From positions 1,879,501-1,943,500 of the forward strand of contig NC_013422.1 of NCBI RefSeq assembly GCF_000024765.1: a DNA stretch of 64,000 nt. Direction: 5' to 3'. The translations under genes and the position numbers were made by a program. How positions within the stretch are numbered: the first letter of the stretch is position 1; every line of letters begins with the position of its first letter. Positions 1-64,000 of the stretch are shown here, in pieces. The notes under the pieces are model-generated. The model was not told where the DNA came from. It ran no database searches and worked only from the letters and a program-made list of their open reading frames with translations. This stretch comes from Halothiobacillus neapolitanus c2. Its GTDB lineage: Bacteria > Pseudomonadota > Gammaproteobacteria > Halothiobacillales > Halothiobacillaceae.

Positions 1-2238
1 CGACTGGTATTTTTTACTCGCATCCGTGGCCAGACACGTTTTACCCAAGGTTTGTTGCTGCTTTGATAAGGTCAGATCTGCGGGTTTTTCAAGATGCCAT
101 GACGGTATCGATTTACCTTCAAAGCGCGCGGGCAGTACGTCCAGGTGTTTGATTTGCCCGCTCCAACTCAATATGGGTGTACTCCCAATTTGAGCCAGTA
201 AACCATCAATCGCCAGGCGCACTTCCCCCTGCGGGCTCTGCGCAGTCAGCCTAAAACGCTGCGCTGCACTGAAGCCGCCTCCAACATCGGCGCTTTGCGC
301 ATTGAACACAAATTGCGGCCACTGGCCTTGTGCATCCAAAGTGAGCTTATTCAAACGCACATCAGCGGTTTTTTTGGCATTCTCTTGCGTCAGCTGATCG
401 GCACGCAGGGAAAGATCGTAGACAGATGTCTGCTGCTGTTTCACCCGCCCGTTCAGGCTCAAGTTAGCCAACTGCCATTGCGCGTAGGCTAGCTTACGGG
501 CGCGCAAATCAACGGTGGCGTTCGGTTGCTGCACGCTGCCCGTTACCTCGGTTTTAAGCTCAATACTGCCGGTTAAATCGGGCAGATTGAATGCCTGCCA
601 GGGAATCTGCGCGAGTTGCGGGATGTGGGCATTCACGGTCAAATCGACGGGCGTATTTTTCGCCAAATCCGCCATCGTCACGCGGCCTTTGGCATTTATG
701 GACGCATCGGCCAGATTGATTTTTGCCTGCTTCACATCAAGCCGCTGATCGGCAAAACTGCCGTGTAACGCCAATGACAACGGCACCCGAACCGTTTTTT
801 GATTAGCCGCAGTTGCAGGCATAAGCAGCACCGTGCTCGGTATTGACCAGTCAAAACTTATTTGAGCATCCCGCAACGGATCGATACCCAATGAACCGTT
901 CACTTTAAGATGCGTGCTGATCGCTCCCTCGGCGACCACGCCAGTTGATGCCAACATATCGCGCAGGGCTCCTCGATCCAAATCCAGCGAGAGCGCCACG
1001 GGCCGTGCGCCGGTCAAGCCCAGTTCGCCCTTTGCCTTGAGCGCACCGCCCGCCAATGTCCCGTTGCTGATATCCAGCGAGACCTGTTGATTCGCCATCG
1101 AACCATCCACCGTTAGCCCATCGAAGGGCAGCTTGGCTAGATGCCCTCCAAGCTCAGTGAGCTTAAATTGCATCTCAGGCGTTGTGGGCTTACTTGCCTT
1201 GTCGTCTTTTTGGGCAAATGAAAACTGGTAATCAAAGCCCACCTGCCCCGCCGCCGCGGGCGCAAGCCTTGCCGGATTCAAACCCCTTGCCTGCCCGTGA
1301 ATAGTGGCTGTGAGCTGGGGGGCAAAATCCACGCTGCCCCGCCCACAGAGCGATCCATCGAGGGTATCGATGTGCAATTTTTCCAATGACATGCGCTGCG
1401 GATTGATCAGCGCATCGGCTTGCAGCGTAGCCGTCGGCGTCGTAAATCCCTCTCAACGACCGTTTAGCTGCGTTTTAATATTAGCCAGATTGCCGCCCAG
1501 TGCCATCTGCGCCAACGCCCACCCTTGTGGCATTGAAACAATCGTCGCTAAATGGCCTTGAATTTGATGTGGCGTTGCCACTGCTACGCGCAGCGCGCCC
1601 TGCCCTTCAATGGTTGTTTTGTGCGCGGCCTCATCGGTGTACCCATCGGCGACAGCCTGGGCGGGCATACCCGCCACAATCTTGTTTATTTTTAATGAAA
1701 TCATCTCTGCATCCGCACGGCCCTCGGCTTGCAAGGTCGTGAGCATTAGGCTGGGTTGCGGATTGGGCTCATCTTGGCTTTGCTGCACTAACGTGAAGTA
1801 ATCGAGCTGCAGATGCGCCACCTGAATACCCACCGGCAGTTTCAACGGCAAATCAGCCAGATCAAACGGCTTGGCTGGCGCTGTTGATTTACTGGGCGCA
1901 GGCAGTCGCAAAACCACATCTTTGGCGGTGAGGTTTTTTATGAGCAAGTTAAAGTGCCAGAATTGCCGCCAATCGAGCGCCAGATCGGCCTTGCCGATAT
2001 CCAGAGACAGACCATCCTGAGCGTGAAAAGCGAGCTGATCGATACGCAAGCCTTGCCATAGATTACCCTCGACTGCGCCCATCGAAAGCCCGGCCACCTG
2101 TTGCTGGGCCTGCCCTGCAAGCCAACGTGCGCCGGGCGTGGTTGCCGTTAAACCGATAAACGCTACAAACATCAATGCCAGCAACCCGCCGATCAACCAG
2201 GCGAATATCTGTAACAGGGGTGAACACCAGCGCAGCAT
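1..2238 (-). pseudogene. tamB: tamB, translocation and assembly module inner-membrane subunit, interrupted by an in-frame TGA and cut by the window edge
   Basis: TamB is anchored in the inner membrane, spans the periplasm and works with TamA in outer-membrane protein or lipid transport. The ATG at 2238 shares one base with the tamA stop. The first segment has an N-terminal membrane anchor (about residues 8-32) followed by beta-rich AsmA/TamB-like sequence, and ends after 261 codons at TGA 1453-1455. Reading straight through the TGA in the same frame gives about 480 further codons without a stop to base 1. That stretch is TamB-like, with repeated short beta-helix-type segments. The lesion is therefore a single nonsense codon, not a frameshift; CGA to TGA would be the simplest cause. 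The conserved C-terminal TamB domain lies outside the window. It could be a true pseudogene, a sequencing error, or a gene made as two pieces. The family call is firm; functional status is open. Confidence 0.8.
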
Positions 2239-4019
2239 CAAAAGGCCGCCCCGATGCCCAAATGCAATCGGGGTGTGCGTTGATCGCCATCAAACGGATA
2301 AGCCACATCCACGCGCACCATGCCCACCGGCGAACGCCAGCGGATGCCGACGCCCGCACCCGTATTCAAATGAATGTTGTTTAACGCATCAAAGGCGTTG
2401 CCCGTATCGACAAACGCCGCGCCCCACCAATCGCGCCCGTATACGGGATGCATCACCTCGGCACTGGCCGTAAACAGGTATTGCCCGCCGATCACCTGAC
2501 CGGTCGAATCGGTTGGGCCCAACGATTGATAAGCATAACCGCGCACGGATTGATCACCACCGGCGAAAAAACGCAGGCTTTTTGGCAAAGAATTGAAATC
2601 GGGCGTCACCACGCCACCCACTTCGGTGCGCGCCTTGAACACCCATTTTCCCACTGGATAAAGCCCGCCCAGCATCACGTGGGCGCGCAACAGGGAGGTA
2701 CTAGAGAGCAACGGTTTTGCCGCCGTGCTGATACCGCTACTGAACACGAATCCTTTGGTCGGGAACAGCGGATCATTAAGCTCCTGGCGGCCCAAACGCG
2801 CACCAAACAACCAAAAACCGGTCGTTTGTGCGGGATTGGTGCCGAACTGACTGCGGTCGACCAAGTATTCGCTATACAAGGAGCTCGTCCACGAATTGAA
2901 ATTGCGCACCCAGCGCAGGCCCGTTGTCGACGATAGCGTCGTGATGCCGGTGTCCTGCTCCCGATCAAACACCTCATAAAGGTCATAATGCTGATTCAGG
3001 GGGTCTGAGATTTTCGGCATGGTGTAGGTGGCACCGAGCGTTTGTTTGCGTTGTGCCAAGGACAAATCCGCTTTCCACGAATGGCCGGAGCGGTTCACGT
3101 ACCGTTGGGTGATTTTGCCGCCGAAGCGCGCGCCCGTATCCGTGCCATAGCCCACACGCAGTTCATAACTGCGCGGCTCATTCGGCAGGGTGCGAATCGT
3201 GATGGGCACCTGATGCGCCGTGCGCTGATCCCATTGCGGGCGCACCCGCACGTCGCTGAAATATTGGCTGCTCGACAGATTCTGGTTCATGTCCACCAGC
3301 GTTTGCGTGGTGTAGGTATCGCCGGTTTTCGCACCGACCAGATTCTGCGCTAACAGCGGCTTGATAATCGACTGATCGATGGTGATCTTGCCGATGTGGT
3401 AGCGGCTGCCCGCATCCAGATCAAGCTGAATGTCCGCCGTGTTGGTTTTCGGATCGACCAACAACTCATGCCTTCGCCATTTGGCATCCAGATACCCCGC
3501 CCCACGCACGCGCTCCATGATGCCGTCACGCAGGGCGACATAAACGCCCTGATTTAAAAGCGCATCCTTCGCCGGACGCGCTTTTTTGAGGTAGTCACGC
3601 AGAAACGCCTGTCGAGTCAGATCGTCCCCTGCCGACGTGGTCACGACTACATCAACGGCAGCAATATGCACCCTTGGGCCAGGGGTAATGTCCATCGTCG
3701 GTATGGCGCAATCAGGATCTTGTTTCAAATGGGTTTGAATCTGTGCATTGAAATAGCCCATGGCTCGCAGCGCATCCCGCGCCGCCAGGGTGGCCGATTG
3801 CAAATAGCGCCGCATCAATACCGGCGAGGCATCACACGTAAAGCGAATCGGCGGAACAGAAAGCCCCACCTGGAGAATCAGCGCTTTGTTCTCGGCTTGG
3901 GTGATCTCGCCGGTCAGTTGCAGTTGAGGTCTCCCGCTGGCCGCCTGCGCCGCAGACACGCTCAGAAACAGCACAAGCAAAAAGACAACCGGTGAAAACC
4001 ACAACACACGGCCAAACAT
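2238..4019 (-). CDS. tamA: TamA, Omp85-family outer-membrane assembly protein
   Basis: TamA is the outer-membrane partner of TamB. The 593-residue product has a signal peptide (hydrophobic segment and an Ala-rich cleavage region ending near residue 27), about three POTRA-like periplasmic domains and a C-terminal 16-strand Omp85 barrel. The barrel carries the surface-antigen motif around GGDQSVRGY and ends in a terminal Phe, as outer-membrane barrels do. I chose ATG 4019, four bases past the parE stop, because it puts the signal peptide at the very N-terminus; an upstream in-frame start at 4046 would overlap parE. The tamB start overlaps its stop, so the two are translationally linked. Confidence 0.9.
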   Translation of the reverse strand: MFGRVLWFSPVVFLLVLFLSVSAAQAASGRPQLQLTGEITQAENKALILQVGLSVPPIRFTCDASPVLMRRYLQSATLAARDALRAMGYFNAQIQTHLKQDPDCAIPTMDITPGPRVHIAAVDVVVTTSAGDDLTRQAFLRDYLKKARPAKDALLNQGVYVALRDGIMERVRGAGYLDAKWRRHELLVDPKTNTADIQLDLDAGSRYHIGKITIDQSIIKPLLAQNLVGAKTGDTYTTQTLVDMNQNLSSSQYFSDVRVRPQWDQRTAHQVPITIRTLPNEPRSYELRVGYGTDTGARFGGKITQRYVNRSGHSWKADLSLAQRKQTLGATYTMPKISDPLNQHYDLYEVFDREQDTGITTLSSTTGLRWVRNFNSWTSSLYSEYLVDRSQFGTNPAQTTGFWLFGARLGRQELNDPLFPTKGFVFSSGISTAAKPLLSSTSLLRAHVMLGGLYPVGKWVFKARTEVGGVVTPDFNSLPKSLRFFAGGDQSVRGYAYQSLGPTDSTGQVIGGQYLFTASAEVMHPVYGRDWWGAAFVDTGNAFDALNNIHLNTGAGVGIRWRSPVGMVRVDVAYPFDGDQRTPRLHLGIGAAF

Positions 4020-4023
4020 CAGA

Positions 4024-5940
4024 TCACGCGACGATGGCCAAATCACCCTTGGCTTCCAGCCAGCCGCGGCGATCGGCTGCGCGTTTTTTGGCGAGCAGCA
4101 TATCCATCAAGGCATAAGGGTCATCATCGGTGATGGACAACTGCACCAAGCGACGGGTTTGCGGGGCGAGTGTGGATTCACGTAGCTGGCTGGGATTCAT
4201 TTCGCCCAGGCCCTTGAAGCGGGTGACTTGGGGCTTGCCGCGTCGATGCTCGGCGGCAAAACGCCCCAGAATGCCGTCGCGCTCGGCTTCATCGAGTGCG
4301 TAGAATGTTTCCTTGCCCAAATCGATGCGGTACAGCGGCGGCATGGCGACAAAAACATGCCCCGCCCGGACAAGGGCCGTGAAATGCCGCAGGAAGAGCG
4401 CGCAAAGCAAGGTCGCAATGTGCAGCCCGTCGGAATCGGCATCGGCCAGGATACAAACCTTGCCGTACCGCAGCTTGGATAAGTCATCACTGCCCGGCTC
4501 AAGACCAATCGCCACGGCAATGTCATGCACCTCTTGGCTCGCCAATACCTGATCGACCCCGGTTTCCCAGGTATTCAGAATTTTGCCGCGCAGGGGCATG
4601 ATGGCCTGAAAGTCGCGTTCCCGAGCTTGTTTAGCCGAACCGCCTGCCGAATCCCCTTCCACAAGAAACAACTCGGTGCGCGAAATATCCGAAGCGGTAC
4701 AGTCGGCAAGCTTGCCGGGCAGCGCGGGCCCGGCCGTCACCCGCTTGCGGGCGACTTTCTTGTCGTTCTTGAGCCGCGTCTGTGCGGCATCGATGGCGAT
4801 GCGCGCGATGATTTCGCCCTGCTCCGGATGCTGGTTGAGCCAGAGCGACAAGGAATCCTTGATCACGCCGCCGATAAAACTCGCCGACTCACGCGAAGAC
4901 AGGCGCTCTTTCATTTGTCCGGCGAACTGCGGTTCGGATAACTTGGCCGACAACACGAACGCGACGCGATCAAACACATCCTCGGGCGTTAATTTAACGC
5001 CACGCGGCACCAGATTACGGAAATCGCAGAACTCGCGCACCGCCTCGGTCAAACCCTGACGAAGGCCGTTAACGTGTGTGCCGCCCTGTGGCGTCGGGAT
5101 CAGATTCACATAGCTTTCGGTCAGCGGTTCGCCGCCCTCTTCCAGCCAGACCAGCGCCCAATCGACCATTTGCGGCCGCTCGGCCAGTTCGGCACTCATG
5201 TGGCCGACAAACCCCTGAGCCGGAATAATCGCCCGTCCTTCGAGCGCCCCGAGCAGGTAATCGCACAAACCGTTCTCAAAATGCCAGATTTTTTGCGGCT
5301 CGTCGCTGGACTCATCGATAAACGTGACCGTGAGCCCAGGGCACAGCACGGCCTTGGCGCGCAAGACATGCAACAAGCGACTCACCAAGAACTTGGGCTG
5401 ATCGAAATAGCTCGCCCTCGGCCAAAAGTGCAAACGCGTGCCGGTCTGCTTTTTCGGCACCGTACCGGCCTCGGCGAGTTCGCCAACAGGTGCGCCGTCG
5501 GCAAAGGCCATCTGCCAGATTTTCCCGTCCCGACGAATCTCGACGGTGAGTTTTTCGGACAAGGCGTTGACGACAGATACGCCCACGCCATGCAAACCGC
5601 CGGAAAAGCGGTAAGTTTTGTCGGAGAATTTTCCGCCCGCATGCAGGCGCGTGAGAATGAGTTCAACACCCGTCACACCGTGTTCGGGGTGGATATCGAC
5701 CGGCATCCCGCGCCCGTCGTCGGTAACGGAAAGCGAACCATCGGCGTGCAACACCACATCGATCCGGCTAGCAAAGCCACTGACGGCCTCATCGACGCTG
5801 TTGTCGATGACTTCCTGCGCCAGGTGATTAGGCCGCGTGGTATCGGTGTACATGCCCGGCCGCTTGCGCACGGGCTCAAGGCCGGTAAGCACCTCGATGG
5901 CACGGGCGTCGTATTGTTGAGTATTCGTAGAATCTGCCAT
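4024..5940 (-). CDS. parE: DNA topoisomerase IV subunit B
   Basis: ParE is the ATPase subunit of topoisomerase IV, which decatenates daughter chromosomes together with ParC. The GHKL ATPase region shows EVIDNSVDEA (around residue 43), DDGRGMPVDIHPEHG and the HAGGKF-GGLHGVG nucleotide-binding loops. The Toprim domain follows with LVEGDSAGGSAKQAR and ILADADSDGLHI, and the C-terminal part has the KGLGEMNPSQL motif. At 638 residues the protein has ParE length and lacks the insertion that makes gammaproteobacterial GyrB about 800 residues. parC is not in the window. tamA-tamB follow immediately and may be read from the same transcript. Confidence 0.96.
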   Translation of the reverse strand: MADSTNTQQYDARAIEVLTGLEPVRKRPGMYTDTTRPNHLAQEVIDNSVDEAVSGFASRIDVVLHADGSLSVTDDGRGMPVDIHPEHGVTGVELILTRLHAGGKFSDKTYRFSGGLHGVGVSVVNALSEKLTVEIRRDGKIWQMAFADGAPVGELAEAGTVPKKQTGTRLHFWPRASYFDQPKFLVSRLLHVLRAKAVLCPGLTVTFIDESSDEPQKIWHFENGLCDYLLGALEGRAIIPAQGFVGHMSAELAERPQMVDWALVWLEEGGEPLTESYVNLIPTPQGGTHVNGLRQGLTEAVREFCDFRNLVPRGVKLTPEDVFDRVAFVLSAKLSEPQFAGQMKERLSSRESASFIGGVIKDSLSLWLNQHPEQGEIIARIAIDAAQTRLKNDKKVARKRVTAGPALPGKLADCTASDISRTELFLVEGDSAGGSAKQARERDFQAIMPLRGKILNTWETGVDQVLASQEVHDIAVAIGLEPGSDDLSKLRYGKVCILADADSDGLHIATLLCALFLRHFTALVRAGHVFVAMPPLYRIDLGKETFYALDEAERDGILGRFAAEHRRGKPQVTRFKGLGEMNPSQLRESTLAPQTRRLVQLSITDDDPYALMDMLLAKKRAADRRGWLEAKGDLAIVA

Positions 5941-6087
5941 GGAAAATCAACACTCAGAACAGGAAACAAGGGACAAAACAGGATCAAACAGCATCACGGT
6001 AAGGTCAGCGATCAACTCGGGGTTTGCCCGTCATCGACACGCTGCCGGGAAAGTGTACACGCAACGCGGCAGTTGATGCCCATTCAG

Positions 6088-7005
6088 TCAGTTTCGGCGC
6101 GTCAGGAGCGACAGAAGCAAGGCGATAAGAATCAGGATGATGCCGATCAATTCGAACGTACCGGGCCGCTCGCCCAATTGCAGCCAAGCGCCCAGCACAC
6201 CGACGCTGGGAATCAGCAACGAGCCAAATCCGGCAAATCGGGTAGGCAGATTGTGCAGCGCGTAAATCCAGAGAATCCAGCCCAGCGCGCCCGCCGGAAC
6301 GATGTTGTAGAACAGAACCCACAAAAGATGCGGCGTCCATTCGGCGTGCCAGGGCTCCAGCATCACCGCGGCCAGCAGGATGGCAAAGCCACCGAACAGC
6401 ATCTGCCAGGCCGTGACGTTGAGCAAATCAAGCTTATAGCGCGCGCCGAATTTCTTCTGCCAGATCGAGCCGCCCGCCCAGGTCAAACCGGACAACACGG
6501 CAAATAACGACGCACCAACGGCCAGATGCCCCCGCCACGGCGCAATCATGAAAAACAAACCGATACCGGCGATGCCCAGCGCCAGCCATTGGCGCCCGGT
6601 CAAGCGTTCATGCAATACGACATGCGCCATCAGCATCAGCCAGAGTGGCATGGTGAATACGATCACGGCTGTCTCGCCCGCCGCACCGGTTTGCAACGCC
6701 CACATCATGAAGCCGACAAAGCCGGCAGTTTGCAGGAGCCCCAATGGAATAACGTAATGCATGGGCGGCGGTCTGAGCGATCGGCCCGTTGCAGGTAGCA
6801 TGAGCAGCAGCAACACGGCGGGAATGATCGTACGCAGGGCGCCGAACCACAGCGCGGCAATCTCGCTCAAACCGCCTTTCATCACCACCCAGTTATAACC
6901 CCACAGCAAACCGAGCAGCAGCAGGGCGACCAACGGCCAGAAATAGGGATGATGACGGGCGGAACGAGATGTACGTACCGCCAAAGATTCAGGGATGGAG
7001 GACAT
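6088..7005 (-). CDS. EamA/DMT-family permease
   Basis: A drug/metabolite transporter superfamily membrane protein of 305 residues with about ten predicted helices, arranged as two EamA repeats of five. The first helix carries LWGYNWVVMKGGL, a typical EamA start; the second repeat contains SGLTWAGGSIWQKK and ends with a strongly hydrophobic helix before RRN. Substrate cannot be inferred. The open frame extends upstream to 7758, but that part is antisense to the cnoX gene; ATG 7005 begins the protein just before the first helix. It is divergent from cnoX and followed by parE on the same strand. Confidence 0.85.
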   Translation of the reverse strand: MSSIPESLAVRTSRSARHHPYFWPLVALLLLGLLWGYNWVVMKGGLSEIAALWFGALRTIIPAVLLLLMLPATGRSLRPPPMHYVIPLGLLQTAGFVGFMMWALQTGAAGETAVIVFTMPLWLMLMAHVVLHERLTGRQWLALGIAGIGLFFMIAPWRGHLAVGASLFAVLSGLTWAGGSIWQKKFGARYKLDLLNVTAWQMLFGGFAILLAAVMLEPWHAEWTPHLLWVLFYNIVPAGALGWILWIYALHNLPTRFAGFGSLLIPSVGVLGAWLQLGERPGTFELIGIILILIALLLSLLTRRN

Positions 7006-7164
7006 AAGTTGACCCAGAGTGTGGCCGCGCCGAAAAGCAAAAAGGGGGTGGAGCATAGCAGCACGAACAGGGTTCTGCCGATGGCACGTCTTGAAATCAG
7101 GCAGCATCACCGCCATACACTTCCCACTTCTTTCATTTTTCACATTTAAACCACGGGGATACTC

Positions 7165-8028
7165 ATGTCCGATCTGCCTTATATTTTCGACGTTACCGCC
7201 GCAGAATTTCAGACCCGCGTCATCGATGCCTCCTTCGAGACGCCTGTACTTGTGGATTTTTGGGCGGAATGGTGCGGCCCCTGCCGGACACTCAAGCCCA
7301 TGCTCGAACAGATCACCGAAAGCTATGGCGGCAAATTGCAGCTCGCCAAGGTCAACACGGATGTCGAAGCGCAATTGGCCGGTCATTTCGGCATTCGCAG
7401 CCTGCCGACCGTGATGTTGGTCATCAATGGCGCGCCGGTGGATCAATTCATGGGGGCGTTGCCGGAAAGCCAGGTTCGAGAATTCCTGGAAAAACACATC
7501 GTTTCTGAGGTGCGGGCCCTGAGAAATCAGGCGCGCGAACAAGCCGATGCCGGTGCCATCGAAGAGGCAATCGATCTGCTCAAGCAAGCCAATGCCATCG
7601 AACCAAATAATGCAGACGTTCTGATCGATTTGGCCGAAATCATCAGCAAGACGGGCGACCACGATCAGGCCATGCAAATCATCGATGCCCTGCCGATTGA
7701 TGTCGCCACACGCAAGGACGTCAAGGAACTCAAAGCCCGAATTCACTTGGCGCAACATGCAGGAGACGGCCCGAGTGTTGAGGATTTGAAAGCGCGCATA
7801 GAGGCCGACGACAATGATCTTGACGCACGCGAACAGCTCGCTTCACGTTGTGCCATGATGCAAGACTATGAATGCGCACTCGCCCAGTTCTTCGCCATCA
7901 TGCAACGTGATCGTCAATTCAAGGATGACGCCGGTCGTCGCGGCCTGCTCGATATCTTCGAGCTTCTTGGCTCCGATCACGCCCTCACGAAGATCTGGCG
8001 TCGTAAAATGTTCGGGCTGCTGCACTAA
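7165..8028 (+). CDS. cnoX: CnoX/YbbN-type thioredoxin-TPR chaperedoxin
   Basis: An N-terminal thioredoxin domain (about residues 5-110) is fused to a C-terminal TPR-like helical region (about 115-287), the architecture of CnoX (YbbN), which holds unfolded or oxidised proteins and passes them to GroEL. The active site reads WAEWCGPCRTL with Cys37 and Cys40, a classical redox-competent CGPC pair; E. coli YbbN lacks it, so this member may also reduce disulfides. The cis-Pro loop is SLPTVML. The gene stands alone, divergent from the EamA gene and ending before a bidirectional terminator shared with rne. Confidence 0.9.
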   Translation: MSDLPYIFDVTAAEFQTRVIDASFETPVLVDFWAEWCGPCRTLKPMLEQITESYGGKLQLAKVNTDVEAQLAGHFGIRSLPTVMLVINGAPVDQFMGALPESQVREFLEKHIVSEVRALRNQAREQADAGAIEEAIDLLKQANAIEPNNADVLIDLAEIISKTGDHDQAMQIIDALPIDVATRKDVKELKARIHLAQHAGDGPSVEDLKARIEADDNDLDAREQLASRCAMMQDYECALAQFFAIMQRDRQFKDDAGRRGLLDIFELLGSDHALTKIWRRKMFGLLH

Positions 8029-8113
8029 GCACTGGCACACAACGAGGCGTCGTTACCGATCAGAGTGATCCCGCCCGGCAAATACCAGCCAGAACCGCAG
8101 GACGAAACCAAAG

Positions 8114-8141
8114 AAAAAGCCCGGAAAACCCGGGCTTTTTT
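8114..8141. terminator. Bidirectional Rho-independent terminator between cnoX and rne
   Basis: A perfect 11-bp stem (AAAAAGCCCGG paired with CCGGGCTTTTT) around a five-base loop, with an A run on the left and a T run on the right. It lies between convergent cnoX and rne and can end both transcripts. Confidence 0.9.
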
Positions 8142-8166
8142 CATTTCCGACTAATCGAAACCGATC

Positions 8167-11100
8167 TTATGCATTTGGTTCCTTACGAACGGTCTCTTCG
8201 GCAGAATCTGTCGTTGCAATCGCTTCTGGATGAACGTCTTCTTGAGGCGCTGTTTCAACCTGAGTTGTCGCTTCAGTGACAGCGTCCGCTGTCGTCGCCT
8301 CCGGCTGCTCGGCTTCGGTAACCGCTTCCACAGGCTCAGATTCGACGGGCGCAGATTCAATGATCGCCTCCGCCACAGGCGCATGTTCGGACGCCATAGC
8401 AGGAGAATCATGGATCGACTCGGCCTGAGCGACCGGAGGTTCAACTTCGTCGACTGCCGACGCATTCGGCTGCACGTCTGTCGGCGCTTTCTCAGAGACC
8501 GGTTCGTCGGCGACTTTGGTCTCTGATGCGGCAGGTGCAGCAACCTCGTCTTGCTTGGCAGCCAGTATGGCACTGGCTTGCGACCATGGAGAATCGTTCG
8601 TTGCTTCTACCGGCTGCGCAACGATCTGTTCAGCTATCGCTTCAGGGATGAGCGTGGACGTTTCAACCGGCGACTCGGTTGCGGCCACTGACGGCATTTC
8701 TTCCTTCGTGTGAATGACAGGCTCCGCTGCGGATACCGGTTCTGCAACGACTGGGGTGACTGCCGCAATCGTGGTATCCGTCGGTGCTTCGGCCTGCGAT
8801 TCGACCATAGGAGCAGAAGGCGCCACATTCACTTCGTTTGCCGCTGTATCTTCGGGCTGAGGTGCAGCAATCTGGGCTTCTGCCTTGGGCGTTATGGCCG
8901 CAGCCACAAGAGCGGGAACGATCACATCATCCGCGAGCAATCCCAATGCCGCGTTTGGTGCCAATGCAGCAGCCGGATCACGTTTGACTGCAACATTGAG
9001 AGGCAAGGCAGAAGGTGATGCCACCGGCGCCTTGAGTTGCTGGTCGATCAGACTTTGCTCGTGTGCGGCAATCGGACGAACGGCCGGCTCGGATGAGCGG
9101 GGCTCGCGTTGACGGGCCGTGGTTTTTTCAGGTGCTTTCGCTGAGCCCTTGCCCTCTGCAGTATCCGTGGTGACAGCCGGTGCTTCAGCAGGCTGATTCG
9201 CCGAAGCGGCGGTATTAACCTGAGCATCTCTTTGGCCTTCCGCTGGTTTTCTGCTGCGTGAACGACGACGACGGTTGCTCGAACCTTCTGGTTTCGTGCC
9301 CTCTACCTTGCCTTCATCACGGCGCTTATCCTCTAGTCTTGCTTCTGACTCGCTCGTTTGCGTCGCGGCACGAGGTAATCGATTCGGTGTGGCCCGATTC
9401 TCGTCCTTCGCACGCGGCGGTCGATTCGATGATGCCTTCCTAGCCGGATCACGGGGAGCGGCCACTTCCGCCTCAACCCGCTTGTCACCGGCACCGAAAA
9501 TCTGACCAATCACGCGCTTGAGCAATCCCAACGCACCGATATTGGCTGCGCTCGTGCTGGCCGCCGGTTCAGTAGCCACATCGGGGACGCTGGCGACAAC
9601 CTTGGGCCGAGGCGCAGACTGCGGCACGGGGCGAATCGGTTCAACCGGCGCCGCCGGACGGCGCGGCGCACGCTCCAGGTCAGGTACGGCCACGGCGAGC
9701 GGTTCAATAAGGGCACGTGAATTGGCCGGCGACTCGGCAAGATCAGAGCGACGAACGCGTTCGATTTTAAAGTGTGGTGTTTCCAGATTGATGTTGGGAA
9801 TCACCAACACCTCAACCTGATGATTCTGCTCAATCTCGTGGAGCTGAAGGCGCTTTTCGTTGAGCAGGTAGGTGCCCACATCGACGGGCACCTGAGCGAC
9901 GACCCGACCGGTCTGATCTTTCATGGACTCATCGATCATCAAGCGCATGATCGAAAGCGCCAAGGATTCAACCGAACGGATATGCCCCTGCCCCATGCAG
10001 CGCGGGCACACATGCTGCGCCGATTCTTCCAGAGAGGCGGACAACCGCTGACGCGACATTTCGAGCAAGCCGAAACGGGAAATTCGTCCCAGTTGCACCC
10101 GGGCACGATCCATCTTGAGTGCATCGCGCAGGCGGTTCTCTACTTCCCGTTGATGTTTGGGTTGCCCCATGTCGATGAAATCGATGACGACCAGACCGCC
10201 CAAGTCCCGTAGGCGCAGTTGACGAGCGATCTCATCGGCTGCTTCAAGGTTCGTGTTGAAGGCCGTATCTTCGATATCCTGCCCTTTGGTGCTGCGGCCG
10301 GAATTGATGTCGACCGCCGTCAGGGCCTCGGCCACATCGAATACCAGCTCGCCGCCGGAAGGCAGGGTCACATTCCGCTCGTAGGCCGATTCGATCTGGG
10401 ATTCGATCTGGTAACGCGTGAATAACGGGGTACGATCCTGGTAGAGGCGAATCTTGTCCACGGAATCCGGCGACACCAGATTGACGAAATCCAGCGCCTG
10501 CTGATGCATATTGGGCTCGTCGATCAGCACCTCGCCGATGTCGTTGCGCATGTAATCGCGCAGCGCACGGATAATCAGGTCGCTTTCCTGATAAATCAGG
10601 AACGGGGCCTTGCGGGCTTCCGATTTTTTGACAATGGCGTCCCATACCTGTTGCAGGTAGTCGAGATCCGATTGCAGTTCGGCGGGTTCACGTCCGACAC
10701 CTGCCGTGCGGACGATCAGACCCATGCCTTCGGGCACGACCAACTCGGACAGCGCCGCCTTGATCTCGGCGCGATCATCGCCCTCGATGCGACGGGAAAC
10801 CCCGCCCGCCCGCGGGTTGTTGGGCATTAAAACAAGGTATCGTCCCGCCAGGCTGACGAACGTAGTGAGGGCGGCACCTTTATTGCCGCGCTCTTCCTTC
10901 TCGACCTGAACGATGATTTCCTGGCCTTCTTTCAGCGCCGACTTGATGATCGGGCGACCCTTGTCATCGACGGCCTCCGAATCAAAATAGCTGCGTGCAA
11001 TTTCCTTGAAGGGCAAAAAACCATGGCGGTCTGCGCCGTAGTTGACGAAAACCGCTTCGAGACTCGGCTCAATGCGTGTAATTAACGCTTTGTAAACGTT

Positions 11101-11217
11101 GGATTTTTTCTGCTCGTGGCCGGGCGTTTCTATGTCGATATCATAGAGCGTCTGTCCATCGACGAGCGCCACCCGAATCTCTTCGGCCTGGGTGGCATTG
11201 ATTAGCATTCTTTTCAT
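8167..11217 (-). CDS. rne: Ribonuclease E
   Basis: RNase E is the endonuclease at the core of the RNA degradosome and of rRNA/tRNA processing. The N-terminal half (to about residue 520) is the catalytic module: an S1 RNA-binding domain (about residues 38-120), the two metal-binding aspartates in VDINSGRS and VVIDFIDMG, and the zinc-link CPRCMGQGH used for tetramer assembly. The C-terminal half (about 520-1016) is low-complexity, first rich in Arg/Pro/Lys and then in Ala/Glu/Pro/Thr, as expected for the disordered scaffold region. The total of 1016 residues is close to E. coli RNase E (1061) and much longer than RNase G. It is preceded by a leader of a few hundred bases with hairpins. Confidence 0.96.
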
Positions 11218-11811
11218 GGATTGATTCTCGAATAAAACGCCACCCGCGCAGCCATGCGGGCTGCGGCCAATCGGCCTTGAGCGGGGACGTTAACACTGGG
11301 AGGGGAGATTGATGCGATTGTGGCTGCAGGTCGATTGGCATGAAATTAGCCGGGCGCGACGAACGATGACGGCGGTTTGAAACCGAAACCGCCACCCAAT
11401 CGAGGCCCGAGCAAGCCGTTGTACCGCGAAGACGCGGCACAACTTCATGGAGCAAAACCAGTGTCACCAGCCAGAACAGGCGCATAAATCCTTAGGAATA
11501 GTCGTAATTAATACGGAAACTGTTTGAAGCCATTTCAAAACAAAAGATTATCAAGGGCTTCGTGAACGAACCGCCGATCCGGCGGTCTGCCCGCTTCAGT
11601 CACCCGCCCCCATGGGTTAGGGCAAGCAGGAAATCTGAAGTGGCGCGCTTGATTGCTCGAGCCTAGCCTCGACGCCATTCCGATGGAAAATTTCCACACC
11701 ATCAAACTGGACGAAAGCGGACACGAGCCAATCAAAGCTTGTGGAGTGTAACACAACACCCATCACGTGATGCCCATAATAAATGCGATTGAAATACGCC
11801 ATAATGCAGGA
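11218..11811 (-). other. Gene-free rne-rluC divergent region with a structured rne leader
   Basis: About 590 bases without a credible gene. On the rne (minus) strand it holds the presumed 5' leader. Visible hairpins are a CGCAGCC/GGCTGCG stem near 11248-11266, a GTTGT-CCGCG/CGCGG-ACAAC stem at 11416-11442 with one mismatch, and ACCGCCG/CGGCGGT at 11571-11587. E. coli rne has a long 5' UTR whose hairpins are bound by RNase E for autoregulation; a similar role here is inference. Short open frames in this stretch show no recognisable protein features. Confidence 0.45.
11509..11538 (-). promoter_or_regulatory. Candidate sigma-70 promoter for rne
   Basis: On the minus strand TTGAAA (11533-11538) is followed after 18 bases by GTATTA (11509-11514). 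This would start a leader of roughly 285 bases before the rne ATG. The -10 match is weak, so this is a candidate only. Confidence 0.3.
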
Positions 11812-12852
11812 ATGAATACACACCTTAAGGCGCCCTCCGGTCAGCCTATCGAAAAGAAACAATCCGTGCGCCGCGTCACTGTCGATGCGCACTATGCAGG
11901 TCAACGCATCGACAATTTTCTGCTGCGCGAATTGGGCGCGACGCATGGCGAGGTTCCGCGCTCCCTGATTTATCGCATTCTGCGCACCGGAGAAGTCCGC
12001 GTGAACAGTCAACGCGCCAAGCCGACCACTCGGCTTGCGACGGGCGATGAGGTCCGCATTCCACCACTCAAGCTGCAAAGCCCCTCACAAGAATCGGCGG
12101 GCGTGATCTCGGCGAACTGGCTCGCACGCGCTGCGGACATGATCGTGTACGAAGACGAAGCCCTGCTGGCCGTCAACAAACCTGCTGGCCTTGCCGTCCA
12201 CGGCGGCTCGAACATCCCTTTTGGTCTGATTGAACTCATGCGCCAACACACGGGATTGGGCGAAAAACTCGAACTGGCCCATCGCATTGATCGTGACACC
12301 AGCGGCCTGTTGATTCTGGCCAAGACCCGCGCCACACTGCATTCGCTGCAAACCCAGTTCCGGCCGGAAGGCCATGCCGAAAAGCAGTATCTGGCCATCG
12401 TGCATGGTCATTGGCCAGACAAACTCAAACGCGTCGATGCGCCATTGGAAAAATGGCAGGGCGAAGGTGAGTCGCATCGGGTGCAGGTCAACCCACAAGG
12501 CAAGGAAGCCGTGACCCATTTCGCCGTGCTGGCCGCCAACAAAAACGCCACCCTGCTGCGCGCGCAACTTGAAACCGGTCGCACGCATCAGATTCGCGTA
12601 CACACCGCGCACGAGAACCACCCGATCGTCGGCGATGAAAAATACGGTCAGCGCGAATGGGACAAACGGCTCTTTCCATCCACTGGCGCCTCGGCCCGAC
12701 GACGCCCGCCGCTACTGCTGCACGCGTATCGCCTGATGCTGACGCATCCGCAAACAGAACAACCACTGCAGTTGACGGCCCCGATCCCAGATAAATGGCG
12801 TTCGCTGGCACAACAACTCAATCTAACGCTGCCGGAACACGACCCGAAATGA
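11812..12852 (+). CDS. rluC: 23S rRNA pseudouridine synthase RluC
   Basis: RluC converts U955, U2504 and U2580 of 23S rRNA to pseudouridine (E. coli numbering). The 346-residue protein has an N-terminal S4 RNA-binding domain (GQRIDNFLLRELG through GDEVRIPP, about residues 27-90) and an RluA-family catalytic domain with the aspartate motif HRIDRDTSGLLILAK and the later GRTHQIRVH. I start it at ATG 11812, which matches the usual short tail before the S4 domain; an in-frame ATG at 11767 is possible. Divergence from rne is the common gammaproteobacterial arrangement. The next gene overlaps by four bases (ATGA). Confidence 0.94.
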   Translation: MNTHLKAPSGQPIEKKQSVRRVTVDAHYAGQRIDNFLLRELGATHGEVPRSLIYRILRTGEVRVNSQRAKPTTRLATGDEVRIPPLKLQSPSQESAGVISANWLARAADMIVYEDEALLAVNKPAGLAVHGGSNIPFGLIELMRQHTGLGEKLELAHRIDRDTSGLLILAKTRATLHSLQTQFRPEGHAEKQYLAIVHGHWPDKLKRVDAPLEKWQGEGESHRVQVNPQGKEAVTHFAVLAANKNATLLRAQLETGRTHQIRVHTAHENHPIVGDEKYGQREWDKRLFPSTGASARRRPPLLLHAYRLMLTHPQTEQPLQLTAPIPDKWRSLAQQLNLTLPEHDPK

Positions 12853-13553
12853 ACCCTGTCCTTACACCACCCCAACTGATCATTTTTGACTGGGACGGCA
12901 CGCTGGTTCAGTCCACCGGCCACATTGTGCGCAGCTTCGAGATGGCCATCGCGCACAGTAACCTGCCGCCGCTGGCGCCCGAAACGATACAAGGCATCAT
13001 CGGGCTCGGGTTAGTCGAAGCGTGCCGGGCGCTCTATCCAAACCTTTCGCTTGAGCAGGCGCAGGCATTAGGAAAAACCTATCAGCAGTTCTATTTCAGC
13101 CGAACCGACACCCTCGAAACCTATGCCGGGGCGACAACCCTGCTGAACGATCTGCGCGAATCGGGCTGCTGGCTGGCCATTGCCACTGGAAAATCGAACA
13201 GAGGTTTGCGCGAAGCACTTGAAGAAACAGGCCTGGGTCACTATTTTCTGGGTACACGAACAGCCGAGCAAACCGCATCCAAACCATCACCCTTGATGCT
13301 GATGGAATTGCTGGATGAATTCGGGCTGGAACCGGCGCAGGCCTGGATGATCGGTGATACTGACTTTGACTTACTGATGGCACACAATGCGGGCTGCGTC
13401 CCCATCGCCATCACCCACGGCGCACACGAAATCGAGCGTCTGCATGCCGCCAAACCGGCCGCCGTCATTCATGATCTACCCAGCCTGTTGCCGCTGTTTC
13501 AGTCCGCCACCGCTCAAAAAGCGAGCCAGAATAAAGTGAGTACGAACGAATGA
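12849..13553 (+). CDS. HAD-superfamily (IA) phosphatase
   Basis: A 234-residue haloacid-dehalogenase-fold hydrolase of the phosphoglycolate-phosphatase-like class. All four HAD motifs are visible: the nucleophile motif IFDWDGTL (motif I), IATGKSNRG (motif II), the Lys in ASKPSP (motif III) and GDTDFDLLMA (motif IV). A helical cap lies between motifs I and II. The start overlaps the rluC stop (ATGA) and its stop overlaps the next start, so rluC, this gene and the S49 peptidase form one translationally coupled unit. This order is also seen in pseudomonads. The true substrate is not determined by the sequence. Confidence 0.88.
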   Translation: MNPVLTPPQLIIFDWDGTLVQSTGHIVRSFEMAIAHSNLPPLAPETIQGIIGLGLVEACRALYPNLSLEQAQALGKTYQQFYFSRTDTLETYAGATTLLNDLRESGCWLAIATGKSNRGLREALEETGLGHYFLGTRTAEQTASKPSPLMLMELLDEFGLEPAQAWMIGDTDFDLLMAHNAGCVPIAITHGAHEIERLHAAKPAAVIHDLPSLLPLFQSATAQKASQNKVSTNE

Positions 13554-14602
13554 GCACCACCCAGCCGCCAAATGATGATCTGCGCATTGAACCCAATCTC
13601 GGTGCGGCAACCGCACAACACACGAACGCGTCGGAAAAGACGACAGCGGGAGACGATGCCTGGGCGCGCGAGGCGTTACTCGATCTTGCCCGCCAAGGCC
13701 TGAAAGAACAACGCAGCGCACGCCGTTGGCGGGTATTTTTCCGGCTGATCAGCCTCGCGTTGGTAATCTGGATCATTGCTTGGATCTCCCTCAGCGGCGA
13801 TCTCGATGACGACCATGGTGTTGTTATCAAACAGCCATCGGCAGGCATCATCGATATCAGCGGGGTGATTGCCGCAGGGCAAGAAGCGTCCGCGGAGGAA
13901 ATCATCCCCGTACTTGAAAAGGCGTTCAAGAACACCCAAATCAAGGGCATCGTTCTGCGCATGAACACGCCGGGCGGCAGCCCCGTTCAATCTGGCGAAA
14001 TCTTTGACGCCATCATGCGATTGCGCAAGGAATACCCTGCCAAGCCGGTTTATGCCGTCGTCGAGGATGTATGCGCTTCCGGTGGGTATTACATAGCCGC
14101 CGCAGCCGACAAAATTTTTGCAAATCAGGCCTCTCTCGTCGGTTCGATCGGCGTGCGGATGGATAGCTTCGGGTTTGTGGACGCCATGCAGAAACTCGGC
14201 ATCGAAAGCCGGCTGATTACTTCGGGTGCCAATAAAGCGATGCTCGACCCGTTCTCTCCCGAGAATCCAGCACAGGTGCAATACATGCAAAACCTGCTTG
14301 ATCAGGTTCACCAGCAGTTCATTGATGCCGTGAAAAAAGGCCGAGGCAAACGACTCGCTAACGACCCCGACCTGTTCTCCGGCCTGATCTACACCGGCGC
14401 ACAGGCACAGAAGAACGGACTGATCGACGGCCTGGGCACGGTGCGTAGCGTGGTCCGAGATGAGTTGCACCTGAAAAATGAAGTCGACCTTACGCCAAGC
14501 AAGAGCCCATTTGAGGAGCTTCTGGGTAAAACCAGCACGCAAATCAGCCAGTCGCTGACGAGCCTCTGGGCGGCAAATCTTGGTCCCAAGCTTTTACCCT
14601 AG
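13550..14602 (+). CDS. SppA/SohB-like S49 membrane peptidase
   Basis: A 350-residue inner-membrane serine protease of the short SppA type (single S49 domain). A soluble N-terminal tail of about 60 residues precedes one membrane helix (about residues 64-82), then the protease domain faces the periplasm. The nucleophile serine sits in [15 protein letters not shown], and the lysine of the Ser-Lys dyad is probably that in [10 protein letters not shown]. Such enzymes degrade cleaved signal peptides. The gene is the last of the rluC unit, with the ATGA overlap to the HAD gene; clpS starts 32 bases after its stop. Confidence 0.9.
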
Positions 14603-14634
14603 TTTCTTGCCCAAACGCCCACAGAGTCAGAGAT

Positions 14635-14949
14635 ATGGTCGATCAAATCACCACGACAGATACCGAATCCATTCCGGAGGCTATTGTCGCCGAGCCGCCG
14701 ATGTATCAGGTAATTCTGCTCAATGACGACTTCACGCCAATGGATTTCGTCATTCGCATTCTGGTTGAGTTGTTTTACCTATCGACCGAACAGGCTGAAC
14801 GGGTTATGTTAGAGGTTCATCACAAAGGTCGAGGCGTCTGCGGCATATTTACGCGGGAAATAGCAGAAACCCGCGTGGCGCAGGTCAATCAGGTTGCACG
14901 CCAAAATGACCATCCGCTGTTGTGCGTGATGGAACCGGCTGCCCAATAA
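14635..14949 (+). CDS. clpS: ClpS, adaptor of the ClpAP protease
   Basis: ClpS delivers N-degron substrates to ClpA. The 104-residue protein has a flexible N-terminal tail and the family signature [17 protein letters not shown] (residues 23-39) that lines the N-degron pocket, followed by the [17 protein letters not shown] segment. It sits 23 bases before clpA, the standard clpS-clpA order. Confidence 0.96.
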
Positions 14950-14972
14950 ATGGGACCAGATAGGAGTTCTCC

Positions 14973-17249
14973 GTGTTAAGCAAAGCCCTTGAAACCACCA
15001 TTAGCCGCGTATTTGACCGATCTCGACGTCAACGATACGAGTTTGTCACGCTCGAAGCACTCACGCATGCCCTGCTCGAAGATCCGGATGCGCGCGCCGT
15101 GCTGGAGGGCTGCAACGCCAACATCTCGCAACTGGCTGTCGATCTGGAAAACCATATTCGACACACCACACCACGCATTCCCGAGAATGACGCCCGTGAA
15201 ACACAGCCCACGCTTGGCTTCCAGCGCGTACTGCAACGCGCCGTCATGCAGGTACAGTCCGCTCAAAGAAATGAAGTATCCGGCGCACATGTCTTGGCCG
15301 CGCTGTTCGCCGAACAGGATTCCCATACGGTGCACTTGCTGCACAAGGCTGGCGTGACGCGCCTGGATGTGATCAATTTTATCTCGCATGGCTTGACTCA
15401 GGAGGCCCCGGCTGCAAGCGAAGCGCCGTCTGAAAAGGAGCGCGAGAAGCCTGAAGTCACCGATGAAAACAGCTTCGAAAACTTTGTCATCAATCTCAAT
15501 CAACTCGCCCGCGACGGCAAAATCGATCCGCTGATCGGACGCGGCCCGGAAATCGAACGGGTGCAACAGATTCTTTGTCGTCGTCGGAAAAACAATCCCT
15601 TGCTCGTCGGCGAGGCTGGTGTAGGTAAAACAGCCCTTGCCGAAGGTCTCGCACGCAAAATTATCGAAGGCGAAGTACCGGAAACCCTCAAGGATGCCGT
15701 GGTGTATTCGCTCGACCTTGGTTCTCTGGTCGCTGGCACGAAATACCGGGGTGACTTTGAAAAGCGGCTCAAGGTCGTTCTGAAAAGGATCAAATCACTG
15801 CCGAATGCCATCTTGTTCATCGATGAGATTCACACCCTCATCGGTGCCGGTTCCGCCTCCGGCGGCTCTATGGATGCATCCAACCTCATCAAGCCCGCGC
15901 TTGCCAATGGGGACTTGCGCTGCATCGGCTCCACGACACATCAGGAATATCGAGCGATCTTCGAGAAGGATGCCGCCCTTACGCGCCGCTTCCAGAAACT
16001 GGATGTCCCCGAACCCAGCGAGCATGAAGCCATTGCCATTCTGCAAGGGCTGCGCAGCGGCTATGAAAAACACCATGGCGTTGCGTATACCGATGATGCC
16101 CTGGAGGCCGCCGTCCGACTTTCCAATCGTCATATATCCGATCGTCATTTGCCGGACAAAGCGATTGATGTCATTGATGAAGCGGGCGCGCAACACCGCC
16201 TGATTGAGCCGACACCAGAAAGCAATCTGATTACGGCGGCGGAAATTGAGCGCGTCGTCGCCAAGATCGCCCGCATTCCGGAACGCAGCGTGTCCACATC
16301 GGATCGAGAAGTCCTGCGCCATCTGGATCGCAACCTCAATATGGTGGTGTTCGGTCAGGAAGACGCCATCGAACAGATCACGACATCCATCCGTATGGCG
16401 CGCTCCGGGTTGCGTACGGCAGACAAGCCCATCGGTTCTTACCTCTTTGCCGGCCCGACCGGCGTCGGCAAGACCGAAGTCAGCAAGCAACTTGCCCGCC
16501 TGCTCGGCATCAAGCTCGTGCGTTTCGACATGTCCGAATACATGGAGCGGCACAGCGTATCGCGCTTGATCGGTGCGCCGCCGGGCTATGTCGGTTTCGA
16601 CGAGGGCGGCCTGCTCACCGAAGCCATCAACAAAACGCCCCATGCCGTTTTGCTGCTTGATGAAATCGAAAAAGCGCATCCGGACGTATTCAATGTCCTG
16701 CTTCAGGTGATGGATAACGGCGCGTTGACAGACACGAACGGCCGCAAAGTTGACTTCCGACACGTCATTCTCATCATGACCTCCAACATGGGCGCCGAAA
16801 TGCTGGCACGCAACAGCATGGGCTTCGTGACTCAGGACCACAGCCCGGACGGCATGGACGCGATCAAACGGGGCTTCACTCCTGAGTTCCGCAACCGTCT
16901 GGACGCCATTGTCCAGTTCAAGGCATTGGCCCCGCGTCAAATCGCCAACGTGGTCGACAAGTTGCTGCTCGAACTGGAGCAGCAGCTCGAAGAGAAAAAA
17001 GTCCGTTTGGTTGTCGACGATGAAGTTCGCCAGTGGCTGGGGCGAGAGGGTTACGACGAGATCTTGGGCGCACGCCCGATGGCACGCCTGATTCAGGAAA
17101 AAATCAAACGTCCGTTAGCTGAAGAGTTGCTGTTTGGCGAACTAGCCGAGCATGGCGGCACCGTGCGGTTCTCACTCGATGAGGCCGGTGTTCCCGCACT
17201 GACCATCCAGCCTGCAGAAGAAGCGCTAACCGAAGATTCTCCGGGCTAA
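14973..17249 (+). CDS. clpA: ClpA, ATPase subunit of the ClpAP protease
   Basis: ClpA is the hexameric AAA+ unfoldase that feeds ClpP. The order is an N-domain (about residues 1-145), a first AAA+ module with Walker [14 protein letters not shown] and Walker [13 protein letters not shown], and a second module with Walker [14 protein letters not shown] and Walker [13 protein letters not shown]. The length of 758 equals E. coli ClpA, and there is no ClpB-type middle coiled-coil. The start is a GTG at 14973 behind an AGGAG ribosome site (14963-14967). clpP is not in the window. Confidence 0.97.
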
Positions 17250-17387
17250 AACGGCTTCACAGAAACGTAAAGGCGTTTGAGTCGAGAACATGATGTAGTA
17301 GAGAAACTCAGACCGCACAAATCCTTCCGCCACCCGAGTGATGGGCGGGCAAGGAACAATAAGCGCGAACGGGAGTCGAATTCGGAA

Positions 17388-17606
17388 TTAACGCGCGCGG
17401 AACGAGATCCGACCCTTGGTCAGATCATAAGGCGTCAACTGAACCGTAACCTTGTCACCCGTGAGAATACGGATGTAGTTTTTACGCATACGCCCTGAAA
17501 TATGAGCCGTAACAATGTGCCCATTTTCCAACTCGACGCGGAACATGGTATTGGGCAAGGTATCCACAACGGTACCTTGCATTTCGATGTAATCTTCTTT
17601 TGCCAT
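17388..17606 (-). CDS. infA: Translation initiation factor IF-1
   Basis: IF-1 binds the ribosomal A site during initiation. The 72-residue product is a single S1/OB fold, nearly invariant in the family: [11 protein letters not shown] at the start, then [19 protein letters not shown] and the end [12 protein letters not shown] 17606 gives exactly the standard length. The gene faces clpA, as in E. coli, but I see no serW-like tRNA in the 138-base gap and no clear T-run terminator. Confidence 0.98.
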
Positions 17607-17740
17607 AAATCCAGCATGTTTCAAAGTGGGCGCAAATTATCAAGCAAAAAGCGTTCAGCTCCAAGCATTTATTTCAAAAAAACCACATTACCCCCCGAAA
17701 TTTCGCTCAATAAAACCATCAAAAGTACAACAGGAAAATC

Positions 17741-18313
17741 ATGAATCTGATTGAGTTTCTTATACAGAGACAATCCACGCCCGCCAAATATCTAATCGAA
17801 CCGGCTCCATCTCATGAAGAATTGAAACAACTCATGGCCGCGGCAGAGAGCGCACCGGATCACGGTGCCCTCAAACCTTGGCGGTTTCTGGTCATTTCAG
17901 GATCGGCTCGGTACGCGCTTGGCGAGCTTTTTGTGCAGGCATTGCTACAAAGAGCGCCACATACAGAACCTGATCTACTGGAACGTGAACGCGAGCGCGC
18001 CCTGCGTGCGCCCATGCTGGTCGCGGCCATTGCCCGATTGGATCATGCGCATCAAAAGGTACCAGCTACCGAGCAATTCATTGCCGCAGCAATCGCGACG
18101 CATCAGTTGATGCTTGCCGCCAACCATCTGGGCTATGGCACCATCTGGCTCACCGGCAGCCGAGTCTATGATCGGCAGGTGATGTCTAGGTTGGGCCTAG
18201 CACCCGAAGAAGAACTCATCGGCTTGATCAATATCGGCACCGTCGCACCCACAGCACCATCAAAACAACCTCAGAGGAGGAAATCAGACGTGACGTACTG
18301 GACGGGCGAATAA
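17741..18313 (+). CDS. Nitroreductase-family flavoprotein (YdjA-like)
   Basis: A 190-residue FMN-dependent oxidoreductase of the compact nitroreductase family. Recognisable parts are the N-terminal RQSTPAKYL helix with the FMN-phosphate-binding Arg, the AAAESAPDHGALKPWRF segment typical of YdjA, and the central HQLMLAANHLGYGTIWLTG region. The C-terminal NIGTVA segment closes the flavin site. Physiological substrate unknown. It stands alone; its stop at 18313 abuts the end of the convergent V4R-like gene at 18314 with no spacer and no obvious terminator. Confidence 0.88.
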   Translation: MNLIEFLIQRQSTPAKYLIEPAPSHEELKQLMAAAESAPDHGALKPWRFLVISGSARYALGELFVQALLQRAPHTEPDLLERERERALRAPMLVAAIARLDHAHQKVPATEQFIAAAIATHQLMLAANHLGYGTIWLTGSRVYDRQVMSRLGLAPEEELIGLINIGTVAPTAPSKQPQRRKSDVTYWTGE

Positions 18314-19513
18314 TCATGGTGCGCGGGTAACAATACGGTCGTATCCATCACCTGCGGCAATGGCGTGCGTTTGTTCTACTGACCAATAGCCTTTTGGATT
18401 ATTGAACGTCTGCATGTACAGCTGCTCATTGAGCCCCGGTCGTTCGCGGATATCGATTTTCCACAGCAGATGAGCAATCCCCCGAACGGCCCCCATGGCA
18501 AGGAAAGATAACTGCTTCTCACCGGCCTCTGGTGGATAAAGCCGACGGAAACCAACGCCTTCATAGGAGTTGTAAATCCGGATGACCAACTCTTTGCCCG
18601 GCTCGATCTTCTCCACGCGCCATACGCCCCATCCCAACGCATTGACGACCGCAACGATGCCATGCACCCAGTCACTCACATCCTGACACATGGGTTTGAT
18701 CATCTGATCCCAGGCATCGCTTTCCATGATGCCGCCTAAGGTATTGAACGCGCACACATGGCCAGCCAAAACAAAAGATTCGCGCGCCATATCCGATGGC
18801 ACACCAATCGCCACCATGCGCCGATACACTTCGTAACTGATGAAGTTGTAATAATCGGCATAGTGAATCGTCAAGGCCACGCCGAAAGCGAGAATCAGTC
18901 CATTGCCCCCCTCGGACGCAGGCTTGCCGATCAGCGGCATGCCGCCGACCGCCTCGATAATCGCCTGCTCATCCACGTCCGTACTCATGGGCGCGCATTC
19001 GGGAAAATCGAACCGCGCCGGGGCATCCGTCATCGCTTCCGGATTCTTGATGAATGGCGGCAGTGGCTCGACGGCCGCACCAAGCTCGAACCGATCCATG
19101 CCACCGCCAGCGTGACGGCAATTTACCTCTCGTGTCGCTCGCCCGGTCATGCCGCTGATAAAGCCCGCATCGAAGAAGCAACTGGGTTCCGGACGACCGT
19201 GGATATATGTTTTCTCGCCGTAGTGAGAATGCTCAGCAACCCAATGATAGGCGTCTTCTTGCCTCAGCACACCAAACCCACAGGCGGTATATTCTGCCAG
19301 CAGGTCTGACTCTGAATACCCTTTTTCTCTCAAGTATTCGACGACCATTCGAGCACCGCGGGAAAGCAGTTCCCGGGGGTCGAAACCATCTTCGATTCCC
19401 TCACCCAACAAGACAGCCATTTGCAAATGGGCATTGTAGTGATTGCAATGGAACACATGGCTCAAACCACCCACACGAATCAAACCACGATCAGCCTGAA
19501 TATTCATACTCAT
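18314..19513 (-). CDS. Protein with two tandem V4R-like domains, function unknown
   Basis: A 399-residue soluble protein that looks internally duplicated. The first half (about 20-143) ends in CFFDAGFISGMTGRATREV-NCRHAGGG, which resembles the C-terminal signature of V4R (4-vinyl reductase) domains (GY/F-x-SG, then E-x-x-C-x-A-x-G). The second half (about 215-395) repeats the plan, starting with a matching H-x4-YN motif (His22 and His217) but without the paired cysteine. V4R domains are small-molecule or metal-binding modules found in BchJ and in phenol-sensing activators; no ATPase, DNA-binding or membrane segment is attached here. The ATG at 19513 has a GGA ribosome site seven bases upstream. 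It follows the triple-repeat gene by 48 bases, apparently as an operon. Domain call moderate; function unknown. Confidence 0.6.
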   Translation of the reverse strand: MSMNIQADRGLIRVGGLSHVFHCNHYNAHLQMAVLLGEGIEDGFDPRELLSRGARMVVEYLREKGYSESDLLAEYTACGFGVLRQEDAYHWVAEHSHYGEKTYIHGRPEPSCFFDAGFISGMTGRATREVNCRHAGGGMDRFELGAAVEPLPPFIKNPEAMTDAPARFDFPECAPMSTDVDEQAIIEAVGGMPLIGKPASEGGNGLILAFGVALTIHYADYYNFISYEVYRRMVAIGVPSDMARESFVLAGHVCAFNTLGGIMESDAWDQMIKPMCQDVSDWVHGIVAVVNALGWGVWRVEKIEPGKELVIRIYNSYEGVGFRRLYPPEAGEKQLSFLAMGAVRGIAHLLWKIDIRERPGLNEQLYMQTFNNPKGYWSVEQTHAIAAGDGYDRIVTRAP

Positions 19514-19561
19514 GAAATTTTCCTTTTATAAAATTCGGTGTACTTACTCAGTGAACGGACA

Positions 19562-20542
19562 TTATTTTTCCGGATCAAGAAATGCTTCCAAATCTTCAAA
19601 ATAAAGCCCGAATTCATTGCGTAAAAACTCAGCAAGCTGATCCATTTGTAAGTCGTTGAGTGATATCTCAGACATACCGGGCTGGTACTGAATCCCCAAC
19701 TTGCCCAGCGTCTCCTGGCATCCAGTGGAGATCAGAGTCGGTGAAAGCGGCTTGTAACCCAAGCTCGCTCGTTGCCGCATGACAGCCATAATGAGGGCGG
19801 GCACCCCAATGCGATGAACCCGCTTGCGAAATACTCGCTCAAGCCACGAGCGTTTCCGGGGTTGTTCGCGCTGACGCCGCAAGCCTGCAACGACCAGTTC
19901 GTGCGTTCCGCCCGGAAGGTGGACATCAAACTGCTCGACCAGAATGCTTTGCAATGCACCCAGGTCAAGTGGGGACATTTCCAAAGAGGCTTGACCGAAA
20001 TCCAGCCTCCTACGTCTCAAGATACTAAAGCGGACACCCAGTCGAACAGCGATTACCGCTGGCTCGATCGGCGGCAATTGAGCCTGGCGGCGACTTTGGT
20101 TGATGGCAATGTACAAATCAACCAGGTAAATCTGCTTTAGCGATTCATCGGTCTCCGCACGAGCGGGTTCAACAGGAGCGATGGGTTTTGCCGCCGCCTC
20201 AGATTGATCGGGATGACTTTCCTGAACTTGTGAGGGCGAAGTGTCTGGTACAAATTCAGGTGGCGCCTGATCACTGGACAGCTCTTGCAGTTGTTGCGCA
20301 TTGAAGCTGGTCTGGAACAGTTCATTGAGTACGCGAGACAATTCATCCGTGGCATCCGATGAAAGAACGACGGGCAATTTACCTTCAATTCGATCCTGGC
20401 CCTTGATCGCCAGACGAATATTCACGCGAACGCGCATGACAGCGTGTTCAATCTGAGGTAGCCCCGCCACCTTTCTCTCTGCATTGATCGCTGCAAAGAT
20501 CCGCTCCAGATCAATAACGACGGATTGGGGTGATTGCGACAT
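19562..20542 (-). CDS. Triple-repeat protein of unknown function
   Basis: Not recognised. The 326-residue protein contains three diverged copies of a module of about 75 residues (roughly 10-87, 139-216 and 247-322). Each begins with a helix followed by Leu-Pro-x-Ile/Leu-x-x-Ala/Thr, as in GLPQIEHAVMRVRV and LPPIEPAVIAVRLG, and closes with a leucine-rich helix such as ELSRVLNELFQTSF or QLAEFLRNEFGLYF. A Pro/Ser/Glu-rich linker (about 90-138) separates the first two copies, and an Arg/Lys-rich stretch (about 221-243) precedes the third. No signal peptide or membrane helix is present. It lies upstream of the V4R-like gene on the same strand and probably shares its transcript. Confidence 0.6.
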   Translation of the reverse strand: MSQSPQSVVIDLERIFAAINAERKVAGLPQIEHAVMRVRVNIRLAIKGQDRIEGKLPVVLSSDATDELSRVLNELFQTSFNAQQLQELSSDQAPPEFVPDTSPSQVQESHPDQSEAAAKPIAPVEPARAETDESLKQIYLVDLYIAINQSRRQAQLPPIEPAVIAVRLGVRFSILRRRRLDFGQASLEMSPLDLGALQSILVEQFDVHLPGGTHELVVAGLRRQREQPRKRSWLERVFRKRVHRIGVPALIMAVMRQRASLGYKPLSPTLISTGCQETLGKLGIQYQPGMSEISLNDLQMDQLAEFLRNEFGLYFEDLEAFLDPEK

Positions 20543-20997
20543 AAGCGAAACTCCGTGTGTTTGAATCCATAGCCTTGTGATATTGAGGGTATCCGTAATA
20601 CTAAGTCAATTCAGATTGTCCCACCAAGAGCTCTCTAACTAGGTCAAGGAGGGGTACACGCATTGGATAAACGGCTACCGTTTCGACTTACTCAAGGAAG
20701 CGCTGAACAGTTCTATTCTGGGGGTTTTAAAAGGGCGAAAATCAAAAAACGAGATTAGAGCACCTCAAAATACCCGTGATTCGTCGTTCCCGCGAAAGCG
20801 GGAACCCAGAAAAATCAAGGCGCTGGATTCCCGCCTACGCGGGAAAGACAAGTTTTTCGAGCTTCCCATTATTGATTTCATTCTTGAACGATCAGTTGTG
20901 TGATCGTTCATCGCAGTGCATCCCCGCCGCGCTCAGACAGTCCAATTTGATCAAAGGTTCCTCAAAAAAACCAAAATCAGGAGGACCGTTTGAGAAA
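20543..20997. other. Gene-free region with repeats between the triple-repeat gene and flgL
   Basis: No convincing gene. It contains a GGAAGCGCTGA segment at 20694-20704 that recurs in the hairpin array at 28627, the REP-type element at 20760-20868, and a perfect 10-bp hairpin TGAACGATCA/TGATCGTTCA at 20885-20910 with a six-base loop and no T run. Confidence 0.6.
20760..20868 (+). repeat. REPIN-like element, copy 1
   Basis: A 109-base element with two palindromes: GTTCCCGCGAAAGCGGGAAC near 20785-20804 and the TTCCCGCCTACGCGGGAA stem near 20827-20844. Copy 2 lies at 53715-53823 in inverted orientation, about 90 percent identical by eye over the whole length, including the non-palindromic ends (GCACCTC at one end, TTTTTCGAGCTTCCC at the other). 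The TTCCCGCG...CGGGAA core is a widespread proteobacterial REP motif. Confidence 0.8.
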
Positions 20998-21939
20998 TCA
21001 ACGAATATAGTTAAACAGGGACAGACTTTGGATTTTCACCATGCTCTGCTGGGTCGCCTGTAAATTGAGGTAGCTTTGATTCAATTTGGTAATGGCGCTG
21101 GCGACATCGGTATCGCGCAAACCGGAAAGCGTTTGTTGGGTAAGCACATTTTGTGCGGCGTTATCGTTTTTAGCCGTGCTCAGCGTATTGAGCGCATTAC
21201 CCATGCTGCCGCGCGCGTCCGTCACCTGGTTCATCACAGCATCAATATCTTTTTGCGCATTTTGATAAATAGTCTGGAGATTTGCGGGCTGGGTCGTAAT
21301 AGCCGTTTTCAGTTGATCAATGACTTGCAGAATGCTGGCATTTCCGCCTGTCGTTGCACTGGATGAGAGTTGGAAAATCTGCCCGGCTGGCTGATTAATG
21401 GCCACGGACTGCTGATCGGAAATGGCCAACTTGACACTTGTGACGTTTTGAAAAGACGGACTGGTGGAATCCAAGGCGGGATTAAGCTGACCGCTGGCGT
21501 CATAGGGTTTTTCACGTGCGACCGTACCGGAAAACAGATACTCCCCGCGCTCGTCCGTGGCATTCATTTGACCAGCCAAAGCCTTTTGCAGTTGATCCAG
21601 TTGATCCGTCAGTGCGGACAGTGACATGCCATTTTGCGCAGCGTTGTTCGCTTGGATGGCAACATCACGCACGCTTTGCAGCATCGTGGTAATTGAACCC
21701 AAGGTCGATTCCTGCACCTGAATCTTACCGGTCGCATTGTCGATATTCGTACTGTACTGATTCTGCTTGCTATTGAGCACAGACAGATCGCTAGCCGTCG
21801 AAAAGGCGACCGGATCTTGCGCCGGGTTGGTCAGTTTCACACCCGTTGCGATTTCTTGCTGAGACTGCAACATCGCGGACTGCTGCTGTTGCAGATTGCT
21901 CAGGCCCTGTGCAAACACCATGGAAGTAGAAACACGCAT
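20998..21939 (-). CDS. flgL: FlgL, flagellar hook-filament junction protein (HAP3)
   Basis: FlgL forms the second ring between hook and filament and is exported by the flagellar type III system. The 313-residue protein has the flagellin-like N-terminal helix (MRVSTSMVFAQGLSNLQQQQ) and a matching C-terminal coiled-coil helix (ITKLNQSYLNLQATQQSM), which pair in the D0/D1 core. It follows flgK by 12 bases in one transcript and is the last flagellar gene at this end. Confidence 0.95.
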   Translation of the reverse strand: MRVSTSMVFAQGLSNLQQQQSAMLQSQQEIATGVKLTNPAQDPVAFSTASDLSVLNSKQNQYSTNIDNATGKIQVQESTLGSITTMLQSVRDVAIQANNAAQNGMSLSALTDQLDQLQKALAGQMNATDERGEYLFSGTVAREKPYDASGQLNPALDSTSPSFQNVTSVKLAISDQQSVAINQPAGQIFQLSSSATTGGNASILQVIDQLKTAITTQPANLQTIYQNAQKDIDAVMNQVTDARGSMGNALNTLSTAKNDNAAQNVLTQQTLSGLRDTDVASAITKLNQSYLNLQATQQSMVKIQSLSLFNYIR

Positions 21940-21951
21940 ATCCGAATCCTC

Positions 21952-23601
21952 TTAACGAAAGGCAGAGAGCAGCGATTGGAAAATCGTATTGGCCGAGCTG
22001 ATCGACTGTGACAGCGCCTGATATTGTTGTTGATATTTCAGCAGGTTCGCCGCTTCTTCATCGAGATTAACCCCGGAAACCGACTGCTGCTGGGCCGTTA
22101 GATTCGTCAGGGTGGCACTGGCCGCTTTGGCTGCAAGTTGAACCTGCCCTGCAAAAGCGCCAGCTTGGCTAACCGCCGAACTCACGCTCTCGGACAAACT
22201 GGAACCATTGTTCGCTCCAGCCGCCGTTTGCCCGACGACGGTAGCCGAGCTCAAATCGAATAGCTTCTGGATTTGGGTATTGTCACGCGAGTAGGCAGGC
22301 TGGCCTGCTTCTGCTGCTGCAATCCCAGAAGGGCTTTGCTGGACCACGCCAATCTTCCCGGCTGCGCCCACCGTCGGCAGGATATTAAGCACATCGCCTG
22401 ATTGCGGTGCGCCCGCAAACGTCACATCCAGACCAGGCAAGCTGAGCGTACCGCCCGAAGCGACTGTCAGCGGTGCGGCGCCATTGCCGGGCACGGTGCT
22501 CACCTGCCAGTTGGTACCGTCGTAACGCGCAAGGTAAGTTTGCCCCGTCAGCAAGGTAGGATCGGAGTAGGCCCCAGTCGCAGAACCGGTCCCTTTATTT
22601 GTTGGTTGCGCCGTCGTCTGCGGCGCGAATGCGGATACGTCCGTGAACAAATTCGTTCCTGTGTTCCCGTTCAAATCTACACCGGTGGTTTGATTCTGGT
22701 TGACCTGATCGGCTAAAACCAGCGCGGCCCTGCCCAATTGGTTACGCAAAGGGGTAATCAATTGGCTTTGAGCCTCAAGCATTCCGCCCAAGGTGCCGCC
22801 TTTAACACGTGAGGTAATGTCGGTATTACCCAAGGTGATGTTCAGGCCGGAAGGCAGGTTTCCCACGCTGAGGTTGGTCGCCGTTGAGTTCAAAACCAGC
22901 GATTCGCCACTGGCTAACGTGAGGTTGATATTGCCTTGATTGTCCGGATTGGCCTTCACGTCGATCAGCGAGGAGATTTGGGTAATCAACTGATCCCGTT
23001 GATCGAGCAGATCATTGGGCAGGGCATTGGGGTTGGTTGCCTGCGCTTTACTGATTTCACCGTTGAGTGAAGCCACCTGCTTGGCGTAGGTGTTGATTTG
23101 CCGACCAATATCCGTGGCTTGCTGGCCGATCTGGTTATCGAGACTTTGCAACTGGCTGTCGATTCGATTGAAACTGTCGGTCAGCGCTTGTGCCGATCCG
23201 AGGAAGGTCGAACGCGCCGTGGCGTCCGTCGGGTTAGCGGCGATTGCCTGTGTCGCATTGAAGAACGCCTGGGTTTGCTGCGCGATGCCCGACGAGGTAT
23301 CCCCCAGCAACTGGGTCACCTGAGTGGTGAAATCATTCTGGAAGGTCAGGCTACTGTTGGTTGTTGTCGCGGCATTGAGTTGACTGGTAATGAACTGATC
23401 GTACACGCGAGTAACCGAAGCCACCTGCACGCCTGAACCGATATAGCTTCCGTTTTGATACTGGGCCTGCATGGAAGCCAGATTGACCCGTTCACGCGAG
23501 TAACCCGGCGTATTGGCGTTGGCGATATTATTACCCGTCGTGGCGAGTGCCTGCTGCATGGCCAACAGGCCGGTAACGGAATTGCTCATCAAGTCTGGCA
23601 T
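21952..23601 (-). CDS. flgK: FlgK, flagellar hook-associated protein 1
   Basis: FlgK is the first hook-filament junction protein. The 549-residue protein carries the rod/hook signature near its N-terminus (ALATTGNNIANANTPGYSRERV) and the family C-terminus with GVNLDEEAANLLKYQQQYQA. I start it at ATG 23601 behind an AGAGG ribosome site; a TTG two codons upstream is less likely. A sigma-28-type promoter lies 31 bases upstream, so flgKL form a late transcription unit separate from flgJ. Confidence 0.95.
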   Translation of the reverse strand: MPDLMSNSVTGLLAMQQALATTGNNIANANTPGYSRERVNLASMQAQYQNGSYIGSGVQVASVTRVYDQFITSQLNAATTTNSSLTFQNDFTTQVTQLLGDTSSGIAQQTQAFFNATQAIAANPTDATARSTFLGSAQALTDSFNRIDSQLQSLDNQIGQQATDIGRQINTYAKQVASLNGEISKAQATNPNALPNDLLDQRDQLITQISSLIDVKANPDNQGNINLTLASGESLVLNSTATNLSVGNLPSGLNITLGNTDITSRVKGGTLGGMLEAQSQLITPLRNQLGRAALVLADQVNQNQTTGVDLNGNTGTNLFTDVSAFAPQTTAQPTNKGTGSATGAYSDPTLLTGQTYLARYDGTNWQVSTVPGNGAAPLTVASGGTLSLPGLDVTFAGAPQSGDVLNILPTVGAAGKIGVVQQSPSGIAAAEAGQPAYSRDNTQIQKLFDLSSATVVGQTAAGANNGSSLSESVSSAVSQAGAFAGQVQLAAKAASATLTNLTAQQQSVSGVNLDEEAANLLKYQQQYQALSQSISSANTIFQSLLSAFR

Positions 23602-23631
23602 GGCCAAAACCTCTTTTAGGGTATGCGGTCG

Positions 23632-23658
23632 TTATCGACCAAGCTTTTGGAAACTTGA
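23632..23658 (-). promoter_or_regulatory. Sigma-28 (FliA) promoter for flgKL
   Basis: On the minus strand TCAAGTTT (23651-23658) and GTCGATAA (23632-23639) are separated by exactly 11 bases, against the FliA consensus TAAAGTTT-N11-GCCGATAA (two mismatches). It is placed correctly for flgK at 23601. Confidence 0.8.
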
Positions 23659-23692
23659 GCCTTTTGCACGAAAAAATCAATAAAAGGGCGCA

Positions 23693-23803
23693 TCGAAAAC
23701 CTTTCGAGGTGCCTGTGCACCACATGGATGTGGTGCCGCGTACGTTCGTTGCGGGAAACCCGCAACGAACGTACGCGAAAAATCCCAAGGATAGGGTTTT
23801 TCG
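23693..23803 (+). repeat. Multi-hairpin intergenic array A (flgK-flgJ)
   Basis: Four hairpins in series. TCGAAA/TTTCGA at 23693-23707. CACCAC/GTGGTG around an ATGGAT loop at 23718-23735. A perfect 18-bp stem around AAA at 23738-23776 (left arm GCGTACGTTCGTTGCGGG). CGAAAAATCC paired with GGGTTTTTCG around an AAGGAT-type loop at 23776-23803. Order and loops match arrays B and C; read on the plus strand the loops show GGA. The last module could also act as a terminator. Confidence 0.75.
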
Positions 23804-23818
23804 ATGTCCACATGAGGC

Positions 23819-24880
23819 TCAGGACGCGCCCAAGCCATCCGACGAATCAGGGATTCGCCCGGATCGCATGATCGCAATGAGTTTGTCGGCATATTGTGGA
23901 TCAGTGGCATAGCCTGCCTTCTGTAGCGCGTGCGCAAAACGCTCCGGGTCGTTCTTGTCTTTCAATGCCTGGCTATACCGAGGGTTTTCCTGCAGGAACT
24001 GCACAAAATCATTGAACGAAGCGCTCACCGAATCATAGGCCCGGAACGACGCCTTGCGTTGCACCATCGCGCCACCTTCAAATTCCAGCGTGTTGACGGA
24101 TTGCTTCGCACCTTGCCATGAAGAATCGGCCTTGATGCCGAAGAAGTTGTAGTTGGCCTGCCCGTTCGCATTCACGGGTAAATGTTTACCCCAGCCGGTT
24201 TCCAGCGCCGATTGCGCCACCAGTACCTTGGCAGGGATGCCGAGTTTTTTCGCAGCCGCCTGGGCATGCGGCAAAATCGCGTTGACGAACGCCTCGGGAG
24301 AATCCCAATACTTGGGCTTATTTTGAGGGCTTACCGATGTGGCTTGGTTCGCCAGCGCAGAAACAGATGGCGCTGCATCGGACGCTTTCGCCTCAGAAGT
24401 GTTTTGCGCCTGCTTCCCCAGTGCGAAGGCCTTGAGCATCGGGTTGCGTTCCGGCAGTTTGAACGCGCGCGGGGTCGAATCGATGGTCTGTTCCGTTGCG
24501 GGATTGACCGGATGCAACGCAAAGGCATGAGGTTTGGCTTCATTGAGCGCTTTGTTCTGAGCCGTACCCGGCGTGTCCTGACTGAGCTGCCGCTCGATCA
24601 TGCCCGCCAGACCGATCCCGCCATGCGCGGCAATTTTCTGTGCGACTTCCTGATCCATCATGCTCTGGAATGTTTTGCTCTGCTGGCTGTCGAGCAAGCC
24701 ATCCTGCGGCGTGGCATCACGCATGGATTTCATCAACATGCCGATGAATTGGGTTTCAAACTGATGCGCGACGGTTTTCAGGGCCTCGCGCGGATCGTTC
24801 TGAGCCGTCGCTTTCAGTCGCGCCAAGCCTTGAAAGTCGGCGTAGCTGCTGACATCGGTACTTTGATTGATGATGCTCAT
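23819..24880 (-). CDS. flgJ: FlgJ, rod-binding protein and peptidoglycan hydrolase
   Basis: A bifunctional 353-residue FlgJ. The N-terminal domain (about 25-125) is the rod-cap/rod-binding part with VAHQFETQFIGMLMKSMRDA. A low-complexity linker follows, and the C-terminal domain (about 200-350) is a glucosaminidase-family muramidase with VLVAQSALETGWGKHL and YNFFGIKA, which opens the cell wall for the growing rod. ATG 24880 sits behind AAGGGAGG. It is separated from flgI by 175 bases that carry array C, yet no promoter is evident there, so it is probably read from flgF. Confidence 0.95.
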   Translation of the reverse strand: MSIINQSTDVSSYADFQGLARLKATAQNDPREALKTVAHQFETQFIGMLMKSMRDATPQDGLLDSQQSKTFQSMMDQEVAQKIAAHGGIGLAGMIERQLSQDTPGTAQNKALNEAKPHAFALHPVNPATEQTIDSTPRAFKLPERNPMLKAFALGKQAQNTSEAKASDAAPSVSALANQATSVSPQNKPKYWDSPEAFVNAILPHAQAAAKKLGIPAKVLVAQSALETGWGKHLPVNANGQANYNFFGIKADSSWQGAKQSVNTLEFEGGAMVQRKASFRAYDSVSASFNDFVQFLQENPRYSQALKDKNDPERFAHALQKAGYATDPQYADKLIAIMRSGRIPDSSDGLGAS

Positions 24881-24903
24881 AACACGCCCTCCCTTAGAAA
24901 TCT

Positions 24904-25049
24904 TTGCACGAATCCATCCATGGCTTCGTGCAAGCGCGCACAAGCCGGTGCATGCCCGTCTTGTGCTCCGCAATTCAATGACTTGCGTCATTGAGCGGCA
25001 GGGCATCCATACCCTGCACGGCAAGGTCTGCATTTGTGCATACCTTGCC
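24904..25049 (-). repeat. Multi-hairpin intergenic array C (flgI-flgJ)
   Basis: Five hairpins, read in minus-strand order. GGCAAGGT/ACCTTGCC at 25020-25049. GCAGGG/CCCTGC around a TATGGATG loop at 24998-25017. CAATGAC/GTCATTG at 24976-24993. GCACAAG/CTTGTGC with inner ACGGGCATGCACCGG at 24938-24966. TTGCACGAA/TTCGTGCAA with inner GCCATGGATGGA at 24904-24933. Length (146 bases) and order equal those of array B, but the stems differ in sequence. It lies in the sense direction of the flg transcript. Confidence 0.8.
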
Positions 25050-25055
25050 TTATCA

Positions 25056-26174
25056 TCAGATCACGATCAGTTGCGCCTTTAACGCACCCGCGCTTTTCAG
25101 CGCTTCGAGAATGGCAACCAGATCGGACGGCGATGCGCCCACCGCGTTCACGGCCTTGACGATATCGTTCAGCGTCACGCCCGGATTGAACAGGAAGGCA
25201 CGCTTCTTATCTTCTTTGGCGCTCACCTGGGAATTCGGCGTGACCACGGTTTGCCCTCTTGAGAATGGTGCCGGTTGCGACACCTGGGCGTTTTCTTTGA
25301 CCGTCACGGTCAGATCACCATGGGACACGGCAGCGGCCTCGATCCGCACATTCTGACCGATCACCACCGTACCGGTACGCGCATTGACGACTACTTTTGC
25401 CGCCCCTTCACCGGGCGAGACTTCTATGCCTTCAAGTACCGACATGAATCCTACGCGGGCGTTGGCATCTTGTGGCGCACGCACGCGGATCGTACCGCCA
25501 TCCACCGCTTCAGCCACACCCCCGCCCAGCATTTGGTTGATGGCTTTTTCCATATTCTTTGCCGTCGTGAAATCGGGGGTATTGAGATCCAGATAAACCG
25601 AATTCGCGCCGCCCATCGTGCTGGCAACCGAACGCTCGACCAGCGCGCCGTTCGGAATACGGCCAGCCGTCGGAATATTGACGGTCACACGGGAACCATC
25701 CTTGCCACTCACATCCAAGCCACCCACGAGCAAGCTGCCTTGTGCAACGGCATAAATTTTTCCATCAACGCCCTTAAGAGGCGTCATCAGGAGTTCGCCG
25801 CCACGCAGGCTTTTCGCATTGCCGATGGAAGAAACCGTCACGTCAATTTGTTGACCCGGCTTGGCAAACGGCGGCAAGCTCGACGTAACCATCACCGCGG
25901 CCACATTTTTGAGCTGTACGTTGCCCGCAGCGGGCGACAACCCCTGACGCGCCAGCATGTTCTGAATACTCTGCAAGGTGAATGGCACCTGCGTGGTTTG
26001 ATCCCCTGTACCCGGCAATCCCACGACCAGACCGTAACCGATGATCTGATTGTTGCGCACGCCGGCAAAGGTGGCCAAATCCTTGATGCGCTGCGCAGGT
26101 TCTTGCGTCACAGCCTGGGCTACCGTCACCGGCAGCAGCAAACCCACCAGCATAATCAGCATGAAATGGCGCAT
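25056..26174 (-). CDS. flgI: FlgI, flagellar P-ring protein
   Basis: FlgI forms the periplasmic peptidoglycan ring around the rod. The 372-residue precursor has a Sec signal peptide ([21 protein letters not shown]) and the family start [25 protein letters not shown]. The C-terminus with [23 protein letters not shown] is typical. I prefer ATG 26174, six bases after AGG, over an in-frame GTG at 26186. It follows flgH by 17 bases. Confidence 0.96.
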
Positions 26175-26191
26175 GATTGGCCTCACTCGAA

Positions 26192-26884
26192 TTAGAAAGG
26201 AAAAATTGGGCTGTTGAAGAATCGTGCCAGCCAGCCCATGTTGTTGGCGTCATTCACGGTGCCCGTTCCGCCGTAGGAAATATGCGCATCGGCAATCCGG
26301 GTAGAGAGCACGGTGTTATCCGTCGCAATATCCTGCGGGCGAACCAATCCGGATAAGCGCACGTATTCCGTACCCTGGTTGATTCCGATGTATTTCTGGC
26401 CTTGCACGAACAAGCTGCCGTTTGCATAGACCCGCGCGACCGTCACGGAAATCTGCCCTCTCAAGCTGTTGGTTTGTGCACTTGTGCCATCGCCTTTGAA
26501 TTGGTTGGCCGTGGAAATCGAGGCGCCAAAGCGATTCATGAGGTTGGCAGACAACCCACCGATGGCCGGTGGTGTGATCGCGACTGAATCGGCCTTGCTA
26601 GTGCCGGTCGTGGCGCTCTTGCTGCCGTTCATGCTCTCTTGCAGCACCACCGTCAAAATGTCGCCCACTCGATAGGGTCGGGAGTCGACAAACATGTTAT
26701 CCATCTGACCGGACTGGTAGATCGAGCCGTTATTCTGCATGGGATTGTTGGTAGACGCCTCCGGCGGCATGACGACCGCAAAAGACGGATCGGGCTTCAT
26801 CGGCGGTTGGCTTGCGCAGCCACTCAAGCTGGCGACGATACTCAGGCCGATCACACCCAAACCTAAAATTCGATATCGGTTCAT
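26192..26884 (-). CDS. flgH: FlgH, flagellar L-ring lipoprotein
   Basis: FlgH forms the outer-membrane L ring. The 230-residue precursor has a lipoprotein signal with lipobox LSGC (Cys near residue 23). The mature part contains the family segment [13 protein letters not shown] and [26 protein letters not shown], and ends in [20 protein letters not shown] 26884 places the signal peptide correctly. Confidence 0.95.
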
Positions 26885-26907
26885 ACCCCAACCCTTCCTA
26901 ATCAAGC

Positions 26908-27696
26908 TCAGGTGTTCTGATTCAAGGTCTGCAACATGCTGGATGTCGCGGAAATGGCCTTGGAATTCATTTCGTAGGCACGTTGCGTTTCAATCATGCT
27001 GACCAGCTCTTCGACCACGTTCACATTGGAGCTTTCGAGCATGCCTTGCTGCATATTGCCCACGCCGTTCAAACCGGGCGTGCTGGTTTGTGGCGCGCCG
27101 CTGGAGCCGGATTCCAAAAACAGGTTATCGCCTATGGGCTGCAAACCGGCGGGATTCACAAAATCGGCCAGATCGATCGTACCGACCTGACTCGGCTGGG
27201 CCTGCCCCGCCAGTTGCACGCTGACCGTGCCATCTTTACCCACCGTGATTGATTGCGCGCCCTGCGGCACGGTAATCGCCGGTTGCAAGGGGTAACCGTT
27301 CGCCGTGACGACTTGACCATTGCTGTCGAGACTAAAGCTCCCATCACGGGTATAAGCCACGGAACCATCCGGTTGCAGCACCTGGAAAAACCCACGGCCA
27401 TTGATCGCCAAGTCCAGTGCGTTATTGGTGGTTACCAAGTTGCCTTGGGTATGATTCTTTTCCGTCGCCACCACCTTGACACCCGTACCGATATTCAAAC
27501 CGGTGGGTACTTCGTTCTGTTGCGTGTTGGCCGCGCCAACCTGACGGTAGTTCTGATAAATCAGATCTTCGAATACCGCCCGATCCTGTTTGAAACCCGT
27601 GGTGTTGACGTTCGCCAGGTTGTTCGAAATCACGGACATGCGGGTCTGCTGGGCATCAAGGCCGGTTTTGGCAATCCATAAAGCAGGTGTCGTCAT
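26908..27696 (-). CDS. flgG: FlgG, distal rod protein
   Basis: FlgG is the major distal-rod subunit. The 262-residue protein has the bacterial rod signature near its N-terminus ([20 protein letters not shown]) and the matching C-terminal helix ([20 protein letters not shown]). Length and order (flgF-flgG-flgH) are standard. Confidence 0.96.
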
Positions 27697-27706
27697 GATT
27701 TAATCC

Positions 27707-28450
27707 TCAACTGAATTTCAATAATTGATCGGCCGCCGAACTATTGGCATCGGCCGTTTTGATCATCTTGGTCTGCATTTCGAACAGGCGGCCGTACTCG
27801 ATCATCTTCACCATCGAGTCGACCGGATTCACATTGCTGCCTTCCAACACGCCGCTGGCAACCTGCACGGCTGCGTCCGGTTGTGGGACAGGCGTGTTCG
27901 GTTTGAGCGCGAACAAACCATCCCCGCGTTTTTGCAGATCGGCCAATGGCGGATTGACCAGACGAATCCGATCGATCTGCGCCGGTGCATTGACATCGCC
28001 GCCAAGCGGGATGATCGAGATCGTGCCATCGCCCAGAATATCGATCTTGCTTGCCGGCGGAATGGCAATCGGCCCTTGGTTGCCCAGCACGGGAGCGCCG
28101 GTACCGGTTTGCAGTTGTCCATTCGGTGAGATATGCAGATCGCCGCGGCGGGTATAAGCCGTCGAACCATCGGGCGCCTGAACAGCCATGAACCCCTGCC
28201 CCTTGAGCGCAACATCCAAGCTACGCCCCGTTGTCATCAGTGGGCCCTGGGCAAAATCGGTGCCGCTGCGCTCATCCTGGGCATACACCCGGCTTGCATA
28301 ACCGGGGCCATAAACCGGCATGGATTGAAAAGCATCCAGATCGGCCTTAAACCCCTGGGTGCTCACGTTGGCCAGATTGTTGGCATTGGTCGATTGGGCC
28401 AGCAGCGTTTGCTTGGCGCCACTCATGGCAATGTAGGCGAGACGATCCAT
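27707..28450 (-). CDS. flgF: FlgF, proximal rod protein
   Basis: FlgF is a rod subunit. The 247-residue protein starts MDRLAYIAMSGAKQTLLAQ with the rod signature TNANNLANVSTQGFKADL, and ends with the coiled SNVNPVDSMVKMIEYGRLFE helix. ATG 28450 lies behind a GAGGAG ribosome site. It is the first gene of flgFGHIJ, with its own sigma-54 site 40 bases upstream. Confidence 0.95.
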   Translation of the reverse strand: MDRLAYIAMSGAKQTLLAQSTNANNLANVSTQGFKADLDAFQSMPVYGPGYASRVYAQDERSGTDFAQGPLMTTGRSLDVALKGQGFMAVQAPDGSTAYTRRGDLHISPNGQLQTGTGAPVLGNQGPIAIPPASKIDILGDGTISIIPLGGDVNAPAQIDRIRLVNPPLADLQKRGDGLFALKPNTPVPQPDAAVQVASGVLEGSNVNPVDSMVKMIEYGRLFEMQTKMIKTADANSSAADQLLKFS

Positions 28451-28489
28451 AACCGGCTCCTCACTGAATAATGAATACAGTTGTTTCAA

Positions 28490-28505
28490 AGCACAGGACG
28501 TGCCA
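28490..28505 (-). promoter_or_regulatory. Sigma-54 promoter for flgF
   Basis: On the minus strand TGGCACGTCCTGTGCT matches the sigma-54 consensus TGGCACG-N4-TTGCW with GG and GC at the required spacing and one mismatch in the -12 element. The start point would fall near 28478, leaving a short leader before flgF. Confidence 0.8.
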
Positions 28506-28625
28506 ATTATTGAAAATCAGCTCCAAACCTTAGCCTGATGCGGTATAGCGCCATGGCTTGTCACCACAGAGACGCAATAGCCAATTTTATGACGCCATCC
28601 TGACATCCCGTTCACACTTGATTTA

Positions 28626-28771
28626 GGGAAGCGCTGATTTATTCAGTGCTTCCCGTTTGGGGCAGGATGGCCCAACACGAACAAAGACGTACGTCTTTGA
28701 TTCGTGAGAGCCATCGCGGGCGTGTACCGCGATGAGCGAGCTGATTTATTCCAAGGATGGAATAAATCAGC
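28626..28771 (+). repeat. Multi-hairpin intergenic array B (flgF-flgE)
   Basis: Five hairpins in plus-strand order. GGGAAGCGCTGA/TCAGTGCTTCCC at 28626-28654 (one G-T pair). TTGGG/CCCAA around a loop with CAGGATG at 28657-28675. CACGAACAAAGACGT/ACGTCTTTGATTCGTG at 28676-28706 (one bulge). CATCGCGG/CCGCGATG around GCGTGTA at 28712-28734. A perfect 13-bp stem around AAGGAT at 28740-28771. The first and last modules share CTGATTTATTC. A terminator follows 14 bases downstream. Confidence 0.8.
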
Positions 28772-28784
28772 ATTTACTTAGGGC

Positions 28785-28814
28785 AAAAAAAAGACGGCAC
28801 ACTGTCCGTCTTTT
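28785..28814 (-). terminator. Terminator after flgE (possibly bidirectional)
   Basis: Stem AAAAGACGG/CCGTCTTTT with an eight-base loop. On the minus strand it is followed by eight T residues, ending the flgBCDE transcript 46 bases after flgE. A TTTT tract on the plus strand could also end a transcript through array B. Confidence 0.88.
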
Positions 28815-28859
28815 AGATCACGCTTTGTCCAATCTACCAGCCAGATTTACCGGCCAGGT

Positions 28860-30116
28860 TTACCGAATGTTGATCACAGAATCAGTCGCTGTTTTGTCTG
28901 TCTGAATCGCTTGCGCATTGGCCTGGAAGTTACGCTGAGCCGTAATCAGATTCACCAGTTGCTGAGTCAGATCGACATTCGACTGCTCCAGTGCGCCGCC
29001 CTGAATCAGACCGAAGGTGCCGGTACCCGGTTGACCGGCTGTGGGCGCGCCCGAATCGACCGATTCCGCCCATGAATTATTGCCAACCTGTTTCAGGCCC
29101 TGCGGATTACTGAAATTGGCGAGCGCCACCATCCCCAGCGGAATATTCTGACCATTGGAATAGCTCGCCTGAATCAGGCCATTGCTACCAACCGATACAC
29201 CCGTCAATTGCCCGGTGGTATTCCCGTCCTGCGACTGCGCAGCCATGTTGAACGGCGCATTGTATTGAGTGGAATCGCCTTGAGTCTGGACATTGATATT
29301 CAAGGGCGCCGCGCCGGTGCCCAAGCTGGCGGCCGTGGCCGTCACCGCAAATGGCGCGGGCGTGGTCGGCAGTTGCCCGTTGGCATCAAAGGTCAGCGTC
29401 GATGGCCCCTGAATAGGTGTTTGTGTATCTACTTGATAGTACACATTCCATTCATTGGGATTGGCGGTCTTGACGTAATAACTCGTCAACGTATGGGTAT
29501 TACCCAAAGAATCATAAACTTGCTGCGAATTCGCCTGCGTATATGAAGCAGGATCAGGCGTCGCCTGCGTCGTATCGAATGGCGTCACCGTGGGTACGGT
29601 CGCGCTGGCAGGCAGGTTGAACGACTGTGTCACCAGAGTGGTGGCCTTGGGCGCACCTGCGGCCACCGGCAACTGGATCGGCTTGGCACTGGCCAGCGAA
29701 GTGGATTGCAATGTGCCGTTGGCACTCACCGGTAATGCTTTGAGGTACTGGCCGTTGGTATTCACGATGAAGCCGTCTTTATTTGCGCCCAGCGCACCGG
29801 CGCGGGAATACACCGATTGCAGACTGTCCAACGTCGGCTGGAAGGTAAAGAAGCCCTGCCCGGAAATCGCCAGATCCAAAGAGTTGTTCGTGAACTGCAA
29901 GCTACCCTGCGTGAACTGCTGTTGGACGGCCTCGGTTAAAACGCCCTGCCCTGTGGCGGTTTTGCTGTTGCCATAAGCGCTCACGGCGTAAATATCGCCA
30001 AACTGCGCACGCGAGCTCTTAAACCCGGTCGAATTGGCGTTGGCGATATTGTTACTGGTCACATCCAGATCTTTCTGGGCTGCGTTCAGCCCCGTAATCG
30101 AGGTATTAAATGACAT
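28860..30116 (-). CDS. flgE: FlgE, flagellar hook protein
   Basis: FlgE builds the flexible hook. The 418-residue protein has the N-terminal D0 signature (GLNAAQKDLDVTSNNIANAN, then STGFKSSRAQFGD) and the C-terminal helix (QSNVDLTQQLVNLITAQRNF), with a Ser/Thr/Ala-rich variable middle. It is the last gene of flgBCDE, followed by a strong terminator. Confidence 0.96.
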   Translation of the reverse strand: MSFNTSITGLNAAQKDLDVTSNNIANANSTGFKSSRAQFGDIYAVSAYGNSKTATGQGVLTEAVQQQFTQGSLQFTNNSLDLAISGQGFFTFQPTLDSLQSVYSRAGALGANKDGFIVNTNGQYLKALPVSANGTLQSTSLASAKPIQLPVAAGAPKATTLVTQSFNLPASATVPTVTPFDTTQATPDPASYTQANSQQVYDSLGNTHTLTSYYVKTANPNEWNVYYQVDTQTPIQGPSTLTFDANGQLPTTPAPFAVTATAASLGTGAAPLNINVQTQGDSTQYNAPFNMAAQSQDGNTTGQLTGVSVGSNGLIQASYSNGQNIPLGMVALANFSNPQGLKQVGNNSWAESVDSGAPTAGQPGTGTFGLIQGGALEQSNVDLTQQLVNLITAQRNFQANAQAIQTDKTATDSVINIR

Positions 30117-30169
30117 GGGAGTTTCTCCTTAACATGAGTACAAACATTACTGCCGGATCAATCCCAGCA

Positions 30170-30907
30170 TCAACTGATAATTTCAACGACATCGGATAAC
30201 TTTGCGGGTGGCAGGCCACCATCCAGATTCAGTTGCGGGCCGCTGCTCGTCACGCCGACGCTACTGATGACCGCGCCCACGTAAGTTTGCGCCGCCTGCC
30301 CCTGACCGTTCACCGACGCGTTCGCCGTCACGGTGTAGGCCCCTGCCGGAGCAACACTGCCATCGGGCATGGTCCCATCCCAGGAAAACGTCGGTCGCGC
30401 ACTCCCTGAAACAGGTACGCTTTGCGTATCCACGACCTGTCCGCTGGCATTGGTGATCGATACCGATACACTCGTGGCCCCTGTGGGAATATCCACCGCT
30501 CCCAGAATCCCGGACGCCTTCGTCGTGCCGTCGGCAGCAGTCGAGTTGTACATATGAGCGGTATCGCCTTTGACGATGGCCGCCTTACCGACCAGGGCCG
30601 CTGCCTGCATGATCTGGCTCGACTGCAACGTCGATTGAAAACCGTTGACCGTCGTATTGAGCTGACTAATCCCTTGCAGCGAGCTGAACTGCGCAAGTTG
30701 CGCAATCATCTGGCTGTTGTCGGTGGGATTTGTCGGATCCTGATTTTGAAGCTGTGTTGTCAGCAGCTTCATGAAACTGTTCATATCGAGGGATTCTGCA
30801 CCATTGCCCGACGTACCGCTGGTGCTGTTGGCGCCACTGCCCGTCGCAGAGGAAACGGCCAATCCCAAACTGGCGTATGGGTTGGTTGCTGTCGTACTGG
30901 TTGTCAT
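30170..30907 (-). CDS. flgD: FlgD, hook-cap (hook assembly scaffold) protein
   Basis: FlgD caps the growing hook. The 245-residue protein carries the conserved N-terminal segment SFMKLLTTQLQNQDPTNP and a C-terminal region with the FlgD Ig/TUDOR-like pattern (TFSWDGTMPDGSVAPAGAYT). The first 35 residues are Ser/Thr/Gly-rich, as in other export substrates. It lies between flgC (12-base gap) and flgE. Confidence 0.95.
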   Translation of the reverse strand: MTTSTTATNPYASLGLAVSSATGSGANSTSGTSGNGAESLDMNSFMKLLTTQLQNQDPTNPTDNSQMIAQLAQFSSLQGISQLNTTVNGFQSTLQSSQIMQAAALVGKAAIVKGDTAHMYNSTAADGTTKASGILGAVDIPTGATSVSVSITNASGQVVDTQSVPVSGSARPTFSWDGTMPDGSVAPAGAYTVTANASVNGQGQAAQTYVGAVISSVGVTSSGPQLNLDGGLPPAKLSDVVEIIS

Positions 30908-30919
30908 AGTTCAGGACTC

Positions 30920-31321
30920 CTATTGGCCGAGTTGCAAGGTTCTTAGCGCCAAATTCTTGGCGGTGTCCATCATCTGCACGTTGGTTTGATAGGAGCGTGA
31001 GGCCGACAACATATTAACCATCTCTTCAACCGGATTTACGTTCGACGAATACACATAGCCATCTTTATTGGCCAGTGGATTTCCGGGTTCATACAAAGCA
31101 GGATTCGGCGCGGTGCTCTGGGTGATGCCCGACACGCGCACACCCACCCCACCGTTTTGCTCCATGACTTGCTGGAATACCGGCTCGCGGGCCTTGTAGG
31201 CATCTTCGGGTTTGGTGGCCACCGCATCCGCGTTAGCCATATTCGAGGCCGTGGCATTCAGCCGCAACGACTGCGCCGACATGGCCGAACTGGATACATT
31301 GAAAATCGAAAATAAACTCAT
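30920..31321 (-). CDS. flgC: FlgC, proximal rod protein
   Basis: FlgC is a rod subunit. The 133-residue protein starts MSLFSIFNVSSSAMSAQSLR with the signature LNATASNMANADAV and ends in the NPVEEMVNMLSASRSYQTNV helix. Length is standard, and flgB lies 13 bases upstream. Confidence 0.96.
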   Translation of the reverse strand: MSLFSIFNVSSSAMSAQSLRLNATASNMANADAVATKPEDAYKAREPVFQQVMEQNGGVGVRVSGITQSTAPNPALYEPGNPLANKDGYVYSSNVNPVEEMVNMLSASRSYQTNVQMMDTAKNLALRTLQLGQ

Positions 31322-31334
31322 GATTAATGCCTCA

Positions 31335-31733
31335 CTACTGACCGGTCAGGGCAGAATTGATGCCCTTGATCCGGCTATTGAGAAAACTCAGCGTTGTTTG
31401 ATAAGACACCGCGTTTTCAGTAAACCGTACCCGCTCACGATCCATATCGACCGTATTCCCATCCAACGCGGGCTGGTCGGGGATACGGTACAATTCTTGC
31501 GCTCCACCGTTTTCTGCCGTACCGGACAACTGCCCAGGCTGATTGTGCGCCAGCGCCAACGGCTGCCCCGCCGATCCCTGACCGGCCGCAGCCTGCAAAG
31601 CATCGTGGAACGACAGATCCCGCGCCTTGAAATTCGGCGTATCTGCATTGGCAATATTCGAGGCTAAAATCCCCATGCGCTGCGATTGGAACACCAATGC
31701 CTGACCATGGATTCCGAAAATTGAATCACTCAT
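31335..31733 (-). CDS. flgB: FlgB, proximal rod protein
   Basis: FlgB is the rod subunit at the export-apparatus end. The 132-residue product from ATG 31733 contains the rod signature RMGILASNIANADTPNFKARD and the conserved C-terminal SYQTTLSFLNSRIKGINSAL. A GGGAGG ribosome site precedes the ATG; the longer upstream open frame is not needed. First gene of flgBCDE. Confidence 0.95.
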   Translation of the reverse strand: MSDSIFGIHGQALVFQSQRMGILASNIANADTPNFKARDLSFHDALQAAAGQGSAGQPLALAHNQPGQLSGTAENGGAQELYRIPDQPALDGNTVDMDRERVRFTENAVSYQTTLSFLNSRIKGINSALTGQ

Positions 31734-31770
31734 CACGGTTACCCTCCCGCTTACTCGATGAGGAATACTT

Positions 31771-31786
31771 AGCGATAACCGTGCCA
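31771..31786 (-). promoter_or_regulatory. Sigma-54 promoter for flgB
   Basis: On the minus strand TGGCACGGTTATCGCT matches TGGCACG-N4-TTGCW with one mismatch, exact GG/GC spacing, and a predicted start near 31760, 27 bases before flgB. Confidence 0.85.
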
Positions 31787-31876
31787 ACTCAATTACACCC
31801 AGAAGACGATCAATTTCCCGCCCGACGCATTTTTTGCGTACACTAATCCTCTGTTTGGCCACACACAGATCCTTCA

Positions 31877-33151
31877 TTGAACGACATACATCTTGGCGTG
31901 CTGATATCGGCACTCGTTATTCTCATTTTGCTATCGGCGTTTTTCTCCAGTTCAGAAACTGCGCTCATCTCTCTGAACCGCTACCGAATGCGCCACCTGG
32001 CCAAGCGTGGGCACGGTGGTGCGGTGCGTGCGCAAAAACTGCTTGAAAAGCCCGATCGAATGCTCGGGCTGATTCTTCTGGGCAACAACTTCGTCAATAT
32101 TCTGGCTTCCTCGATCGCTACCGTGGTCGGTCTTCGCCTGTTTGGCGACAGCGGCCTGGCCATTGCCACCGGGGTGATGACCTTCGCCCTGCTGATTTTC
32201 GGTGAGGTCGCACCGAAAACCGCGGCGGCCGTTGCACCCGAGCGCTTCGCCTGGCCCGCCGCCTACATTTACAACTTCTTGATGAAGCCAACACTGCCCT
32301 TGATCCGGTTGATCAACCTCATGGCCAATGGACTGCTTCACCTGCTCGGGTTCAACACCAAGACCAGACAAGTCCAGGGCCTGTCAGCCGCCGAGTTGCA
32401 GACCATCGTGCGCGAGTCCAGTCAACATCTGCCCGATCAACATCAGGAATTGTTGCTGTCGGTGCTCAACCTGGAGCAGGGACAGGTCGAAGACATCATG
32501 ATCCCACGCGCGGATATCGTCGGCATCGACATCAGCGCGCCTTGGGAAGAGGTACTTGAGCAAATCAAACACCTGTCCTATAGCCGGGTGCCGGTCTATA
32601 AAGGGTCCGTCGAAAACACTATTGGCGTCATTACGGTGCGCCGTTTGTTCGGGCCACTGATGGACGGTTCGCTCACCCTCAGCCGGCTCAAACGCCTGCT
32701 GCGCGAACCCTACTATGTGCCCGAGGGAACAGCGCTAACCACCCAGCTGCTGAACTTTCAAAAGGAAAAGCGCCGCTCGGCACTGGTGGTCGACGAATAC
32801 GGCGATGTTCAGGGACTTGTCACCCTCGAAGACATCCTCGAGGAAATCGTTGGCGACTTCACCACGTCACCGGTCACCGACAACGACGTGGTTCAATCCG
32901 AAGCCGACGGCAGTTACCTGCTCAAAGGGACCATGCCCATCCGTGAAATCAACCGAGAGCTGGCCATCGAACTGCCCACACAAGAAGCCAGCACGCTCAA
33001 TGGCCTGATCATCGAACAGCTCGAAGCCCTGCCCACCGTGGGGGCTTTGGTCGATCTCGATGGCATCCGAATCATCGTCGAATCCGTACATAATCGCGCG
33101 GTCGCTACCGCACGACTGACGATTCAGAACGAACCCTCCAGCGATCACTGA
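31877..33151 (+). CDS. corB: CorB-like CNNM/CBS-domain membrane protein
   Basis: A 424-residue member of the CNNM/CorC family implicated in Mg2+ (and Co2+) transport or resistance. The N-terminal CNNM (DUF21) region has about four helices with SAFFSSSETALISLNRYR (about residues 20-37), the family signature. A CBS pair follows (about 205-330, with VVDEYGDVQGLVTLEDILEE), then a CorC-type C-terminal domain. It resembles E. coli CorB (YfjD) along its whole length. The only in-frame upstream start is TTG 31877, with no clear ribosome site, so the exact start is less certain. radA overlaps its stop by one base. Confidence 0.87.
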   Translation: MNDIHLGVLISALVILILLSAFFSSSETALISLNRYRMRHLAKRGHGGAVRAQKLLEKPDRMLGLILLGNNFVNILASSIATVVGLRLFGDSGLAIATGVMTFALLIFGEVAPKTAAAVAPERFAWPAAYIYNFLMKPTLPLIRLINLMANGLLHLLGFNTKTRQVQGLSAAELQTIVRESSQHLPDQHQELLLSVLNLEQGQVEDIMIPRADIVGIDISAPWEEVLEQIKHLSYSRVPVYKGSVENTIGVITVRRLFGPLMDGSLTLSRLKRLLREPYYVPEGTALTTQLLNFQKEKRRSALVVDEYGDVQGLVTLEDILEEIVGDFTTSPVTDNDVVQSEADGSYLLKGTMPIREINRELAIELPTQEASTLNGLIIEQLEALPTVGALVDLDGIRIIVESVHNRAVATARLTIQNEPSSDH

Positions 33152-34533
33152 TGGCGCGCGCCAAGGAAAAATCCGCCTTCGTCTGTCAGGAGTGCGGCGC
33201 CGATTTCCCCAAGTGGGCAGGCCGTTGCAGCGAATGCGGGGCATGGAACAGCCTCACCGAAATCCGCCTGCCCAGTAACGCATCGTCTGCCAGTTCACCC
33301 GGTGTCAGCGGCTATGCAGGAAGCAACCCGCAAACCACCCTGATTTCCGAAGTGCGCATCAGCGAAACGCCGAGAGAAACAACCGGGCTGGATGAACTCG
33401 ATCGCGTGTTAGGTGGCGGCTTAGTCGAAGGCTCGGTGATTCTCATTGGCGGCGATCCGGGTATTGGCAAATCAACCCTTTTGCTGCAAACCCTGCTCAC
33501 ACTGCAGGCGCATATGCCCTGCCTCTACGTGACCGGCGAGGAATCGCTGCAACAGGTCGCGTTGCGCGCCCAGCGCTTAGAAGCCGATCTTTCCGGCAAA
33601 CAAGGCCAGCTCACCTTGATGAGTGAAACATCGGTCGAGGCCATTCTGGCGCACTGCGCCCGCCAATTACCGCGATTGCTGGTGGTCGATTCCATCCAGA
33701 CCCTGCACACCGAAGGGCTCACCGCCGCACCGGGCTCGGTATCTCAATTACGCGAAGGCACGGCGCAGCTTGTCCGCTTTGCCAAACGCCACGAAGTGAC
33801 CATCTTCATTGTCGGTCATGTCACCAAGGAAGGCGCCCTGGCCGGGCCGCGCGTGCTCGAACACATGGTCGATACCGTACTTTATTTCGAGGGTGATCCC
33901 GGTGCGCGTTTTCGGGTGATTCGTGCGGTCAAGAATCGTTTTGGCGCCGCCAATGAAATCGGCGTATTCGCCATGACCGACCGCGGCCTGAAACCCGTCA
34001 CTAACCCATCCGCCATTTTTTTGTCGCGCCATGAACAACCGGTTCCCGGCAGCGTCATTACTGTCACGCGTGAAGGTACCCGCCCCTTGCTGGTCGAAGT
34101 TCAGGCGCTCGTTGCCGAACACCCCGGCGGCAACCCAAAGCGCTTGACCGTCGGCCTCGACCAGAACCGGTTAGCCATGCTGCTGGCCGTGCTGCACCGG
34201 CACGGCCAAATCGCTTTGTATGATCAGGATGTGTTTCTGAATGTGGTTGGCGGCGTGCGCGTCGCGGAAACGGCAGCCGATCTGCCCAGCCTGCTGGCGA
34301 TTCTGTCGAGCTTCCGGGCCCGGCCGCTACCGGAAGGATTGATTGTTTTTGGTGAAGTGGGACTCGCCGGTGAAATCCGCCCCGTCAGCGGCGGGCCCGA
34401 GCGCCTTGCCGAAGCCGCAAAGCACGGCTTTACCCACGCCATCGTGCCCAAAGCGAACATGCCCGCCCGCCCTATCGACGGGCTGAAGATCACCGCTGTC
34501 AGCCACCTCAATCAGGCGCTGGAACTGCTTTAA
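33151..34533 (+). CDS. radA: RadA (Sms), branch-migration DNA repair ATPase
   Basis: RadA promotes branch migration in RecA-mediated recombination. The 460-residue protein has the four parts of the family: a C4 zinc finger (CQECGADFPKWAGRCSECG, residues 10-28), a RecA-like ATPase with Walker A GGDPGIGKSTLLLQ (about residue 99), the RadA-specific KNRFGAANEIGVF motif, and a C-terminal LonP-like domain. It is translationally coupled to corB (TGATG). Confidence 0.96.
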   Translation: MARAKEKSAFVCQECGADFPKWAGRCSECGAWNSLTEIRLPSNASSASSPGVSGYAGSNPQTTLISEVRISETPRETTGLDELDRVLGGGLVEGSVILIGGDPGIGKSTLLLQTLLTLQAHMPCLYVTGEESLQQVALRAQRLEADLSGKQGQLTLMSETSVEAILAHCARQLPRLLVVDSIQTLHTEGLTAAPGSVSQLREGTAQLVRFAKRHEVTIFIVGHVTKEGALAGPRVLEHMVDTVLYFEGDPGARFRVIRAVKNRFGAANEIGVFAMTDRGLKPVTNPSAIFLSRHEQPVPGSVITVTREGTRPLLVEVQALVAEHPGGNPKRLTVGLDQNRLAMLLAVLHRHGQIALYDQDVFLNVVGGVRVAETAADLPSLLAILSSFRARPLPEGLIVFGEVGLAGEIRPVSGGPERLAEAAKHGFTHAIVPKANMPARPIDGLKITAVSHLNQALELL

Positions 34534-34586
34534 AGCTCAGCGTCTTCATAACGCCCCCGCAATAGCGGGGGCTACAAGTAGCGGAC

Positions 34587-34718
34587 TTAGTGCTGCTTCT
34601 TCTCTTTGAGCGCGTCGCCCGATTTCTTCCAGAACCACCAGAACACATACGCGGGCATACCGACGATGCCGATCATGGCCAAAACAGACAGCAGGACAAT
34701 TTGGAATTCAACGTGCAT
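34587..34718 (-). CDS. Small single-helix membrane protein (43 residues)
   Basis: Not recognised. ATG 34718 to TAA 34587 encodes 43 residues: a short polar start (MHVEFQ), one hydrophobic helix rich in Val, Ile, Met and Trp (about residues 7-28, ending YVFWWFWKK) and a basic tail (KEKKQH). This suggests an inner-membrane protein with its C-terminus in the cytoplasm. It lies alone, convergent with radA and downstream of the zinc-ribbon gene. It resembles the small accessory subunits of membrane complexes, but no partner is visible. The composition and clean frame make a real gene plausible. Confidence 0.5.
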   Translation of the reverse strand: MHVEFQIVLLSVLAMIGIVGMPAYVFWWFWKKSGDALKEKKQH

Positions 34719-34833
34719 GACTCATGTTTCCTTGTGAACAACCAAGCCCATGCAATAGGGCAATAGACACACCTTATCGAGAATTTGTGTCATTTCAACC
34801 AAGTGAAACACTTATGTATTCAACTTCGCAAAG

Positions 34834-35229
34834 TTATCCTTCCAGGAGCCTTGATAAAGCCCGTTCTGCGACATGTCGGATAACCGCTGAAGGGTGGGTT
34901 TTTGAAATGGTATCGATTCCCTGCCTGGCTTCCTTGGTATTGATTTGCATGAGCGCATCAATCGCTTGAGTACCCTGAACCACATCACTTGGCCATTGGG
35001 CAATCAGATCAAGCAGCGGCTTAACTGCTTCCGGCGCGGCCAATCCTGCTAGGGCAATCGTGGCCGACATACGCGCCTCCGACTCAGGATGGCCCAAGGC
35101 GTGAATCAGACGCGTCACATAGGGCACGTGATGAAGATACTGCTTGATGTTCGTGTGGCAATGCGGGCAGATTTCAGTGGACTCAGCCACTTTGGTAAAA
35201 CACTGTGGACAAAAAAATGTTGCAGCCAT
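34834..35229 (-). CDS. Zinc-ribbon protein with HEAT-like repeats
   Basis: A 131-residue protein, function unknown. The N-terminus holds a four-cysteine zinc ribbon (CPQC around residue 7 and CPHC around residue 22). The rest (about 32-130) is helical with HEAT/PBS-lyase-like repeats, such as HPESEARMSATIALAGLAAP and HPSAVIRHVAERALSRLL. Proteins of this type usually mediate protein contacts. I start at the ATG giving MAATFFCPQC, because the upstream extension has no ribosome site or similarity. It is divergent from the gene at 35550. Confidence 0.65.
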   Translation of the reverse strand: MAATFFCPQCFTKVAESTEICPHCHTNIKQYLHHVPYVTRLIHALGHPESEARMSATIALAGLAAPEAVKPLLDLIAQWPSDVVQGTQAIDALMQINTKEARQGIDTISKTHPSAVIRHVAERALSRLLEG

Positions 35230-35549
35230 CGTCAACACCTTATTGAGCGAGCGATTTATGAGAGGCACCCGACCCCGCAAACGATTGAAATAGGAAGTTT
35301 TTAGTGCGAACCGCCTACACTAAGCGCCTGTAAAAATCCCCGTGGAAGGGGTTTTTCGAGTACCGCTATTGAGTCACCGAGCAGTGCAAAAAACTCATAC
35401 CAAGGCTATCATTTAAGATAGCCCAGCCCAAATAAAAACAAGATGGTGCTCAAGGAGCATTGTCATTCAGCACGAAGCCAATACGGGTTGATAAAGCATG
35501 TTCAACCTGACGTTTGCATCGTCAGCAAACCCCATACGAGGAATCAACA
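35230..35549. other. Divergent intergenic region with an internal terminator and hairpins
   Basis: No protein gene seen. Besides the terminator at 35332-35356 it contains GGCTATC/GATAGCC at 35403-35422, TGCTC/GAGCA around AAG near 35445-35457, and CTGACG/CGTCAG near 35507-35525. Both flanking genes point outward, so a terminator here hints at an unannotated RNA. Confidence 0.5.
35332..35356. terminator. Terminator-type hairpin inside a divergent intergenic region
   Basis: AAAAATCCC pairs with GGGGTTTTT (one wobble pair) around a seven-base loop, with A and T runs suited to either strand. Neither flanking gene ends here. Its plan resembles the last module of array A. Confidence 0.7.
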
Positions 35550-35981
35550 ATGTACGAATTTACCTTTCTGACCTCAGATCGCGGCGAAAATTTCATCAAC
35601 CATCTGAAAACCCTCGGCATTACAGCCACTTCGCGTGTCGATCCGATTAATGAATCCGTAACGAATGTGGCCATTCCGGACGATATCGACGATAACCTGC
35701 TGGATCAGATCGAGGCATGGTATGAGGACGAGACATCCCGGAATGAGGCCGCCGCCCGCGCATTGGAAGATGATGGCGATATCGTTTCTGCGGGTATCTG
35801 GGTTCAGTTGGAAAATGGGGGCTCGAGTCTTGCTCGGGTTGATCCGAATATAATGAACCGCATTCTGACCGTGCTGACACCGGACGAACTCGGTCACTTT
35901 GTCAGCGTGATTGCCGATGCCGTCGAGCATCCGGACGTAACACCCATCTGCCACAACAAGAGCACCAGCAGCTGCGGCTGA
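35550..35981 (+). CDS. Conserved-looking acidic protein of unknown function
   Basis: Not recognised. From ATG 35550, behind GAGGA, it encodes 143 residues, soluble and acidic. An N-terminal alpha/beta segment (MYEFTFLTSDRGENFINHLK) is followed by an acidic stretch (IPDDIDDNLLDQIEAWYEDE) and a C-terminal helix (DELGHFVSVIADAVEHPD). Two cysteines lie near the end (about Cys135 and Cys142). It stands alone between a divergent zinc-ribbon gene and the convergent rnfE. The clear ribosome site and protein-like composition support a real gene. Confidence 0.6.
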   Translation: MYEFTFLTSDRGENFINHLKTLGITATSRVDPINESVTNVAIPDDIDDNLLDQIEAWYEDETSRNEAAARALEDDGDIVSAGIWVQLENGGSSLARVDPNIMNRILTVLTPDELGHFVSVIADAVEHPDVTPICHNKSTSSCG

Positions 35982-36073
35982 TCTGGCACTGATCTCTGGC
36001 CCTGATCCGGCTTGATAGCACAACTACTCGACACTGGCCTTATGATGACGAGTGCATGTGTACCCGCTCTCTT

Positions 36074-36769
36074 CTATGAAGCCGTTGCCGCCTTGGGCAG
36101 CTCCAGCGCAACAGGCTGAGCTAAACGCGCGGCTCTGCACTGTTCTATCGCCTGTTTGATGGCAATCAGGATAGCAAGCGCCATGAACGCGCCCGGCGGC
36201 AAAATCGCCAACAGGAAATGGGCTTGTTCCGGCAAAACATGAATCGTCCAATTGGCCGCCATCGGACCGAAGAGTTGCTGTGCATTCGCCAACAATGTGC
36301 CGAAACCCAGCAATTCGCGAATGACCCCCAGTGCCACGAGCACGAGACCGAAACCCAGCCCCATCATCAGCCCGTCATACAGGGACGGCAGAACCGGATT
36401 ACGAGCCGCAAAGCCCTCTACACGCGCGATAACGATGCAGTTGGTCACGATGAGCGGCAGGAAGATGCCCAGTACGTGGTAGAGCGTATTCAGGTAGGCA
36501 TTCATCCAGAGTTCGATCACGGTCACGACCGAAGCGACAACCATCACGAACACCGGCAAACGCACTTCGGGCCGCACCCAATGACGAATCACCGAAGCCA
36601 AGCCGTTGGAAACCACCATCGTCAAGATGGTCGCCATCGCCAATCCCAATGAATTGACCACGGTATTGGAGATCGCCATCATCGGACACATGCCGAGAAT
36701 CTGGACCAACCCCGGATTGTTTTTCCAGAGCCCTTGTACCGCAAGATCTCGATAGGAAATATCACTCAT
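36074..36769 (-). CDS. rnfE: RnfE, electron transport complex membrane subunit E
   Basis: A multi-spanning subunit (231 residues, about six helices) of the Rnf ferredoxin:NAD+ oxidoreductase, related to NqrD and paralogous to RnfA. The family motif GLVQILGMCPMMAISNT (about residues 20-36) contains the cysteine that, with RnfA, holds a membrane-embedded iron-sulfur centre. It overlaps the rnfG stop by eight bases and is the last gene of rnfABCDGE. Confidence 0.94.
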   Translation of the reverse strand: MSDISYRDLAVQGLWKNNPGLVQILGMCPMMAISNTVVNSLGLAMATILTMVVSNGLASVIRHWVRPEVRLPVFVMVVASVVTVIELWMNAYLNTLYHVLGIFLPLIVTNCIVIARVEGFAARNPVLPSLYDGLMMGLGFGLVLVALGVIRELLGFGTLLANAQQLFGPMAANWTIHVLPEQAHFLLAILPPGAFMALAILIAIKQAIEQCRAARLAQPVALELPKAATAS

Positions 36770-37532
36770 GGTTCACCTCTGCTGGTATGTGTGCCGCTTC
36801 TGGTTTGTCTTTTGACTCGTCATCACGTTCATTTCTGGATGAGTGGGCTGCATCAAACAATTCGGCATGATGCAAACGCACATACTCCAACACCTGATGA
36901 ATGGCACCGACGACGGCACGGGGCGTGATGGTCGCACCGCTGAACTGATCGAACACGCCGCCGTCCTTCTTCACGGCCCAGCCCTTTTCGCCCGGATTGG
37001 CGAGGCTTTTACCATCGAAGCCAAATATCCAATTTGTCTTGTTCGCTTCGATCTTGTCACCGAGGCCTGGTGTTTCGTTTTGCTTGGTCACGCGCACACC
37101 GGTGACCTTGCCTTCGCGATCGACGCCGACAATGAGTTTGATATCACCGCTATAGCCATAATGCGTAATGACCGGCAGAACGACGGCAGTTACAGTGCCA
37201 TCCTTGATTGCCCTAAAACCCACAATGCCGGCACGAATCGATTCCGACAGCCGTGTAGCCGCGTCATTGGGTTCCGGTTTCAGTGGCGGCAAGTTCAACG
37301 CTTCGGGGTCAGGCATCAAAAAGGCGGCATTCGCAGGATTATTATTGAAACTACCGGGAAGCAGAACCGCCGAGACCTGCCCGCGCAGCACCGCCAATTC
37401 GCCTTGGGCAATGCGTTCACGTGTGGCTTCCTGCGTCATCGACACCACACCAACACCCACGACAGAAAAACCACCCAGCAACAATGCCGTAATGACGATC
37501 CGGCTTTTATCCAATGAGAGCAGGCGTTTCAT
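36762..37532 (-). CDS. rnfG: RnfG, covalent-FMN subunit of the Rnf complex
   Basis: RnfG is anchored by one N-terminal helix (about residues 12-32) with a periplasmic FMN-binding domain. The ApbE target motif is DQFSGAT with SGAT at 198-201, so Thr201 is the expected FMN attachment site. A charged C-terminal tail of about 40 residues is longer than usual. An ApbE enzyme is encoded at 55449-56288. It lies between rnfD (10-base gap) and rnfE. Confidence 0.95.
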   Translation of the reverse strand: MKRLLSLDKSRIVITALLLGGFSVVGVGVVSMTQEATRERIAQGELAVLRGQVSAVLLPGSFNNNPANAAFLMPDPEALNLPPLKPEPNDAATRLSESIRAGIVGFRAIKDGTVTAVVLPVITHYGYSGDIKLIVGVDREGKVTGVRVTKQNETPGLGDKIEANKTNWIFGFDGKSLANPGEKGWAVKKDGGVFDQFSGATITPRAVVGAIHQVLEYVRLHHAELFDAAHSSRNERDDESKDKPEAAHIPAEVNHE

Positions 37533-37542
37533 ACCATCGGCC

Positions 37543-38592
37543 TCATTTTATGGGCGCCGACTTCTTATGGCCGAAAACCTTGGGCTGGCTGTAATAGTCG
37601 ATCAGCGGTACGCACAGGTTCATCAGCAAAACGGCAAAGGCAACGCCATCCGGATAACTGCCGAAGCTGCGAATCAGCACGGTCAACACGCCGATACCGA
37701 AGCCGAAAATCAGGCGGCCGCGTGGTGTCGTCGAAGCCGTCACCGGATCGGTTGCCACGAAGAATGCACCGAACACGGTCGCCCCCGTGATGAGATGAAA
37801 CAGTGGGCTGGCGTGGCGCGCCGAATCCAGCAACCACAGGAATCCGGACATCACAAGAACACCGGTGATCATCGCCACCGGAATATGCCAGCGAATGACG
37901 CCGCGCCATAAAAGAAAAGCGCCACCGGCAAGGAACGCCAGACTCAGCCACAGATTCCACGACTGAGCCAACGAAGTCCCACTGAACAGGCTTTGCGTCA
38001 CGTTGTGGATGGTGGCACCGGTGCTAAGCTGTTCCCGCGCGTGATCAAGCGGCGTAGCGACGCTAAGACCATCGTACCCCACCCCATTGGGCAACACCCC
38101 AGAAAAGGACCAGGCAAGCGACTGCATAAAGTTGAGCGCCGAGCCCGAGCTGTCGATAGCCGGCCCCCAGCGCGTCATGGGTTCTGGAAACGAAATCAGC
38201 AAAACGACGTACCCGACCATCGCCGGATTGAACAGGTTGAACCCCAGGCCGCCATACAATTGCTTGGCGACGACCACGGCAAAAACGGTGCCGAATACCG
38301 GCAACCACCACGGCCCCAGGTTGGGGAGGCACAGCGCCAAAATCCAAGCCAGCACGATGACCGATCCATCACCGATGGCTGGGCGAACCGGGCGAGCACG
38401 CAGGGTCAACATCGCCGCTTCCGCCACCAAACCAGCGATCACAGCAAGCAGAATGTTGATCAACACTCCCCATCCCAACAGGGCAATCGCGACAGCGGTA
38501 CCCGGCAACATCGCCAGCAACACGGTCAGCATGACGCGGCGGACGCTATTGGACACCTCGGGCAACGGCGCGGTTTGTGGAGAAAATTTCAT
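37543..38592 (-). CDS. rnfD: RnfD, flavinylated membrane subunit of the Rnf complex
   Basis: A 349-residue NqrB-related integral membrane protein with about nine helices. It shows YGGLGFNLFNPAMVGYV and the flavinylation-type motif DGLSVATPL around residues 174-182, where Thr180 is the probable FMN-linked residue. The second half includes GATVFGAFFVATDPVTAST, conserved in NqrB/RnfD. Its start overlaps the rnfC stop (ATGA). Confidence 0.94.
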   Translation of the reverse strand: MKFSPQTAPLPEVSNSVRRVMLTVLLAMLPGTAVAIALLGWGVLINILLAVIAGLVAEAAMLTLRARPVRPAIGDGSVIVLAWILALCLPNLGPWWLPVFGTVFAVVVAKQLYGGLGFNLFNPAMVGYVVLLISFPEPMTRWGPAIDSSGSALNFMQSLAWSFSGVLPNGVGYDGLSVATPLDHAREQLSTGATIHNVTQSLFSGTSLAQSWNLWLSLAFLAGGAFLLWRGVIRWHIPVAMITGVLVMSGFLWLLDSARHASPLFHLITGATVFGAFFVATDPVTASTTPRGRLIFGFGIGVLTVLIRSFGSYPDGVAFAVLLMNLCVPLIDYYSQPKVFGHKKSAPIK

Positions 38593-40292
38593 GGTGGATC
38601 GCTCTCGGAAATCGATTCTTGTTGTGACCGAACCTGAGGTTGTTCATTCGCTGCGGCCCGATCAGCGTCCAAGGCTTCGCGTCGCGCTTTGGCCCGCGCC
38701 CGTGCGGCTTCGACAGCGGCATCCTTACTGGCGGGTGCCTCGGCGCCGTGCGGGGCGGGCTTGTGCGTACCAAACGCATCCGAGGCAGTTGGCGCTGCGC
38801 TGGCATCGTCGGTAGCGGCTGCGGTTTTGGCTGCTAACGCCTGACGTTTCTTGTTCAGAGCGGCTTCACGCTCCGCCTTGATTCGTTCCAGTCGCTCGTT
38901 GCGGAACTCGAAACGCTCACGCGCCTGACTCGCCTTGGATTTCTCCCGCTCCCGCGCCCAGACTTCGGTTTTCGCATAGCGATAATAATCGACCAGCGGC
39001 AGGTGAGATGGGCAAACCGCACTGCACACGCCACATTCGATGCAATCAAAGAGATGGTATTCAACCACGCGATCAAACTGCTTGGCGCGGGCGTACCAAT
39101 ATAACTGCTGCGGCAACAAGTCGGCGGGACAGGCTTCAGCGCAGAGACTGCAACGGATGCAAGGCTGCGGCGCGGGTTCGGCGGGTCGATCTTGTGGCCG
39201 CAAGGCCAACAAACAGTTGGTGGCCTTGACCACGGGCACCTCATCTCCATGCAATGCAAAGCCCATCATCGGGCCTCCCATGATCAGCCGGTCGACCTCG
39301 GATCGATAACCGCCCGCTTCGGCCACCACATCACTCATCAGCGTGCCGATGCGTACTTGCAGGTTTTCGGGCTGCGCTATGCCCTCTCCTGTGACCGTCA
39401 CGATGCGATCGAGCATCGGCTCACCCAGCGTGACGGCACGATGAATCCCAACCACGGTCGCAACGTTCAAACAAAGCAAGCCGTATTCGATGGCCCGATG
39501 GCCGCGCGGCACTTCGATATTGGTCAACACCTTGATAAGTTGCTTTTCGCCGCCCGCTGGGTAACGCGTGGGCACTGAATACACCTCAAATCGCGGATCA
39601 GAGCGGCTGGCCGACTGCAAAGCAGCCAAGGCTTCGGGTTTGTTATCTTCGATACCGATCAGGCAGCGTTCCGCGCCGATCATGTGCATGGCAATGGCGG
39701 CACCACGCAAAATTTCAGCGGGTTGCTCGCGCATGAGCCGATCATCGCAGGTGATGTACGGCTCGCACTCCGCCCCGTTCAGGATCAGGGTACGCACCGC
39801 TGCTTGTCCTGTTGCCATTTTTGAGGCGGTCGGAAAGACCGCACCGCCCAGTCCGACGATACCCGCCTCACGCAGTCGCCCACGCAATTGAGCGGGCGAG
39901 ATATCCTGATAATCGACCCAAGGCGTCATGCGCTCGGCCCAGATATCGTCACCATCGGCCTCCAAGATGATGGAGGGTGCGGATAATCCACCAGGGTGCG
40001 CGATGGGCTGCGGGGAAATATCCACGATGGTTCCGGATGTCGGCGCGTGAACAGACGCCGATACGAAGTCGGTAGCCTGAGCCAGCACCTGTCCCTTCCC
40101 GACACGATCCCCGACCTTAACCACCGCCCGCGCCGCTGCGCCGATGTGCATATGCAAAGGCAGCACATAACGCGACTGCAAAAGCATGACCCTGATGGGG
40201 CGATCACGGGTCAGCGCCTTGTTCTCAGGCGGATGAATGCCGCCATGGAAGGTAAACGGCGCGGGAACCGGACGCTGTCCCATCTCAGACAT
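38589..40292 (-). CDS. rnfC: RnfC, NADH-binding iron-sulfur subunit of the Rnf complex
   Basis: RnfC is the peripheral cytoplasmic subunit that binds NAD(H) and FMN. The 567-residue protein has an N-terminal barrel-sandwich segment ([14 protein letters not shown]), a complex-I 51-kDa-like domain with [13 protein letters not shown] and [17 protein letters not shown], and two [4Fe-4S] ferredoxin motifs, [12 protein letters not shown] and [12 protein letters not shown] (about residues 374-425). The C-terminal extension (about 450-567) is an Ala/Arg/Lys/Glu-rich helical tail, as in many gammaproteobacterial RnfC proteins. It overlaps rnfB by eight bases. Confidence 0.95.
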
Positions 40293-40863
40293 GCGCGTAT
40301 TCCGCCGATTTGGTGGGCTGGGTGATCAATGGTTTTGGCTCGGGGAAGCGAAAGCCAGCCAAACCAGCATCCAGCGGCACCATGTCGATACAATCGACCG
40401 GACACGGTGCGACACACAATTCACAACCCGTGCACTCGGCGGCAATAACCGTGTGCATTTGCTTGGCCGCGCCCAAAATCGCATCAACAGGGCAGGCCTG
40501 AATGCATTTGGTGCAACCAATACAGACCGACTCGTCAATCACCGCAAGGAGCGGGACGGCTTTGGCTTCGCCATTTTCGGCATTGAGCGGCTTGGGCTCC
40601 ACACCCAACAGATCGGCCAGATTTTTGATGGTCGTCTCGCCACCGGGCGGACATTGATTAATATCCGCCTCCCCTTTGGCAATGGCCTCGGCGTAGGGCT
40701 TGCAGCCGGTAAATCCGCATTGGCCGCACTGGGTTTGCGGCAAAATGGCATCGATTTTCTCCGCCAGCGGGTTGCCTTCCACATGAAACCACTGGGCTGC
40801 CACGCCCAGCACAATACCGAAGGCCAATGCTAAGCCCGCGGCCACAAGGATGGCCGTCAACAT
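40285..40863 (-). CDS. rnfB: RnfB, ferredoxin-interacting iron-sulfur subunit of the Rnf complex
   Basis: RnfB accepts electrons from ferredoxin. The 192-residue protein has an N-terminal membrane helix (about 3-25), a 4Fe-4S domain with CGQCGFTGC (about residues 47-55), and two 4Fe-4S ferredoxin motifs, [12 protein letters not shown] and [12 protein letters not shown], in the C-terminal half. It begins at the last base of the rnfA stop. Confidence 0.95.
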
Positions 40864-41444
40864 CAGACTTTCACCATGCCGGCAAAGCCCATGAACCCCA
40901 ATGCCATTAAACCGGCGGTGATCAAGGCGATCGGTACACCTTCAAACGCCATGGGCACATCGGCCACATTGATGCGCTCACGCAGGGCCGAGAACAGAAT
41001 CAATACCATGGAAAAACCAATCGAGGCGCCAAAGCCATACAGCGCCGATTCCACAAAATTATGCGCCTGCTGCACGTTGAGCAACGCCACGCCGAGCACA
41101 GCGCAGTTGGTGGTAATCAGGGGCAGATAGATTCCGAGCACGTTATGCAGCAATGGGCTGGTTTTACGCACCACCATCTCGGTGAAATTCACCACCACCG
41201 CGATCACCACGATGAACATGATCGTACGCAGATAGGTGAGCCCCAAGGGTTCCAGAATGAAAGTTTCGGTAAGGTAACTGGCAATCGCCGAGAGCGTCAG
41301 CACAAACGTGGTAGCAAGCGACATGCCGATGGCGGTTTCGATTTTCTTGGATACGCCAAAAAACGGGCACAGCCCCAAAAACTTGACCAATACGAAATTA
41401 TTAACCAACACGGTGCTGACAAGAATCAAAACGTATTCAGTCAT
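40863..41444 (-). CDS. rnfA: RnfA, electron transport complex membrane subunit A
   Basis: A 193-residue integral membrane subunit related to NqrE, with six predicted helices. It starts [20 protein letters not shown] and contains the conserved [14 protein letters not shown] motif, whose cysteine (about 25) helps bind the membrane iron-sulfur centre, and [13 protein letters not shown] in the second half. ATG 41444 is preceded by GGAGG; the upstream part of the open frame is leader sequence. First gene of the operon. Confidence 0.95.
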
Positions 41445-41481
41445 GTTGCCTCCACCTGTGGGGTTATCAATAGAACCGAAC

Positions 41482-41487
41482 ATTATA
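41482..41487 (-). promoter_or_regulatory. Candidate -10 element of the rnf operon
   Basis: A consensus TATAAT on the minus strand, 38 bases before the rnfA ATG, in the 174-base gap after the Hyf-like module. The -35 region (TCGAAT at 17 bases) is poor, so an activator may be needed. Confidence 0.4.
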
Positions 41488-41618
41488 GTGGAGTTGCCGC
41501 TCAGATTCGAGCCGCCCCATTCTAACAAGCCGTTCCAACAAGCCATTCTAATATGGGAAGAACAACACCCTGAATTCAAACTTGGGATTTGAAACCGCTG
41601 GCACCCGATTTACCCGCA

Positions 41619-43631
41619 TCATTTAGGCGTCCAGAACAATGCAAAGGCAAAAATAAGCAGCAGCAGAATGCCGATATAAGCGAGATAAGCGTTCATCAAT
41701 CCGTTTTGTAAAAACAAAATACGCCGTGTCAGGGCCTGAACGAGCCGAACGGCCGGTTGAAACAGCCAGGGCCCAAAAAAAGGCGCTTGGGCATAATCGA
41801 ATTCCAGTGTCTTGAGAAAATAAGGTTTGCTATCCGCGTCAAAACGCCGATTGATCGCATTGGTTGGGCGATAAACGAAGCGGTAAAACACCCGCATGGC
41901 ATTGGAAAACGCCAGCGCTGTGGTGGCCCCCGAATGCGATTGGACCGGTTCGCCACCACACCAGATCGGGGCGCGCCGAACCTTGATGCGCGGGCGCAAC
42001 CAGATCAGCGCGAGCGGGATCAAGGCCAAAAGCGGCATCACGATCATCAGCTTCAGCGGCGAGATAAACGCAAAATCCGCCGATAACGGCACCAGCAGCC
42101 AACCGCGTACCATCAGTGAGGCGGCATCGGCTGGCGGCTCAAAAGTTTGCCAGATCGCGTAGTTGAGTTGCGGCAACCAAAACACCAAGCTGATCGCCAA
42201 GGCGGGCACGGCCAAGCCTGTCACCAGCAGAGCGATGCGGGCACCCAACGAGAGTGTGAGTTGCGCCGCATCGCCACTGCGCGCATCGGCTTTGCTCAAC
42301 AACCCCACGCCCAGCACTTTAACCATCGTCGCTAGGGCAATGGCCGCTGTCAGCGCCATGCCCGCGCCTGCCAGCGCAAGCGCAATGCGGGGGCCGTCGC
42401 CATGCAGGGTGAAATCATGAAACAGGCTCTGGAACAAATACCATTCGCTGACAAAACCCGCTGTCGGTGGCAAGGCGGCCAGACTCATCCCAGCAAAAAC
42501 CACCCCGATGCCCAGCGTGAAAGGCGCGCGCCGCAAAACGCCACTTTGCCGAATGTGATAGCTGCCGGTGGCACGGGCCACCGCATCTGCGGCGAAAAAC
42601 AAGCTGCCTTTGGCCAGACTGTGCCCCATCAAATGCAAGAGCCCAACCAACCAGGCCAATTCGGCCAATTCGGCTTGGCCACCGGCACGAAAAATCAACG
42701 CGGCGCCCAGTGCCGTGACCGCTACGGCGGCGTTCTCGGCCGATGAAAACGCCAGCAAGCGTCGCCAATCGTTTTGTTGAAACGCATACAAAATGGCAAA
42801 AATAGCCGTAAAGGCGCCGAGCAACAGCACAACGATGCCGAACGAACCCAGCCAAGGCGGTGTGCCCAGCCAATCGAGCAGCGCCCGCCCGAGCGCAAAG
42901 TAAGCCATGTTCAAAATCGCGCCCGACATAATCGCGCCCGTCGCCCCACTGCCCTGCCCGTAGGCGTTGGGATACCACTCGTAAAAGGGCAGTAAACCTA
43001 ACTTGGCACCAAAGCCAATCAGCCAGAGCACGGCAACCCCAAATCCCAACCCGGTGCCCAAACCTTGCCATTGCGCCGCGTAGCTTGAAAACTCAAGCTG
43101 CTTGCCGAGCAGAATAACGGCCAGCAACAAAGCGACCGAACCGACTTCAAGCAAGGCCAACATAAACAAGTTGTCGTTACCGGATGACTCGGTTTGGCGC
43201 TCGGCCAGCAACATAATTGCCCCGCCAAGACTGAGCGCTTCCCAGGCGATGAGCAAGTTCGCGCCATCCTGCACGCCCAAAATGCCCAACGCACCCAGTA
43301 GGGACAACGCCACTCCGGCCACCCAGCCGCGTGGGTGTTGTGTTCGCCCCGTGGCCGTCGCAAAAAAAGCGGGCAGCAGTGCAGGCAACAGCAACCACAA
43401 ACCGGCGGCATCGGGATGAAATTGCCACGGCCAGTCACCGAAGGTGAGCGACACCGATGTTGGTGACTGGCCAATCAAACCCTCAAGCACAGCAAAAATA
43501 GCGACCAAGGTACCCAGCGAGATCGCCCAGCGCGCCACGCGTTTTGCGCCGAACACATCACCCAGCATTGCGGCCAGCCACAATAGCGCGGTTAAGGCAA
43601 AGGCAAAACCCGAGAGGGAATCAGGCGTCAT
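41619..43631 (-). CDS. hyfB: HyfB-like proton-pumping membrane subunit of a complex-I-like module
   Basis: A 670-residue NuoL/Mrp-antiporter-type subunit, close to E. coli HyfB (672) in length, with about sixteen helices. The channel region shows GFGAKLGLLPFYEWYPNAY, containing the conserved lysine, followed by SGAILNMAYF, and later HLMGHSLAKGSLFFAADAV with the second conserved His/Lys pair. The C-terminus ends in a hydrophobic helix. I use ATG 43631 behind GGAGG; it overlaps the end of the iron-sulfur gene. It is unusual in being last in the operon rather than first. Confidence 0.85.
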   Translation of the reverse strand: MTPDSLSGFAFALTALLWLAAMLGDVFGAKRVARWAISLGTLVAIFAVLEGLIGQSPTSVSLTFGDWPWQFHPDAAGLWLLLPALLPAFFATATGRTQHPRGWVAGVALSLLGALGILGVQDGANLLIAWEALSLGGAIMLLAERQTESSGNDNLFMLALLEVGSVALLLAVILLGKQLEFSSYAAQWQGLGTGLGFGVAVLWLIGFGAKLGLLPFYEWYPNAYGQGSGATGAIMSGAILNMAYFALGRALLDWLGTPPWLGSFGIVVLLLGAFTAIFAILYAFQQNDWRRLLAFSSAENAAVAVTALGAALIFRAGGQAELAELAWLVGLLHLMGHSLAKGSLFFAADAVARATGSYHIRQSGVLRRAPFTLGIGVVFAGMSLAALPPTAGFVSEWYLFQSLFHDFTLHGDGPRIALALAGAGMALTAAIALATMVKVLGVGLLSKADARSGDAAQLTLSLGARIALLVTGLAVPALAISLVFWLPQLNYAIWQTFEPPADAASLMVRGWLLVPLSADFAFISPLKLMIVMPLLALIPLALIWLRPRIKVRRAPIWCGGEPVQSHSGATTALAFSNAMRVFYRFVYRPTNAINRRFDADSKPYFLKTLEFDYAQAPFFGPWLFQPAVRLVQALTRRILFLQNGLMNAYLAYIGILLLLIFAFALFWTPK

Positions 43632-44451
43632 GGCGGCCTCCATGAACTTGCTGAGGTCGGCGATCAAGCAAAACCAACAGCGCTTCGATAATTGCCGCTG
43701 GATTCGGCGGGCAACCCGGCAGCCAGATATCTACTGGCAAAATGCCGTCCAGACCCTGATGGCAGGCGTAACCGCCGCCGTTCGTGCCGCCACCCGTCGC
43801 GCAGGTGCCGAGCGCCATTACCCAACGCGGTTCGGGCATGGCTTCAAAGGTGCGCAGCAACGGCTCACGCATCACTTCGGTAACCGGGCCGGTGACGAGC
43901 AACAAGTCGGCAAAACGCGGCGATGGTGTGAAGAAAACCCCCAAACGATGCAGATTGTAAAACGGGTTCAGCAAGGCCGAAATCTCACTCTCGCAGCCAT
44001 TGCAGGAACCGGCATCCACATGACGGATATGCAAACTACGGCCAAAACCGGCCAATGATTTTTGCCATTTTTCTTCGAGTTTTTTATCAGGCGTCGCAGG
44101 CCGAGCCAAGCGCGACAAATCGGCGCGATCACGCACCGCGAACGCCCAATCGTTAGACGGGCTGAATGCACCGCTCGGGCAAGTTTCGGTACACAGTTGA
44201 CAACCGACGCAGCGGGCATAATCCAAATCGATGTGTGGCTCTTGATCCTCGGTAACATTCAAGGTAATCGCCTCAGACGGGCAACTGGTCACGCACTTCG
44301 TGCAGCCTTGGGCGCCTTCGCTGCACTGATCAGCATTTAATTTGGGCAAGCCGAGCACGCCCTCTTGGCCATCCGAACCGGCGGATTCGGGCCAACCGGT
44401 GGTTGCACGGCCTTTTTTCAAACCAAACCAAGTCCACAAGGGCATGGTCAT
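43621..44451 (-). CDS. Ferredoxin-small-subunit fusion (HyfH+HyfI-like) of a complex-I-like module
   Basis: A 276-residue fusion. The N-terminal part (about 35-100) has two [4Fe-4S] ferredoxin motifs: CSEGAQGCTKCVTSCP, whose first spacing is longer than usual, and CVGCQLCTETCP. The C-terminal part (about 135-265) is a NuoB/HyfI-type small subunit with the four ligands of the proximal N2-like cluster: CNGCE, GTCATGG and PGCPPNP. Electrons would pass from ferredoxin through these clusters to the large subunit. In Hyf the two parts are separate genes. ATG 44451 has an AAGGAGG ribosome site. Confidence 0.85.
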   Translation of the reverse strand: MTMPLWTWFGLKKGRATTGWPESAGSDGQEGVLGLPKLNADQCSEGAQGCTKCVTSCPSEAITLNVTEDQEPHIDLDYARCVGCQLCTETCPSGAFSPSNDWAFAVRDRADLSRLARPATPDKKLEEKWQKSLAGFGRSLHIRHVDAGSCNGCESEISALLNPFYNLHRLGVFFTPSPRFADLLLVTGPVTEVMREPLLRTFEAMPEPRWVMALGTCATGGGTNGGGYACHQGLDGILPVDIWLPGCPPNPAAIIEALLVLLDRRPQQVHGGRHDA

Positions 44452-44458
44452 TGCCTCC

Positions 44459-46015
44459 TTAGCGATCCGCCCCAGCCACGCTGAGGCCGAAACTCGCTTC
44501 GTTGATTGCGTAATCCATCATGTTGCTATCGTTCACCGTGAACGGAAACACGCGCCAGTTGGAAAACGAGGGTTCTTTGATTTTCACGCGGGTCAACCGC
44601 TCGGTTTTTGCATCCCAATGCACGGCATAAATCAAACCGCCACGCACGGCTTCGGCCCAGCCCAAACCCATGCCTTCCATGGGCGGATCGATGGTCGATT
44701 CGGTGCGGCAAATCGGGCCGGGTTCGAGTTTGTTCAGCGCTTGGCGGATAAGATGTAAAGATTGACGAATCTCTTGATCGCGGACGCGGGCACGTGCATC
44801 GGCATCGCCTTCGGTCGCGGTGGGCACGGCAAATTGAAGCTCGGGATACAGCGCGTAGCCGTGGTCGCGACGCAAATCGCGGTCGAGATCGCTGGCGCGT
44901 TCGATCGGCCCCGTTGCGCCCTGATCGAAGGCCACCTGACGCGGTAATACGCCGGTGGTGAGCAAGCGGTCAAGATAACTGCGTGTATTGGCGAGGGTAT
45001 CGAGATAGTCCTCAATCTGCGGTTGCAGCGCATTCAGATCAGCGATCAATGCGGTGGCATCAAGATCGCGCCGCAATCCGCCGGGCACGATCACGCCGCG
45101 CAAGAATCGGCTGCCCGTCAAACGTCCATTGATCTGCTTGACCTGCTCTTCTAGCCAGATGCCTTCGGCTTCGGCGACTTTAAGTGTGGTGGTTTTCGCC
45201 AGATGGCCGAAAAATTGCAAATGGTTGTACAGCCGCTCCAATTCGGCTAAAACCACACGCCAAGCTTGCGCCCGCAGCGGTGCCTGCCAGCCTAAAGCCG
45301 CCTCCATCGCCTGCGAGAAGGCCAGCACATGGGCGACCGAATCCACGCCCGAAACGCGCTCGGCCAGCACACAGGCTGCACTGATCGGCACACCTTCAAA
45401 ACGCGCTTCCATCGCGCGGTGTTTGTAGAACAAACGCGGGTGATAATGCAGGATGCCCTCACCGATGTAATGAAAAACGAATTGGGCCGATTCCACCACA
45501 TCCGCCCGGATTGGCCCGAAGGGTAAACGCTGAATATCGTCACCGACCATATTCGCTTCGGCGAATGGCTCCGCCTGACCGCGAATGGGCTCTGCCTTCG
45601 GATCAAAACCCGTTTGCAACGGCGGTTTGGCCGGAATAAACCCTTCGTGCAGGATCAACGGATACGGCTCGGGATGATCCGTGAATGTGATGCCGTATAA
45701 ATCCTGGATTTCGCGCTCATACCAGCCGAGCAAGGGGAGCACATTAGCCAAACTGGGCAATGTTCCCGATGAGGCATCGACCGACCAGATCCCCCAAGGT
45801 TGATTGGCGCCTTGGCTGATGATGTAACGCACCGAAAACTTGCCCTCGGCATCCCGCAGGGCGTAGGCGCATTGTATTCGTCCGTGGGCACTGGGTGTGT
45901 CGCCAAGGTCATCGAGCAGGCTTTGCGCGGCCTCAAGCAATTTATCGGGCCTTAAGGTTTGCGTTTCGAAAAGTAGTTCAATGGGCCGTTCAGTGGACGA
46001 TTCAGGATGCGGCAT
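44459..46015 (-). CDS. HyfG/HycE-like large subunit without [NiFe] ligands
   Basis: A 518-residue protein with the HycE/HyfG plan: an N-terminal NuoC-like domain (about 10-150, with WYEREIQDLYGI) joined to a NuoD/large-hydrogenase domain (about 165-518). In true [NiFe] hydrogenases the N-terminal motif is ERVCGICG; here it is ERVSGVDS (about residues 219-226), with Ser and Asp in place of the cysteines. The C-terminal DPCxxC motif is also absent, the end reading EASFGLSVAGADR. No active-site nickel can be bound. This fits the energy-converting-hydrogenase-related (Ehr) group rather than a hydrogenase; the physiological acceptor is unknown. ATG 46015 has a GGGAGGG ribosome site. Confidence 0.85.
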   Translation of the reverse strand: MPHPESSTERPIELLFETQTLRPDKLLEAAQSLLDDLGDTPSAHGRIQCAYALRDAEGKFSVRYIISQGANQPWGIWSVDASSGTLPSLANVLPLLGWYEREIQDLYGITFTDHPEPYPLILHEGFIPAKPPLQTGFDPKAEPIRGQAEPFAEANMVGDDIQRLPFGPIRADVVESAQFVFHYIGEGILHYHPRLFYKHRAMEARFEGVPISAACVLAERVSGVDSVAHVLAFSQAMEAALGWQAPLRAQAWRVVLAELERLYNHLQFFGHLAKTTTLKVAEAEGIWLEEQVKQINGRLTGSRFLRGVIVPGGLRRDLDATALIADLNALQPQIEDYLDTLANTRSYLDRLLTTGVLPRQVAFDQGATGPIERASDLDRDLRRDHGYALYPELQFAVPTATEGDADARARVRDQEIRQSLHLIRQALNKLEPGPICRTESTIDPPMEGMGLGWAEAVRGGLIYAVHWDAKTERLTRVKIKEPSFSNWRVFPFTVNDSNMMDYAINEASFGLSVAGADR

Positions 46016-47480
46016 GAAGCGGCCCTCCCAAGTGCTGCGCGATGGCATCCAAATGCTGCCAAATCATGGGCAACCACCATAAGCCCAAGGCCAAGACGCC
46101 CAGCAAGGCCACGGCCATGGGCGCGACATGCCATGCACTCAACTGCAGGTGCGGGCGGTGCTCGGGTGGGCGATCAGCAAAATACATCGCGCGAAAATGA
46201 TTCAGAAAGCCGATGAAAATCACGATCAGCAGCACGGCCATTACCCATACCGCCCAAGCATTTTGCCCGGCCATGCCGCCACGCAGTACGCTCAGTTCCG
46301 ATAAAAACAGGCCAAACGGCGGCGCGCCGGTAATCGCCACCGCACCGGCCAGCCACAGCGCACCGCTTTTCGGGTAATAATCGAGTACGCGCCGCACGGC
46401 ATCGATGCGCTTGCTGCCGTAGGCATGCATCATGTTGCCCGCGCCGAAAAACACCAACGACTTGGCCAGCGAGTGATTGAGCATGTGATACAACGCGCCG
46501 ATGATGCCGAGCGGGCCGCCGAAGCCAAAGCCCAAGGCAATCACGGCCATGTGCTCGACGCTCGAATAGGCGGCCAGCCGCTTGATGATGGTTTGCCGCG
46601 TGATGAACAAGGCGGCCACCAACAAGGAAACGGCACCGAACACGACCAGCGCGGTATGCGCGGTTTCGGCCACATCAGTGCCCACCAGGGCATGAAGATA
46701 ACGCACGATGCCCAGCATGGCGCAGTTGAGCAACGCCCCCGAAAGCATAGCCGACACGGGCGCGGGGCCTTCGCTATGCGCATCGGGCAGCCAGGTGTGC
46801 ATGGGCGCCAACCCCACCTTGGTGCCATAACCCACCAGCACCAGCAAAAAAGACAACATCAGCAGCACGCTGTCGGTTTTGGGCGTGATGGCGGCAAAAT
46901 TAGCCCAGGTCATCGCGTACACGGGGCCGAGCACGAACGTACCGCCCCAATAAAACAACACGGTGCCGAGCAAAGCCAGCCCCAAGCCTGCCGAGACGAT
47001 CACGATATATTTCCAGGCCGCCTCGATGCTCTGCGGCGCACGCTGAAAACCCACCAAAAAGGCACTGACAATCGTGGTCAGATCAATCGCAATCCAATAC
47101 AAACCGGGATTGTTTTGCACCGGCGCGAGAAACATCGTCAAGGCAAAGGCAGCAAACAGGCTGTAGAACCGATGCAGTCGTTTGGCCTCATCGTGCATCC
47201 AGCGCATATACCCGATGGCGTACACCGAAGCGAGCAGGTAGACGATGGCCAGGCAAAACAGCACCCACACGCCAAAGCCATCGAGCAGCAGATAATTATT
47301 TACCGAGGTAACCCCTTTGACGGGCGTGGCCCACAGCAGATAAATCACCAGCAAGAAGCTGATCACGGCAGCGGCTAAATTGACGCGTTCTGCCCAGCGC
47401 GCGCTGGGCACCAGCCAACAGAAAATCACCGCAAAACCGACGACAGCCCAAATTGCAAACAAGGCATTAAAAATCATCAT
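46002..47480 (-). CDS. hyfF: HyfF-like proton-pumping membrane subunit
   Basis: A 492-residue NuoN/NuoL/Mrp-type subunit with about fourteen helices. The antiporter signature GYGTKVGLAPMHTWLPDAHSE is intact, followed by SAMLSGALLNCAML, and a second motif HMLNHSLAKSLVFFGAGN has the conserved His and Lys. E. coli HyfF is 526 residues. The start overlaps the hyfE-like stop (TGATG) and the stop overlaps the large-subunit start, so expression is tightly coupled. Confidence 0.87.
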   Translation of the reverse strand: MMIFNALFAIWAVVGFAVIFCWLVPSARWAERVNLAAAVISFLLVIYLLWATPVKGVTSVNNYLLLDGFGVWVLFCLAIVYLLASVYAIGYMRWMHDEAKRLHRFYSLFAAFALTMFLAPVQNNPGLYWIAIDLTTIVSAFLVGFQRAPQSIEAAWKYIVIVSAGLGLALLGTVLFYWGGTFVLGPVYAMTWANFAAITPKTDSVLLMLSFLLVLVGYGTKVGLAPMHTWLPDAHSEGPAPVSAMLSGALLNCAMLGIVRYLHALVGTDVAETAHTALVVFGAVSLLVAALFITRQTIIKRLAAYSSVEHMAVIALGFGFGGPLGIIGALYHMLNHSLAKSLVFFGAGNMMHAYGSKRIDAVRRVLDYYPKSGALWLAGAVAITGAPPFGLFLSELSVLRGGMAGQNAWAVWVMAVLLIVIFIGFLNHFRAMYFADRPPEHRPHLQLSAWHVAPMAVALLGVLALGLWWLPMIWQHLDAIAQHLGGPLHAAS

Positions 47481-48160
47481 CAACCCACCAAGCGCGTGAG
47501 ATCGCGGCTGCTGGTCGTGCCGATTTCACGGTGCAGATAACGAATCAGCAAGCCGAAGGTGGAAACGATGATCAACAAGTCAAACAGGATCACCATTTCC
47601 AGCAAAAGCGGCATCCCCGGCACCAGAATCTGCGAGCCAAGGAAAATTCCGTTTTCGATCACCAGTAAACCGAGGATGGAACTGACCGCCTCCGTGCGTA
47701 ACACCAGCATCAAAAACCCGATCAGCTTCATGCCGAACATAGTGGTGAGCGCCAGCACGGCAATGCTGTTCACCAAATCCAGCCGCAGGCCGATCTTGTG
47801 CGCCAAGGCGTAGGAAAACACCACCAAAAGCCCACCGACAAGCAAGCTGCTTGAAGGCTGCAGCAAGGGCGTGAATTCCCGATTGAGTTTCAAATCCCGA
47901 ATAATGCGCAGTAGTAAAATAGGCAAAACCGTGCCACGCAACAGGGCAGTCAAGGCGGCGATAATGAACAATTCTGGATAATGCCCGTAAAACCCGATGG
48001 CCGCCGACAACGCCGCGATCACCCAGGATTCGGCAGCGAACGCATACACATGATTACGAATCCAGTGCGAGCCCAACATCACAAATGCCAGAATCAAGGC
48101 GACAATAACCAGAAAACTGAAAATCGAACTGGCCAGCGGGTCTAAATGAAAAATCAGCAT
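47480..48160 (-). CDS. hyfE: HyfE-like membrane subunit
   Basis: A 226-residue membrane protein with about seven helices, matching HyfE (216 residues) and resembling NuoK in its second half. It contains LGLLVIENGIFLGSQIL, with a membrane Glu conserved in NuoK/HyfE proteins, and a C-terminal basic tail. ATG 48160 is preceded by GAGGAG and lies 13 bases after the hyfC-like stop. Confidence 0.85.
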   Translation of the reverse strand: MLIFHLDPLASSIFSFLVIVALILAFVMLGSHWIRNHVYAFAAESWVIAALSAAIGFYGHYPELFIIAALTALLRGTVLPILLLRIIRDLKLNREFTPLLQPSSSLLVGGLLVVFSYALAHKIGLRLDLVNSIAVLALTTMFGMKLIGFLMLVLRTEAVSSILGLLVIENGIFLGSQILVPGMPLLLEMVILFDLLIIVSTFGLLIRYLHREIGTTSSRDLTRLVG

Positions 48161-48173
48161 CGCAATCCGCTCC

Positions 48174-49118
48174 TCACATCTGGTGGGCGACAACGGCCAA
48201 CACCGCCATCAAAAAAGACAAGGCCAAGGGCTCCTGATAACGATAAAACCGCAGCCGTGCCTGCATTGTTTCCACGCCGACCATCAACAGCCCCAGTAGC
48301 GCCCATTTGGCCAGCAGCGCGATGACGGCCCCAGCGATGCCGAGCGTGGTGCCCAACTCGGAAAGCCCCCAAGGCAGAGTCAAAACATTCAGAAAAATGG
48401 TGTACAAAATGGCCTGCTTCATCCAAGACGACCATTTGATGAGCGCCAGCAGCGGGCCGGAATATTCGAGAATGCGCGCCTCGCCGATCATGTAGATTTC
48501 ATAATGGATGGAGGAATGAATGGGCAGTCGCTCGGTTTCGACCGTTAGCAAGATGAAAAATGCCGCCACCAAAAACAGATGCGATGGGCTCCAATACACC
48601 GCTGGATCGTGTACCAGCAGATGATTGACCTCAAACGGCAGCATGGATTGAGCGAGCAGGGAAATACCCACCAACACCATGATCAGCGTCGGCTCGGCCA
48701 GAATAGTCAGCATTGATTCGCGGCTGGAACCCAGCCCCCCGTAGGGATGGCCGCTATCCAACCCTGCCAGCAAAATAGCAAAGCCGCCGAGCGTGAGAAT
48801 CAGACCGCCACCCAAAATATCACCCATGTCGGAGAGCGGCAGCGGATAATTTGTGAGTACGGGAATCAGCAAGGGCACAGTCAACATGGCGGTAAACGCC
48901 ACGACCGGAGCCAGCCAAAAAATCCAGGAAGCGGTTTCAGGGATAATCAGTTCCTTGCGGAACCATTTGAAGAGATCACGATACGGTTGAAAGATGCTCG
49001 GCCCCTGCCCGCGCTTGACCTTTTCTTCCACCGTGGTGATAAAGCCGTGCAACAGAGGGGAAAGCAGCACAATCATGGCCACTTGAGCGATTTGCTGCCA
49101 AACGAGGTAGCTCTGCAT
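48174..49118 (-). CDS. hyfC: HyfC-like (NuoH-type) membrane subunit
   Basis: A 314-residue NuoH/HycD-like subunit with about eight helices that couples the redox arm to the pump. The cytoplasmic loop EEKVKRGQGPSIFQPYRDLF and the later TVETERLPIHSSIHYEIYM, which ends the quinone-chamber-type loop, are typical of HyfC/HycD. Length equals E. coli HyfC (315). It is the first gene of the six-gene module (C, E, F, large, iron-sulfur fusion, B); no hyfA, hyfD, maturation gene or hyp gene is nearby. Confidence 0.87.
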   Translation of the reverse strand: MQSYLVWQQIAQVAMIVLLSPLLHGFITTVEEKVKRGQGPSIFQPYRDLFKWFRKELIIPETASWIFWLAPVVAFTAMLTVPLLIPVLTNYPLPLSDMGDILGGGLILTLGGFAILLAGLDSGHPYGGLGSSRESMLTILAEPTLIMVLVGISLLAQSMLPFEVNHLLVHDPAVYWSPSHLFLVAAFFILLTVETERLPIHSSIHYEIYMIGEARILEYSGPLLALIKWSSWMKQAILYTIFLNVLTLPWGLSELGTTLGIAGAVIALLAKWALLGLLMVGVETMQARLRFYRYQEPLALSFLMAVLAVVAHQM

Positions 49119-49326
49119 CCTTGATATTCCCCGCCAAATACCTAAAAGACCGCAGTCGCGGCGCCTTCAGGAGTCATCAGCCACCAGAAGTGGGGGCGGT
49201 TACGGCGAACTCCATCGCCATTTCGTTGTATCAGACAATTATGATACTAGCATTCTAGTTGCACGCGTCAATGACGGAGAGTTGAACTGTCAACACAAAG
49301 TAGCAATATTCCGTTTTCAAAATCAG

Positions 49327-49355
49327 AAAAAAACCCGCAAAGATGCGGGCTTTTT
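49327..49355 (-). terminator. Terminator of the pst operon
   Basis: Stem CCCGCA/TGCGGG with a four-base loop. On the minus strand it is followed, after a G-to-T step, by a T tract, 16 bases after pstB. The region 49119-49326 upstream of the hyfC-like gene holds no gene. Confidence 0.88.
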
Positions 49356-49370
49356 ATTTGAGAAGAATGA

Positions 49371-50258
49371 TCAACCAAACCGGCCAGTGATGTAATCCTC
49401 GGTTTCTTTTCTTCCTGGGTTAGTGAAGATGATGTCTGTGTGATCGTATTCGACCAGCTTGCCTAGGTACATGAATGCGGTGTAATCAGAGACACGCGCC
49501 GCTTGTTGCATGTTATGCGTGACGATCGCGATGGTGAAGTCGGACTTCAGCTCATGTACCAATTCTTCGATTTTAGTGGTGGATATAGGGTCCAGAGCGG
49601 ATGTCGGTTCATCCAGAAGCAGTACTTCCGGTTTCACAGCAATGCCACGGGCAATACACAAGCGCTGCTGCTGACCACCCGAGAGCGCCGCGCCAGACTG
49701 ATTGAGTTTATCTTTAACTTCTGTCCACAGGGCGGCACGTTGAAGCGCCCACTCAATCCGCTCGTCCAGTTCCGATTTGGACAAATTCTCATAGAGCCGA
49801 ACGCCGAACGCCACGTTGTCGTAAATGGACATCGGGAATGGGGTTGGTTTCTGGAAGACCATGCCGATCTTTGCGCGCAACATATTCACATCCACTTTTG
49901 GACTGAGGATGTCGCTGCTGTCGAGCAGAATCTGGCCTTCTGTGCGCTGGCCGGGATAGAGATCGAAAATCCGGTTGAAGATGCGTAGCAGAGTTGATTT
50001 ACCACAACCTGACGGACCAATGAATGCCGTTACCTGCTTATCCGGGATCTGCATGTTGATGTTATGCAGCGCTTTGAACTTGCCATAAAAGAATGAAAGA
50101 TCCCGGATATCAAGCCTCGGGGAATCCACAAGGCGGACGCTGTCCTTTTTTTCGAGCAACTTCGTCCGTTCTTCCGTCTGCTTTAACGCATTGGCCATTT
50201 TAAAGCTCACGCTGGAATTTTCCGGCTGAGTCTGATCGGTCATGGTTTGAGTTGTCAT
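49371..50258 (-). CDS. pstB: PstB, phosphate ABC transporter ATP-binding protein
   Basis: The ATPase of the high-affinity phosphate importer. The 295-residue protein shows Walker [18 protein letters not shown], the Q-loop, the signature [14 protein letters not shown] and Walker [14 protein letters not shown]. About 45 residues precede the ABC domain, an N-terminal extension compared with E. coli PstB (257). Last gene of pstSCAB; phoU and phoBR are not in the window. Confidence 0.97.
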
Positions 50259-50290
50259 GAAATGATCTCTTTGAAAAATTTAGACGAATG

Positions 50291-51133
50291 TTATCGCGAA
50301 CTGGGTTGTTTTAGGGAGTAACGGGCGATGATGTTCATAACCAGTACGCTGATCGTAATCAGTAGTGCGGCAGCCCAAGCCAGATTTTGCCAATCTTCGT
50401 AGGGGCTGAGTGCATATTGGTAGATGACAACCGGCATATTCGCCATAGGTTGATTCATATCCAACGACCAGAACTGGTTATTCAGGCCGGTAAACAGCAA
50501 GGGGGCTGTTTCACCCATGATGCGCGCGGTCGCCAGCAACAGGCCGGTGAACATACCGCTCAGGGCCGCCTTGTACACGATATCAATGGTGACCTTATAA
50601 CGCGGGGCACCCAGGGCAGCAGCCGCCTCACGCATCTGCACCGGGACCAGTTTGAGCATGTCTTCTGTGGTACGCAGCACGACCGGGATCACGAGTATGG
50701 ACAAAGCAACGGCCCCGGCCCACCCAGAAAAGTGCCCTTGCGGTTTGACAAGAATGGCATAGACAAACACACCGACCACGATGGAAGGCGCAGACAGCAA
50801 CACGTCGTTGATGAAGCGCACCACACTGGAAAAACGCCCTTTACCACCAAATTCCGCCAGATAGGTACCAGCCATCAATCCAATGGGTGTCCCAATGAGC
50901 ACGGCAAAAAAGGTGATCAACAGGGTGCCGACAATGGCATTAATCAAGCCGCCCGAGGCACCGGGTGGTGGCGTCATTTGTGTGAACACGGCCCAATTGA
51001 TGTACTGAAAACCCTTGCCGAATAGAACGGTCAGAATCCAAGCCAGCATGACCAACCCGAAAGCCGTAACCAAAATCGAGGCCGTCAGATTGAAGTAGTT
51101 GATCAGTTTTCTTTTTTTGAATTTGGAAATCAT
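50291..51133 (-). CDS. pstA: PstA, phosphate ABC transporter permease
   Basis: A 280-residue inner-membrane permease with six helices and a BPD-type transport domain. Conserved segments include GTPIGLMAGTYLAEFGG and the coupling-helix region EAAAALGAPRYKVTIDIV. Near the end it has the PstA motif ETAPLLFTGLNNQFW. It follows pstC by 15 bases. Confidence 0.95.
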   Translation of the reverse strand: MISKFKKRKLINYFNLTASILVTAFGLVMLAWILTVLFGKGFQYINWAVFTQMTPPPGASGGLINAIVGTLLITFFAVLIGTPIGLMAGTYLAEFGGKGRFSSVVRFINDVLLSAPSIVVGVFVYAILVKPQGHFSGWAGAVALSILVIPVVLRTTEDMLKLVPVQMREAAAALGAPRYKVTIDIVYKAALSGMFTGLLLATARIMGETAPLLFTGLNNQFWSLDMNQPMANMPVVIYQYALSPYEDWQNLAWAAALLITISVLVMNIIARYSLKQPSSR

Positions 51134-51148
51134 GACGATACGTTACTC

Positions 51149-52126
51149 TTAGGTTTCATCACCCTGCTGAGACTTTTCAAGTCGAAGCAGGAACCATTTT
51201 GCCAGCGAAAGCACCAGGAATGTAATCACAAACAGCATGAAGCCCAGTGCAATCAGGGATGACATGTGCAAGCCACTGGCTTCGTTGAACTCGTTAGCCA
51301 TTGTCGACGCGATGGTTGCACCGGGGTAAAACAGGCCGGTATTCAACTCAAGCGAGTTACCCACCACGAACGCGACGGCCATGGTCTCGCCCATGGCGCG
51401 GCCGAGCCCTAACATGACGCCACCGATCACCCCCGCTTTTGTGTAGGGCAGGATGACTTTCCAGACTACTTCCCAGGTCGTGGAACCCATGGCATAGGCA
51501 GATTCCTTTAAAGCCGTAGGCACGACATCGAACATGTCACGCATGATCGACGCAATGAAGGGGATGATCATGATGGCCAGGACAAAACCGGCTGTGAAGA
51601 TACTCACACCGATGGGTGGCCCCTGAAAAAACTGACCGATAAGGGGCACGCCGCCAAGAGTGTCGGTCATAAAGGGTTGGATGGTATTGGAAAACCACGG
51701 GGCAAAATAAAACAGCCCCCACATCCCGTAGATGATTGACGGCACCGCCGCCAACAACTCAATGGCAATGCCAACGGGCCGCTTAAGCCAACTCGGGGCC
51801 ATCAGGCTGATGAAGATAGCAATTCCGAAACTGACCGGCACACCGATCAAAACGGCGATCAGCGAGGTCACCAGCGTACCGACAATCGGGACCAAGGCAC
51901 CGTATTTGTCGTTAACGACATCCCACTCGGAGGTATAAAAGAAACTGAATCCGAAATGGGCAAAGGTAGGCCAAGCCTCTTTAAACAACATGACCATGAT
52001 CGCCAACATGACAATCAGAACCAACGCCGCAAAAGCAAAGGCCGTACCCTTGAACACCTTGTCCCAGATCACACCTGCACTTTGTGTATGCAAATGCGTA
52101 TTGAGGTCTTTTTCAGTTGTTGACAT
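51149..52126 (-). CDS. pstC: PstC, phosphate ABC transporter permease
   Basis: A 325-residue permease with six helices, partner of PstA. It contains GVPVSFGIAIFISLMAPSWL, the segment AAVPSIIYGMWGLFYFAP typical of PstC, and the coupling region ESAYAMGSTTWEVVWKVILP. ATG 52126 is used rather than one three codons earlier, because it starts at the common MSTTEK-type N-terminus. Confidence 0.95.
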   Translation of the reverse strand: MSTTEKDLNTHLHTQSAGVIWDKVFKGTAFAFAALVLIVMLAIMVMLFKEAWPTFAHFGFSFFYTSEWDVVNDKYGALVPIVGTLVTSLIAVLIGVPVSFGIAIFISLMAPSWLKRPVGIAIELLAAVPSIIYGMWGLFYFAPWFSNTIQPFMTDTLGGVPLIGQFFQGPPIGVSIFTAGFVLAIMIIPFIASIMRDMFDVVPTALKESAYAMGSTTWEVVWKVILPYTKAGVIGGVMLGLGRAMGETMAVAFVVGNSLELNTGLFYPGATIASTMANEFNEASGLHMSSLIALGFMLFVITFLVLSLAKWFLLRLEKSQQGDET

Positions 52127-52203
52127 GAAGCCCAACCTGTCTTTTGTGATGGTTTACGTTTGTTATCAAACACCAGAATGAAAACAAAGGTAAGCCTTTT
52201 GAA

Positions 52204-52229
52204 TAAAAAGGGTGAGCTACAGCCCACCC
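52204..52229 (-). terminator. Partial terminator between pstS and pstC
   Basis: A nine-pair stem with one mismatch (GGGTG-x-GCT against AGC-x-CACCC), followed on the minus strand by TTTTTATTC, 20 bases after pstS. Such sites let pstS be made in excess over pstCAB. Confidence 0.75.
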
Positions 52230-52248
52230 CCTCAAAGCAATCTATTGA

Positions 52249-53289
52249 TTATTTGAGTTTAATGTTCTCTGACCAAGAAGCTTCGATCAGCTTGGCAACG
52301 CTGGCAGGAATCGGAATGTAATGCAGTTCTTCAGCTGCTTTTTGACCATGTGCCATGCTCCACTTGAAGAAATCAAGAACCGCTTTCACGTTACCTGGGT
52401 TCTCAGGATTGGTATGCACAATCGCAAAGGTTGAACCAGTGATTGGCCAGCTGGCGTCACCTGGCTGATCAGTCAGCACAACACGGAAGGCAGGCGCTGC
52501 GCTCCAGTCGGCATTCGCGGCAGCGGCACCGAAGTTTTCCATGGTCGGAGCAACACGCTTGCCGGCACTGTTGATCATATCCATGTAGGGCAGCTTGTTT
52601 TGCAGCGCGTAGGCATACTCGACATAACCGATTGCACCTTTGATACGGTCGGTGTAAGAAGCAACACCTTCGTTGCCTTTACCGCCCAGGTTGCCTTTGG
52701 ACAGCCAGTTGACTGTTTTGCCTTCACCGACTTTCTCTTTCCACTCTGGGCTGACTTTGCTCAGGTAGTTAGTGAAAATGGCGGTGGTGCCGGAGGCATC
52801 AGAACGGTGAACAACGGTAATCTGCAAGTTCGGCAATTTCTTGCCTGGATTCAGTTTCTCAAGAGCCGGATCGTTCCACTTGGTGATTTTGCCCATCATG
52901 ATGTCGGCAAAGACCGGACCAGACACAACCAATTCACCTGGTTTGATGCCGGGGATGTTAGCAACAGGAACGATGCCGCCCATGATCAATGGCCACTGGG
53001 TGAGACCATTCTTTTCCAAATCGGCAACGGTCATGGGGTCATCAGACGCACCAAAATCAACCGTCTTGGCAATAATCTGTTTGATACCAGCACCGGAACC
53101 AACCGACTGGTAGTTCACCTCTACGCCCTTCTCAGTTTTGTACTCAGAAGCCCATTTTGAAATGATTGGGTAGGCGAATGATGAACCCGCACCAGTGATC
53201 TTGTCCACGCCTTCGGCTTGAGCAGAAAGAGTGAATGAAGCAGTTGCAGCGAGAATCGCACCGGCAATCAGTTTCTTGTTGAATTTCAT
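52249..53289 (-). CDS. pstS: PstS, periplasmic phosphate-binding protein
   Basis: The substrate-binding protein of the phosphate importer. The 346-residue precursor has a Sec signal peptide (MKFNKKLIAGAILAATASF, cleaved near AQA). The phosphate-site motifs are GAGSSFAYPIISKW, SVGSGAGIKQI and HRSDASGTTAIFTNYL. First gene of the operon, directly downstream of a Pho-box array. Confidence 0.97.
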   Translation of the reverse strand: MKFNKKLIAGAILAATASFTLSAQAEGVDKITGAGSSFAYPIISKWASEYKTEKGVEVNYQSVGSGAGIKQIIAKTVDFGASDDPMTVADLEKNGLTQWPLIMGGIVPVANIPGIKPGELVVSGPVFADIMMGKITKWNDPALEKLNPGKKLPNLQITVVHRSDASGTTAIFTNYLSKVSPEWKEKVGEGKTVNWLSKGNLGGKGNEGVASYTDRIKGAIGYVEYAYALQNKLPYMDMINSAGKRVAPTMENFGAAAANADWSAAPAFRVVLTDQPGDASWPITGSTFAIVHTNPENPGNVKAVLDFFKWSMAHGQKAAEELHYIPIPASVAKLIEASWSENIKLK

Positions 53290-53370
53290 CAGGAATATCC
53301 CCCGAACAGGTTGATTAAAAGCATTCAGTCGCGCTCTAAAACACGAGCGGTTGGATTATGTCGACCAAAA

Positions 53371-53410
53371 AATGACACTTGATGACAAATAGATGAAGTT
53401 TTTATGACAG
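53371..53410 (-). promoter_or_regulatory. Pho-box array upstream of pstS
   Basis: Read on the minus strand, four 7-bp units TGTCATA, CTTCATC, TGTCATC and TGTCATT are spaced by 4, 4 and 3 bases, the 11-base periodicity of PhoB sites. The array ends 82 bases before the pstS ATG. Confidence 0.85.
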
Positions 53411-53891
53411 TCTGAGCATGGCAACGATTGAAATCCGGGCGGCTAGCTAAACAACTAATGCTAACTTGGCGTACAGCCAAATAATATCGGATGAGTAGCA
53501 TACCCTGAACCATCAGCACAATGAAGGGCGAGAAACTGAAGGTTGCCTTTCGGGCAGATCGCGTGCGAACGCCGCCCCGCGATGAAACGCAACCAACAGT
53601 TATCTTGTTGTTTCTTATCCACGAACCAATTCCATGAGTTTATTGAATTCAGTGCTCCGAGATTTTGCGGCGCACGTTCTGCTCAAGTTCAATGCTGGCC
53701 TGATAGCCAGGAATAGGGAAGCTCGAAAAACCAGTCATTCCCGCGTAGGCGGGAATCCAGCGCCCTGATTTATCTGGTTTCCCGCTTTCGCGAGAACGAC
53801 GAATCACGAGTATTTCGAGGTGCCCAATACGAACTGCCGATGTTCAAGCCAACCGCTCAAAATTCTCGTCCAAATTGATACGAATCGACAC
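53411..53891. other. Gene-free stretch between the pst control region and the flavin operon
   Basis: No credible coding sequence; it holds REPIN-like copy 2 (53715-53823) and otherwise no structure that I can assign. Confidence 0.55.
53715..53823 (-). repeat. REPIN-like element, copy 2
   Basis: Inverted copy of the element at 20760-20868. On the minus strand it starts GCACCTCGAAATACTCGTG, carries the same two GC-rich palindromes with a few substitutions, and ends TTTTTCGAGCTTCCC. The two copies are equal in length. Confidence 0.8.
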
Positions 53892-53919
53892 TTGACTTGA
53901 AACTAAACTTAATCATAAT
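53892..53919 (+). promoter_or_regulatory. Sigma-70 promoter of the flavin operon
   Basis: TTGACT (53892-53897) and CATAAT (53914-53919) are 16 bases apart, each one mismatch from consensus, 47 bases before the ATG at 53966. Confidence 0.7.
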
Positions 53920-53938
53920 GCGAACGGTTCTCGTTTGC
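53917..53938 (+). promoter_or_regulatory. Fur-box-like operator overlapping the -10 element
   Basis: AATGCGAACGGTTCTCGTTTGC resembles Fur sites of the form AATGCGAATGATTCTCATTTGC (three mismatches) and is imperfectly palindromic (six of nine pairs around the centre). Its place over the -10 suits repression. Confidence 0.5.
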
Positions 53939-53965
53939 TTTTGATTACTGATTGAGGAAATTGAT

Positions 53966-54889
53966 ATGAGTTTTGCGGCAAAACGTTCTTCACTGGCTGG
54001 TGTGGTTGCGCTCGGCCTGACGGGTGCTTTCGCACCACCATTCATTGATCGAGCCGAGGCCGATGAGAACCTTCTGGGCTACACCATCGGGGCAGAGACA
54101 ACGCCAAAGGGAGGCAATGAGCTGTATCTGTGGAACACGATTCACAAAGGCAAACGTCAAGGCAGCTACACCGCCGACTATTTCCGGCTGGAGTACGAGC
54201 GCGGCCTCACGGACACCCTGTCCGGTTCAATTTATCTGAATGGATATCGGCACAAATACAGTGGCAGCCCGGTGCCTGGAGAAATAGATGGTTCGTTAAG
54301 CCAAACCAAATTCAGCGGCTTCTCCGTGGAACTTAAAAAGAATATTTTGTCGCCTTACAAAGATGATCTTGGTGTGGCCTTATACGGTGAGCTCACGTAC
54401 GACACAGTCGACAGCATCACCGGTGCGGCTATTCGTGGCTGGGAACTTGAAACCAAGGTAATTTTTCAAAAACCTTATCTCGATGGTCAGTTTCAGTGGC
54501 TGACCAATATCGAATTCGAAGCCGAAACAGCCAAGGATAATGAATCGGGCGCCGTTGAGAGTGCCATCGCGCCTCGACTGCGCTCCGGTATCTCCTATCG
54601 TTTTATACCCAACTGGTACATCGGTGCAGAGGGTTGGGTTGATATGGAAATGCTCAATGCCGCAGCCGATCCAGCGGAACCGGGCAGTGGCGGTTGGGAG
54701 TTCGATCACTGGGACTTCTTCGCCGGACCCAGCATTCATTACGGCGGGAAGACCTGGTGGGCCACCCTCACATGGGCGCATCAGTTTGCCGGTTCCAGCG
54801 AAGAGTCCGGTGCGCAGAACCGGACCGATTTGCACCTGGCCGACCACGAACGCAACGAACTCCGCCTGAAAGTGGGTTACAACTTCTGA
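53966..54889 (+). CDS. Outer-membrane beta-barrel-like protein (DUF6662-like)
   Basis: A 307-residue exported protein. The signal region runs to about residue 31 and the mature part starts at DENLLGYTIGAETTPKGGNE. The rest alternates amphipathic strands with aromatic girdles, ends in KVGYNF with a terminal Phe, and looks like an outer-membrane barrel of about twelve strands. The opening (ENLxGYxxGAExxPKG) recalls the DUF6662 family, from memory and not checked. It is the first gene of a four-gene operon behind the Fur-like promoter, with a GAGGAA ribosome site. Its cargo is unknown; iron or another metal is a guess from the operator. Confidence 0.65.
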   Translation: MSFAAKRSSLAGVVALGLTGAFAPPFIDRAEADENLLGYTIGAETTPKGGNELYLWNTIHKGKRQGSYTADYFRLEYERGLTDTLSGSIYLNGYRHKYSGSPVPGEIDGSLSQTKFSGFSVELKKNILSPYKDDLGVALYGELTYDTVDSITGAAIRGWELETKVIFQKPYLDGQFQWLTNIEFEAETAKDNESGAVESAIAPRLRSGISYRFIPNWYIGAEGWVDMEMLNAAADPAEPGSGGWEFDHWDFFAGPSIHYGGKTWWATLTWAHQFAGSSEESGAQNRTDLHLADHERNELRLKVGYNF

Positions 54890-54897
54890 GGTGTGCC

Positions 54898-55452
54898 ATG
54901 CGCTATGCCCCCATCATCGCGCTGGCGCCGTTCATGGTGCCAGCGGTTCAAGCCAATCAATACTTCACAACCGAACAGGCACAAAAGGCCTTGTTCCCCT
55001 CAGCAACAAGTGTTTTGGCCACACCGGTCAAACTCAGCGGTGATCAACGGTCTCAAATCGAGGCGCTCAGCGATGTGCGCCAGCGCTGGAAGGAGCAACC
55101 GGTCTGGCGTGCAGAAAAGGATGGCGTATTTCAGGGCTGGTACATTGAAGATCGTGTGATCGGTAAACACGAATTCATCCGTTACGCCGTCGCGCTCTCC
55201 CCGGAAGGCCGTGTATTGGGCATCGAGATCATGGAATACCTCGAAACCTACGGCGATCAGGTGCGGCAGGCTGACTGGCGCGGTCAGTTCCTGGGACGGA
55301 CCACGCAAAGTGGCTTCAAACTGGGCGAGGATATTCGCAATATCAGTGGTGCGACGCTTTCCTGCCGCAATGTCACCAATGGGGTCAAGCGCCTGTTGGC
55401 GTTGCAACAGGTGGCGCTGACCGCGTCTGAACGGGGCGCACAGCCAAAATGA
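54898..55452 (+). CDS. Periplasmic FMN-binding-domain protein
   Basis: A 184-residue protein with a Sec signal peptide (MRYAPIIALAPFMVPAVQA) and one FMN-binding domain (about 75-170) like that of RnfG and NqrC. The flavinylation motif SGAT lies at 150-153, so Thr153 is the predicted covalent FMN site. A nearby pair of aromatic and basic residues (GWYIEDRVIGKHEFIRYAV) forms the start of the domain. It is eight bases after the barrel gene and overlaps apbE by four bases (ATGA), so the target and its modifying enzyme are co-translated. Probable role: single-electron carrier in the periplasm. Confidence 0.85.
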   Translation: MRYAPIIALAPFMVPAVQANQYFTTEQAQKALFPSATSVLATPVKLSGDQRSQIEALSDVRQRWKEQPVWRAEKDGVFQGWYIEDRVIGKHEFIRYAVALSPEGRVLGIEIMEYLETYGDQVRQADWRGQFLGRTTQSGFKLGEDIRNISGATLSCRNVTNGVKRLLALQQVALTASERGAQPK

Positions 55453-56288
55453 GTCCGAGCGGTACACAACCGATTCAGCGCATGCGCCCGGCTCTGGGTA
55501 CCTTTGTCGAGATTTCGGCGGCGGGCCGACCACCGGATCAGCTCATCGCGGCCATTGATCGAGCATTCGCCGACATCGCGCGCGTGGAACGGTTGATGAG
55601 TTTTCATCAGCCTGAGAGTGATATCGGTCGAGTCAACCGCAGTCACGGTGCGATCGAGATTCATCCATGGACTGCCCGCGTGCTGCGTCTGGCGTTGCGA
55701 TTGGCGCAAACCAGCGCGCATCGATTCAATCCCACCGTGGGCGGGGAACTGGTTACGCGCGGACGACTCCCCGATCCGGCGACGGCATTTATTGCCTCGG
55801 GGCACGCCGACGACATCCGGCTTGAGGGCACGCGCCTGCAACGCCTTCGCCCCGTGCTGATCACGCTCGATGGCATTGCCAAGGGCTGGGCCGTTGATCG
55901 CGCCATTGCCCGCTTGAAAGCCTGTGGCGTATCCGATGCCGTTGTCAATGCAGGCGGCGACTGGCGCTGCTTCGGCACGCCCCGGGTGATTCGACTGGAC
56001 TCGAATGCCGGTTGCATCGCCTTGGGTCAACTGACGAACGGTGCCTGCGCCACCTCGGCAGCGGGTCGAAACGCACAAGACTTCCCCGCTCAACTGATCG
56101 CGGGAAGCGAGCCCGTTCGCTACGGGCAATGGACGGTGATCGCCCGATATGCCTGGCTGGCGGATGCGTTGACCAAAGTCGCCGCTGCAACCGCAAACGA
56201 CGAGGCGCCCGAAGTTATCAGGCAGCTCGGCGGGCAGCTGCTCGATCCGACTGCCCCACCCCCACCCATCCTTTTGGACGATATCTGA
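55449..56288 (+). CDS. apbE: ApbE-family FAD:protein FMN transferase
   Basis: ApbE moves FMN from FAD onto a Thr of SGAT motifs, using Mg2+. The 279-residue protein shows the family motifs: RPALGTFVEI near the start (the usual MGT replaced by LGT), LDGIAKGWAVDRAI, VNAGGDWRCFG, and the metal-site helix AWLADALTKVAAA. No signal peptide or lipobox is visible, although most ApbE proteins act outside the cytoplasm. Likely targets are the upstream FMN protein and possibly RnfG/RnfD. Confidence 0.9.
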   Translation: MSPSGTQPIQRMRPALGTFVEISAAGRPPDQLIAAIDRAFADIARVERLMSFHQPESDIGRVNRSHGAIEIHPWTARVLRLALRLAQTSAHRFNPTVGGELVTRGRLPDPATAFIASGHADDIRLEGTRLQRLRPVLITLDGIAKGWAVDRAIARLKACGVSDAVVNAGGDWRCFGTPRVIRLDSNAGCIALGQLTNGACATSAAGRNAQDFPAQLIAGSEPVRYGQWTVIARYAWLADALTKVAAATANDEAPEVIRQLGGQLLDPTAPPPPILLDDI

Positions 56289-56291
56289 GAT

Positions 56292-56738
56292 ATGCTCGCC
56301 AAGTTCAAACAACAAGGTTATCCGGCCTCGTTCGCGCCCTTACTGATGGCTGGCTTGGCCTTGGTTTTGGCAACCGGACTGGCTCTGGTGCCGTTGCTGC
56401 TGGTTTTTCAATGGGAATGGTGGGACTTTCCCTGGAAACCCTCCGGCCTGACCCGCATTGTGCTTACGGCCAGCCATGTGGTCAGTGGCTTTCTGGTGCT
56501 GGCGTTGATCGGTGCGGTTTGGACTGTGCACGCGCGCGCGGGATGGTTGAGGCAAGAGCGTCATATCTCCGGCACCGGGTTGCTGATGGCCGTAGGGATA
56601 CTCACAGTCACGGCCCCGCTCCTGCTCTACGTCAGCCACGAAGACAGTCTCACCTGGATTGCAACCGCACACACGGCGATCGGGGGGCTGCTCCCCTTGA
56701 TCCTGCTGGGTCATGCCCTGCAAAGAAGAAAGCGTTGA
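56292..56738 (+). CDS. Four-helix membrane protein, possible b-type cytochrome
   Basis: Not firmly recognised. A 148-residue protein with four predicted helices (about 15-40, 55-80, 95-113 and 122-142). Histidines sit within or at the ends of the helices (ASHVVSG, TVHARAG, YVSHEDS, TAHTAIGG, LGHALQ), which could ligate haem and link the quinone pool to the periplasmic FMN protein. It follows apbE by three bases and ends the operon. The haem role is inference; the membrane topology is clear. Confidence 0.6.
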   Translation: MLAKFKQQGYPASFAPLLMAGLALVLATGLALVPLLLVFQWEWWDFPWKPSGLTRIVLTASHVVSGFLVLALIGAVWTVHARAGWLRQERHISGTGLLMAVGILTVTAPLLLYVSHEDSLTWIATAHTAIGGLLPLILLGHALQRRKR

Positions 56739-56778
56739 GCAGCTAATTGATGTGATCGAACCAAAATAACGACCGAAT

Positions 56779-59040
56779 TCAGCCAGCGGAATCCGGCGTG
56801 CCGCCCAAATTCTGAACATAGACCGGCGGCGATTTGCCCGATTTATCTTCACCGAAATAAATGGTGGTATGCGGGAAGGGAATTTCGATACCCGCCGCAT
56901 CAAAATGCATTTTGACGAGGCGATTGTAAGCGCGTCCCACGGCCCACTGATCACCCGGCGTCGTTTTGATCATGACACGGATGTTCACGGAGCTCGCGCC
57001 CAGCTCCGTGACGCCCGGAATGTGTATCGGCTCAAGAATTTTGCCACGCATCGCCGGATCGGACTTCAGTTCTTCAAATGCGGCCTCAAGGTACGTGATC
57101 GCCTCATCGATGCTCTCGCGATAAGCAATGCCATATTCCGCTTTGTGATAGGCGTAGCCTCGCATGTAGTTGGAGACCACCTCGACCGCAGAAAACGGCA
57201 CGATGTGGTAGGTGCCGTTGAGATCGCGCAAACCGACCGAGCGGATCGTCAAGCGCTCGGCGGTTCCGGTAATGCCGCCAACGGTAATCGTATCGCCCGT
57301 ATTGATGGCATTTTCGAGCTGGATGAACACGCCGGTGATGACATCCTGCACCAGCTTCTGGGCACCAAAACCGATGGCAAGGCCCAAGACACCGGCACCG
57401 GCGAGCAGGGGGCCGATGTTCACACCAATCTCGGAGAGCACCATCATCACGGCCATCGCCAGCAACGCAATGGCGATGATATTGCGAAATAAGGTGAGCA
57501 AGGTCTGCATGCGCGCCGAGGGCATATGACTGCTGACGCCATTGAGTTTCATCTCGATCAGACTGGACAGCACCAACCAGACGATCACGGTACCGATGAC
57601 GATGAACGCCACATCAAAGGCCGTGCTTAGCAACTGCTGACCGGCGGTGGTGCCCAACCAGTTGAACACATTGGTGACTTGCCACACAGCGAGGATCAAG
57701 GCGATGGACGTCACCAAGATAACCAATCGGATCGTCCGCAACAGCCAGGGCAGATAGATATTTAGCCGACGCTCCAGCAACGGCACCCGTTGTCGATGCT
57801 GTTCCTTGAGGTGAATTTCCCCGCCGAGCAGTTGCACCATGATCGCGGCAAGCAGCATCGCGGCGGTAATGATCAAAACGGTATAGCCGGTTCCACGGGC
57901 GACAAATGGCAGCGCATCAACGGGTCGCGTCAAACCGACCAGAAAAACCATACCGATATAGAGGGCGGCCAATAAATGCCAGGTGTGGGACAACGCCGTG
58001 AACAGCCAAGCAAGCATGCCGCTGGACTGCCTTGCGGCCAGCGAGGTCAGGCAATCGCGTAAAACATGACGCTGACTGAACACAGTCTGCAAGGCGTAAA
58101 CGAGCGCAATGACTGCCAGCGACCAAGTCATGATCTGCGCAGCATCGCCTCCCCAGTTTTCTCTGATCACGGGCACCAGCCACATCAGACCATACCCGAG
58201 CAGAAGAATAAGGCGCGAACTGCGGCGCATCCAGAATCGCGCCTGCTCGGCCTTGATGGGAAACAGGCTCAACCCGTCAAAAGAAGGAGTCAGTATCAGC
58301 GCAATAACGAGTCGAATGAACTCAATCAGGATGAATGCATTCAGAAACAGCGTCTGTCGTAGCAGCGCGGAGGCCAGATCGCCCGCCAACCAGACGGAGA
58401 GCAGATTTCCGCACACATAAATCAGGCCCAGGACCAGCACACCCAGCAGAGCTGTGGCCGTCAGCGACACAGAAAGCCGAAGCAAATGCAGCCTGGCTCG
58501 TGCGGCGGAAGTCCATTGATCCAGTCGTAATAATACCGGCCGGATCAACCGCCCGAACGATAGCCACACACCGTAGCTGAACAGAATCAGCAACGCCAGA
58601 CGCCAAGCATGGTTGCTAACGGCAGACCAATCCCAGGCGCTGGGATCGGCGAGCAGCAATCGATTGATTTGCACCCAGGCCGTCTTGCCGGCATCACCCA
58701 GCGCGTGAAAGACACCCAGGGTATCCAAGGCCATCTCATTGGCCAGCGTGGGCTCGGCACTGGATTGCTGGGCATCCTTGGCCTTTGCCGTGGATTGATT
58801 CGGGGATTGCGCTGCCAGTCGCTGCAATTCTTTGATCAGAACCGCTCGGGATTGCGGATCTGCCAGCAGGGCAGCAAGCGCGGCATAATCCGGCGCGGCG
58901 GAGGAAGGCTGCGATTCGGTCTGCGTGGCGGACTCGATGGCCTGAAGCGTTGATGCATGGACAGACGGGAACACGCTGAAAAAAAACATCAACATCAGGC
59001 CCAATAGCCCCCACCGTCGCGTGCCCAAAATCAATCGCAT
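56779..59040 (-). CDS. ybiO: YbiO-type mechanosensitive channel of the MscS family
   Basis: A 753-residue large MscS-family channel close to E. coli YbiO (741 residues) in order and sequence. It has a signal peptide (to about residue 30), a periplasmic helical region, about ten membrane helices, and the MscS core (about 530-720). The pore and beta-domain motifs IGVNIGPLLAGAGVLGLAIG and FGAQKLVQDVITGVFIQLEN are typical. It releases solutes on hypo-osmotic shock. It starts eight bases after the convergent-strand gap to uvrC and may be co-transcribed with it. Confidence 0.92.
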   Translation of the reverse strand: MRLILGTRRWGLLGLMLMFFFSVFPSVHASTLQAIESATQTESQPSSAAPDYAALAALLADPQSRAVLIKELQRLAAQSPNQSTAKAKDAQQSSAEPTLANEMALDTLGVFHALGDAGKTAWVQINRLLLADPSAWDWSAVSNHAWRLALLILFSYGVWLSFGRLIRPVLLRLDQWTSAARARLHLLRLSVSLTATALLGVLVLGLIYVCGNLLSVWLAGDLASALLRQTLFLNAFILIEFIRLVIALILTPSFDGLSLFPIKAEQARFWMRRSSRLILLLGYGLMWLVPVIRENWGGDAAQIMTWSLAVIALVYALQTVFSQRHVLRDCLTSLAARQSSGMLAWLFTALSHTWHLLAALYIGMVFLVGLTRPVDALPFVARGTGYTVLIITAAMLLAAIMVQLLGGEIHLKEQHRQRVPLLERRLNIYLPWLLRTIRLVILVTSIALILAVWQVTNVFNWLGTTAGQQLLSTAFDVAFIVIGTVIVWLVLSSLIEMKLNGVSSHMPSARMQTLLTLFRNIIAIALLAMAVMMVLSEIGVNIGPLLAGAGVLGLAIGFGAQKLVQDVITGVFIQLENAINTGDTITVGGITGTAERLTIRSVGLRDLNGTYHIVPFSAVEVVSNYMRGYAYHKAEYGIAYRESIDEAITYLEAAFEELKSDPAMRGKILEPIHIPGVTELGASSVNIRVMIKTTPGDQWAVGRAYNRLVKMHFDAAGIEIPFPHTTIYFGEDKSGKSPPVYVQNLGGTPDSAG

Positions 59041-59048
59041 GTCGTCTC

Positions 59049-61022
59049 CTATCCTGTTTGTTCTTGTGATACCTGATCTTGTGATATCAGGTCTTGAGTT
59101 GTTTGGTCTTGTTGTGAAGGACCTGATCGGTCTTCGATCGGGACATCCGCCCCCTCATGCAGCCAAGCCTGAATACCTTCCGCCAGGGACATCGAAATAC
59201 CCGGCACTTTCGCCAATTCCGCGACGCTGGCATGACGTAAGCCCCGCATGCCGCCAAAATGCGTGAGCAGAGCTTGTCGTCGCTTGGCACCGACGCCGGG
59301 GATTTTTTCCAGATCCGATTGGGTTCGGGCTTTCTGACGCCGAGCCCGATGACCGGTAATGGCGAATCGATGCGCTTCGTCGCGTACCTGCTGGATCAGG
59401 TGCAGTGCCGGATCATGCGGGTCGAGCCGTGTTTCCTCACCACCCTGACCGGTCGATGTCTTGGGTCGGATCAGTCGTTCCTCGCCTGCTCGACGCGCCA
59501 CCCCTTTGGCCACACCCAGAAGATAGACCGAATCGATCGCCAGTGCCGAGAGGACTGCCTGAGCTTGCGCCACTTGCCCGGCACCTCCGTCGATCAAGAG
59601 CACATCCGGCAGAATCCCACCCTCGCGCTGGGCGCGGGCGAACCGGCGCGTTAGCGCCTGATGCATGGCGGCATAATCATCGCCGGGCGTGATGCCCTCG
59701 ATCGAGTACCGACGATACTGATCTTTCTGCGCGCCTTCCACCCCAAAAACCACACAAGACGCCACGGTTAATTCGCCTTGAGTGTGAGAAATATCAAAGC
59801 ATTCAATGCGTTGAATCTGGCTTAACCCCGTCACAGCGCGCAAGGCGGCGAATCGTGTCTCAAGGCCAATCCGGCTGGCCAGGCGCTCTTGAGCGGCCAA
59901 TCGCGCATTTTCTGCTGTTTGCTCCAGCCACTCGCGGGCCTTGCCTCGCTGCGGCGTCGTAAAGGTGACGCGACGCCCAGTTTGTGCACCCACGGCATTG
60001 GACAGGCCATCGGACAAAAACGCGACATCCTGCGGCAGGGGTGAGCATAAAACGCGCACGGGCGCTTCGCGTTCGGCGTAATACTGGCTGATGAAACCCG
60101 CCATGGTTTCTGCCGGTTCCGTATCTGCCGGGACTTGGGGGAAATAGCTGCGCGTACCAAGGTGGCGACCATCGCGAATGGTCGATACCGCCACGACCGT
60201 CAGGTTCATCACCATGATCAGGGCAATCACGTCGGCATCACCATTCACGCCCGTGATCGATTGCTGTTGGGCTACCACGCGAAGCTGGCTGATCTGGTCA
60301 CGCAACTGCGCCGCCTGTTCGAAGTCGAGTGCGGCGGCGGCCTGCGCCATGCGTTCTGCCAATTGTTCGGTCAATATCTGGCTGCGCCCGCTTAGGAAGG
60401 CCATCGTGTCGTCAACGTCCTGCCGATAAGCTTCCGGGCTGATGAAACCAACGCACGGCGCGGTGCATCGTCCGATCTGATATTGCAGGCAAGGGCGGCT
60501 GCGATTGCGGAACACGCTGTCTTCGCACTGACGCACCTTGAAGACCTTTTCGAGCAGGTTCAGGGTTTCGCGCACCGCACTGGGCGCACTGTACGGCCCG
60601 AAATAGCACCCTTTGCGCTTGCGGGCACCGCGATGATAAGCGAGCCGCGGATAATCCTGATCGGTTGAAACGTAGATCCAGGGGTAGCTTTTATCGTCGC
60701 GCAGCAGAATGTTGTATCGGGGGCGATGAGCCTTGATGAGATTGCTTTCCAGCAGCAATGCTTCGGCTTCGGTCTGGGTGGCGGTGATCTCGATCCGGAC
60801 GATCTGGCGCACCAAAGCCTGTGTTTTGATGGCCTGCTGACCACGAAAGTAACTCGACAGGCGCGCCTTGAGATTCCGTGCCTTGCCGATATAGAGAATC
60901 ACATCATCCTCACCGTACATCCGGTAGATGCCGGGGCGTTCGGTCACCGATTTGAGAAAACGTGCCGCATCGAAAACCGGTGATATCTCCGAATCGTGAT
61001 GGTCAACGGACTGGTCAGTCAT
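59049..61022 (-). CDS. uvrC: UvrC, excinuclease ABC subunit C
   Basis: UvrC makes both incisions in nucleotide excision repair. The 657-residue protein has an N-terminal GIY-YIG nuclease (about 27-105, ERPGIYRMYGEDDVILYIGKA), a UVR domain (about 215-250), an RNase-H-like 5' endonuclease (about 385-545, IECFDISHTQG and LIDGGAGQV) and C-terminal helix-hairpin-helix motifs (IPGVGAKRRQALLTHFGG). The C-terminal tail is rich in Gln and Asp. Its start overlaps the uvrY stop by four bases. Confidence 0.97.
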   Translation of the reverse strand: MTDQSVDHHDSEISPVFDAARFLKSVTERPGIYRMYGEDDVILYIGKARNLKARLSSYFRGQQAIKTQALVRQIVRIEITATQTEAEALLLESNLIKAHRPRYNILLRDDKSYPWIYVSTDQDYPRLAYHRGARKRKGCYFGPYSAPSAVRETLNLLEKVFKVRQCEDSVFRNRSRPCLQYQIGRCTAPCVGFISPEAYRQDVDDTMAFLSGRSQILTEQLAERMAQAAAALDFEQAAQLRDQISQLRVVAQQQSITGVNGDADVIALIMVMNLTVVAVSTIRDGRHLGTRSYFPQVPADTEPAETMAGFISQYYAEREAPVRVLCSPLPQDVAFLSDGLSNAVGAQTGRRVTFTTPQRGKAREWLEQTAENARLAAQERLASRIGLETRFAALRAVTGLSQIQRIECFDISHTQGELTVASCVVFGVEGAQKDQYRRYSIEGITPGDDYAAMHQALTRRFARAQREGGILPDVLLIDGGAGQVAQAQAVLSALAIDSVYLLGVAKGVARRAGEERLIRPKTSTGQGGEETRLDPHDPALHLIQQVRDEAHRFAITGHRARRQKARTQSDLEKIPGVGAKRRQALLTHFGGMRGLRHASVAELAKVPGISMSLAEGIQAWLHEGADVPIEDRSGPSQQDQTTQDLISQDQVSQEQTG

Positions 61023-61657
61023 TCGTTGATCACGACCCGCCCGGATTTCACGGCCAATCGCAACAACTCGATATCGTTATTGACCCCGAGTTTCTCCTGC
61101 AAGCGCACTTTGTAGGTACTGACCGTTTTGGGGCTCACGCAGAGTGCGTCGGATATGAACTGGTTGGATTTGCCTTCCAGGATCATCATCAGCACTTGTT
61201 GCTCGCGCCCGGAGAGCGTTTCGAAAGGATCGGCGGTTTTACGCATGGATTGCAGGGCGATTTCCTGCGCGATGCGCGATGAAATGAAGCGGATTTTATG
61301 ACGGGCGTTTTCAATGGCGGTGATCAGTTCCTGCGGCGGTGCGTCTTTCGTTACATAACCATGTACGCCAGCCTCCAGAACCGAGCGCGCTAAGGCCGCA
61401 TCGGCTTCCGCTGTTACTGCGATCAAACCGATCTCGGGATAGCGGGCCTGAATACGCCGGATGGCTTCCAGGCCGCCCATGCCGGGCATGTGGATATCAC
61501 AAAGCACGACATCGACAGTTTCGGTTTTCAGCAAAGCCAACGCCGCTTCACCGCTATCCGCCTCAGATGTCACACCAATGCCCTGCTCGCTTCCAATCAG
61601 ATGAGCCAATGCCTTGCGCACCATGGTGTGATCATCGACGAGCATCACGCGAATCAT
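61019..61657 (-). CDS. uvrY: UvrY/GacA response regulator
   Basis: A 212-residue NarL/FixJ-type regulator. The receiver domain (1-120) has the acidic pair DD at residues 8-9, the phosphorylation site Asp in VVLCDIHMPG (about 54) and Lys in YVTKDAPP. The C-terminal LuxR-type helix-turn-helix (about 142-205) includes LSGREQQVLMMILEG and VSPKTVSTYKVRLQEKLGV. The uvrY-uvrC pairing is the E. coli and Pseudomonas gacA arrangement. In those species the protein, driven by BarA/GacS, activates the CsrB/Rsm small RNAs. No sensor kinase is near. Confidence 0.93.
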   Translation of the reverse strand: MIRVMLVDDHTMVRKALAHLIGSEQGIGVTSEADSGEAALALLKTETVDVVLCDIHMPGMGGLEAIRRIQARYPEIGLIAVTAEADAALARSVLEAGVHGYVTKDAPPQELITAIENARHKIRFISSRIAQEIALQSMRKTADPFETLSGREQQVLMMILEGKSNQFISDALCVSPKTVSTYKVRLQEKLGVNNDIELLRLAVKSGRVVINE

Positions 61658-61752
61658 ATGGCTCGTCCTGACAGTAATTGCGGCAGATAAAACATGGATT
61701 TAGTCACTCCCGAACACCTCGGCGTCATCATCCTTAAGTCATCACTCAGGTG

Positions 61753-62232
61753 TCATCGCCATTGTGTAAACGGATGCCGAACCAGCGACACGTTATAGTA
61801 ACTCCGATCATCGGTCACTTCGCCCCCAACCCACTCGGGCTTCTCGAAAACCTGATCCTCAGATTCAAGTTCCACCTCAGCCACCACAAGTCCCTCATTG
61901 GCACCGAGAAACTCATCGATTTCCCAGAGCAGACCGGCAAAATGCACATGATGGCGAATTTTCTCGATCACGGCACCCGAACACAAATGGGTCAACATAT
62001 GCTCGGCATCTTCATTAGGAATCGAATACTCGAACTCGTCGCGTGTCACGCCCAAGGTCATGCTCTTGATATTCAGATAGGCTCGATCGCCACCCATTCG
62101 CACCCGCACCGACGCCTTGGCGCCTTCGGTCAGGGTGGTCAAATAACCTTGACTCAATCGGCGACTGGAAGTCACCGCCGCCCGCCAGCCATCATTTTTC
62201 AGCAAAAACTTGCGTTCGATTTCCAGTGCCAT
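61753..62232 (-). CDS. CYTH-domain protein (inorganic triphosphatase or adenylate-cyclase-like)
   Basis: A 159-residue single CYTH domain. The signature ExExK appears at the start as LEIERKFLL; acidic and basic residues alternate through the tunnel strands (SVRVRMGGD, EFEYSIP, WEIDEFLGANEGLVVAEVELESE). Short CYTH proteins of this kind are usually triphosphate hydrolases. It lies between fabH and uvrY on the same strand and could follow fabH in one transcript (20-base gap). Confidence 0.88.
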   Translation of the reverse strand: MALEIERKFLLKNDGWRAAVTSSRRLSQGYLTTLTEGAKASVRVRMGGDRAYLNIKSMTLGVTRDEFEYSIPNEDAEHMLTHLCSGAVIEKIRHHVHFAGLLWEIDEFLGANEGLVVAEVELESEDQVFEKPEWVGGEVTDDRSYYNVSLVRHPFTQWR

Positions 62233-62252
62233 GGTTGAATCCTTGAACGCAC

Positions 62253-63224
62253 TCAGAACTTGATGAGTGCCGAACCCCAGGTAAAGCCGCCACCAAACGC
62301 TTCGAGCAGAATCGTATCGCCACGCTTGATGCGTCCATCGCGAACGGCGGTATCCAGTGCCAGAGGAACCGAAGCCGCAGAAGTATTGCCGTGTTTGTTA
62401 ACGGTGACCACCACGCGTTCCATCGGCAAATCGAGCTTGCGTGCCGTTGCCTGAATGATGCGGATGTTGGCCTGATGGGGTACCAGCCAGTCGATGTCGG
62501 CATAGGACATCCCGGCGGCATCCAAGGTTTCATCGACGATGCGACCGAGCGTATTTACCGCCATTTTGAACACTTCGTTACCGCGCATTTCAATGAACGC
62601 CGTACCGTCGGCCAGTTTATCCAGATCGACATCGGGCCCGGGTTTTACCGTAGTCAGCAACGATTCGTACGCCCCATCGGCATGGATATGGGTGCTGATA
62701 ATTCCGGGCTCTTCGCTGGCTTCGAGCACGACCGCACCGGCACCATCAGCAAACAGCACGCAGGTCCCTCGATCCTGCCAGTTAACGATGCGCGACAGGG
62801 TTTCCGCTCCGATGACCAGTGCGCAACGGGCAGCACCGGTCTTGATGAATTTCTCTGCCACACTCAACGCATACACAAAGCCCGTGCAGACTGCCTGAAT
62901 ATCAAAAGCAGGCGAGCCGTGAATGCCCAGTTTCTGCTGCAGTAGACAGGCCGTTGAAGGGAATACGCGATCAGGTGTTGTTGTCGCCACGATCAGCAGG
63001 TCAACATCAGACGGGATTTTGCCAGCCGCTTCCAGAGCACGGCGCGCCGCCGGCTCGGCCAAGTCGGACGTGAGCTGTCCTTTCTCGGCGATATGACGTT
63101 GCTCGATGCCCGTCCGCTCCCGAATCCAGGTGTCCGAAGTTTCAACCATCTTTTCCAGATCCTGATTCGTCAGGATCCGCTCAGGAAGGTAACTCCCTGT
63201 ACCGGTGATACGTGCATGAATCAT
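62253..63224 (-). CDS. fabH: FabH, beta-ketoacyl-ACP synthase III
   Basis: FabH condenses acetyl-CoA with malonyl-ACP to start fatty-acid synthesis. The 323-residue protein has the catalytic Cys113 in [13 protein letters not shown], the His in [11 protein letters not shown] and the Asn in [15 protein letters not shown]. The N-terminus [16 protein letters not shown] is typical. Its start overlaps the plsX stop by four bases, the usual plsX-fabH pair. Confidence 0.97.
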
Positions 63225-64000
63225 GCTGTTTCCTTTTCATTCAATAGCTGGCCCAACCGCTGGTCGATGCGGCGCGGTACGTCTTTTTCGATCTCGCGCA
63301 GCGCCACGCCGAGCGCACTGGCGAAGGCCGAAACGTCGGCGCCGCCATGGCTTTTGATCACGATACCCTGCAGCCCCAAAAAACTGGCGCCATTATATCG
63401 GCCTGGGTCCAGTCTGTTTTTCAGACGTTTGAGCACAGGCAGCGCAAGGACGGCCGCCAACTTGGACAGTAAACCACGCCCGAATTCTTCGCGCAGGAAC
63501 TGAGTGATCATCTTGGCCAGCCCCTCGCTGGTCTTGAGCGCGACATTACCGACAAAACCATCGCATACAACGACATCCACATCCCCTTTGTAGATGTCGT
63601 CGCCTTCGACAAAACCGATATAGTTGATCGGCCCGTTTTCCAACAGTGCCGAGGCTGCCTTGACGGTATCGTTACCCTTGATGGACTCGGCACCGACGTT
63701 GAGCAGACCGACTCTGGGCGCGGGATTATCGTCATACGCTTCCACCAGCACCGAACCCATCACGGCAAACTGGAACAGATGGTCGGCGTTGCATTCAACA
63801 TTCGCACCCAGATCAAGCACATGGGTATGCCCCTTGCGACTCGGTAGAGCCGTGCAGATGGCCGGACGCTCAATACCGGGCAGGGTCTTGAGGACGAATT
63901 TGGCCGTAGCCATCAGCGCACCGGTATTTCCCGCACTCACAGCTGCCTGCGCCGAGCCGTCACGCACGCAGTCGACCGCAACGCGCATGGATGATTTCTT
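63221..64000 (-). CDS. plsX: PlsX, phosphate acyltransferase (5' end beyond the window)
   Basis: PlsX makes acyl-phosphate from acyl-ACP for phospholipid synthesis. The frame stays open through the right edge; the visible part is about 259 residues of the usual 340. It shows [14 protein letters not shown], the segment [18 protein letters not shown] and [21 protein letters not shown]. The start codon and N-terminal third are outside the window. Confidence 0.96.

Follow-up and report, generated by a model that had tools for sequence, protein, structure and literature searches.

The window analysed here is a stretch of 64,000 nucleotides from Halothiobacillus neapolitanus c2, whose genome (G000) has 2,582,886 bases, and the locus of interest is a pair of minus-strand genes, here called B and C, which are separated by a gap of 48 nt. 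A nitroreductase-family gene (17741-18313) converges on the pair, while upstream of gene B the same strand carries a gene of the flagellin family (20998-21939), which is probably flgL. The features of the pair are given below.

18314..19513, minus strand: gene C, a tandem V4R protein of 399 aa (open reading frame; Pfam V4R E 0.0073, below the cut-off; fold search)
18317..18982, minus strand: second V4R half of C, residues 178-399, without the Cys motif (PoxR Z 10.2; TRAPP chains Z 8-9)
19019..19492, minus strand: first V4R half of C, residues 8-165 (Pfam stretch 108-144; helix and hairpin order; profile match to the second half)
19094..19180, minus strand: putative metal site of C, C112, E129, C132 and D140 (all four in 35 of 37 homologues)
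19562..20542, minus strand: gene B, a repeat protein of 326 aa and the first gene of the pair (open reading frame; directly upstream of gene C at 35 of 37 loci)
19595..19825, minus strand: unit 3 of B, residues 240-316, the most diverged (weak HMM pieces; secondary-structure order in the model as in the other units)
19817..19849, minus strand: amphipathic segment SWLERVFRKRV of B, residues 232-242, a putative membrane anchor (conservation; position)
19862..20158, minus strand: unit 2 of B, residues 129-227, which aligns with the single-unit homologues (HMM i-E 1.6e-20; alignment A6)
20150..20269, minus strand: Pro/Ala-rich linker of B, residues 92-131, predicted to be disordered (pLDDT below 50; sequence)
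20255..20527, minus strand: unit 1 of B, residues 6-96 (single-unit HMM, i-E 1.4e-12)

Both genes are under purifying selection: C has dN/dS values of 0.05-0.09 and B of 0.14-0.21, each from three pairs of close genomes. A scan for promoters and terminators gave nothing above chance. Neither protein has a family match above the cut-off in Pfam, NCBIfam, PADLOC or PHROGs, and a search for anti-phage defence and phage families returned no PADLOC or PHROGs match at E<=0.1 for C, for B or for one example of gene A, a small third gene found at other loci. A flagellar link was also considered and set aside, given that upstream flgL and flgK genes are seen at three loci of the genus Halothiobacillus besides that of G001, and not elsewhere, so that they are treated as chance neighbours. 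In the gap that separates gene B from the flagellin-family gene, one frame of the short intergenic stretch 20776-20840 reads RESGNPEKSRRWIPAYAGK, which resembles a dispersed repeat.

Gene C is a tandem V4R protein, and both the V4R relationship and the duplication, which the sequence-only reading had proposed, are borne out by computation, for the second half through its fold and for the first through profile, secondary structure and the match between the halves. In the structure search, the second half matched PoxR (Z 10.2, rmsd 3.1, 158 residues aligned), MopR (Z 10.0), DmpR (Z 9.8), TRAPP chains (Z 8-9) and BcsD, the subunit D of cellulose synthase (Z 8.0-8.6), and its best four Foldseek matches all had a probability of 1.00, with E 0.011-0.026. 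The first half presents the same order of helices and hairpins in the model, which is itself of low confidence (AlphaFold2 with 6 sequences; pLDDT 55, pTM 0.57), and the V4R cores of the two halves match each other in hhalign with probabilities of 63 and 79% (E 7e-5 and 1.6e-5, calculated for a single comparison, with 42 sequences).

The Pfam V4R profile (PF02830) reaches 16.8 bits on C, at residues 108-144, against a curated cut-off of 31, and 5 of the 27 aligned family members match it at E<=0.01, so the window protein may be regarded as a V4R homologue that itself scores under the cut-off. The best of these members, L126, has two stretches of V4R (E 4.7e-13) and a full Cys/Glu/Cys/Cys motif in each half. 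Near the metal motif, each of its halves can be aligned with PoxR and MopR, albeit at E 0.1. Split forms of the tandem V4R relatives, in which two adjacent genes encode one half each, are found at L062, L063, L128 and L129.

In the window protein, the Cys motif is confined to the first half, as had been noted from the letters, given that C112 and C132 are found there and the second half keeps only the aligned Asp (D392), with Q381 at another of the sites and A384 in place of C132. D140 is present in all 37 pair-type homologues, and C112, E129 and C132 are each found in 35, as is the complete quartet, a distribution that makes a C-E-C-D site restricted to the first half likely. The Cys, Glu and Cys residues were lost as a block in L103 and L104, both from one genus, and the quartet is also missing from relatives of C that are linked to Roadblock genes. 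At the aligned sites, MopR and PoxR have Cys, Glu and Cys, followed by a Cys eight residues further on (the end of the MopR stretch), and the Zn ligands of DmpR are given as Cys151, Glu172, Cys177 and Cys185 (PMC7264223). The spacing from the Cys to the fourth ligand is eight in both C and DmpR, whereas the spacing of the Glu is two off and the fourth residue of C is an Asp. The Zn site of Asgard and bacterial V4R proteins joins the sheet to a helix and thereby creates the cavity (PMC10933270).

The phenol sensors are the closest solved relatives of C in both sequence and fold; its second half shares their fold (Z about 10), and their Cys, Glu, Cys and fourth-ligand spacing recur in its first. 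This may point to an aromatic-compound sensor of the ordinary kind, the output of which would be an unlinked regulator, with B merely a stabilising partner. However, no match to the AAA+ or DNA-binding domains of the XylR/DmpR-type sigma-54 activators was found in its 399 aa, and no aromatic-degradation genes were recognised by eye next to the pair, and we consider this explanation rather improbable. C also differs from MopR, PoxR and DmpR in having two V4R halves per chain, an Asp as the fourth residue and a dedicated partner. The PYP-V4R fusion proteins (PMC12826048) share with C a V4R input module and the lack of an obvious output domain, but they are fused to a photoreceptor and are not described as a tandem V4R with a partner similar to B.

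The same fold is also found in TRAPP Bet3/TRAPPC3 and in the TRAPPC3 of Asgard archaea, and both halves of C have, in the place of alpha-5, a pair of glycines with three residues between them (G117/G121 and G341/G345), as described in PMC2253512, according to which V4R proteins are the prokaryotic kin of a protein central to eukaryotic trafficking. In contrast with TRAPP Bet3, C is bacterial and tandem, and a longin partner is not known for it; the Bet3 profile gave no match on C at E<=1. A similar result was obtained with BcsD, which has the same fold, given that its profile gave no match on C at E<=1 and that no cellulose genes were recognised by eye beside the pair.

Gene B was read from its sequence as three helical units of about 75 residues with a Pro-rich linker, and the three units and the linker stand, whereas the label “helical” is only partly right, as the unit is predicted to be beta-alpha-alpha-beta-alpha, i.e., alpha/beta. 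The model (pLDDT 69.8, pTM 0.43) shows the three units and a low-confidence linker at residues 92-131. In a search with a unit profile built from 36 single-unit homologues, with the Halothiobacillaceae left out, units 1 and 2 scored 33.7 and 59.4 bits, against a top domain score of 6.6 bits in 500 shuffles of the window protein. The match to unit 3 is weak and split into residues 240-272 (i-E 0.11) and 293-316 (i-E 0.0012), and neither piece alone (-1.7 and 4.7 bits) exceeds the shuffles; in the L054 homologue, the third unit is found with i-E 3.2e-9.

Three-unit proteins are encoded in the window, at L054 (G382) and at L026 (G024), and elsewhere B usually has a single unit with an amphipathic, anchor-like tail. 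The B proteins of G001 and G002 are 90% identical over their full length, and that of G009 is broken by unread bases. In the tree of gene C, the Halothiobacillaceae have a support of 1.0 on their own and of 0.77 together with G382, a grouping that would fit a single origin of the triple-unit B. No fold was recognised for B, as its matches in Foldseek and VIA-align were weak and mixed (best Z 5.5). Its profile had no match at E<=1 among solved structures, and a search with the single B protein gave one hit, to a chain named UL13 (E 0.035), which is taken as chance. The B family has no significant match in the four family collections and seems undescribed.

The segment SWLERVFRKRV lies between units 2 and 3 of the window protein, in the same place as the C-terminal tail of the single-unit proteins, and its residues W233, R236, F238 and R241 are invariant in five homologues (alignment A2). 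A C-terminal amphipathic pattern, defined after the tails had been inspected, occurs within 13 residues of the end in 28 of the 37 B proteins, against a mean of 1.1 and a maximum of 5 in 200 shuffling rounds. At 0.51, the hydrophobic moment of SWLERVFRKRV is exceeded elsewhere in the protein, so the role of anchor rests on conservation and position, by which the segment looks like a putative membrane anchor. We take the tail to resemble the membrane-targeting sequence of MinD.

The pairing of B and C is conserved. The 37 full-length loci of the pair type, from 35 genomes, were located through C, and at 35 of them the gene immediately upstream, in the same orientation, is B, with both exceptions coming from one genus. 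Among 57 close relatives, C is present in eight genomes and B in five, which are exactly those with a close C, and among 369 genomes sampled across the class C was found in eight, B in eight and both in seven (hypergeometric 3.7e-13, with relatedness ignored). In that sample, G304 has a C fragment at a contig end, and G308 has B without C. The sequence-only reading had named a non-V4R fold together with a lack of co-occurrence as what would speak against it; the second half of C has the V4R fold, and the genes co-occur and adjoin.

The named relatives with gene C belong mostly to Halothiobacillus or the Halothiobacillaceae, and 29 of the 42 genomes of one family have the gene, while in a phylum-wide sample of 398 genomes C and B are each confined to the genome of the window, which indicates that the family is rare. 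Literature searches found no paper on this gene pair. At 12 of the 37 loci, B is preceded by the small gene A, of about 100-117 aa; these 12 include L101, where the two are fused in one open reading frame of 249 aa (6267-7016), the single case of fusion. Gene A was not found in the genome of the window or in its four pair-bearing relatives, and its profile had no match among solved structures. A sulfur lifestyle was also tried as a correlate, using 80 hand-picked genomes, among them 23 of the carriers known at the time. The marker soxB is above the cut-off in 16 of these 23 carriers (one more, G009, has fragments), but 17 of 18 non-carriers from the same two families have it as well, and it therefore fails to follow the pair.

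The relatives of C that lack B are split from the pair type in the tree (support 0.999) and are found in other company. For example, the neighbours of L027 (G006), by Pfam, are a Ras-family GTPase, two Roadblock/LC7-like genes (one of them weak), a CHASE2 histidine kinase and a protein of the phosphonate-binding type, and L028 (G003) has a similar gene order. Robl_LC7, phosphonate-binding-type and SCP2 genes lie near the tandem V4R relative at L015 (Acidocella), a hybrid histidine kinase and a receiver-GGDEF gene at L029, and a PAS gene at L126. By eye, the clusters of L027 (2951-13763) and L028 (2799-13607), both in genomes of the genus of the window, also include a response-regulator-like gene; the SCP2 gene of L015 (6789-7181), of the sterol-transfer family, is close to both the tandem V4R and the Roadblock genes.

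The clusters of L027 and L028, together with the high rank of Bet3 chains in the fold search of C, may suggest a regulator of a Ras-like GTPase, on which the tandem V4R and its partner would act as the Bet3 subunits do in TRAPP. However, a Roadblock/LC7 match is absent from the genome of the window and no GTPase recurs beside the B-C pairs, and we consider such a regulator very unlikely.

Phasin-like genes are found at six loci (Pfam-checked in four), on the opposite strand beside C at L098, L100, L101, L102 and L125, and beside an orphan B at L060 (7502-7891), which makes a link to storage granules possible. The pair might then be a carrier or a scaffold of the granule surface, in which C holds or passes on a lipid-like molecule, with B as its anchor on a hydrophobic granule (e.g., of polyhydroxyalkanoate) or on the membrane, and without signalling. 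The cavities of Bet3/V4R proteins hold palmitate or phenols (PMC10933270), and BcsD, among the fold matches of C, assembles with BcsH, its partner, into a filament (title of 7zzq), both of which are in keeping with such a role. Phasins, however, are found at a minority of the loci and are absent beside the window pair, and the relatives of C have signalling genes as neighbours, so that a carrier or scaffold is unlikely, although it is the strongest of these competitors.

The pair belongs with the V4R ligand-binding proteins, its partner families being unnamed, and most likely comprises a small-molecule-binding protein and a membrane-attached partner. The alternatives initially offered, a ligand carrier or a sensor together with an effector, remain the proper pair of candidates. 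Given that kinase, receiver, PAS, Roadblock/LC7 and Ras-like GTPase genes are the neighbours of relatives of C, the favoured reading, to which we assign an even chance, is that the pair is an operon encoding a receptor or adaptor complex of the cytoplasm. Against it count the lack of a kinase, GTPase or regulator that recurs at the pair itself, where the commonest neighbour family except A and B is found in six of the loci clustered, as well as the absence of gene A from the searched genomes of the window and its four pair-bearing relatives, the two loci of C without B and the B without C in G308, the lack of the metal quartet in one genus and in relatives linked to Roadblock genes, the low confidence of the C model and the unrecognised fold of B.

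For such a receptor or adaptor, we infer a metal, a ligand, a pseudo-dimer, contact between B and C, membrane binding and signalling, which may be brought together as follows. The two V4R domains of C probably pack together like V4R dimers, and the C-E-C-D site of the first half would connect the sheet with a helix, giving shape to a hydrophobic pocket, while the second half, having lost the site, may bind the partner. B would be this dedicated partner, with its alpha/beta units and an amphipathic segment that would set the complex at the membrane or at the surface of a hydrophobic granule, where the activity of B and, in other species, also of A would change once C binds a small hydrophobic molecule.

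A bolder version, which we regard as speculative and rather improbable, is a bacterial membrane- or granule-bound receptor in which the tandem V4R pseudo-dimer and the new family B (and A) would form a ligand-gated organiser of an intracellular surface, by analogy with Bet3 in TRAPP. If true, this organiser would share its wider family with the V4R proteins encoded beside Ras-like GTPases and Roadblock proteins. To our knowledge, the roles of V4R proteins outside transcription factors are hardly known, and a V4R protein that is conserved and has its own, unnamed partner with an apparent membrane anchor provides a concrete system for them, although it overturns nothing. The genus of the window has cultured members, and deletion therefore looks feasible.

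Finally, the number of copies varies at some of the loci. L107, L113 and L116 have two B genes around or ahead of one C, and G202 has a second copy of C, without B, which is cut by the end of the contig (L061).

Follow-up and report, generated by a model that had tools for sequence, protein, structure and literature searches.

The three hairpin arrays that lie between flagellar genes of Halothiobacillus neapolitanus c2 are almost certainly copies of a mobile, non-autonomous transposable element (MITE) of the IS5 type, about 152 bp in length. The account that we favor as a whole, and consider probable, joins an IS5-type MITE to a folded strand bearing GGA loops that is under selection and to predicted binding of CsrA/RsmA by these loops.

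Hairpin arrays in the flagellar locus

The window analyzed is a 64,000-nucleotide stretch (C1 1879501-1943500) of the 2,582,886-bp genome. One hairpin array, here called A, B or C, is present in each of the flgK-flgJ, flgJ-flgI, and flgF-flgE gaps. The structured character that an earlier note on this DNA had ascribed to these gaps is borne out, as all three arrays fold far better than their shuffles (z -6.7 to -12.2), whichever strand is read. Clusters of at least four hairpins occur six times in the genome and are absent from two genomes simulated with an order-5 Markov model.

Element C (28626-28777, + strand) comprises five hairpins in 152 bp and matches our covariance model at E 7.2e-44, with C itself in the training set of the model. 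It has the inverted ends GGGAAGCGCTGATTTATTC and GTAAATGCTGATTTATTC and is bordered by the target duplication TTAG (28623-28626 and 28778-28781). Its hairpin 1 (28626-28654, +) is formed by the 5' inverted end and its own complement, hairpin 2 (28657-28675, +) presents the loop motif CAGGATG, hairpin 3 (28676-28706, +) is built on the core GACGTACGTC, hairpin 4 (28712-28734, +) reads GGGCGTGTACC, and hairpin 5 (28740-28771, +) reads CCAAGGATGG and contains the 3' inverted end. Element B (24897-25049, - strand) likewise has five hairpins, in 153 bp, and matches the model at E 1.1e-33, B also being in the training set; TAAG is common to both of its flanks, hairpin 2 (24998-25017, -) has an ATGGAT loop, and hairpin 5 (24904-24933, -) reads CCATGGATGG. 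Element A (23686-23809, + strand) is a shortened member of 124 bp, matched at E 1.7e-12 by the model built without it. In A, a single 18-bp stem (23738-23776, +) takes the place of hairpins 3 and 4, hairpin 2 (23717-23736, +) reads CACATGGATGTG with the motif CANGGANG, and the ends resemble those of a resident 1277-bp IS5-family insertion sequence (IS). A fourth, degraded five-hairpin element (20692-20968, -) is interrupted by a 110-bp MITE at 20760-20867. Elsewhere in the window, a fluoride riboswitch was detected at 49161-49228 (-) (Rfam RF01734, 50.9 bits).

When the elements are read with their GGATG loops, the order of modules given in the earlier note (plain, GGATG, GACG-type, GGGCRTGYACC, CCAWGGATGG) is correct. 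Its strand assignment holds for A and is inverted for the other two, which it had placed on the + (B) and - (C) strands, and its length of 146 bases for B and C is accurate from hairpin to hairpin, short of the full extent of the elements.

A dispersed repeat family

Queries with each array in nhmmer revealed a dispersed family of several subfamilies in this genome, with 40 merged regions including fragments, 24 of which were curated as copies. A covariance model, R1, was built from nine elements, with B and C included and A left out. The earlier note had proposed such a scan of the genome, with a lack of further members as the adverse outcome; R1 returned 17 matches at E < 1e-9. Members of the family carry no transposase gene, and their 152 bp are wholly taken up by hairpins. 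The median length is 152 (quartiles 151-153), a constancy that the fixed-length model favors in its selection, and several types of end sequence surround one shared core.

Beyond this genome, R1 matched 35 of the 274 genomes sampled from the class, nearly always at full length and spread over about 30 genera. In the sample from the phylum, it matched 37 of 349 genomes, many of them outside the class. A scan of named genomes with a pattern narrower than the covariance model yielded only Gammaproteobacteria among the 80 matches listed, including Immundisolibacter, Ectothiorhodospiraceae, Chromatiales, and a Lysobacter MAG. One consensus element, assembled by hand, matched none of the plasmid and phage records. 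Short palindromes resembling hairpin 1 of the subfamily with CAGGCTGCTGAAATAC ends were seen at C1 63975-64035 and 1186678-1186726, where the remainder of the element seems to be absent, and C-type elements occur in tandem in one congener (G002, C89 70203-70736).

Evidence for mobility

The elements bear terminal inverted repeats (TIRs) of about 18 bp that resemble IS5-family ends. C-type copies are flanked by duplications of TTAG, CTAG, ATAG, CAAG, or CTAA, which mostly fit YTAR, the target motif of IS5 (PMC10359306), and in a further 68 elements, duplications of 4-5 bp were found in 36, with YTAR contained in 28 of these. For each of five copies found in relatives (L168, L176, L191, L210, and L216), the H. 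neapolitanus c2 genome keeps one exact, uninterrupted target site at the place where the relative carries the element between two. C-type copies are amplified to about 25 in one congener, at 96-99% identity, and are numerous also in another congener and in another genus. The insertion of C between flgE and flgF is shared, with matching flanks, by this genome and two others (G001 and G002). Five congeners that are more distant have 196-299 bp less sequence between flgF and flgE, which, judged by spacing only, fits the absence of C. The inverted ends, YTAR duplications, empty sites, and amplified copies lead us to class the arrays as MITEs.

Candidate partners were found in related genomes as ISs with IS5-family transposase genes (NF033581, 284-308 bits against a cut-off of 140). 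Their ends read GGAAGGTCTGATCAATTC (at both ends, with a TTAA duplication) or GGAACCTCTGATTGAATC and differ from the ends of the element by 2-5 mismatches; in one such IS (L219), the ends lack hairpin 1. We found no IS with ends identical to those of C, and no DDE_Tnp_1 gene was found in a genome rich in copies (G015). Judged from the similarity of ends and targets, IS5-type transposases probably move the five-hairpin MITE.

The 1277-bp IS5-family IS of H. neapolitanus c2 is present as two identical copies (C1 505763-507039 and 2077792-2079068), with no clear target duplication at either; their identity suggests recent transposition. Its ends are similar to those of a second MITE family of 109-110 bp, which forms hairpins of the type GTCATTCCCGC...GCGGGAAT, is flanked by 4-bp duplications, and is present in 85-90 copies genome-wide, for example at 53716-53824 (+) of the window. 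This second MITE splits several five-hairpin elements, among them the fourth copy in the window, and mostly sits in hairpin 3.

Conservation of the fold

In an alignment of 45 elements, which is biased towards the structure because it was fitted to it, 96.0% of stem cells are paired, compared with 68.6% after shuffling and 35-42% with slid partners. Two-sided changes were found at 50 of 54 pairs (40 when shuffled, 22-31 when slid), and doubly changed cells number 635 against 181 in the shuffled control. MAFFT alignments that were not fitted to the structure (A2 and A4) agree with this result. These compensatory changes support the selection on structure proposed in the earlier note. Its further claim, that structure was selected rather than recently copied, is at least incomplete in view of the TIRs, YTAR duplications, empty sites, and near-identical amplified copies in relatives; copying and structural selection are thus both true. 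A GNRA tetraloop was considered as a constant trait of hairpin 3 and rejected, being present in only part of the copies.

The stems are nearly all Watson-Crick, with 5419 such pairs against 59 G-T and 18 A-C, and there are few intermediates between paired states. On the strand bearing the GGA loops, G-T exceeds A-C among mispairs (59:18 raw, 38:18 in unique contexts, p 0.01); the ratio is 5:5 in the five-hairpin copies of this genome alone and 3:7 in the 110-bp MITE. G-U pairs make up about 1% of stem positions, which is unusual for RNA and compatible with a constraint at the level of DNA.

Conserved GGA loops

The loops of hairpins 2 and 5 read CA(N)GGANG. In hairpin 2, the letters A, G, G, and A are each kept in 44 of 45 elements and the N before GGA is free, and in hairpin 5 the GGA letters are kept in 43 of 44, 38 of 43, and 42 of 43, with variable N positions. 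The set from the scan of named genomes was excluded from these counts because it had been picked with the GGA motif. The motif occurs predominantly on one strand (86:11), and the two GGA motifs are 89-96 apart in 37 of 38 cases, a constancy that the fixed-length model favors. Together with the excess of G-T mispairs, this strand bias favors a folded single strand over symmetric DNA, and we consider it very likely that selection acts on such a strand, whether RNA or DNA.

The published RsmE/RsmA consensus is (A/U)CANGGANG(U/A), and the consensus obtained for E. coli CsrA by SELEX is RUACARGGAUGU (PMC6692469). The loops of hairpins 2 and 5 fit the former, a match that was spotted after the fact, and the common loop form ACAGGGATGT fits the core ACARGGAUGU of the latter. 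A csrA gene is present in this genome and in 32 of the 35 element-positive genomes (it was undetected in three, all drafts) versus 235 of the 274 sampled overall, a difference that does not discriminate. The copies in this genome show no orientation bias towards genes (12 ++, 7 --, 5 +-, and 4 -+), and Rfam models of the CsrB/RsmZ class gave no match to the element at the gathering threshold. Given this lack of orientation preference, the uninformative link to csrA, and the scarcity of G-U pairs, we infer the CsrA step from loop anatomy, and CsrA/RsmA is a putative ligand of the GGA hairpins that we propose tentatively.

Alternative explanations and proposed mechanism

The hairpins of the MITE might matter as DNA only, if the transposase or host proteins read cruciforms or folded single-stranded DNA, or if hairpin-templated repair maintains the complementarity of the arms. 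The nearly perfect stems with few intermediates between paired states are in keeping with such a role, as is the lack of orientation bias to genes. A role for double-stranded DNA or cruciforms predicts strand symmetry, however, whereas both the loops and the wobble pairs favor one strand; nor do the copies show an orientation bias relative to the replication fork (13 of 28), and the L219 IS has ends that dispense with hairpin 1. We therefore regard a DNA-only role as unlikely, though still to be reckoned with. It is very improbable that the arrays are ordinary bidirectional terminators or mRNA stabilizers clustered between flagellar genes. They are strong hairpins in intergenic gaps, and a terminator-like stem does lie 3' of C (~28791-28816), but this stem is separate from the array, which itself has no U-tracts. 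In addition, the element is dispersed genome-wide and across many genera with transposon ends, and termination does not require invariant GGA loops.

In being intergenic, multi-hairpin, and of high copy number, the arrays also recall elements of the REP/BIME or IS200/IS605 type, which single-strand (Y1) transposases mobilize through recognition of hairpins. Those families are not known to duplicate their target or to have long TIRs, and the 4-bp duplications and ~18-bp IS5-like TIRs of the present element make such an origin extremely improbable. The covariation and conserved loops could also have come from a riboswitch or other cis-regulatory RNA that stays in place in the flagellar operons; this reading is refuted by the empty sites and by the presence of copies, in either orientation, at many further loci, and the shorter flgF-flgE spacing of five congeners fits no insertion there. 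Regulation of flagellar genes by the arrays was rejected as well, since the copies occupy many loci; the fixed position relative to genes that the earlier note had suggested checking was not found, and there is no special tie to flagellar genes.

Under the preferred account of a MITE with a selected, GGA-bearing fold, an IS5-type transposase would act in trans on the ends of the element. The folded GGA-bearing strand would be retained for a function as a single strand, most likely as read-through RNA, and hairpins 2 and 5, ~92 nt apart, may, with less certainty, bind one CsrA/RsmA dimer. Every inserted copy could then give its host transcript a CsrA-binding module or serve as a small CsrA sponge. 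A broader generalization, which we put forward as possible and still more tentative than the assignment of the ligand, is that the elements are widespread mobile, transposase-dependent RNA cassettes whose five-hairpin cargo, with two predicted high-affinity CsrA/RsmA sites and one core on several transposon ends, wires transcripts into the Csr/Rsm network or titrates it.

Relation to known elements

MITEs, IS5 targets, and GGA hairpins are each known already. No Rfam family matches the five-hairpin element, in agreement with the earlier note, which knew of no named family with this layout. A search of open-access papers likewise turned up no description of a MITE of proteobacteria that combines a covarying core of five hairpins with two loops of the CsrA type, an absence that is weak evidence of novelty. 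That compensatory changes should preserve the interior of a MITE in many genera was not to be expected, as MITEs are generally taken to require only their ends. If the CsrA match is true, transposition would spread binding sites of a post-transcriptional regulator, and many proteobacterial genomes would contain hidden CsrA targets in the form of these copies. Without a CsrA role, the family is still a common repeat, apparently unannotated so far, for which R1 offers a means of annotation.

ERIC, Correia, and BOX repeats are likewise structured and intergenic, of similar size, and able to enter transcripts, and by description they differ from the five-hairpin element in sequence, ends, and architecture. 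The small RNAs CsrB, CsrC, RsmY, and RsmZ also fold into several hairpins whose GGA loops conform to CA(N)GGANG, whereas the element has only two such loops, is mobile and multi-copy, and has no identified promoter or terminator. IS5-family ISs (NF033581) share similar ends and the same YTAR target; unlike them, the element has no transposase, and the L219 IS lacks hairpin 1 at its ends. Prokaryotic IS-derived MITEs are described as short, non-coding, intergenic, and multi-copy, with TIRs, target duplications, and transcripts predicted to fold (PMC10969869), and the five-hairpin element has these traits in common with them. It differs from other MITEs in its five separate hairpins, kept in a fixed order by compensatory change across genera, and in the presence of one core within several different end sequences.
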